NCBI GenBank assembly: GCA_016788605.1
Contig: JAEUSO010000005.1
Location: 1-33,468 of the forward strand
Reading direction: 5' to 3'
Length of the DNA: 33,468 nucleotides
Source of the DNA: Candidatus Kapaibacterium sp.
GTDB lineage: Bacteria; Bacteroidota; Ignavibacteria; Kapaibacteriales; NICIL-2
Made by a program: the position numbers and the translations under genes. A model generated the notes under the pieces. It made no database searches, was not told where the DNA came from, and was given only the letters and a program-made list of their open reading frames with translations. Position 1 is the stretch's first letter. Every line of letters begins with the position of its first letter. Shown in pieces: positions 1 through 33,468 of the stretch.

Positions 1-412
1 GTGAAAAATAAGAGAATATGTAACACCTGTGTGTGGGGGGGGGGGTACCCGCGACCGAGTTCTACCCGCCCGCTTCCAGTAGTAGCAGAGTGTTGTAAGG
101 GGCTATAGTCATGCGCGGAGATCATACACACTGTGTGGTTTGTGACGAGCAGACGCTTCTTTTCTGCAATAGTACAAAAGTTATGTTCAAGAATTGCAAA
201 AAAGTTTCTGCCTTCTACCAAACGGCGGATTTTGGAAGGGGAATGATAACGGATAATCCGCCCCCGTCCCCGCCAATTCTTGCGGCTTGGAAGGGAAACA
301 ACAGTGTGCCGATTGCGGCTTCCTATATTTGCCGTGCAGCAAGACCAAAGCATGGCATCACCGGTATGCACGCCGCACAGAACCGGATGCAACAGGCACA
401 GACCAACACAGT
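1..412. other. Left-edge region without a confident gene
   Basis: No recognisable gene lies here. An 11-G homopolymer occupies 35-45. One frame is open from the window edge to a TAG at 106-108 and would encode a short cysteine-containing tail with four Cys. A second ORF starts at ATG 111 after an AAGGGG-like Shine-Dalgarno and runs to 461, overlapping the exporter start; its composition is unlike a known family and I do not trust it as a gene. The region precedes a C39-type exporter, whose family often sits next to small precursor peptides, so the short frames deserve a look, but nothing here shows a double-glycine leader. Confidence 0.4.
35..45. repeat. Poly-G homopolymer tract (11 G)
   Basis: Eleven consecutive G bases, read directly. 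Tracts of this length are prone to slipped-strand length change. It lies about 370 bases upstream of the exporter start and inside the frame that is open from the left edge to position 108, where it encodes Trp-Gly-Gly-Gly. It could also be an assembly or sequencing artefact. Confidence 0.9.
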
Positions 413-2596
413 ATGTTCAGCAAAGTACAACCGTTTCCCTTTATTAAAATGCGCGACATGACAGAGTGCGGAACCACCTGTCTTGCCATGATATTCAAGC
501 ACTACGGGTTGGTGAATATCCAAGCCGCCCTGCGCGAGATTGCGGGCGTTACCGCCTATGGAACCGACCTGCTGACGCTCTCGCGTGTGGCGGAGCGGTT
601 CGGCTTCCAAACGCAAGGTGTCCGCACCAAATTCGAGTATCTGCGCCGCGTATCGCTTCCGTGCATCGCCCATTACGAAGGCAACCATTATGTGGTGGTG
701 TACAAAGCCGATGCGGAGAGCGTCTGGGTGGCGAATCCGGCATCGGGCAAAGAGAAAATGAGCCGCTCGGAATTTGCACAAAAGTGGAATGGAATCCTGC
801 TCCTTGTCGAACCATCGGGCGATACCTCCGCCATGCGCGATTCGGCGGAACTTGCCGAGCAGTATGCAAGCCGCTCTCACGAGGCGCAGCGAGGGTTTTA
901 CCGTTCGTTACTTGCACCGTTCCGCAGGCAAATAGCCGCCGTTGCGGGTGTGTCGCTGCTGTTGGTTATCCTCTCGCTTGCGTTGCCGTTCTTTACCCAA
1001 AGCGTGATTGACAGTGTGCTTGTGTTGCAGAACAAGAACCTGCTCTACGCGCTGCTTCTAGCAATGGTGATTGTGTTTGTGATGCAGGTTGCACTTACCT
1101 ACACGCGGCATCTGCTTATGGCGCGGCTGCGGGTGAATTTCGAGTTCGAGTTTTTCAGCCGCTTCTTCCGGCGGATGCTGCATTTGCCGCAACCCTACTT
1201 CGATGCCCACAAACGCGAGGACTTCATCCAGCGTTTTCAAGAGAATGTGAAAGTGCGGAACATCCTGAATGCCGGCACGGTGCAGTCGTTGCTCGATGTG
1301 TCGTTGCTTGTGGTGCTGATTCCGGTGATGTTTCTCTACAACGCAGAGCTTGCCGTCATCGGCTCTGCATCGCTTGTGGTGTTTATCCTTACCACCATTG
1401 CCTTCACCCCGCGCATTCGCCGCCTGCAAGAAAAAGTATTCTATGAAAACGCCCGCACAATGGGTGCGTTTGTGGACACGCTTCTGGGTATGACTACGAT
1501 TAAACTTCTTGCCGCCGAAACACTGAAGTACTGGCAGTGGCGCGCAACCTACAAGCGTACACTCGGCAATACCTTCACTGCATCGCGCACGCAGATCATG
1601 ATGAGTTCGCTGATGCGCACGGTGATGCTGCTTGGTCAGGTAAGCGTGTATTGGTACGGCGCGTATATCACCTTTGGCGGCGGCATGACGATAGGACAGT
1701 ACATTGCATTCCTCACGTTGTTCGGGATTATCCTGAATGCGGCATCAAGCATCAGCGACGTGTGGTTTGTGATGACCGACGCAGCAGTGACGCTGGCACG
1801 GTTGAACGACGTTTTCGAGCAAGAACCCGAGCACGCCGACATTGCCGGACAAACCACCGCTCTTGCCGACGGCGGTATCGAGTTCCGCAACGTGTGGTTC
1901 TCGTACGACGGCAGCGAACACCACGCTTTGAGCGACATCAGTTTTTCGGTTGCGCCGGGCGAGCGGATTGGCATCGTGGGTCGCAACGGTTCGGGTAAAA
2001 CAACGTTGGTAAAACTGTTGGTGAAATTCTACGAGCATTACAAAGGCAGCATCCACATCGGTTCGGCGGAACTGCGCTCGTACCATCCGCAATACCTCCG
2101 CATGGGCGTGTATATGCTGCCGCAACATGTGTATGTGTTCAACGGTTCGATTGCCGATAACATTCGCGCAGCAAAGCCCGATGCGCCGATGGAAGATGTT
2201 ATCCGCGCCGCCAAGCTCGCCGACCTTCATGAGTTTATCGGTTCGCTGTATTTGGGCTACAACCACAAGATAGGCGAAAGCGGCTCGGATCTTTCGGGCG
2301 GGCAGCGGTTGAAGCTGGCATTCGCACGTCTCTTTCTCTCGCAACCGGAAATCATCATTCTCGACGAAGCAAGCAGCGCGCTCGATGTTATCGCCGAGCA
2401 GCGCATTATGAAGAACGTGTATGAGGTGTTTGCCGGAAAGACCGTGATTTCCATCGCCCACCGGCTTAGCACATTGCAGCACGTGGACAGGATTATCATG
2501 CTCGACGACGGTCGCATCCTTGAGCAGGGCACACACGACGAACTTGTTGCCAAGCGCGGCGGCTACCATACGTTCATCACCACGTATGTCGGGTGA
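413..2596 (+). CDS. C39-peptidase-containing ABC exporter (bacteriocin/peptide type)
   Basis: A 727-residue three-domain exporter of the family that cleaves double-glycine leaders and exports peptides or small bacteriocins across the inner membrane. An N-terminal C39 domain (about 1-135) carries the nucleophile region TECGTTCLAMI with Cys19 and a His in GNHYVVV. A six-helix transmembrane domain follows (about 160-450), then a full ATPase: Walker A near 523-530, LSGGQ at 627-631, Walker B ILDEASSALD near 649-658 and switch His683. The ATG at 413 is chosen over an upstream TTG at 287 because the C39 family starts close to the catalytic Cys. Oddities: the usual oxyanion Gln six residues before the Cys is Met13, and the usual catalytic Asp appears as Asn (VANPASG), so proteolysis may be altered. 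No adaptor (HlyD-like) gene is visible; it may lie off the left edge. Confidence 0.92.
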   Translation: MFSKVQPFPFIKMRDMTECGTTCLAMIFKHYGLVNIQAALREIAGVTAYGTDLLTLSRVAERFGFQTQGVRTKFEYLRRVSLPCIAHYEGNHYVVVYKADAESVWVANPASGKEKMSRSEFAQKWNGILLLVEPSGDTSAMRDSAELAEQYASRSHEAQRGFYRSLLAPFRRQIAAVAGVSLLLVILSLALPFFTQSVIDSVLVLQNKNLLYALLLAMVIVFVMQVALTYTRHLLMARLRVNFEFEFFSRFFRRMLHLPQPYFDAHKREDFIQRFQENVKVRNILNAGTVQSLLDVSLLVVLIPVMFLYNAELAVIGSASLVVFILTTIAFTPRIRRLQEKVFYENARTMGAFVDTLLGMTTIKLLAAETLKYWQWRATYKRTLGNTFTASRTQIMMSSLMRTVMLLGQVSVYWYGAYITFGGGMTIGQYIAFLTLFGIILNAASSISDVWFVMTDAAVTLARLNDVFEQEPEHADIAGQTTALADGGIEFRNVWFSYDGSEHHALSDISFSVAPGERIGIVGRNGSGKTTLVKLLVKFYEHYKGSIHIGSAELRSYHPQYLRMGVYMLPQHVYVFNGSIADNIRAAKPDAPMEDVIRAAKLADLHEFIGSLYLGYNHKIGESGSDLSGGQRLKLAFARLFLSQPEIIILDEASSALDVIAEQRIMKNVYEVFAGKTVISIAHRLSTLQHVDRIIMLDDGRILEQGTHDELVAKRGGYHTFITTYVG

Positions 2597-2624
2597 CGAA
2601 TATCATAATTTCTTCCTCACCCGA
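2589..2624. terminator. Inverted repeat between convergent stops
   Basis: TCGGGTGA at 2589-2596 pairs perfectly with TCACCCGA at 2617-2624, an 8-bp stem with a 20-nt loop between the exporter and the helicase. Both stop codons lie in the stem. There is no T-run on either strand, so it is not a classic rho-independent terminator, though it could slow polymerase from both sides. It may simply reflect that both proteins end in Gly-stop. Confidence 0.35.
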
Positions 2625-5007
2625 TCACTTCCAACTTGGCGAACTTTATCATCAGGTGCTTTCTGCCCGCGCCGGGGAAATTGATGACCGCTTTTTGATT
2701 GTCGCCCGTGCCGGTGACGCTCTCGACCGTGCCGTTGCCGAAGAGCTTATGAGCGACCTTCATACCTCTGCGAACAGCAACGTGTGTGCTGCCGCCATCC
2801 ATCTGCGAGTAGTTCTCGGTGCTTGGAATATCATCAAATGCGGGACGCATCGGTGCGGCGGGTTTCGGCGGAGGTGCAGGTTTGGTTGCGGGCATCCGCA
2901 TGGGAATGTTGCGCGGTGCGGGTTGCGGTGCGGATTGCGCCAGTTGCGGTTGGGAGTAGGCGGGCGGTGCGTCAAAGCGGTTGCGCTCGAACTGCTCGCT
3001 TCGCCGTTTGCGTGCCGACCAATTCACGGTTTCTTCGGGCAGTTCATGGAGGAATGACGATGGAGTGGAATACTCAACGCTGCCGAACCTCATGCGCCGC
3101 TCGGCGTAGGTTATATACAGCCGCTCGCGTGCACGGGTGATTCCCACGTACATCAACCGTCGCTCTTCTTCGCGCTCGTCGGCGTGCGAGTTGTCTTTTA
3201 CCAATGGCAGCAGTCCTTCTTCCGCTCCGGCGATAATAACCACCGGAAACTCCAATCCCTTTGCAGCGTGCAGTGTCATCAGCGCAACGCGGTTTTTGGT
3301 TGTATCGGCTTCGTCCACATCGCTCATCAAGGCAAGGCGTTGCAGGTAGTCCTGAAGCGACGGCTCTTCCTCGGTCAAGGTGTATTCGCTAATGTCGGTA
3401 AGCAGGCGCACGATGTTGTTGTAGCGGTCTTCGGCTTCGTCGGTGTGCTGCTCGCGGTACATCTGCAGCAGCCCTGTGGATTCGATGTATTGCTGCGCCA
3501 GTTCATCGGGCGGGAGTTCGTCGCGCTTGCCGGCAAAGCGGTCAACGAGCGATGCAAAATCATACGCAGCATTTTGTGCGCGTTTCATCAGCGAGGGAAT
3601 ATCGCCCGAACGCCGGAACGCATCAAGAAGTCCGATACCTTGCACTTCCGCCCACGCCTGAATCCTGCCAAGCGATGTGTCGCCTATGCCGCGCGACGGC
3701 TCGTTCACGATACGCAGCAGCGATTCGCCGTCGTTGGGATTGATAAGCAATCGCAGGTAAGCCGCCGTGTCCTTCACTTCCTTGCGCTTGTAGAACGAGA
3801 CACCGCTAATGATGGTATAGGGAACGTTCGAGCGGCGCAGCGCGTCTTCGAGCGGTTGCGATTGTGCATTCGTGCGGTACAGCACTGCCACGTCGCGCGG
3901 AGTGATGCCGCCTGATTGCACTTCCTGCTGGATGATTGTTACCACCCGCTCGGCTTCCTCGCGGTCGTCGCGGCTTTGCACAATCAATATCGGGTCGCCG
4001 TCGCTGTTCTCCGTCCAAAGCGTTTTGGGTATTTGCTTGCGGTTGTGTTTTATCACGCCGTCGGCGGCGGCAAGGATGCTTTTGGTACTGCGGTAATTCT
4101 GCTCAAGCCGCACTACGGTTGCTTCGGGGTAATCCTTCTGGAAGTCCAGGATGTTGCGGATGTCAGCCCCGCGCCACCGGTAAATGCTTTGCGCGTCGTC
4201 GCCCACAACGCATACGTTCCGGTGCGCCCCCGCCAGCAGTTGCACGGCAATGTACTGTGCGCGGTTCGTATCCTGGTATTCGTCCACAAGCAGGTGCGTG
4301 AACCGAGTTTGATATTTTGCAAGCATCTGTTCGGATGATTCCAACAGCCGTATCATATTCAGCAACAGGTCGTCGAAATCCATTGCATTGTTGCGGCGCA
4401 ACGTCCGCTCGTAGGTCTCGTACACCTTCGCAATCTGCCTCTCGCGGAAATCACTTGCATTCGTTGCGTAGTCCTGCCAGCTTGCCATTTGGTTCTTTGC
4501 CGAGGATATCGCCGAGCGGATGCTTTGCGCCGAAATGGTTTGTGTGGAGATTCCCAACGACGACATCGCATTGCGGATAACGCTGAGTTGGTCGTCGGTA
4601 TCGTAAATCGTAAAGGTGTTCGTATAACCGAGCGACTCAGCTTCCATTCGCAGAATCCGCGCAAAAATCGAGTGGAATGTTCCCGCCCAAATCCTCCGCG
4701 CCGCATCCTCGCTGCATATCCGCCCGATACGCTCTTTCATTTCCGCAGCCGCCTTGTTCGTGAACGTGAGTGCAAGTACCTCCCACGGCTTCACACCGTG
4801 TTGAATCAGATGGGCGATGCGATAGGTAAGAACACGGGTTTTGCCGCTGCCCGCGCCCGCCACAATCAATAGCGGACCCTTGGTTGTTGTTACCGCAGTC
4901 CGTTGCGCGTCGTTCAATCCGCCAAGAAAATCCTGCATGGCGGTCTTCTCCGCTGTGGGGCTTGCATTCTGTTCGTCCTGTGTTACTTTTTTCAATTTCA
5001 AATTCAT
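2617..5007 (-). CDS. pcrA: PcrA/UvrD-type superfamily 1A DNA helicase
   Basis: A 796-residue 3'-5' DNA helicase that unwinds DNA in repair (nucleotide excision, clearing of recombination and transcription intermediates). The Q motif region LNDAQRTAV (about 31-39) is followed by Walker A AGAGSGKT (50-57), motif Ia LTFTNKAAAEM, Walker B DEYQDTN (242-248), motif III GDDAQSIYRWRGAD (from 269), and motif VI YVGITRARERLY in the 2A domain. A Pro/Ala-rich linker follows, then a C-terminal module (GMKVAHKLFGNGTV onward) resembling the PcrA Tudor-like domain that contacts RNA polymerase. The length is somewhat above the usual 720-750, which the linker explains. Start at ATG 5005-5007; the leader has no strong Shine-Dalgarno. 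It stands alone, convergent with the exporter with a 20-nt gap. Confidence 0.95.
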   Translation of the reverse strand: MNLKLKKVTQDEQNASPTAEKTAMQDFLGGLNDAQRTAVTTTKGPLLIVAGAGSGKTRVLTYRIAHLIQHGVKPWEVLALTFTNKAAAEMKERIGRICSEDAARRIWAGTFHSIFARILRMEAESLGYTNTFTIYDTDDQLSVIRNAMSSLGISTQTISAQSIRSAISSAKNQMASWQDYATNASDFRERQIAKVYETYERTLRRNNAMDFDDLLLNMIRLLESSEQMLAKYQTRFTHLLVDEYQDTNRAQYIAVQLLAGAHRNVCVVGDDAQSIYRWRGADIRNILDFQKDYPEATVVRLEQNYRSTKSILAAADGVIKHNRKQIPKTLWTENSDGDPILIVQSRDDREEAERVVTIIQQEVQSGGITPRDVAVLYRTNAQSQPLEDALRRSNVPYTIISGVSFYKRKEVKDTAAYLRLLINPNDGESLLRIVNEPSRGIGDTSLGRIQAWAEVQGIGLLDAFRRSGDIPSLMKRAQNAAYDFASLVDRFAGKRDELPPDELAQQYIESTGLLQMYREQHTDEAEDRYNNIVRLLTDISEYTLTEEEPSLQDYLQRLALMSDVDEADTTKNRVALMTLHAAKGLEFPVVIIAGAEEGLLPLVKDNSHADEREEERRLMYVGITRARERLYITYAERRMRFGSVEYSTPSSFLHELPEETVNWSARKRRSEQFERNRFDAPPAYSQPQLAQSAPQPAPRNIPMRMPATKPAPPPKPAAPMRPAFDDIPSTENYSQMDGGSTHVAVRRGMKVAHKLFGNGTVESVTGTGDNQKAVINFPGAGRKHLMIKFAKLEVIG

Positions 5008-5320
5008 GGTGTTTCATACGATGGGTGATGCTGCGCCGCAAAGATAACCTTGTATCCCCTCCGGCGCCGAAGCGACCCTCCTGCGCCGACACACGGGCGG
5101 GAAAGACCCGCTGCCTGTCGCGGTGGCTTGGGGGCGTATGGCAAGATAGTTGCCCTAATAACGGGGCGGCGTTACAGAAACGCTGCTTGGCATCCGATAC
5201 TCCCGCTGTGAACTCTCGTGTTTTCCCGTCGGGGGAAAGCGGAATGCCCGCACCTGTGCTTGTTTGCAAGAGCGAAGCGCGGGGGCGGACGTATCACCCA
5301 CACACAACGGATTCATCATC
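5008..5320. other. Divergent intergenic region between pcrA and fliJ
   Basis: 313 bases with no gene I can support. It must carry promoters for pcrA (leftward) and for the flagellar cluster (rightward). It contains a sigma-54-like element at 5139-5154 and the 12-mer GATGGGTGATGC at 5020-5031, which also occurs just upstream of proS. Confidence 0.7.
5139..5154 (+). promoter_or_regulatory. Putative sigma-54 (RpoN) -24/-12 promoter for the flagellar cluster
   Basis: TGGCAAG-N4-TTGCC matches the sigma-54 consensus TGGCACG-N4-TTGCW with the required 10-base gap between GG and GC. It differs at one base of the -24 box and at the weak last base. Transcription would start near 5165, leaving a leader of about 155 bases before fliJ. 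RpoN control of hook genes is well known in many flagellated bacteria. Caveat: the same bases form a short inverted repeat (GGCAA/TTGCC), and no RpoN gene or activator is in the window. Confidence 0.42.
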
Positions 5321-5758
5321 ATGGCAAAGCGGTTTCAGTTCCGGCTCGAGACACTACACAAGCACCGACAGCGCGAAACCGATTCGGCAAAGCGCGCTTT
5401 TGGCGAGGTGGCGCAGATGCGGATGGCAAAAGAGCGCGAGATTGACGGGCGCACCGGCTATCTGAACGCATTGCTTACCGCGCCGCCCAAAGGCAAAGTA
5501 CATGAATTGCAAGCGTACTCGTCGCATATCGCCGCCGTACGCGAACACATCGAGGTACTGAAAGCCGAGCTTGCCAACATTGCCGAAATAGAAGCAATGC
5601 GCCGCAACGAACTTACCCGTACCATGCGTGATGAAAACGTCCTTGACACGCTGCGCGATAAACACGTCGAGCAGCACCGCCAAGCACTGCTTGCCGAAGA
5701 GCAAGCTACCCTCGACGAAATCGCACTCCGCTCGAAACCGCTCCTGAGCGGCATGTAG
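5321..5758 (+). CDS. fliJ: Flagellar export protein FliJ
   Basis: 145 residues, almost entirely charged alpha-helical coiled coil, opening MAKRFQFRLETLHKHR, which matches the FliJ family start (KFxFxLexLLxxR). FliJ is a soluble component of the flagellar type III export apparatus that interacts with the FliI ATPase and escorts export chaperones. The ATG at 5321 is chosen because it gives the family-typical N-terminus; an in-frame upstream extension to 5264 has no family similarity. No fliI precedes it here, because pcrA lies upstream on the other strand, so fliJ heads this transcription unit. The order fliJ, motE-like, fliK, flgD supports the call. Confidence 0.85.
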   Translation: MAKRFQFRLETLHKHRQRETDSAKRAFGEVAQMRMAKEREIDGRTGYLNALLTAPPKGKVHELQAYSSHIAAVREHIEVLKAELANIAEIEAMRRNELTRTMRDENVLDTLRDKHVEQHRQALLAEEQATLDEIALRSKPLLSGM

Positions 5759-5820
5759 CGGGGCTCTGCGCCGGAGAAACACACGTTCACCGATAGCTGT
5801 ATGTTGGAATAACCACGCAC

Positions 5821-5826
5821 GAAGGA
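5821..5826 (+). promoter_or_regulatory. Ribosome binding site deciding a GTG start
   Basis: GAAGGA lies six bases before the GTG at 5833. It supports GTG as the start of the motE-like gene, since no ATG upstream in frame gives the membrane anchor. Confidence 0.6.
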
Positions 5827-5832
5827 ACGTCT

Positions 5833-6384
5833 GTGTCGGGCAAGCAACTTCTCATCATTGTCATACTTAGTTCTCTTACGTTTCTGCTGATTGCAGGGGC
5901 GGGGGGATACGTGTATTACACCCAGCCCGAACTTCTTGGAACAACCAACCCTTATATCAAGCGCGACACAACTCAAAAGCCCGACCCCCTGAAACTTGAA
6001 GCCGAACGGCTGCAACGCACCACCGACTCGCTTGCCAAAGCAATGGCTGCCGCGAGTGATTCGCTTAGTCGCTCGGTGCAGCGCGCCGACGAGCTTGCCA
6101 TGGAACTGAAACGGTTTCACGAGAGCGAGGAAGCGGCAAAAAAACAACGGCTCTCGAACGAGGCAAAAGCCGAGCGCGACTCGATCCGGCTAAAGAAAAT
6201 GCGCTCGTTTGCCGAAATGTATGATAAAGCCGACCCTGCGGAAGTGGCAAACATCCTGAAAGAATCCGACAGCAACTATGCTGCACAGGTGCTTCAGATG
6301 ATGAAGCGCAAGAACGCAGCTAAGGTTATTGAAAAACTGCCGCCCGCAAAGGCGGTTGCCATTGCAAAAGCAGGCACGGACTGA
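5833..6384 (+). CDS. MotE-like flagellar protein (membrane anchor, coiled coil, MgtE-N-like domain)
   Basis: 183 residues. A single N-terminal membrane helix (about residues 5-27) is followed by a long charged coiled coil (about 50-125) and a C-terminal helical domain (about 125-180: EMYDKADPAEVANIL, VLQMMKRKNAAKVIEKLPP) resembling MgtE_N/FliG-like repeats. This is the architecture of MotE/YlxF proteins, which sit between fliJ and fliK in many flagellar operons and, in Helicobacter, chaperone the stator protein MotC in the periplasm. The start is GTG with a good ribosome site. It lies 74 bases after fliJ. The family call rests on architecture plus gene order rather than strong sequence signature; the role in this organism is inferred. 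Confidence 0.75.
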   Translation: MSGKQLLIIVILSSLTFLLIAGAGGYVYYTQPELLGTTNPYIKRDTTQKPDPLKLEAERLQRTTDSLAKAMAAASDSLSRSVQRADELAMELKRFHESEEAAKKQRLSNEAKAERDSIRLKKMRSFAEMYDKADPAEVANILKESDSNYAAQVLQMMKRKNAAKVIEKLPPAKAVAIAKAGTD

Positions 6385-6470
6385 CACTCCGCGTTTGCTC
6401 TCCCGCGTTATCAATCTGTCAGGACGACACCGTAACGCACCTCACAACGACACCACATGCAGGACGCACT

Positions 6471-9400
6471 ATGATTCAACTTGCCGACATTCTCAGCTCA
6501 CTGTTTCCCTCGCTTTCACAAGGCGCGGCAACAGGCGTTTCCACAGACACCGCCACGGCAATCCCATTCAGCGATGTGCTTGATACGGCGGAAACAGAAA
6601 TCCAAGCGGGCGAATCTCCGGCACTCTTCGGTATCGGCAACGGTATCGAAGAAGGGAGCGAATCATTGCCCTTGCCAATAGCAACACAACCTCAACACAA
6701 ACATCCTAATCCGGAACTGCTTCAAGCTGCGGGCGATGTATCCATTGCGGATGATGTTGCAGACACGGCACTGCTTTTAGATGCTGAACCGGAGACAGTG
6801 CGCGCATCCATCTTCGATGCCGAAACACTTGTTCCCGCCTACGACGGAACGGAGCAGGTTGTTCGCATGAACGACGGCGAACTGACCGTAACACCGTATT
6901 CGCCGCCCGCACCTGAAGCACCGGTGCTCCGCAACGACTACACCGAGTTCATGAATGTGATGAACACACGCAATGCCGTTGCAAACGACGGTGTAATGTT
7001 CCAATCACAGCCCGTAGTGCAATCGCTTTTCGAGCCACATCACTTTGCAGCATTTGCATCAACGCAGCAATCCATTCAACATGCAACGCCACAAGAAATT
7101 CACGTAGCCGGCAATGATGGGAAACGTGTGGAAACACCGCTGCAACAACAAGTGCACGTGACGGTGCATTCCGATGCCGACTCACTTTTGCTTCGTGCAA
7201 CGATGCCGGTTGCCATTCCTGTGGTTGCACCATCAGAACCATCACCTGAACAGTTGGCAGAGAACATATCTCCCGACACTGTTGAGTTACATCCGCAGGT
7301 ACGGCAGGCACTATCGGTGTTGCTGCACGAAGCCGCCGCAGCATCAACTGCAACGGTTTTGCCACCTGTGATTGGCTCGGTCTCGGCAAAGCCCGCATCA
7401 AAACACACATCGAATAGCACAGACGTTGTAACTGCGCCTGTTGTCGGCATCACAGTGATGACAACGATTCCCGATACCGATGAAGCATCGGTTGCAACGG
7501 TACTCAATGCCGTCCGCGATGCCGTTGTTGCCACACCCGGTTTTACTAATGCTGTTGTGAATATCGAGCTAACAACAGTCCCTGCCGAACACACAAAGGA
7601 TGGCGGTATAAACCAAAATGATAATGAAGAGGTAACGGCGGAAAGCGATTCGCAAGAACATGAGATAACGAAGAACGGGACATCGCTCATCAATCCGCCG
7701 ATGATTCAATCCATCCGGTTGGATGCGCCCGCACAGATACTCCCCACACAGATTATCAATGTACCTGTACTAACAGTTCAACAACCGTCTGCAAAACAAG
7801 AACAACATGTCTCGGCGAACGACACGGTAGTCCGTTCTACGGCTACAGTTCAGAATAGTGATACTACACGTGCTGTTGCAGAATCAACCGTTGCTATTGA
7901 CAGCAACCTGCCGGATGGCACATTACCGGAAATACAAACACAAACACCCGTACAATTTCAGCCGGATATTCCAGAAGCGGAAACTGTTCTGAACGGCGCA
8001 AACCCGCAACGGAGCTTGTTCGGCGGCGAGCATATCAGCGTTGCATTGAAGCCGATTGCCACAGCGTTTGCCACATTGATTGACTCTGCGAACTCATTGG
8101 GATTGAATGTGAAAGAGGCAGAGATACATCTGCCGGTATCGGAGCATACCGATGGTCATACACCGCAATATCATGTAAAAGATGCTGCCTTGGATGGAGA
8201 GTTACCCGTACACCAACAGGAAGTGCAACCGACAGTCAATCATACATCACTGAGCGCAGTCGTAGAGGTGCATAACAATCCAACCGGAACGCTAACCCAA
8301 CCTGCACCGGTAACAACGGAACGCACTGATACTGTGCCGTTGCCAACAGAGGACAAACGTGTTGTGTACTCTGTTGATGCGCAGGACTCAACAGATGTTC
8401 TCGTGACTTCGGCGCAACGTCACGAGCCGTTACGCCAGAGTGCAAGTACCCTGACAGAATCACCTGTCGAGATAGCCGTGGGTGACAATCAACCTGTGGT
8501 GAAGTATGAGCAACATGAGGTCAATGCGGCAAACACATCAGTCGCTGCACCTGTAAAGAATGTCGTCACGCTTCCGGCGGAAGACGAGCCGCAATCACAG
8601 GTTAAGTTGAGCGCGGTGAAACTGACGGAGACAAACATTGAAACGACCTCGGTATCTGCTGAAACCGGCGCACTGCCATTGCATAACGAACGCAATTCAG
8701 AGTACACCAGACAGGGTGTTTCTGCTGCCACTCAATACAATACGATTGATGCAAAGAAACCAGTTGCCGTTACGAAAAATGATGTCGCACCCTTTCTGCG
8801 GACTGACACGGTTCATGGTACAACCCAGTCAATGATTGCATCTGCTAACAATGTTAAAGAGAACGTGAGCAATACGACACCGTCTCTGTTTAATGATGTT
8901 CTTCGTCCGGTGCAAACGGACAGTGCTGTTCTTGATAATGGTATCGGTAAAAGTGATGCTTATGCCGCACCATCGGAATCCGTTGTTGATAATGATGCCG
9001 TGAAACAAGCGGTATCTGTTCCATTGCCCGGAAGCACGCAATCAAAGAATGAAAAAACGCTGGCGCAGTCGGTGATAACGTCCGCTCCAATCAACGAAGC
9101 GTCTGTTTTCAACAACGAAGTCCATCGCAGTGAAACACTTGTGAACGACATCGAACAAGCACAACCAACCTCACGGCAAACGCAAAACAAAAACACAATA
9201 CAACAATCAGCAATACACACCGAATCACTGAATACAACAGACATTAAGCTATCACCTGCACTGAAGGATTTGGCTGAACCTGTTGCAGGACAGAAAACGG
9301 AAATCCGTGTGCAAGAACCTGCGTTGCAACACGAAACAGCCGAAACGAATATCGAACAGAACACCATCGCTCAACAGACAAAGGTTGCTATCACACCGCG

Positions 9401-11507
9401 TTATGAGATGCTTGATAGTTCGGTTGCGTATCAAGAAGACAGTATAACTCCTGATGCTAAGAACCAAACTCACGTGTCGTTGAAAACAAGTCCTGATGGG
9501 GCTTTCAAGAGTAGTGCTATTCCTGATACTAATGATAAACCACAGACCGAAGCGGTGCAGCAATCATTCCAACAACAACCTGTTCACCGCGTTCAGGAAA
9601 TGCGCTCGCGCTCGGAACTCTTCTCGACGATGATGTCGGTTGCACCCAAGCAACCGGAGGTGCAACAGCGCGCATCCACGCTGCAAACCGTAGTAATGCC
9701 GTCACAGACACCGGCTCATCAAAGCACTGCTGTCCGTCATATCATGAATGCGGTTGCATCGCTGCGTGTTGCGGTTCAACCATCCGAAACCCCGCAACCT
9801 GTTCCGCTGCGGATAGTCAGTAATGAAGCCAGCACAGCCCTTGGCAATAAAGCAGTACAAACCGCCTCGCAAGCGGTTGATGGTGTTAGTGCGGGTGATG
9901 CTATTGCGACATCAGGTGTCGAACCTGCGCCAACAAAACAACCGGCACTTCAATCCGAACCGCTGAATGCTGAACCAATGCAGAGTCGCACGAAGGGAAT
10001 CACCGGAACGGATGAAGCAATCGCACGGCATGATACAAGCGTGGATGCGAAAGGTACTGTTATTCCACTGCGAACCGTTATATACCATCAACCTCTGCGT
10101 GAAGAGTTGTACCCCGTTCCAACTCACGTTCCCACGATAGACACAGGTAATCAGAATGAAACGGCGTCGTTGAATGCACTGACCGATTCCCGAATTACCG
10201 GGTTGTCGCCGCGTGAGAATACCTTGTTGCAACGCAAGAGTAATCATGATGCAAACAATCACGATGTAAACCAGGATACTGTCAAGCAAGAAATGCTCTC
10301 GCAACCGGAGCGTGAGTATGTTGTTCATAGCACTGCACAGGTAACGAAGAAGAGTATTAATGATATTGAACAGCCGAAACCGATTCGCCCGAACAATACT
10401 GTTGTTTTGAGTAATTCGACCAACCGCACAATGGCACAGCAAACGCATGCGCCAAGAGTGGAGATTGCACCTAGCATAACGGTGAAGAACACAGCAACGG
10501 CGGTGAAGAACGTCGAGGCAATCACAACGGATGACGTGAAGTCCGCGCAACCGCTTCAGGCAGCTTCGACATTGCAAACACATCTGCAAAGCGGGCGCAT
10601 TCAAACGGCGGTGCTTGCAGCCGAAGCGGCAGGTCTTGCAGCACGGGTATCACGTAAAGAAAATCCACAGGTACAAGAGAGCGGTGATGTCAGCGATGAT
10701 GATTTGTTGCATACTGAGGAAAGTACCGAACGCGATAGAGCTGTTGTGAATCAAACGGCATATCAATTTCCCGATAACACCGGACAGCAACAAAACGGGA
10801 ATGGCTCGCCGGATGCACAAACGCACATGAATGAGCATAACACTACAATGTCGCATTCAAGTATGACCGCGCTTGATGGCACACAATATCAGCACCCGAA
10901 CCGCATCTTCGGTTTCGCGGGAGCAGAGCCACGCTCACTACAGAATCATAACATAGAGCAGCATTTTGCAGATATGCCTGTCGTTCGTACAACGGTGGAA
11001 TCGTTCGCCGCCACAACATCGGTCGTGGTACGCAACATGCCGGCGCAGACGGGTGGTTCGGCACGGCTTGTCCTTAATCCTGAATCGCTTGGCACAGTAG
11101 TTGTCAATCTTCGCGTAGGCGAACATGAGAACCTGCTTCATATCGAAGTGGAATCGCACGAGACGCGCACAATGGTGGAAGCGCAGCTTCCGCTCCTGCG
11201 CGAACAACTCACGCAAAGCGGCATCCGAATGGAAGCCCTGAGCGTCAGTGTGAAACCGAACGAACAACAGCAGCAGCAAACAGCTCCGGCGCAGCAATCC
11301 GGCTTTACGGGCAACAACGGCACTGGCAATGGTGCAAACCAGCAGCAACGCTCCGACGACCGCGAATCCCGTGCGGCATACCTGCGCTCGGTGAACGACG
11401 ACTCGAACCCGCGCCGCAACAGCGACGGTGACCCACACCAACGCGACAGGCAGCAACGCGAGCAACGCCGGAGAATGGCGGAGAACGTCTTTGAACGCTA
11501 CGCATAA
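6471..11507 (+). CDS. fliK: Giant flagellar hook-length control protein FliK
   Basis: 1678 residues, about four times the usual FliK length (roughly 400). FliK is a secreted molecular ruler: its unfolded N-terminal part is measured against the growing hook, and its C-terminal domain switches FlhB from hook to filament export. The C-terminal Flg_hook domain (about 1525-1605) is clear: GGSARLVLNPESLGTVVVNL, then LHIEVESHETRTMVEAQLPL and LREQLTQSGI. It is followed by a Gln/Asn/Arg-rich tail. Residues about 30-1500 are low-complexity, rich in Thr, Val, Gln, Asn, Glu and Pro; reading through I found no Cys or Trp, as expected for an unfolded exported ruler. The interior is more AT-rich than its neighbours. 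Start at ATG 6471 after GGACG. One uninterrupted frame, so no assembly break is evident. Confidence 0.9.
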   Translation: MIQLADILSSLFPSLSQGAATGVSTDTATAIPFSDVLDTAETEIQAGESPALFGIGNGIEEGSESLPLPIATQPQHKHPNPELLQAAGDVSIADDVADTALLLDAEPETVRASIFDAETLVPAYDGTEQVVRMNDGELTVTPYSPPAPEAPVLRNDYTEFMNVMNTRNAVANDGVMFQSQPVVQSLFEPHHFAAFASTQQSIQHATPQEIHVAGNDGKRVETPLQQQVHVTVHSDADSLLLRATMPVAIPVVAPSEPSPEQLAENISPDTVELHPQVRQALSVLLHEAAAASTATVLPPVIGSVSAKPASKHTSNSTDVVTAPVVGITVMTTIPDTDEASVATVLNAVRDAVVATPGFTNAVVNIELTTVPAEHTKDGGINQNDNEEVTAESDSQEHEITKNGTSLINPPMIQSIRLDAPAQILPTQIINVPVLTVQQPSAKQEQHVSANDTVVRSTATVQNSDTTRAVAESTVAIDSNLPDGTLPEIQTQTPVQFQPDIPEAETVLNGANPQRSLFGGEHISVALKPIATAFATLIDSANSLGLNVKEAEIHLPVSEHTDGHTPQYHVKDAALDGELPVHQQEVQPTVNHTSLSAVVEVHNNPTGTLTQPAPVTTERTDTVPLPTEDKRVVYSVDAQDSTDVLVTSAQRHEPLRQSASTLTESPVEIAVGDNQPVVKYEQHEVNAANTSVAAPVKNVVTLPAEDEPQSQVKLSAVKLTETNIETTSVSAETGALPLHNERNSEYTRQGVSAATQYNTIDAKKPVAVTKNDVAPFLRTDTVHGTTQSMIASANNVKENVSNTTPSLFNDVLRPVQTDSAVLDNGIGKSDAYAAPSESVVDNDAVKQAVSVPLPGSTQSKNEKTLAQSVITSAPINEASVFNNEVHRSETLVNDIEQAQPTSRQTQNKNTIQQSAIHTESLNTTDIKLSPALKDLAEPVAGQKTEIRVQEPALQHETAETNIEQNTIAQQTKVAITPRYEMLDSSVAYQEDSITPDAKNQTHVSLKTSPDGAFKSSAIPDTNDKPQTEAVQQSFQQQPVHRVQEMRSRSELFSTMMSVAPKQPEVQQRASTLQTVVMPSQTPAHQSTAVRHIMNAVASLRVAVQPSETPQPVPLRIVSNEASTALGNKAVQTASQAVDGVSAGDAIATSGVEPAPTKQPALQSEPLNAEPMQSRTKGITGTDEAIARHDTSVDAKGTVIPLRTVIYHQPLREELYPVPTHVPTIDTGNQNETASLNALTDSRITGLSPRENTLLQRKSNHDANNHDVNQDTVKQEMLSQPEREYVVHSTAQVTKKSINDIEQPKPIRPNNTVVLSNSTNRTMAQQTHAPRVEIAPSITVKNTATAVKNVEAITTDDVKSAQPLQAASTLQTHLQSGRIQTAVLAAEAAGLAARVSRKENPQVQESGDVSDDDLLHTEESTERDRAVVNQTAYQFPDNTGQQQNGNGSPDAQTHMNEHNTTMSHSSMTALDGTQYQHPNRIFGFAGAEPRSLQNHNIEQHFADMPVVRTTVESFAATTSVVVRNMPAQTGGSARLVLNPESLGTVVVNLRVGEHENLLHIEVESHETRTMVEAQLPLLREQLTQSGIRMEALSVSVKPNEQQQQQTAPAQQSGFTGNNGTGNGANQQQRSDDRESRAAYLRSVNDDSNPRRNSDGDPHQRDRQQREQRRRMAENVFERYA

Positions 11508-11540
11508 CACGACATATCAAACACACTCAAGGATTGAGCA

Positions 11541-12236
11541 ATGGCAGAAACAATCAGCCCGACAACGCAAAAACTCTTCGACAGCTTGGCTCCGAAAAAC
11601 GAGGAGAAAAAAGTATCGAAGGATATGGACAAGGATGCGTTCCTGAAACTGATGATTGAGCAGATGAAAGCGCAGAACCCGCTGAACCCAAGCGGCGGCT
11701 ATGAACAAATGGCGGCGCAGTTGGCACAGTACACATCGCTTGAACAGTTGCAGAACCTGAATACAACCATGACAAGTTTACTGCAATCGAATACATCGCT
11801 TGTGCAAAGCGTGGGGCAGCAGTCGCTCCCCGCCATGATGGGAAAAACTGTCCGCGCCAATGCCAACGGTATCGGCTTCGACGGCAGCAACTCCGTGCAG
11901 TTCGGCTATGAACTGCCATTACAGGCAGGTTCGCTGAAACTCTCGATTAAAGACAGCGCAGGAAATGTGGTGCGTGTCCTTGAACCGCCCTCCATCGGTG
12001 TCCGCTCCGGCGAGAACTCGGTTATGTGGGACGGGCGCGACAGCAAAGGTGCAACAGTACCGAAAGGTGCATACACCTTCGAGATGGAAGGCAAGGACTT
12101 GCAAGGCAAAGACCTCCGTATTACGCCGATGGTGCGCGGCACGGTGACAGGCGTGCGCTACCGCGAGAACGGTGCGTTCGTGGTGCTGAACGGAGCGGAA
12201 ATTCCCGCTGGATCAATCACCGAACTGCTGAACTGA
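11541..12236 (+). CDS. flgD: Flagellar hook-capping protein FlgD
   Basis: 231 residues, typical for FlgD. The protein caps the growing hook and is needed to polymerise FlgE, then is discarded. The N-terminal FlgD signature is present (DKDAFLKLMIEQMKAQNPLNP, about 30-50, and YEQMAAQLAQYTSLEQLQNL). A Tudor-like/Ig-like C-terminal region follows, with MMGKTVRAN, the Ig-core GENSVMWDGRDSKGATVPKG and GTVTGVRY. The common DPTNP motif reads NPLNP here. It begins 33 bases after fliK and is presumably co-transcribed with it. Confidence 0.93.
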   Translation: MAETISPTTQKLFDSLAPKNEEKKVSKDMDKDAFLKLMIEQMKAQNPLNPSGGYEQMAAQLAQYTSLEQLQNLNTTMTSLLQSNTSLVQSVGQQSLPAMMGKTVRANANGIGFDGSNSVQFGYELPLQAGSLKLSIKDSAGNVVRVLEPPSIGVRSGENSVMWDGRDSKGATVPKGAYTFEMEGKDLQGKDLRITPMVRGTVTGVRYRENGAFVVLNGAEIPAGSITELLN

Positions 12237-12311
12237 TATGCAATGCGCGATGCTGCAACAACGGCTGTTTCGCAGATTGTATTTCTTTGAAAAATAATTT
12301 ATCAACACGGC

Positions 12312-12338
12312 TTCATTTTTTGGAATGAACGCCGATAA
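12312..12338 (+). promoter_or_regulatory. Possible sigma-28 (FliA)-like promoter
   Basis: TTCATTTT at 12312-12319, an 11-base spacer, then GCCGATAA at 12331-12338, an exact match to the FliA -10 box; the -35 box matches TAAAGTTT at 5 of 8 positions with the consensus spacing. It lies in the 186-base gap before the TIGR02530-type gene, about 85 bases from its start. Caution: GCCGATAA also occurs inside coding sequence twice elsewhere (near 2155 and 32084), so the octamer alone is weak evidence. Confidence 0.3.
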
Positions 12339-12422
12339 CTACAAATGCCGAAGAGCAGGTTTTCGTGAAGAACCTATCGTAACGTCAAGGAAGACACTGA
12401 GGCAACAACGGACTGATTCACA

Positions 12423-12803
12423 ATGGACATCAACGGAGTACAACTACCTTTTGTACCGCTTGGAGGAGTAAGCGGGCTACAGCGAACACCGAACACGGTG
12501 CAGCCCCCGCCTGCAAAACCCTTTGCCGAAATACTTCAGGAAGAAGCCGGCAAAATCAGGTTCTCCGCCCACGCGCAAAGCCGCATGACAAGCCGCGACA
12601 TGGCATTGGACGACAGTGACATGAAACGGTTGGAAAATGCGGTGTCGAAGGCAGACGAAAAGGGCTCCCGCGATTCGCTTGTGATGCTTCGCGACATGGC
12701 ATTCATCGTCAGTGTCCGCAACCGCACGGTTATTACCGCGCTGAAGGGCGAACAGGCGATGGAGAACGTCTTCACAAACATTGACTCGGCGGTAGTGGCA
12801 TAA
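12423..12803 (+). CDS. TIGR02530-type flagellar operon protein
   Basis: 126 residues. The C-terminal three quarters carry the hallmarks of the family: IRFSAHAQSRMTSRDM, then LENAVSKADEKGSRDSLVML and AFIVSVRNRTVITALKG. The family is found between flgD and flgE in many bacteria, which is exactly the position here; its biochemical role is not established, though a part in hook assembly is assumed from context. The N-terminal 40 residues are Pro-rich and probably flexible. It lies 186 bases after flgD, a gap long enough to hold a promoter. Confidence 0.85.
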   Translation: MDINGVQLPFVPLGGVSGLQRTPNTVQPPPAKPFAEILQEEAGKIRFSAHAQSRMTSRDMALDDSDMKRLENAVSKADEKGSRDSLVMLRDMAFIVSVRNRTVITALKGEQAMENVFTNIDSAVVA

Positions 12804-12920
12804 CGCGCCGTGGTAGCGCAGAATGCCCGACACAGGGTTGGACCTCGTCCGGTTGCTTGACGTACTAAGCAGCCGGCAGGAGACCCCACCGAAACAAGCA
12901 TCCCCGAACGACAGAGGGCG

Positions 12921-13208
12921 ATGCCTACCCAATACCACATGCGTCCCGAAGCGACGCAGTGTTCTATCCCAATTTTCAGAAGCAACAAAGGGCTTCGCAG
13001 CCATATACTACGGTTATGGTTTGTGGAGGAAACCGTACCCGTACTTGGTGACGGCACATGGTATGGCGCATTCCCGCTCCGGCGGAGGATTCACCATATC
13101 AATGCTACGCGCCTGGAGGAACGTACTGCACGGATGCAGGGCATACTCACGGATATACGAGCTAAGTCATCAGTGGCGCAAAGCCCTTTGATTTGTATGG
13201 CATTTTAG
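12921..13208 (+). CDS. Possible small protein of unknown function (95 aa)
   Basis: I do not recognise this. The frame starts at ATG 12921 after an AGAGGG-like ribosome site and encodes 95 residues; the middle stretch WFVEETVPVLGDGTWYGAFP followed by a basic helix-like segment reads like folded protein, while the first 30 and last 15 residues do not. A different frame looks more protein-like just before it, so a frameshifted remnant is also possible. No membrane helix or signal peptide. The position before flgE suggests nothing known. Confidence 0.25.
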   Translation: MPTQYHMRPEATQCSIPIFRSNKGLRSHILRLWFVEETVPVLGDGTWYGAFPLRRRIHHINATRLEERTARMQGILTDIRAKSSVAQSPLICMAF

Positions 13209-13346
13209 CGTATCACCACAGTGTGCGCAACAAGAAAGAACCGTGAAGATGATTGGTGACAGCAACCCCGCATAACACTGCAAGAAGCAAGGACAACGCA
13301 TCCAGAAAATCGAATAACAAAATATGTGTTTCAATTATCTATGACC

Positions 13347-13353
13347 GGGAGGG
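13347..13353 (+). promoter_or_regulatory. Strong Shine-Dalgarno for flgE
   Basis: GGGAGGG seven bases before ATG 13361. It is one of the strongest ribosome sites in the window and settles the flgE start against an in-frame upstream start at 13253. Strong initiation fits a structural protein made in about 120 copies or more per hook. Confidence 0.7.
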
Positions 13354-13360
13354 TCTCGTT

Positions 13361-14686
13361 ATGGCATTACTTCGTTCTTTAACGTCGGGCACAAGTTCGC
13401 TGAAAGCCCATCAGCAACGGTTGGACATTATTTCTAACAACATTGCCAACGTCAATACATCTGGCTACAAATCCAGCGAGGCGCTGTTCTCGGAACAGTT
13501 CGCGCAAAGTTTGGCTGGCGGTGTCGCTCCGTCGAATATCTCGGCGGGCGGAACAGGCGGGTTGAACCCGATGCAGATTGGTTTGGGTGTGAAACTTGGC
13601 GCAGTACGCACCGATTTCACACAAGGGTCTATCCGCACTACCAACCGTGCCCTCGACCTTGCCCTTTCCGGCGATGGATTTTTTGCCCTGAAACAAAACG
13701 GACAGAGTTTATACACGCGCTCAGGTTCGTTCTCGCTCGACCGTGCGGGTAATCTTGTTGATTCTTCAACAGGATCATTTGTGCAAGGGTATAACTTCAA
13801 GAAAGATGCAAACGGTCGTCCTATAAAAGACAGTAGCGGTACAAACATCCTCGAGCGTCAGTTGACGAATGTAAATCTGAACCTAGCCCAGTCGAACCCG
13901 CGACAGACGGAACAAGTAAAACTAGCAGGTAATCTAAACGCTTCAATGCAAACAGGCGAGAATGCGCAAACATCTATTACAGTGTATGACAACATCGGTA
14001 ACTCGCATGTGATGCAACTGACATTTACCAAGTCGGCAACCGCAAATCAATTTTCTCTTAGTGCTACGCTAGATGGTAATGCAGTAACACTGCCTACAAC
14101 TGCAACAACTGTTACGTTTAATGCCGATGGCTCGATGAACACTCCACTTAATTTCAGCGTATCGGGAACAGATTTGAATACGTCGCTCGGCGGCAGTTCA
14201 ACAGCATTTGATACAACAAAAAATATGACAGTAACATTGGCACAAGCGGGTAATCTGTTTGCCGGTCTTACACAATATGCGGGACAAAATTCGGTAACAG
14301 CGTATGAGCAGGACGGTTATACGGCTGGCAATCTCTCGCGGTTAAGCGTTGATAAAACTGGAAGGGTCATCGGTGCATTTACAAACGGGCAGTCGGAAGT
14401 GCTTGGTCAGGTAGCAGTAGCAAAATTTGTGAACCCGGGCGGTTTGGTGAAAGAAGGAAGTAATACATTCAGCTTGTCGCCGAATAGCGGCTTGCCGAAT
14501 ATCGGAACAGCCACCGAGATTTTCCCATCCACCTACATGCTCGGCAGCTCGCTGGAAGAATCGAACGTGGATTTGACGGAGCAGTTCACCGATCTGATTT
14601 CAACGCAACGTGCGTTTGAAGCGGCATCGCGGACTATCACAATCAGCGACCAGTTCTTACAAGAAATCAATCAGTTGAAGCGATAA
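13361..14686 (+). CDS. flgE: Flagellar hook protein FlgE
   Basis: 441 residues, the subunit of the flagellar hook, the universal joint between basal body and filament. The N-terminal rod/hook signature is clear (MALLRSLTSGTSSLKAHQQR, then LDIISNNIANVNTSGYKSS). FlaE-type and D1 segments follow: GDGFFALKQNG, SLYTRSGSFSLDRAGNLV. The C-terminal helix ESNVDLTEQFTDLISTQRAF ending in DQFLQEINQLKR closes the D0/D1 bundle. The central domain (about 175-310) is Thr/Ser/Asn-rich and variable, encoded by noticeably more AT-rich DNA. Last gene of the visible flagellar unit; no flbD follows. Confidence 0.95.
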   Translation: MALLRSLTSGTSSLKAHQQRLDIISNNIANVNTSGYKSSEALFSEQFAQSLAGGVAPSNISAGGTGGLNPMQIGLGVKLGAVRTDFTQGSIRTTNRALDLALSGDGFFALKQNGQSLYTRSGSFSLDRAGNLVDSSTGSFVQGYNFKKDANGRPIKDSSGTNILERQLTNVNLNLAQSNPRQTEQVKLAGNLNASMQTGENAQTSITVYDNIGNSHVMQLTFTKSATANQFSLSATLDGNAVTLPTTATTVTFNADGSMNTPLNFSVSGTDLNTSLGGSSTAFDTTKNMTVTLAQAGNLFAGLTQYAGQNSVTAYEQDGYTAGNLSRLSVDKTGRVIGAFTNGQSEVLGQVAVAKFVNPGGLVKEGSNTFSLSPNSGLPNIGTATEIFPSTYMLGSSLEESNVDLTEQFTDLISTQRAFEAASRTITISDQFLQEINQLKR

Positions 14687-15070
14687 GAATAATGTAACGG
14701 GCGCAGAGTAACATCTGCGCCTCCGGTTACAGATAATGACACAGTTGAGTAGCAACCATGAACGGAAGAACGGGTTCGGAACTCGTGTGCGACAGATGAC
14801 AGAGGTTCATGGTGATGGCAGTGCGGAATCCCGCCACGGACGGCGCATAACGGTTCGGCTGCACATCAAGAGACAGATTTGGTTTGGTATATATGTATCA
14901 GGGATGATAGGAAGACAGTCACGGATGGCAAAGAAGCGCACCGGCATTAACGGAAACGAACGGATTCGTTACACCGCGCCGGAGCCGTATCGGTTGGAGA
15001 GAATCTGCTGCCCACAGCATAGCATCACGGATGATGTGTGTTGGGGCAGCAGTTTTTTTTTGTATGATGC
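14687..15070. other. Intergenic region after flgE
   Basis: 384 bases between convergent flgE and proS. An open frame at 14736-15074 runs through the terminator hairpin and its T-run, shows no domain and is not accepted as a gene. The only supported element is the terminator at 15005-15061. Confidence 0.65.
15005..15061 (+). terminator. Rho-independent terminator of the flagellar unit
   Basis: CTGCTGCCC at 15005-15013 pairs with GGGCAGCAG at 15044-15052, a perfect 9-bp GC-rich stem extended imperfectly by ACA/TGT, followed at once by nine T (15053-15061). It ends transcription from flgE ten bases before the proS stop codon on the other strand. Confidence 0.88.
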
Positions 15071-16540
15071 TTAATACGCTTTTGCAAACAGGACGCGCTG
15101 TTTCGAGGGTGCGCCGCTAAGAACACACACACCGTCTTCATTCGCCGCGTCAAGCGGAATGCAGCGGATGGTTGCCTTCGTCAATTCCTTGATACGCTCT
15201 TCCGTTTCGCCCGTTCCGTCCCAATGCGCGCTGATAAAACCACCCTTTGTTTCCAGCACTTCTTTGAACTCATCGAACGAGTTCACGTGGGTAATGTGTG
15301 CGTCGCGGTACTCTTTGGCGCGGTTGTACAGATTCTGCTGAATCTCGTCGAGCAACGCACGGATAATGCCGCTTGAATCCGCCATCGGATAGGTTTGCTT
15401 TTCCTTCGTGTCGCGCCGTGCGATTTCCAGCGTGCCGTTCTCTATATCGCGTTTGCCGATTGCAACGCGCACAGGAACACCGCGCATTTCGTACTCGGCG
15501 AACTTGAAGCCGCTTCGTTTGGTTTCGTCGGTGTCAATATGCACGCGCACACCGTGGCTGCGGAGTTCTGCGGCAAGGCGGTCGCATTCTTCAATCACCG
15601 GCGATACCGCATTCGGTATGGGAACGATGACCACTTGCATCGGTGCGAGTTTAGGCGGCAATACCAAGCCCGCATCGTCGCTATGCACCATAATCAATGC
15701 ACCGATAAGCCGCGTGCTCACACCCCACGATGTAGCCCATACGTACTCTTGCTGATTGTCTTTATTCAGATATTTCACCTCGAATGCCTTCGCAAAATTC
15801 TGTCCCAGAAAATGCGACGTTCCCGCTTGCAACGCTTTGCCGTCCTGCATCAATGCTTCGATGCAATATGTGTCTTCCGCTCCGGCAAACCGCTCGTTAG
15901 CGGATTTCACGCCCTTGATAACAGGCATCGCCATCACGTTCTCGGCAAAATCGGCATACACATCAAGCATCGTAACTGTTTCGGCGATTGCTTCCTCTTT
16001 GGTGGCGTGTGCGGTATGACCTTCCTGCCAAAGGAATTCCGCTGTGCGGAGGAATGGTCGGGTACGCATTTCCCAACGCACAACATTCGCCCATTGGTTG
16101 ATAAGCAGCGGCAGGTCGCGGTAGGATTGAATCCAATCGCGGTAGGTGTTCCAGATAATCGCCTCGCTTGTTGGGCGCACAACAAGTTCTTCCTCCAACT
16201 TCGCTTCGGGATCAACCATCAGTTTGCCCGGACGTGATGCGTCGTTCTTCAAGCGATAGTGTGTGACCACCGCGCATTCTTTCGCAAACCCTTCAGCGTT
16301 TTTCTCTTCCGCCTCGAATAAACTTTTCGGTACAAAAAGCGGGAAGTAGGCGTTCACATGACCTGTGGCTTTGAAGCGCAGGTCAAGCGCGTCGCGCATA
16401 TTTTCCCAAATGGCATAGCCGTAGGGTTTGATAACCATGCAGCCGCGAACTGCGCTGTTATCGGCAAGGTTGGCGTTCTTCACAATATCCAGATACCACG
16501 CGGAGTAATCCTCGGCGCGGGGTGTAATGACTTTCGACAT
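15071..16540 (-). CDS. proS: Prolyl-tRNA synthetase, archaeal/eukaryal-type (short form)
   Basis: 489 residues. The enzyme charges tRNA-Pro with proline using ATP. Class II core motifs: motif 1 region [25 protein letters not shown] (about 122-130), motif 2 [20 protein letters not shown] (about 153-172) with EGH, motif 3 [18 protein letters not shown]. The anticodon-binding domain follows ([30 protein letters not shown]). It lacks the long editing insertion of the E. coli type and ends in Tyr (LFAKAY), both features of the short archaeal/eukaryal-like form, here without the usual four-Cys zinc site. ATG at 16540 is chosen because [20 protein letters not shown] is the family N-terminus; an upstream in-frame ATG at 16585 lies inside a palindrome. 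Single gene, divergent from the TlpA-like gene. Confidence 0.93.
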
Positions 16541-16859
16541 AGCAACGAGTGGTTGTTGAGATATGACGCAGATGGGTGATGCCATCTGCTTGCCGCCGGT
16601 GCTTCATGGTTGTGCGATTCCGGCGGGCGGCAAAAGTACGAAACACCGACCACGCCGCTGCGATTGTCAGTGCTTGGTGGTTATATTGCCATGCGGTTCG
16701 AGGTGCGATATTGATTCGTTATTTTCTATGAACCGCAGTGCATGGATGCAATCCGGCGTAACCGGTTTCGGCGAGTGATTCGCCGTGCCTGTGAATACAC
16801 AGTTATCACATGCTCCCCGATGCACGAATACACTCATTCACTCACTCATATCTCAGCTG
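16541..16859. other. Divergent promoter region between proS and the TlpA-like gene
   Basis: 319 bases with no gene. It carries a perfect 8-bp palindrome at 16568-16589 on the proS side and a 6-bp inverted repeat CGGCGA/TCGCCG (16769-16774 with 16780-16785) on the other side. Promoters for both directions must lie here but I cannot assign -10 or -35 boxes with confidence. Confidence 0.6.
16568..16589. promoter_or_regulatory. Perfect 22-bp palindrome upstream of proS
   Basis: GCAGATGG (16568-16575), spacer GTGATG, CCATCTGC (16582-16589): eight perfectly paired bases in each arm, ending 28 bases before the proS start. The geometry fits an operator for a dimeric regulator or an RNA hairpin in the proS leader. 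The core 12-mer GATGGGTGATGC recurs at 5020-5031 in front of pcrA, there without the palindrome. Confidence 0.5.
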
Positions 16860-18503
16860 ATGAAACCATACATCCGACATCTTGCGATATTGATTCTTGC
16901 TCTTGTTGCACAGTCCGTGCTGATGGCGCAAACCACTTCCGTAAGCGGCACACTGCTCGGAGCAGACGGCAAGCCCATGAAAGTCGCCCACATCATGTTC
17001 CGCAATGTGAACAGCACCGCCGATACTGCCGAACGCTACGCCGCAAAACCCGATGGCAAATTCTCAACTGCGGTCAAGAACGGACTGTACACCATCAGCT
17101 TTGCAGGCGTTGACCACAAGCAAAGCGATGAACGTATCATGCTGTTTTGCAACGGCGAGCCGGTTCGCCTGAACGCAAAGCTTGCAGCCAACACGCTTCC
17201 AAAAGATTTGGACTCGGTGTTTGTGATTACCGATGCCGACAACTTCTCCTTCGGCTCGGCAACGCCGATGAAAAAACAGGCGGACGGCACTTACACGTTG
17301 AGCATTCAGGCGGCGGGCAAAACGCTTGGCTATCAGATTATTCCCAAAGGGAAAAAGGACGATGAAGAAGGTGTGCACAGCATCAACGGAACGACGGCAT
17401 CGCGCTATGAGTACGACGGCGGCGGCGATTACCGCAGCTATATGGATGTGAAAAACGGCATGGTGAATCTTACGTTCAACCCGGCATCGTTTCCGGCGCA
17501 ATCCGGCAAGTTCTCGATTGAGTATGAAAGTGAATCCACTAAGCGGATTGATGCAGTAATGAAAGAAATGCAGGACGCACGCCGCGCCATGATGCAAGTC
17601 ATGTTTGCAAAGCGGGCGAACAAAACCCCTACGGTGAACGAGGACTCGCTCCGCACTGCGCTGCTCAAGGCGATAACCGACGACAAGAACGCAATGACAC
17701 GTGAAATACGCTACGTTATGCTTGCCGATTTGACGATGTATTCCACCGACTCGGCATGGAGCGACATGACCATGTTGAAGAACCTCTTCGCCACTGTTCC
17801 GCCTGCATCGCCATCGTGGGAACTGAGTCCCGCCGCACCGCAGGCAATCGCCAACCGCCGCAGCGAGTTCACCGCATATACCGACCGTTTGCTTGGCGCG
17901 AATCCTTCGGACTACGTGAAGTCGAACGTGTTGCTGCAACGCATTACCAAAGCAAACGCCGACAAGAACGAGAAAGCATTGCGCGAAGCATACACCGCGC
18001 TTGTCACGCAGTATCCCACGACGAATGCAGCAGAGCGCGCTATCAAAGAATACAACCCCGACCGTGGCATTATGCCGGGTAAGATGATTCCCGATTTCAG
18101 CTTCGACGACGTGCAAAACCCCGGACAGAAAATCACGCCCGCCATGCTGCGCGGCAAGTGGGTGTTGATTGATAACTGGGCGACGTGGTGCGGTCCGTGC
18201 GTGATGGAAATGCCCGAACTGCACAAGACCTACGAGAAATTTAAGGACAAGAACTTCACGATTCTCAGCGTGTCGTTCGACGCATCGGTGAAGGATATTG
18301 CCAAATTCCGCGACGGCAAATGGAAGATGCCGTGGCTTCATGCGTTCAGCGAAGGCGTGTGGAAGAACGATGCTGCAAAAATCTTCGAGGTCAGCGGAAT
18401 CCCGAAGCCGATATTGATTGACCCGACGGGAAAAATTGTTACGCTGCAAGGTGAGTTGCGCGGCGATGCACTTGAAAAAACAATTAGTGAGTACGTGAAA
18501 TAA
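16860..18503 (+). CDS. Periplasmic TlpA-like thioredoxin-fold protein
   Basis: 547 residues. A signal peptide (MKPYIRHLAILILALVAQS, cleavage near LMAQ) sends it across the inner membrane. The N-terminal part (about 24-120) looks like an Ig/carboxypeptidase-regulatory-like beta domain (TSVSGTLLGADGKPMKVAHI), the middle is helical (about 215-385), and the C-terminal about 150 residues form a TlpA/AhpC-TSA thioredoxin domain with WCGPC (Cys444, Cys447) and the cis-Pro loop SGIPKPILID. Such Bacteroidota proteins are thiol-disulfide oxidoreductases, reducing or oxidising envelope cysteines. ATG 16860 is chosen because it opens the signal peptide; an upstream in-frame start at 16785 adds unrelated sequence. 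It stands alone and ends in a hairpin terminator. Confidence 0.87.
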   Translation: MKPYIRHLAILILALVAQSVLMAQTTSVSGTLLGADGKPMKVAHIMFRNVNSTADTAERYAAKPDGKFSTAVKNGLYTISFAGVDHKQSDERIMLFCNGEPVRLNAKLAANTLPKDLDSVFVITDADNFSFGSATPMKKQADGTYTLSIQAAGKTLGYQIIPKGKKDDEEGVHSINGTTASRYEYDGGGDYRSYMDVKNGMVNLTFNPASFPAQSGKFSIEYESESTKRIDAVMKEMQDARRAMMQVMFAKRANKTPTVNEDSLRTALLKAITDDKNAMTREIRYVMLADLTMYSTDSAWSDMTMLKNLFATVPPASPSWELSPAAPQAIANRRSEFTAYTDRLLGANPSDYVKSNVLLQRITKANADKNEKALREAYTALVTQYPTTNAAERAIKEYNPDRGIMPGKMIPDFSFDDVQNPGQKITPAMLRGKWVLIDNWATWCGPCVMEMPELHKTYEKFKDKNFTILSVSFDASVKDIAKFRDGKWKMPWLHAFSEGVWKNDAAKIFEVSGIPKPILIDPTGKIVTLQGELRGDALEKTISEYVK

Positions 18504-18534
18504 TCAGCCGCCCGTCCGTGCTGTGATGTATCTG

Positions 18535-18575
18535 CAAGGCAATGCCGTGTATGTCGGTGTTGCCTTGTTTGTTTA
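18535..18575 (+). terminator. Terminator after the TlpA-like gene
   Basis: CAAGGCAA (18535-18542) pairs with TTGCCTTG (18560-18567), extended inward by two wobble and two GC pairs to a 12-bp stem with a 9-nt loop, followed by TTTGTTTA. It ends the single-gene transcript. Confidence 0.7.
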
Positions 18576-18648
18576 TGAAACGCTTATGCTGGACGCGCTA
18601 CTATTTTCGTAACCCGATATTCAACCACTCATCCTCATCACACAAAGA

Positions 18649-19548
18649 ATGACACCCGACGGCACACTCCTCTCTTCGGCTCCGGTGGCAATGCCCGCCG
18701 CAATACGCAACATGATGAAACGCGCAATGTCCGCAACGGATTTTGCAGCGTTCAGCGCAGTGCAGATGTTTCATATCACCTACGCAAGCGAGGGACTGAC
18801 GATACACGGCTATATGGCGTTGCCGCCGGCGAATGCAACGGGCGTGTACCCTGCCATTCTCTTCAACCGTGGTGGGGCTGGCGAACGCGGCGCACTGACC
18901 GACGATGGAGCGTTCCTCTATGCGGGCGTTTATGCAAGCTGGGGCTATGTTGTGCTGGCAAGCAACTATCGCGGTCAGGGCGGCAGCACAGGTGCGGAGG
19001 AATGGGGAGCGGGCGATGTACGCGATGCAGAGAACCTTATCCCTCTGTTGCAATCGCTTGGCTATGTGGATATGGAACGTGTGGGATTGATTGGCGGAAG
19101 CCGTGGCGGGATGATGGCATATATGATGCTGCGCCGTTCGCAGAGTTTCCGTGCGGCTGCAACGATTGGCGCGCCTTCGATGCTGCACTTGATTGACCAC
19201 CACGCGCATATCCGAAAAACGTTCGACCGTTTTGTGCATTATTCGCCCGACATTCAACGCGACTTACGCGAACGCTCGGCTGTTGCATGGGCGCACGAAC
19301 TTCCGCGAACAACACCGCTGCTTATGCAGCACGGTACGGGCGACCGCCGCGTGGACGCATTGCATTCGCTCACGCTTGCCACCGAACTGCAACGCCTGCA
19401 CCATCCCTACAAACTCATTATGTATGATAACGCCGACCATATCCTTGCAGGGCGGCGCGAGGAAGGTAACGCCGACCTCCGGTGGTGGATGGATCATTAC
19501 GTCCGCGACCGCGCACCGCTGCCGAAAACAGGTCCGCACGGAGCATAA
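18649..19548 (+). CDS. Alpha/beta hydrolase (S9 peptidase / dienelactone hydrolase-like)
   Basis: 299 residues with a complete serine-hydrolase triad: Ser151 in the nucleophile elbow IGGSRGG, Asp232 in HGTGDRRVD and His264 in DNADHIL. The oxyanion region FNRGGAGERG and the YASWGYVVLASNYRGQGGS segment are typical of prolyl-oligopeptidase-like and dienelactone-hydrolase-like enzymes. No beta-propeller or signal peptide precedes the hydrolase domain, so it is a cytoplasmic esterase or peptidase of unknown substrate. Its stop is one base from the ATG of the next gene, so the two are almost certainly co-translated. Confidence 0.85.
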   Translation: MTPDGTLLSSAPVAMPAAIRNMMKRAMSATDFAAFSAVQMFHITYASEGLTIHGYMALPPANATGVYPAILFNRGGAGERGALTDDGAFLYAGVYASWGYVVLASNYRGQGGSTGAEEWGAGDVRDAENLIPLLQSLGYVDMERVGLIGGSRGGMMAYMMLRRSQSFRAAATIGAPSMLHLIDHHAHIRKTFDRFVHYSPDIQRDLRERSAVAWAHELPRTTPLLMQHGTGDRRVDALHSLTLATELQRLHHPYKLIMYDNADHILAGRREEGNADLRWWMDHYVRDRAPLPKTGPHGA

Positions 19549-19549
19549 G

Positions 19550-20524
19550 ATGCAACACGACCGCCGCACGCTTGAGCGCATCCGCACGCAGTATCTGAAT
19601 GGCACGGCAGGCAACGCCGACTACTGGCAATCGGCGGACGACCTTGCCGCCTACGATGCAACATTTGCACAGCGAATCGGTTGGAAATGGAATGCCGTGT
19701 TGAACGACCTCGACCGCTTGGAATGGAAGCCGCCCGCCGGTGCGCCGCTTATTGACATCGGATGCGGGAGCGGGATTGCCTCGCGCACAGTGCTTCGCCA
19801 TTACGGATCTGCATCATTTGCTTCCGTCCATTTGCACGACCGCTCGCCGCTTGCCATGCGCTATGCGGCAGAGTCCATCACAGCCGGGTTCGCAGTACAC
19901 GTAACACAAACAGCAGAGTATAATACGGAAACATTGCCTGTTATGCCTTCCGATGCGGTCGTGGTACTCAGTCACATCCTGACCGAACTCACGGCGGTTC
20001 AAGCCGAGTCGGTTGTTCGAAGCATTGCCAATGCGGCGGCGGTACTCTGGGTTGAACCCGGCACGCAAACGGCAAGCAACCGTCTTGTCGCCGTCCGCAC
20101 AATGCTGCAACCGCAGTTTGGAATCGTCGCCCCGTGCACGCAGCAGTGCGAATGCCCCATGAACAATCCTGTGAATGCGCGGCATTGGTGTCATGCGTTT
20201 GCCGCCCCGCCCGCAGAAGCATTCACCGAGAGCGGGTGGTCGCAATTCGCCGACGACTTCGGCATTGACCTCAGCCGCCTTGCCTATTCCCACTGCATCT
20301 TCGATAAACGTGCGGAATACCACACCGCAACCGCAGAGTACCGCATCCTTGGCACACCAAACGTCACCTCCGCCGATGCTGTGGCGTGTGTGTGTAACGG
20401 CGCAACGGTTTCAGAAATCATTGCTGCAAAAAAGCGTGCACCCTCACTCTACAAGGCGTTGAAGAAAGGCAATACCGACACACCTCGTGCATTGAATCTG
20501 CACGGCAGAAATGTTGTGGAATGA
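19550..20524 (+). CDS. Rsm22-like putative ribosomal small-subunit methyltransferase with cysteine cluster
   Basis: 324 residues. A class I SAM-dependent methyltransferase fold is shown by motif I LIDIGCGSG (67-75) and the Rsm22-type segment WVEPGTQTASNRL (167-179). A cysteine-rich insertion follows: Cys196, Cys200, Cys202 (APCTQQCECP) and Cys214 in HWCHAF, plus Cys249. This pattern matches the iron-sulfur motif of mitochondrial Rsm22/METTL17, which acts in small-ribosomal-subunit assembly. The bacterial members are poorly characterised; whether this one methylates or only binds the ribosome is open. The start ATG 19550 follows the hydrolase stop by one base; a longer in-frame ORF from 19193 only overlaps the hydrolase and is rejected. 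Confidence 0.75.
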   Translation: MQHDRRTLERIRTQYLNGTAGNADYWQSADDLAAYDATFAQRIGWKWNAVLNDLDRLEWKPPAGAPLIDIGCGSGIASRTVLRHYGSASFASVHLHDRSPLAMRYAAESITAGFAVHVTQTAEYNTETLPVMPSDAVVVLSHILTELTAVQAESVVRSIANAAAVLWVEPGTQTASNRLVAVRTMLQPQFGIVAPCTQQCECPMNNPVNARHWCHAFAAPPAEAFTESGWSQFADDFGIDLSRLAYSHCIFDKRAEYHTATAEYRILGTPNVTSADAVACVCNGATVSEIIAAKKRAPSLYKALKKGNTDTPRALNLHGRNVVE

Positions 20525-20881
20525 GAATATGATGTGTTGCAGAATTACTGCGGTCGGGAGTGTCGTGTTCGTTTCGACTTCGCTCAACCACTGGGGAAGG
20601 ATGCGATGATGGGAATACTGCAAGCGGTATTAGTTGGAAGCGTCACGCTGGATCGGTAGGACAGCGGCGGACTGCGCTTTCCGGCAGAGGTGGCGATGTG
20701 TAGCGGAGGGAAAGGTGCGGTGCCGTTCATACATAGCCCGCCAGTAGTAGAAGAATGAAAACGAGAAGAAGAAAACAGCAACCGATATTGTTCACGGTGA
20801 ATACTCCGGCATAATGAAAAAGAAAAGGGCGGTGCAAACTGTATATGCAACGCCCCGAATACAGAATCCCGTGATTGGGTA
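20525..20881. other. Intergenic region between the convergent Rsm22-like gene and hpd
   Basis: 357 bases. The only structure I can support is the hpd terminator at 20815-20855 (minus strand). A minus-strand open frame at 20584-21159 overlaps hpd out of frame and is not a gene. Confidence 0.65.
20815..20855 (-). terminator. Rho-independent terminator of hpd
   Basis: Read on the minus strand, GGGCGTTGCA pairs with TGCACCGCCC (one mismatch in ten) around a 9-nt loop and is followed by TTTTCTTTTT. It lies 27 bases past the hpd stop codon. Confidence 0.8.
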
Positions 20882-22006
20882 TTAGAGATTGCCACGTAAC
20901 GCCTGCTCGCGTTCGATTGCCTCGAAGAGTGCTTTGAAGTTGCCTTTGCCGAAGGATGTTGCGCCCTTGCGTTGGATAATCTCGAAGAAGAGTGTGGGGC
21001 GGTCTTCCACGGGCTTGGTGAATATCTGAAGCAGGTATCCCTCGTCGTCGCGGTCAACCAAAATGCCCAACTCGCGCAGCGGCTCGATGTCTTCGTCAAT
21101 CGCGCCGACGCGGTCAAGCAAATCGTCGTAGTAGGTATTGGGGACGCGCAGGAAATCAATGCCGCGATTGCGAAGTTCGGTCACGGTTTTCACGATGTCT
21201 TTGGTTGCAATGGCTATATGCTGCACGCCCGCACCGTGGTAGAACTCAAGGTACTCGTCAATTTGTGATTTGCGCTTGCCTTCGGCGGGTTCGTTGATAG
21301 GGAATTTGATGTAACCCGACCCGTTCGAGACAACCTTGCTCATCAATGCGGAGTACTCGGTGCTGATGTCCTTGTCGTCGAACGTGAGCAGCAGCTTAAA
21401 GCCCATCACATCCTCGTAGAATTTCACCCATTCATCCATCTTTCCTAATTCCACATTGCCTACGCAGTGGTCCACATATAACAGTCCGACAGGTTCGTGC
21501 ACAAGTGCTGGTTCGATTTGTTGGAAGCCGGGCATGAACACACCGTTGTAGTTCTTGCGCTCGACGAATGTGTGAACGGTGTCGCCGTAGGTTTTGATTG
21601 ATGCCACAACCACCTCGCCGTTTTCATCCGAGAGGACGGTAGGTTCTTGCACACTTACAGCACCGCGCTTGGTTGTTTCCTCCCACGAGGCGCGAGCGTC
21701 GTCCACCCAAAGGGCGAGTGTTTTTACGCCGTCGCCGTGTTGGTTGATATGGTCTGCAATAGCACTGCCGGGGTGCATGGGTGTAGTAAGCACGAAGCGT
21801 ACTTTGTTCTGCTGAATCACATACGAAGCACGGTCGCGCACACCTGTTTCGGGTCCGGCATACGCCACTAACTTGAAGCCGAATGCGGCGCGGTAGAAAT
21901 ACGATGCCTGCTTTGCGTTTCCTACGTAAAACTCAATGTAATCGGTTCCGTTAATCGGCAGGAAATCCTGTGCGACTGCGGCGGCGGTTTCTTGTTCTGC
22001 TATCAT
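20882..22006 (-). CDS. hpd: 4-hydroxyphenylpyruvate dioxygenase
   Basis: 374 residues, the usual length. The enzyme converts 4-hydroxyphenylpyruvate to homogentisate with oxygen, the second step of tyrosine catabolism and the entry to tocopherol/pyomelanin-type products. Two vicinal-oxygen-chelate domains are present. The Fe(II) ligands are in place: His180 (YVDHCVG), His263 (GVQHIAI) and Glu342 (LFFEIIQRKG). The C-terminal substrate-gate region SFGKGNFKALFEAIEREQ is also intact. Requires oxygen, so the organism is at least facultatively aerobic (inference). No hmgA or fahA lies beside it. It is divergent from a GlxA-like regulator, which could control it. Confidence 0.96.
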   Translation of the reverse strand: MIAEQETAAAVAQDFLPINGTDYIEFYVGNAKQASYFYRAAFGFKLVAYAGPETGVRDRASYVIQQNKVRFVLTTPMHPGSAIADHINQHGDGVKTLALWVDDARASWEETTKRGAVSVQEPTVLSDENGEVVVASIKTYGDTVHTFVERKNYNGVFMPGFQQIEPALVHEPVGLLYVDHCVGNVELGKMDEWVKFYEDVMGFKLLLTFDDKDISTEYSALMSKVVSNGSGYIKFPINEPAEGKRKSQIDEYLEFYHGAGVQHIAIATKDIVKTVTELRNRGIDFLRVPNTYYDDLLDRVGAIDEDIEPLRELGILVDRDDEGYLLQIFTKPVEDRPTLFFEIIQRKGATSFGKGNFKALFEAIEREQALRGNL

Positions 22007-22309
22007 GGTTTGTATAAAGTCAGTAGTGATAGAATTCTTTATGAATAGCCCGCATCGGGCGGCGCGAAATTACGGACATAATGCTAATTCGAACCTGTAT
22101 CACCTTATGCCGGTATCCAAAGTCCGTTTCTTCAGTCCTTAACGAGCGTCCGGTATTGTGTTCACCGTCATGCAGGTTATCTGCGCATGATGGTGTTTGC
22201 TATTGTCCCGATATGTCGCATCTGTGTCCGCCGGTTGTCGGTGGTAGCGTGTAGTTTTGAACCACGTCAATGAGCTACACAGCCCGCAAACATTATCAGC
22301 ACAGCATCT
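22007..22309. other. Divergent region between hpd and the GlxA-like regulator
   Basis: 303 bases with no gene. A small hairpin GCCCG-CAT-CGGGC sits at 22048-22060 in the hpd leader, and a GTGTAG/CTACAC inverted pair (22249-22254, 22275-22280) lies just before the regulator start. Either could be regulatory; neither is strong. Confidence 0.55.
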
Positions 22310-23263
22310 ATGGCACACGTGCAAAAAAAATCCACGAAGAAAAAACGGACGGTTCTATTTCTTATCCTGCCTGATATTCACTTGCTTGATATGGCGGGAG
22401 CCGACCAAGTGTTCTACGAAGTGAAAGCATACGGTCAGGATGTGGAATTACGGTATTGCACAACCGGTAATGGCGTACTGACATCCAACCGGATGCAGAT
22501 AGCCGCTCAAGAGCCGTATAGTGATTTTAACTTGGGGGAAGGCGACTACCTGTTTGTACCCGGCTCGGAGGTGCGCTACTTTCTTTCTCCCGCGTTTGCC
22601 CGCTTCACAGCATTGCACGAGTGGATTCGGCGGCAGCACGCCAGCGGTGCAACGGTCTGCTCGATATGCACAGGCGCATTTGCCTTGGCGCGTACCGGAT
22701 TGCTGAACGGGCGGCACTGCACCACACATTGGAAGCGGACAGCGGAATTGCAACACTTGTATCCCGAAGCAATTGTGAAAGAGAACGTGCTGTTCACCGA
22801 CGATGGGCGCATCATGACAAGCGCAGGCGTGAGTTCGGGGATTGACCTTGCGTTGCACATTGTGGCAAAGGAGTACGGCGACCGCCTTGCATTTATTATT
22901 GCGCGCGAGCTGGTGGTCTATCTCCGGCGTTCGGCGGATGCAGTGCAGCACAGCGTGTTCATGCAACACCGGAATCACGTGCATTCGGGCATTCATGCCG
23001 TGCAGGACTGGCTGATTGATAACATCGCTTCGAAGCCGGCGCTAGATGACCTTGCCCGCGTGGCGTGTATGAGTACGCGCACCCTGACGCGCTTATTCAA
23101 GAAAGAAACAGGTAGTACCATTGGCGAGTACATGCTTACACTGCGGAAGGCGATTATCGGCGAGTTGATGGAGAAGCCCGACCTGACCCGCAGGCAAATT
23201 GCGGAGCAATGCGGCTTGGAGAGCGAACGACAGTTACTACGGATACTAAAAAAGATGGATTGA
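22310..23263 (+). CDS. GlxA-like AraC-family transcriptional regulator with DJ-1/PfpI domain
   Basis: 317 residues. The N-terminal half (about 13-190) is a class I glutamine-amidotransferase-like DJ-1/PfpI domain with the nucleophile elbow region VCSICTGAFALA and the HWKRTAELQHLYP and SAGVSSGIDLALHIV motifs. The C-terminal half (about 205-317) is an AraC/XylS helix-turn-helix pair: LDDLARVACMSTRTLTRLFK, then the second helix set RRQIAEQCGLESERQLLRIL. This is the GlxA/FtrA type, whose ligands are mostly unknown. A Lys-rich N-terminus precedes the first strand. It is divergent from hpd and 71 bases upstream of a DinB-like gene, so either may be a target. Confidence 0.9.
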   Translation: MAHVQKKSTKKKRTVLFLILPDIHLLDMAGADQVFYEVKAYGQDVELRYCTTGNGVLTSNRMQIAAQEPYSDFNLGEGDYLFVPGSEVRYFLSPAFARFTALHEWIRRQHASGATVCSICTGAFALARTGLLNGRHCTTHWKRTAELQHLYPEAIVKENVLFTDDGRIMTSAGVSSGIDLALHIVAKEYGDRLAFIIARELVVYLRRSADAVQHSVFMQHRNHVHSGIHAVQDWLIDNIASKPALDDLARVACMSTRTLTRLFKKETGSTIGEYMLTLRKAIIGELMEKPDLTRRQIAEQCGLESERQLLRILKKMD

Positions 23264-23334
23264 TTGCGCCGCGCTCATGGAATGCGGTGCGAAGAGTAAC
23301 AATTCAATCACTCACTAACTAACCAATCAACACC

Positions 23335-23835
23335 ATGACACCAATAACCCACCGGCGCGGTAAGGTCGGCGTGCTGCTGCATGAATACCACCGCTCGATA
23401 GCCGATTTGAAACAAACCATAGCCGCAGTGCAGCCCGGTGAACTGCGAGTTGTGCTCGATAAGGAAACGATGAACAGGAACTGTGTTTCCATCGGCTCTG
23501 TGCTTGCCCATATTGTCTTCTGCGGACTGATGTATTGCACAACCATACGTCAGCACCGTGGCAATCCCGACGAGCAATTCGAACCGCTTGCATTGCTCGA
23601 TACCGTTGAAGAATACAATGCCGCGCTTGACCGCATGTTCGACATCACGCGCGAGTTATTCGAGGATATTCCCGACAGCGAATTGATGGAGTTCGACCCC
23701 GCAAAGAAGTTGCAAACGTATTGGGGTCAGTTGTACGATATCGAGCAGTTGATGGAACACGCGATTGTGCATATCCTGCGCCACCGCTTTATGATTGAGC
23801 GGTTCATGGCAATGCTGCCCGCCCGCGAGAGCTAA
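23335..23835 (+). CDS. DinB-like four-helix protein
   Basis: 166 residues, all-helical, with histidines placed as in the DinB/YfiT metal-binding family: one in helix 2 (SVLAHIVFCG) and a pair in helix 4 (LMEHAIVHILRHR). Members are damage- or stress-linked proteins and thiol-dependent transferases; the substrate here cannot be told. The WGQLYDIEQLMEHAIVHILR segment is the best family signature. It follows the AraC-type regulator on the same strand by 71 bases and may be co-transcribed or controlled by it. Confidence 0.72.
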   Translation: MTPITHRRGKVGVLLHEYHRSIADLKQTIAAVQPGELRVVLDKETMNRNCVSIGSVLAHIVFCGLMYCTTIRQHRGNPDEQFEPLALLDTVEEYNAALDRMFDITRELFEDIPDSELMEFDPAKKLQTYWGQLYDIEQLMEHAIVHILRHRFMIERFMAMLPARES

Positions 23836-23891
23836 TGTGTGAGTTGTACCCGCACGCGCAGCGAATGATGCGGTTAGGGGAGTATGCGCCA

Positions 23892-24311
23892 TTATATATT
23901 CAGCCGGATGAACGACACAACGTTTAGCTCGTGTGCTTGCTGTAATCCGACGCTCTTGTAGAATGAAATTGTCTCGGGTTGGTTGTCGGTAAGCAGGAGT
24001 ATTTGCCTGACGTTTTGGTAGTGATGCAACGTACGGCGGAGAAGTTCGCTGCCGATACCCTGCCTGCGGTATTCATCAATAACGAGAATGTCTTGGATAT
24101 AGATGATGGTCAATCCATCGCCGACAGCGCGAAGGAAACCGACAATACGTTCGCCGCTCCACGCCGTAAGCACGAAGCGCGATTCGCGTATTGCTTCGCG
24201 CAGCACATCGGGGCGCGAGGTGTAGGATGTCCATCCGGCATTGACATAGAGCGCATAGACCGAATTAAAATCGAAATCACGGCGTGTACTGTATTGTAAG
24301 TCAGTATTCAT
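23892..24311 (-). CDS. GNAT-family N-acetyltransferase
   Basis: 139 residues, a compact single-domain acetyltransferase using acetyl-CoA. The fold's landmarks are strand 4 IIYIQDILVIDEYRRQGIGS with the acetyl-CoA P-loop RRQGIGSELL, followed by LLLTDNQPETISFYKSVGLQ, the usual motif B. Substrate unknown (small amine or protein N-terminus). ATG 24311 is preferred over an upstream in-frame ATG at 24362 because the family begins a few residues before the first strand; the difference is 17 residues and not certain. It is convergent with the DinB-like gene and divergent from the Crp/Fnr gene. Confidence 0.87.
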   Translation of the reverse strand: MNTDLQYSTRRDFDFNSVYALYVNAGWTSYTSRPDVLREAIRESRFVLTAWSGERIVGFLRAVGDGLTIIYIQDILVIDEYRRQGIGSELLRRTLHHYQNVRQILLLTDNQPETISFYKSVGLQQAHELNVVSFIRLNI

Positions 24312-24420
24312 GGATAGTTGATATGAAGTATAGGTCTGCGCAACATTCGTAGCATGATACAACGATAAGCAAGCACATTAATAATCCGGTGACTTGTCTG
24401 GAACTATCGCAGTAAAATAC

Positions 24421-24443
24421 CACATTGCAGGACATACAATGTG
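24421..24443. promoter_or_regulatory. Dyad-symmetric candidate operator upstream of the Crp/Fnr gene
   Basis: CACATTG (24421-24427), nine-base spacer, CAATGTG (24437-24443): perfect 7-bp arms. It sits in the divergent region between the GNAT and Crp/Fnr genes, about 140 bases before the latter. It is suitable for a dimeric regulator, possibly the Crp/Fnr protein itself, though it is not the canonical TGTGA-N6-TCACA or TTGAT-N4-ATCAA site. Confidence 0.35.
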
Positions 24444-24585
24444 TGTTTGTCATTACATCAAGTTACAACGGAAATATGACGACAGGTATCTACGTCCGCA
24501 TCTGTTCTGCATCGCAGAAATACTATGCTAACGAGTATATTAGGGTATTAAACAACACCCGACCTATAATCCTCTCTATCACGTT

Positions 24586-25284
24586 ATGCACAAGAGCGAA
24601 CTTTGGTATCTTGAAAATGTTAATCTGTTTCAGGCATTTTGTCCGACAAAACTTGGAATGTTTCATCAGCAGCATAGTTCCAAACGATATAAAAAGGACG
24701 ACTTCATTTTTTTCTCGGATGATGCAGCGGAGACAATTTGCCTGATAGCCGAAGGCAAGGTCAAGATATTTACCTACATGCCCGATGGTACCGAAGTTGT
24801 TCATGCTTACTTGGGCAAAGGCGAGATTTTTGGCGAAATGGCGATGCTTGGTGAAACAAAGCGAACCTACTTTGCACAAGCGGCGGGCAACGAGACCGAG
24901 ATATGCAGCATGACGCGCGAAACAATGATGAATCTGATGTTGAACAATACTGAGTTCCAACTGAAGATCTACAAACTCATCGGCTGGCGCATCCGAAAGT
25001 TAGAGCGAAGAATCTCGTTGCTGCTACAGAAAAATGTCCGCCAGCGGCTATTGGAATTTGTTGAGGAACTTGCCGCCGAATCGGGTATGGCAGAAAACGG
25101 TTGTATTGTCATCCGCCATACGCTTACACAGCGGAATATTGCTGATTTAATCGGTACGACGCGGCAGACGCTGAACCAACTGCTTCACGAGTTGCATCAC
25201 GAGGGAGTGTTGAGCGCAGACAGGAAAACAATCGTGATGAAGAATACGGCATTGGTAAAAAAATTTCAAGTGTCGGCTATCTGA
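24586..25284 (+). CDS. Crp/Fnr-family transcriptional regulator
   Basis: 232 residues. The N-terminal cyclic-nucleotide-binding fold (about 15-130) shows FIFFSDDAAETICLIAEGKV, the glycine-rich GEIFGEMAMLGE and TYFAQAAGNETEICSM. A long dimer helix (IGWRIRKLERRISLLLQKNV) and a winged helix-turn-helix follow (LTQRNIADLIGTTRQTLNQL then LHHEGVL). There is no N-terminal Cys cluster, so it is not an oxygen-sensing Fe-S FNR; a cAMP, haem/NO or other ligand is possible. It is followed after 71 bases on the same strand by the P460-like gene, its most obvious target. Confidence 0.93.
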   Translation: MHKSELWYLENVNLFQAFCPTKLGMFHQQHSSKRYKKDDFIFFSDDAAETICLIAEGKVKIFTYMPDGTEVVHAYLGKGEIFGEMAMLGETKRTYFAQAAGNETEICSMTRETMMNLMLNNTEFQLKIYKLIGWRIRKLERRISLLLQKNVRQRLLEFVEELAAESGMAENGCIVIRHTLTQRNIADLIGTTRQTLNQLLHELHHEGVLSADRKTIVMKNTALVKKFQVSAI

Positions 25285-25342
25285 CATTCTTCTCGTTGAT
25301 CTTCTTCTATTTTGCCCTCAAACATATTTTTTATTCAACATT

Positions 25343-25348
25343 GAGGAG
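25343..25348 (+). promoter_or_regulatory. Shine-Dalgarno deciding the P460-like start
   Basis: GAGGAG seven bases before ATG 25356. It selects the start that opens a lipoprotein signal peptide; the in-frame start at 25296 would add 20 residues with no ribosome site. Confidence 0.65.
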
Positions 25349-25355
25349 CATTACA

Positions 25356-25862
25356 ATGACAATGCGATCATTTTGGCTGGCAACCGCCGCCGCCGCATCA
25401 CTTGCGTTCGGTTCATGCGCGAAAGAAACCACAACCACTGCACCGGCAACAGAGTTTGTTGCTACCGATGCCAATTTTTCCGGTTATGCTACGTGGACGC
25501 AAACAACCACGCCCCGCCGCGGACCCGACCCTGCGCTTGGTGCTGCGCACGAAGGCAACGATACAAACGTAACCCGCTATATGTATATCAATAGCGCTAC
25601 AGCATCGCGCAGTAACAATGGGCAATATCCTAATGGAACAATCATCGTGAAAGAGATGAAGCGCAACGGAGCAAACTTTGCCGTGATGGGCATGGTGAAA
25701 CGTGGCGGTGAATTCAACAAAGATCATAACGGTTGGGAATGGGTTATGCTTTCGAACGACGGCAAGATTCAAGACCGTGGTGCTAACCTCATGGGTGGTA
25801 TGTGCAACGGCTGCCATTCGGGTGTGAAGTCCACAAAGGACTACGTGTTCACGAAGAACTAA
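25356..25862 (+). CDS. Cytochrome P460-like c-haem lipoprotein
   Basis: 168 residues. The N-terminus is a lipoprotein signal (MTMRSFWLATAAAASLAFG then Ser-Cys, lipobox Cys near residue 22), so it is tethered in the envelope. A cytochrome P460-type domain follows, with GTIIVKEMKRNG, VMGMVKRGG and GWEWVMLSNDGK, and one covalent-haem motif CNGCH (Cys150, Cys153, His154) near the C-terminus followed by DYVFTK, the usual P460 ending. P460 proteins oxidise hydroxylamine or nitric oxide, or bind them; cytochrome c'-beta relatives bind NO. Whether this one has the Lys-haem crosslink cannot be read from sequence alone. Located downstream of a Crp/Fnr regulator and closed by its own terminator. Confidence 0.8.
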   Translation: MTMRSFWLATAAAASLAFGSCAKETTTTAPATEFVATDANFSGYATWTQTTTPRRGPDPALGAAHEGNDTNVTRYMYINSATASRSNNGQYPNGTIIVKEMKRNGANFAVMGMVKRGGEFNKDHNGWEWVMLSNDGKIQDRGANLMGGMCNGCHSGVKSTKDYVFTKN

Positions 25863-25900
25863 GAGACGGAATAACGTTTATCATCAACGCTCTAAGCGGG

Positions 25901-25931
25901 AAGGCAATCTGAAGAAGGTTGCCTTTTTTTT
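25901..25931 (+). terminator. Terminator after the P460-like gene
   Basis: AAGGCAA (25901-25907) pairs with TTGCCTT (25919-25925) around an 11-nt loop, running into an eight-T tract (25924-25931). It separates this unit from the convergent glycosyltransferase, whose stop is six bases away. Confidence 0.82.
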
Positions 25932-25936
25932 GTGCA

Positions 25937-27091
25937 CTATGTACGGAGTACCAAACTGATGATTGAACGGATGATGTCGTCCTGCGCCTCGCGGTTGAAG
26001 GTGCGGGCTGCGCGGTCGGCTGCGGCGGTGTATGCGTCTTTAGTTCGTGCGGTTTTCATCAGGTGGATTGCAATCGTTTCGGGGCTTGCATCGGTGGCAA
26101 TGAGTTCGCCGAAGGGATAGTCGCCGATGATGCGGCGCATGGCGGGCAGGTCGCTGACCACACAAGGAATCCGAGCCATTGCGTATTCAAAAAGTTTGTT
26201 GGGCAAGGCAAGCGAATAGCTGAAGCTGACGGGTTCGATAAAACACACGCCGGTATCGGCTGATGCCGTCCACGAAAGGAGTTCGCTATAAGGTACTGCT
26301 CCGAGAAAGTGTATGCGTTGCGCCGAGGGGCTGCGCTGCGCTAATGCACGGAGGCGTTCACCGTGGGGACCGTCGCCGATGATGCAAAAGTGCAGGTCGG
26401 GTGCAAAGGCGAGTGCCTCGATGACCGGCTCGATTCCGCGTCCTTCTAACAAGACACCCTGATACACCGCTACAGGATTGCCGGCGGGAATGGCAAAGCG
26501 TTCGCGCAGCGCGTTGCTCCGTTTCGGCTCGGAGTAGGGCGGCACATTCATGATCACCGAGGGCTTTTCATTGCGGCGGAGGTGCTGCCGCAGATATTCG
26601 GCATCGAGTTCACCGCTGACGGTTATAGTATCGGCGCGGCGGGCGTAGCGGCGTTCGTGCCACGAAAGAAGGGATTGCTTGAACGGATGTTTGTGCAGCG
26701 GACCGAGCGCGGAGTAAATCTCGCGTGCATCGTAGATGAGCCGGACACGCTGCAATGCTGCAAGGTTTGCCGCCGCCTTGAGCGAGTAGAGGTCGGCAGC
26801 CCACAGCACTTTTGCGCCGAGTTCGCTGCCTGCCTGCATTGCCGCCTTGGTGAAGGCGAGCCATTTTTTCCAGAGCCGACCGGTGCGGGGTGTGGCAATA
26901 TACACGGTGTCAATGCCGGGGAATGTGGTGCGCTCCGCCCAATCGGGCGCAAGGGCGCAAACGCGCAATCCCGAACAGGCAAGTGCATTGGCAATGTTCA
27001 TGGTGCGTGCGTCGGTGCGGAGGTCGGCAAGGGTGATGACGACCACGTCGTAGGCGGTGTGGCTGCGGTTGATTGCAGATGCAGCTTGCAT
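25937..27091 (-). CDS. GT-B glycosyltransferase (GT4-like)
   Basis: 384 residues. A two-Rossmann glycosyltransferase that moves a sugar from a nucleotide donor to a lipid, polysaccharide or protein acceptor on the cytoplasmic face. The N-terminal domain has VVVITLADLRTDARTMNIAN and AADLYSLKAA, with LIYDAREIYS. The C-terminal donor domain has AVYQGVLLEGRGIEPVIEAL, FCIIGDGPHGERLRAL and the EX-type donor motif ending ALPNKLFEYAMARIPCVVSD. Acceptor and linkage are unknown; no other polysaccharide gene is adjacent. Its ATG directly follows the dut stop codon (TGA-ATG), so the two are translationally coupled. Confidence 0.9.
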   Translation of the reverse strand: MQAASAINRSHTAYDVVVITLADLRTDARTMNIANALACSGLRVCALAPDWAERTTFPGIDTVYIATPRTGRLWKKWLAFTKAAMQAGSELGAKVLWAADLYSLKAAANLAALQRVRLIYDAREIYSALGPLHKHPFKQSLLSWHERRYARRADTITVSGELDAEYLRQHLRRNEKPSVIMNVPPYSEPKRSNALRERFAIPAGNPVAVYQGVLLEGRGIEPVIEALAFAPDLHFCIIGDGPHGERLRALAQRSPSAQRIHFLGAVPYSELLSWTASADTGVCFIEPVSFSYSLALPNKLFEYAMARIPCVVSDLPAMRRIIGDYPFGELIATDASPETIAIHLMKTARTKDAYTAAADRAARTFNREAQDDIIRSIISLVLRT

Positions 27092-27604
27092 TCACGCTCC
27101 GTGTGTTGGTGCTTCCGGTTGAGCGGAGATATTGGCGGAGATATTGGCGGAGATACTGGCGGAGAGTCCGGTGCTGCCGAAGCCGCCGCTTCCGCGCTCT
27201 GTTTCGTCCAATGATGCAACTTCCGTCCATTCGGCGCGCTCGTGGCGGGCAATGACGAGTTGGGCGATGCGGTCGCCGCGATTGACGGTGTAGTCCGCTG
27301 CGCCGAAGTTGGCAAGGATAACGTGCAGTTCGCCACGGTAGTCGCTGTCAATCGTGCCGGGCGAGTTCAGGCAGAACACGCCGTGTTTGGCGGCAAGCCC
27401 GCTGCGCGAACGCACCTGACATTCGTAGCCACGGGGCACGGCAATGGCAAGGGCGGTGGGTATCATTGCCACTGTTCCGGCGGCGATGGCGACGGGCGTT
27501 TCGATCGCTGCGTGGATGTCCATTCCGGCTGCGCCCTCGGTTGCATAGGCGGGCAGGGGCAGGTCGGTGAATGCGGGGTTTGTTCGTGTGATGTTGATGG
27601 TCAT
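27092..27604 (-). CDS. dut: Deoxyuridine triphosphatase (dUTPase)
   Basis: 170 residues. Hydrolyses dUTP to dUMP and pyrophosphate, keeping uracil out of DNA and feeding thymidylate synthesis. All five trimeric dUTPase motifs are present: I AGMDI (26-30), II RSRSG (65-69), [16 protein letters not shown] (80-92) with the catalytic Asp, IV RGDRIAQ (109-115), [11 protein letters not shown] (137-146). It carries an unusual 24-residue tail after motif V, encoded partly by a 12-bp tandem repeat that yields [15 protein letters not shown] 27604 is chosen because [10 protein letters not shown] begins the first strand; the upstream in-frame extension to 27715 lacks similarity. Coupled to the downstream glycosyltransferase. 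Confidence 0.94.
27123..27165. repeat. 12-bp tandem repeat in the 3' end of dut
   Basis: Three copies of GCGGAGATATTG (third with one change, ATACTG) at 27123-27134, 27135-27146 and 27147-27158, plus a 7-base partial copy. The unit is a multiple of three, so gain or loss would change the dUTPase tail length by four residues without a frameshift. Confidence 0.88.
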
Positions 27605-27791
27605 GCGGCAAAAATAGGGTGTGCGGGGCGAGCGGGTTGCAGGCACGCAAAGGGTATTGGTTGGAATGATAACGCAAGAACGGTCGGGAAACCTCTCCAC
27701 AGCTCTTTCCGGCATAGCGAGGGTAGTGGCTGACCACGACCGGTGCGGAGCCGTTGTTCAGTATGGTAATGTTTGTGAAACGCCGGACGGG

Positions 27792-28469
27792 TTAAAGCGG
27801 GAGCAGGTCGCCTTTATCCAAGTGGCGGATAATGGTGGCGCGCTCGGCGGCGGAGGGGTCGTGGGTGACCATGACGATGGTTTTGTTGAAGTCGCTGTTG
27901 AGTTTGCTGAGGAGTTCCATGATGTCGTGCGCGGACTTTTTGTCGAGGTCGCCGGTGGGTTCGTCGGCAACGATGAGATTGGGGTCCATGGCGATGGCGC
28001 GGGCAATGGCAACGCGCTGCTGCTGTCCGCCCGAGAGTTGGTTGGGCGTGTGTTTGGTGCGGTCGGCAAGCCCGACGATGGCAAGTGCGTTTTCGACTTG
28101 CTGGCGGCGTTCGGTTTTCGAGAGCGGCGTGAGCATGAGCGGGAGTTCGACGTTCTCGTAGGCGGTGAGCACGGGGATGAGGTTGTAGAATTGGAAGATG
28201 AAGCCGACGTTGTTGGCGCGCCATTTCGAGAGTTGCGCTTCGCTCATTGCGCTGATGTCGTTGCCGAAGACGTTCACGCTTCCGCTGCTTGGCTGGTCAA
28301 TGCCGGCTATGATATTGAGCAGGGTTGTTTTGCCCGAACCGGAGGGACCCATGAGCGCCATGAACTCGCCGCTGTTGATGTCGAGCGAGAGGTTATTGAG
28401 CACGGTGATGGAGTCGTTCTGGCGCGAGTAGTGCTTTGTAAGGTTGCGGACGCTGATGGCAACAGACAT
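27792..28469 (-). CDS. ABC transporter ATP-binding protein, MacB/LolD type
   Basis: 225 residues, a complete stand-alone ATPase of the MacB/LolD/FtsE group, which powers lipoprotein release or envelope mechanotransmission rather than solute pumping. Walker A GPSGSGKTT (about 41-49), Q-loop FIFQFYNLIPVLTAYENVEL (group-typical), signature LSGGQQQRVAIARAI, Walker B LIVADEPTGDLD and switch His in MVTHDP are intact. No FtsX/MacB-type permease is next to it; the partner must be encoded elsewhere. It lies 55 bases after the SBBP/T9SS gene on the same strand and 187 bases before dut. Confidence 0.93.
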   Translation of the reverse strand: MSVAISVRNLTKHYSRQNDSITVLNNLSLDINSGEFMALMGPSGSGKTTLLNIIAGIDQPSSGSVNVFGNDISAMSEAQLSKWRANNVGFIFQFYNLIPVLTAYENVELPLMLTPLSKTERRQQVENALAIVGLADRTKHTPNQLSGGQQQRVAIARAIAMDPNLIVADEPTGDLDKKSAHDIMELLSKLNSDFNKTIVMVTHDPSAAERATIIRHLDKGDLLPL

Positions 28470-28524
28470 GATGCTATGGGGCGGGATAGTGATTGAGAAC
28501 GGCGCGAAGATACGGCGGGAGAAC

Positions 28525-30780
28525 TTACTCTTTCACAAACGGAATGCTTACGGGAGTTCCCTGTGCGGTGGTAATGCGGATGAAATAATATCCGGCGGGT
28601 AATGCGCTGATATTGATTGGTGTGCCGGATATAACATTGCCCCGAAGCATCGAGATGCCAAGCAGGGAGCATACGTCGTAGTGCGAGCCATCCTCCATAC
28701 CGCGTACCGTGATGCTTGTGTGTGCGGGGTTGGGAACGACGCTCCATGCCGGTTGTTGCGGCTCGCCCTCAACATCGAGAATCGAGTAATCAACAAATGA
28801 CGCAAGGAAGATGTCGCTGCCGCCTGCATTACTTTGCTGCCCGCCGCCACTGACGGGAAGGTTGGTGCTTGTTGTTGTGCCGCACAGTAAAATCGTATTA
28901 TCGTTCAAGCGCATCAGACCTGCGCCGCGGTCGTCGCCGCTACCGCCGAAGAGAACAGAGGCGATGCGTTGTTTGCCGTCCGCTTTATAGTATCCCATGA
29001 AGGCATCGTAGCCGCCTGCGGGTGCGGGGCTATCTTTGGGGAACAGCGGGAAATTCGCGCTGTTGCTCATGCCGGTAACAAAGACATCGCCGTTGGGTGT
29101 TGCAGTAATACCTGTGCAACGGTCGTCGCCGCTGCCGCCTTGGTATGTCCCCCAAATGCGCTTTCCAGAGTCAATGTTGAACGATGCAATGAAGCCGTCG
29201 TTGATGCCTCCGCCGAAATCCGTCTGTGCTCCGTCTGCTGTTGCTATAAAACGATCGGGAGAAGTTCCTGTATTAGTGTACCCGATAATAATGACTGACG
29301 ATGACGTTAGCGCAATACGGGTTGCATAGTCGTATCCTTTACCGCCATAAAATCTACCCCACTCTCGTGTACCTTGTGCAGAAAACTTTACAAGAAATCC
29401 ATCAAAAAACTCAACTAAATCATTGCCTTCTCCAATTGTAGTAGAGATAATATTATTGGCATTATAGCTTGCTGTAGTTCCGCATATAAAAATTGAACCG
29501 TTGGGTGCTGCTATAATTCCACCGCCATACTCCAAATCATCAGAACCATAGTATGTTGACCATTGTAAAGCTGATAGTGTTGGACTCAAGACAATGATAA
29601 ATGCATCGCTTGCACCACCTTGATTTTTTTGATGTCCATTAGCATCTATGTTGTCACTAAATGTAGTACCCGTGCATGCAATATTACCATTAGGCATAAT
29701 GCAAACGTCGGTACACGCATCAATTGAGTTACCACCGATATACGTTGAGTTCTGAATCTGACCTGATGCTGAGTTAAGCGTAGAAAGAAATCCGTCGGTG
29801 TTACCACCCAGGAATGTGGATTTGTATCCGCTTCCTTGAATAAAATTTGATTTTGAATTAGTTGTACCACATACAGCAACAAGTGTATTAGATAATGCAA
29901 TGCCAGTTGCAGCATCATCACCTGCGCCGCCGAAATACGTAGCCCAGATGCGGCTTCCGCGCGAATCGAACTTTGCGATAAACGCATCGCGCCCGCCTTG
30001 CAATGATTGTTGATGCGTCCCTGCTGTTGCAGGAAAGTTTGCACTTGTTGTAACACCGCACACATACATGGATGTGCCGTCACCTGTTGCAGAGGTTGCA
30101 GAGTCAAGCGACGCTCCGCCGAAGTACGACGCGGATGTTGTGGGTGTAATAAAATTGAGTGCGACTGTCACGCCATTATCTGTTGCATCCCATGCGAAGT
30201 TTGGCTGCTGAACATTATCCGGTGTTGCAGTTGTAACAATGCTTGATGGTATGGGAACGCTCACCACACCGTTTATGTCAAGTGCGCCGTTCACGATGGC
30301 GAATGATGGTGATGACGGGCGCAACGCAAGAGCGGATGTTGAGTGAATATTTAAACCGTTTGTTGTGATGCCGATGCTGATTGTTTTGTTGCGTTGTGTG
30401 TGGCGGAACACGAGTGTTGTGTATGCTTCCGATCTATGCAGCGTGCCGCGTTCGTCGTAACGGTTGATGATACCGTTTGCACCTGTAGCTGCGAGTGTGT
30501 AGGCACCGTCGGCGAAATCGAAATCCGTTCGTGTAACTGTTGCGCCGCGCTGCACGGCAAAGGATATTCCATTCGTGCGAATGCCAACGACACCCTGCGG
30601 CAGCGAAGCAATGTAGAGCGGAACACCATGTGCTGATGCGCCTGCTGCGCGTACCTGTCCTGCGTTACGAACGAAGACCGGCATCGACTGCATGACGCGC
30701 TGCGCCAATGCATCGGGTGTGCAGACAACAAGAGAAACAAGAAGAATTGTGTAGAGGCGGACTGCGGTTCGGAGCATCAT
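28525..30780 (-). CDS. Secreted SBBP beta-propeller protein with T9SS sorting domain
   Basis: 751 residues. A signal peptide (MMLRTAVRLYTILLVSLVV, cleavage near DALA) precedes a domain with FVRNAGQ that recalls a reduced DUF7948 start. Seven SBBP-type repeats follow, each with an aromatic-Gly-Gly and acidic core: SYFGGASLDSAT, TYFGGAGDDAAT, TYIGGNSIDACT, TYYGSDDLEYGG, RFYGGKGYDYAT, TYQGGSGDDRCT, LFGGSGDDRGAG. Seven fits a closed propeller. The last about 85 residues form a type A T9SS C-terminal sorting domain (WSVVPNPAHTSITVRG ... INISALPAGYYFIRI). It should be exported to the cell surface. Ligand unknown. The middle third (about 29230-29900) is encoded by much more AT-rich DNA. Confidence 0.9.
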   Translation of the reverse strand: MMLRTAVRLYTILLVSLVVCTPDALAQRVMQSMPVFVRNAGQVRAAGASAHGVPLYIASLPQGVVGIRTNGISFAVQRGATVTRTDFDFADGAYTLAATGANGIINRYDERGTLHRSEAYTTLVFRHTQRNKTISIGITTNGLNIHSTSALALRPSSPSFAIVNGALDINGVVSVPIPSSIVTTATPDNVQQPNFAWDATDNGVTVALNFITPTTSASYFGGASLDSATSATGDGTSMYVCGVTTSANFPATAGTHQQSLQGGRDAFIAKFDSRGSRIWATYFGGAGDDAATGIALSNTLVAVCGTTNSKSNFIQGSGYKSTFLGGNTDGFLSTLNSASGQIQNSTYIGGNSIDACTDVCIMPNGNIACTGTTFSDNIDANGHQKNQGGASDAFIIVLSPTLSALQWSTYYGSDDLEYGGGIIAAPNGSIFICGTTASYNANNIISTTIGEGNDLVEFFDGFLVKFSAQGTREWGRFYGGKGYDYATRIALTSSSVIIIGYTNTGTSPDRFIATADGAQTDFGGGINDGFIASFNIDSGKRIWGTYQGGSGDDRCTGITATPNGDVFVTGMSNSANFPLFPKDSPAPAGGYDAFMGYYKADGKQRIASVLFGGSGDDRGAGLMRLNDNTILLCGTTTSTNLPVSGGGQQSNAGGSDIFLASFVDYSILDVEGEPQQPAWSVVPNPAHTSITVRGMEDGSHYDVCSLLGISMLRGNVISGTPINISALPAGYYFIRITTAQGTPVSIPFVKE

Positions 30781-31056
30781 GCTGAGTATTGAGGTATGAG
30801 AATTTGTTGGGATGCGCTTCGCAAGAAATTCCTGCGGAACGCATTGACGGTTGCACTATGCCGCGTGGTGTACGGCGGCGGAATTCCAATGATGCACGGA
30901 TGCCGCAGCTAAGAGGGCGATGCACCAAAGAACCGCGAAAATACAATGCACTAACCCGCATCAAGAGGTTCTTCGTTTCACCCTGTGTTTCAGGCGGGCT
31001 GCACTGACATGGAAAACGGCATACCGCAATACAAGGAATGATGCGGCGTTCAGGTA

Positions 31057-31182
31057 TCACCACGCATAGGAATTTCGACGAACGGCGGATACTGCAAGAG
31101 TGATGAAAATCAAGGCGATAGCCATAGCGAAGAACACCGAAAAAACCAAGCGATTTTTTGCTGTAAAATCATCTCGAAACAT
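31057..31182 (-). CDS. Possible small single-helix membrane protein (41 aa)
   Basis: From ATG 31182 the frame encodes a short basic/acidic N-terminus (MFRDDFTAKNR), one strongly hydrophobic helix (LVFSVFFAMAIALIFITLAV) and a basic tail ending SYAW. This N-in, basic-flanked design is typical of real small membrane proteins, but there is no clear ribosome site and no family I recognise; the frame stays open upstream to 31353. A chance hydrophobic frame cannot be excluded. Confidence 0.3.
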   Translation of the reverse strand: MFRDDFTAKNRLVFSVFFAMAIALIFITLAVSAVRRNSYAW

Positions 31183-31772
31183 GACAAAAAATTCTTTTGC
31201 TCGAAGAAAGGGTCGTGTTATATTGCGACGGTTTCGGAGGGTGTCTCTGAATCCGACGGGGAGTTTGGGGAGTATGATTGACATGCGTTTTCGTCTGTCT
31301 TGCAACATCGTATCTACGCTGAAACGTAGGTTTGATGCGGCTTTCAGCCCCATCCCCGGCTATAGCGCAGCATGATAGCAGCGTCATGAGTCATCGCAAT
31401 GTTTGCGCCATCTCCGGGGGGATTTCACGCATTCATTCATTCACACACCGGGTCGTTCAACAGCGATTTCTTCGGAAATGGCGGACGGCTTCGGAATTTT
31501 TTTCGTCACAGTTTCTCTTATCATCAGGTACTCAACTTGATACTATTCGGCAACAACATCCGCAGCAACAACGCTTCTTCCCGACGCGGGGTTTCGCTGT
31601 TCGGCACGGCGATTGCGCTTTCCGCAACTGCACGCACAACGGATGTGCCTTCTCTTCACACTCAGGATTGCCCGAACGTACCTGCCTCATCACGCGCACC
31701 CCTTGGTGCAACATCGAAAAAGAATATTCTAATTGTTATCAGTAGTATTATGTATTTATTCACAACTCTGTT

Positions 31773-31777
31773 GGAGG
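31773..31777 (+). promoter_or_regulatory. Shine-Dalgarno of the right-hand SBBP gene
   Basis: GGAGG five bases before ATG 31783. It confirms the start of a gene whose end is outside the window. Confidence 0.75.
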
Positions 31778-31782
31778 ATTGT

Positions 31783-33468
31783 ATGAAACAACAGTTACGG
31801 AGTTTGTGGCGAACAGCTTATGCTACCATCGTCGGTGTGACGTTGGTGGCGACAATGGCGTTTGCCCAAACCAAACCGGTAACTTCGCCCTCTGCCCAGA
31901 ATGATGGTTCAACGTCGCAGGCGGAGCTTCGCAAAAAAGCGGATGCTATTGCTGCGCGTCAAGGACTTGAGTTCGAGCAGAACAAAGGGCAAGTCATAGA
32001 CGAAAAGGGAAAGGTCAGAAATGACATTCTCTTCACGTCGCGTTCCAAAGGAACGTCAGTGTATTACTTTGCCGATAAGCTCTCGTATGTGTTCCAGAAG
32101 GAACTGACGAAGCGCCCGACGGCAAAAGATGTAGCTTCGGATGAAGCATATCAACCAAAGTATCAGGTTCACCGCCTGGATATGAATCTGGTTGGTGCGA
32201 ACACATCTGCTAAGGTTGCATCAAACGACTTGCAGCCGGGTGTGAAAAATTACTACCTTGCCCATGCCGGTAAGGACGGTATCACCGGAGTTCCCTCGTT
32301 CGGTAAATTGACATACGAAAATGTCTATCCGAACATTGACATGGTGCTTACAGCAAAAGGTCAAGGGATGAAGGCGGAATTTATCGTTCGTCCGGGCGGC
32401 GACCCATCGCAAATCAAAATGCGTTTTGACGGTGCAGATAAAGTTGCACTTGCAAACGACGGTGGCTATTCGGTGACAACACCGCTCGGTACAATGACCG
32501 AGGAAAAGCCCTATTCATTCACTTCAGTTAATGGTAAAGAACAAGAAGTTGCTGTGACGTTTAATGTCAATGGTGATGTACTTAGTTTCAATGTTCCCGA
32601 TTATGATAAAACACAAACACTGGTGATTGACCCTCAGCGCGACTGGGGTACATTCCATGGTGGTGCTGGTACAGACATTATTCTTGGCGTTGCAACCGAA
32701 CGCAGTTATGCTCCTGCATCGGGTGCCCGCTACATTTATACATGCGGTTACTTTGGTGGTACAGGATTTCCTCTTACAGCAGGTACGGCAACCGCAAGCG
32801 GTTCGGCTGATGCTTTCGTTGCAGCATATACGTATGGTGTAAGTGGTGCGCGTAATTATGTGACGGTATTTGGTGGTAACAGCGAAGACCGTGCTAACGC
32901 AATTACGGTTGGCTCAAGCGGTATCGCTTATGTTGTAGGTCGTACAAGTGCTTCGCTTGGTACACCACTGGCAGCTAACACATTGCAAACAACATACGGC
33001 GGTGGCGCATTTGATTCTTATATCGCTTCACTATCTGCTACGGGTACTCTTACCGCAGTAACATTCTTCGGTACGGCAGGTACAAACGACAACCTTACAA
33101 GTATTGATCTTAATTCGGCGGGTACGGAAATCGTAGTCGGCGGTAACACAAGTTCAGCTACATCGCAAGCGCCGTGGGCTACCGGTTTGGCTTCTAATGC
33201 CGGCGGCGAGTATATGAATACCACGCAGTTCCCAACAGGTGTTCAGGTAACAGGTCTTGTTGCTACGTTCGCTGTTTCGGGTACCACGATTTCTTCGCGT
33301 ACACGCGGTACCTATTATGGTGCTACAGCAGGTACGCAAACTATTGTTACCTCGGTGCGCTATAATCGTACAACAAGCGGTACGGCAGGTGTTTGGGTTG
33401 GTGGTTATACTAACAGTTTGGATAGTATCGCTACACCGACATCGCACAATACCGGTTTGAACGTGGAC
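31783..33468 (+). CDS. Secreted DUF7948/SBBP-repeat protein, 3' end outside window
   Basis: 562 codons are visible and the frame is open at the right edge. A signal peptide (MKQQLRSLWRTAYATIVGVT, cleavage near MAFAQ) is followed by a DUF7948-type domain (about 60-290) with FEQNKGQVIDEKGKVRNDIL, VKNYYLAHAG, FGKLTYENVYPNIDMVL and the closing TLVIDPQRDWGTFHGG. SBBP-like repeats start there: TFHGGAGTDIILG, TVFGGNSEDRANA, TFFGTAGTNDNLTS, TYYGATAGTQTIVT. Such proteins are large, surface-exposed and usually end in a T9SS or PKD/Ig region, not visible here. Codon use is strongly biased to GGT, GCT and ACA compared with neighbours, suggesting high expression or different origin. Confidence 0.87.
   Translation, partial: MKQQLRSLWRTAYATIVGVTLVATMAFAQTKPVTSPSAQNDGSTSQAELRKKADAIAARQGLEFEQNKGQVIDEKGKVRNDILFTSRSKGTSVYYFADKLSYVFQKELTKRPTAKDVASDEAYQPKYQVHRLDMNLVGANTSAKVASNDLQPGVKNYYLAHAGKDGITGVPSFGKLTYENVYPNIDMVLTAKGQGMKAEFIVRPGGDPSQIKMRFDGADKVALANDGGYSVTTPLGTMTEEKPYSFTSVNGKEQEVAVTFNVNGDVLSFNVPDYDKTQTLVIDPQRDWGTFHGGAGTDIILGVATERSYAPASGARYIYTCGYFGGTGFPLTAGTATASGSADAFVAAYTYGVSGARNYVTVFGGNSEDRANAITVGSSGIAYVVGRTSASLGTPLAANTLQTTYGGGAFDSYIASLSATGTLTAVTFFGTAGTNDNLTSIDLNSAGTEIVVGGNTSSATSQAPWATGLASNAGGEYMNTTQFPTGVQVTGLVATFAVSGTTISSRTRGTYYGATAGTQTIVTSVRYNRTTSGTAGVWVGGYTNSLDSIATPTSHNTGLNVD

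Follow-up and report, generated by a model that had tools for sequence, protein, structure and literature searches.

The 33,468-nucleotide stretch of DNA analysed here (the window) carries a fliK gene (6471..11507, + strand) that encodes, in a single frame, a protein of 1678 residues. The frame is real and coding, and it is a true fliK; the length of its product is extreme in comparison with model organisms and common in much of the order to which it belongs. Judged from its sequence, the protein would best be read as a canonical FliK ruler and switch with an over-extended spacer, a reading to which we assign a probability of about 0.6.

The giant fliK gene and its flagellar setting

As the earlier note had claimed, the gene is one continuous frame: it starts with ATG and runs for 1678 codons without an internal stop, within a stop-to-stop frame of 1724 codons whose length has a chance probability of ~6e-34 at the given base composition. 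The other frames (two sense and three antisense) contain 41-97 stops each, and GC content by codon position (0.62/0.44/0.48) is coding-like throughout the gene. No Cys and no Trp occur among the 1678 residues, where the enzymes of the window would lead one to expect ~19 and ~22, respectively, in agreement with the remark that the interior is free of both.

The identification as FliK with an intact C-terminal switch domain, made beforehand from the letters and the open reading frames, is supported by the domain, its fold, both termini and the operon. Residues 1522-1601 (11034..11273, +), which include the motif LNPESLGTVVV, match the Pfam family Flg_hook (PF02120; E 6.6e-15), and a profile built from 49 C-terminal regions of related proteins picked out a single strong match in the PDB, 2RRL (E 2.3e-17), the C-terminal domain of FliK from Salmonella. 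For the final 180 residues, AlphaFold gave a model with a mean pLDDT of 81, mostly >90 inside the switch domain, which Foldseek placed closest to 2RRL (E 2.1e-6), followed by the injectisome ruler PscP (5CUK; E 9.5e-4); no NCBIfam FliK model matched the protein. An identity as an injectisome ruler (SctP/YscP) was rejected because the neighbouring genes are flagellar and no needle gene cluster accompanies them. Downstream of the switch domain, a Gln/Arg/Asn-rich tail (11274..11504, +) ends in a conserved FERYA (11490-11504), to which the terminal GVDIFA of the E. coli protein corresponds; a terminal motif of this kind closes 38 of 68 FliKs from relatives, compared with 0.2% of shuffled tails. 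At the other terminus, residues 1-45 (6471..6605, +) form a putative export-signal region, comprising a hydrophobic start, LADILSSLF, that in alignment is common to the nearest relative, G002, and an FxxxΦ gate-recognition-like motif, FSDVL (F33 to L37; 6567-6581, +). A motif of the FxxxΦ type lies within residues 16-60 in 61 of the 68 relatives, compared with 24% of shuffled interiors. Early flagellar substrates require this motif together with a hydrophobic N-terminus, the latter having been tested for FliK (PMC8983047); the N-terminus described here fits such an early-substrate signal, and export is predicted.

The gene order fliJ–motE-like–fliK–flgD–TIGR02530–flgE is kept in nearly all relatives examined. 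In the window, fliJ (5264..5758, +) was recognized by Pfam (FliJ; E 1.7e-12) and its conserved position, the hook-cap gene flgD (11541..12236, +) and the hook-protein gene flgE (13361..14686, +) likewise by Pfam and conserved operon position, and the TIGR02530 flagellar operon protein (12423..12803, +) by an NCBIfam score of 107 bits (cut-off 83.2). The MotE-like membrane/coiled-coil protein (5833..6384, +), with an MgtE_N/FliG_M-like C-terminus, owes its label to its architecture, no model having scored above cut-off; it precedes fliK in nearly all relatives and shows weak similarity to the collar protein FlbB. The mechanical flgE frame begins at a TTG at 13253, 36 codons upstream of the probable true ATG (MALLRSLTSG...). 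Two small ORFs, one between flagellar genes (12823-13191) and one after flgE (14736-15074), have no Pfam or NCBIfam match, and the first, which has no detectable relative in the other loci, may not be a gene. The remainder of the window includes an ABC transporter of the bacteriocin-exporter type with an N-terminal C39 peptidase domain (287-2596), an SBBP beta-propeller protein that bears a type A sorting domain of the T9SS (TIGR04183, above cut-off; 28525-30780), a domain pointing to a lineage of the Bacteroidota type, and, within the minus-strand dUTPase gene, an in-frame array of 3.6 copies of a 12-bp unit (GCGGAGATATTG; 27123-27165).

The genome also encodes an FlhB with the NPTH autocleavage motif (...ITNPTHYAVAL); a flagellin N-domain occurs in four of its proteins, and the one with the weaker match is probably FlgL. 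Only one Flg_hook domain was found in it. On the favoured reading, the giant protein is the FliK ortholog belonging to the one flagellar system detected in this organism. Many relatives have a second, weaker Flg_hook protein (L059-L069) of ~270-745 residues, mostly ~410 and often ending in ...NIVV, which was not found in the window's genome; at the one locus examined (L063; 8839-10074, minus strand), its neighbours are not hook genes.

FliK length among relatives

The comparison covered 68 FliKs with their surroundings, extracted from the same class as the window's organism; within the order, the Flg_hook domain is present in 73 of 123 genomes. A scan of genome contigs with FlgD gave a single distant hit. 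FliKs of at least 1000 residues (giants), reaching 2408 residues, were found in 24 of the 68 class members and are spread over about eleven families, about seven of them in the order and four elsewhere in the class, and nine complete FliKs are longer than that of the window. The length is therefore a trait of the clade and no oddity of one genome. The counter-case named in the earlier note, that relatives have ordinary FliKs, applies to the sister genus of the same family (443-460 residues) and fails for the nearest relative, G002 (1732 residues), and for most other families of the order. We found no earlier report of FliKs longer than 1000 residues in the literature searched, which excluded most subscription journals.

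Across the class, FliK spans 261-2408 residues, a spread of about seven- to nine-fold in which the shortest lengths hinge on the choice of start codon and a clear short group lies at ~330-480 residues, whereas the products of neighbouring genes are constant (436-586 residues for FlgE and 226-294 for FlgD). On a tree built from neighbouring proteins, FliK length shows strong inheritance (lambda 1.0, K 1.6, permutation p < 0.0005), but on a logarithmic scale its rate of change exceeds that of FlgE and FlgD length ~70-100 times. After phylogenetic correction, FliK length increases with genome size (slope 0.63, t = 3.3, 64 genomes), the control with FlgD length giving t = -1.0, and the shortest FliKs belong to streamlined genomes of ~2 Mb; the same pattern would be expected from drift of a nearly neutral spacer. 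FlgE length was rejected as a co-varying trait, as its link with FliK length is not significant (t = 1.8). The presence of FlhF (polar placement) was uninformative as a divider of long from short FliKs, being found in most giants and missing in one giant family; in the window's genome it appears below cut-off only.

The spacer interior and its evolution

The spacer, or ruler, interior (residues ~61-1505; 6651..10985, +) shows little sequence conservation, even against the nearest relative. It is rich in T, V, A, S, Q and P, with 7.5% Pro and 2.5% aromatic residues. It had been described as low in complexity, which proved to be compositional bias only: all 25-residue windows of the protein reach at least 2.9 bits, and a repeat search found no internal repeats. 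A low-complexity or repeat origin of this particular FliK was rejected on these two tests, while many relatives do have repeats. Over all FliK interiors, Cys amounts to 0.05%, a level like that of FlgE, compared with 1.14% in the enzymes of the window, and such scarcity along the whole interior fits export of the entire chain. AlphaFold gave no confident structure for residues 1-700 (pLDDT 26.6), which, with two sequences only, is weak evidence of disorder. The interior is probably a fast-evolving, unfolded spacer.

Four short islands of the interior are common to G002: residues 339-368 (ASVATVLNAV...NIEL; 7485..7574, +), matched by eye to QSVRNTIADV... in that relative; residues 527-552 (ATLIDSANSLGLNVKEAEIHL; 8049..8126, +); residues 1041-1060 (9591..9650, +), around a heptapeptide, RSRSELF, that is identical in both; and residues 1469-1485 (DGTQY...GFAG; 10875..10925, +), which in both proteins sit 65-66 residues before the LxPExLG motif. 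The first of these, together with residues 326-332, is tentatively predicted as strand-helix-strand, at an AlphaFold confidence <50. Between the window's genome (G000) and G002, the islands span 1531 and 1598 residues in total, with sub-intervals differing by -44, +74, +267 and -228; a conserved spacing is suggestive and does not count as evidence, as sign permutation gives ~2 in 8.

The dN/dS of the interior in pairs of giants is 0.45-0.62, as against 0.02-0.1 in FlgD, FlgE and the MotE-like protein and 0.03-0.32 in the FliK C-terminal domain. In the pair G049/G015, identity is 96.5% for FlgE and 29% for the interior of FliK, a level at which the alignment is uncertain. At the level of sequence, the stretch between the ends of FliK is thus shown to be nearly free to change. 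As for its length, no credible compensating indels were found across 13 pairs, the indels behaving like a random walk, so that there is no sign of length being held constant; stabilizing selection on FliK length through such indels was rejected. The length conservation seen in saturated pairs (2051 versus 2000 residues at 29% identity) is apparent and explained by few indels. Between G057 and G030, species of one genus, FliK length steps by 394 residues.

Internal repeats are present in 11 of the 24 giants. They are lineage-specific, with units of ~53-94 residues (84 in G015, 60 in G023, 57 in G366 and six copies of 53 in G051), and a motif search found no module common to the giants, the units being unrelated between lineages. 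Because repeats of this kind recur in 11 of 24 giants, growth of the spacer by local duplication of internal segments, with the trace then lost through fast substitution, is likely. A FliK of <1000 residues (G098) has repeat units of 42 residues. The FliK of G029 (L033:1-1416) starts at a contig edge with a six-residue repeat (PVVDSK/PVVDQK), perhaps the mark of an expansion, driven by the repeat, at which the assembly broke.

Hook length, rival readings and known systems

FliK would act as a type-III-exported tape measure combined with a switch, each molecule presumably passing along the inside of the growing hook. In a hook that is still short, the spacer would be on its way through and the switch domain would not be held near FlhB; once the hook is long enough, the switch domain would pause there and export would flip to filament proteins. 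The export switch is known to fire when the C-terminal domain of FliK lingers at FlhB (PMC13344023; PMC6972891). Salmonella hooks measure 42-135 nm with FliKs of 363-785 residues, rising linearly by 0.2 nm per residue, and insertions add hook length proportionately, no particular sequence being required (PMC6126814). A spacer of ~1500 residues would accordingly be expected to make a hook several times longer than that of Salmonella. The Salmonella slope, extrapolated two-fold past the longest ruler tested (785 residues) to reach 1678, would give the window's organism a hook of ~310-330 nm, and of ~530 nm at most were FliK fully extended; the same extrapolation would give the sister genus ~65 nm. 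Written as ~55 nm + 0.2 nm x (residues - 405), it would predict ~145 nm at 860 residues, 310 nm at 1678, 455 nm at 2408 and ~65 nm at 450. An extraordinarily long hook, as the earlier note had suggested among other options, is the best-supported functional reading, though only by this extrapolation. As a tentative proposal, to which we give somewhat less than an even chance, the ruler in this class may be a freely growing spacer (~260-2400 residues) that hooks follow, from ~50 to >400 nm, with ~300 nm or more in the window's organism and the value above in its sister genus. As Salmonella motility already drops at FliK lengths of at least 520 residues (PMC6126814), a 300-nm hook would need to be stiffer or to go with a different flagellation.

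This loss of motility, the lack of compensating indels and the correlation of length with genome size make the main rival a FliK that switches export while its interior is compact, coiled, looped outside the hook or clipped by proteases, so that the hook stays ordinary and protein size drifts near-neutrally. The near-neutral evolution of the interior sequence and the random walk of its indels agree with such slack, as does the step between G057 and G030, which would otherwise imply a jump in hook length of ~60-80 nm. However, inserts in Salmonella extend the hook in proportion whatever their sequence, it is difficult to envisage a slack chain inside a narrow channel, length has a strong clade memory (K 1.6), and the exclusion of Cys over the whole interior is what an exported molecule would show. 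We regard this alternative as less likely than not, though one to be reckoned with. A second, extracellular job, in which FliK is released around the cell as an adhesin, spacer or scaffold, is far less probable. In its favour, known systems do send FliK out of the cell, some giants exceed 2000 residues and a few short islands are shared with G002; yet these islands are few, short and unevenly spaced, the interior is hardly conserved between species, the repeat units are unrelated across lineages and the purely flagellar operon has no extra genes. The adhesive role suggested earlier thus finds no support, and a secreted adhesin was rejected, Pfam and NCBIfam having revealed no adhesin or other second domain and the window's FliK having no repeats. 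An assembly or gene-fusion artefact, conceivable in a genome fragmented into 606 contigs, has a negligible chance for this gene and is already refuted for the clade, given that G002 has the same gene within a 100-kb contig, that giants occur in the same operon in 24 independent genomes and that the codon-position signal extends along the entire gene.

The main value of the giant FliK, read as a canonical ruler and switch with an over-extended spacer, lies in its place within a natural series on which the ruler model could be tested. The main basis of that model is a set of Salmonella proteins engineered to 310-785 residues. The clade offers FliKs from ~330 to 2408 residues in a constant operon, with an at least five-fold contrast between sister genera, so that the ruler law could be probed three-fold past the tested range, or an uncoupling of FliK and hook length detected. 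If hooks are truly at least 300 nm long, the rule that good swimming requires a length near 55 nm would not be general.

Compared with known systems, the protein shares with the FliKs of Salmonella and E. coli (PF02120; 2RRL) the fold of the switch domain and its LxPExLGxVxV motif, the N-terminal FxxxΦ motif, the terminal [VF][DE]x[FY]A, a Cys-poor interior, a gene adjoining fliJ and an FlhB partner with NPTH. It differs in length, with 1678 residues against 375 in E. coli and 405 in Salmonella (PMC6126814), the roughly four-fold excess that had been claimed; in its interior of ~1500 residues, which has no similarity to theirs; and in the genes downstream, flgD-TIGR02530-flgE here versus fliLMN there. 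The injectisome rulers SctP (YscP and PscP, 5CUK) have the same ruler-plus-switch plan, and the switch domain of PscP is the second fold match; they serve a needle rather than a flagellar hook, whereas the window's FliK lies outside any injectisome context. Natural YscP variants differ by repeats. The engineered Salmonella FliKs with YscP insertions (up to 785 residues; PMC6126814) likewise combine a long spacer with ordinary ends and gave proportionally longer hooks. These are laboratory constructs of half the length with helical inserts, whereas the interior described here is Pro-rich and mostly predicted to be unstructured.
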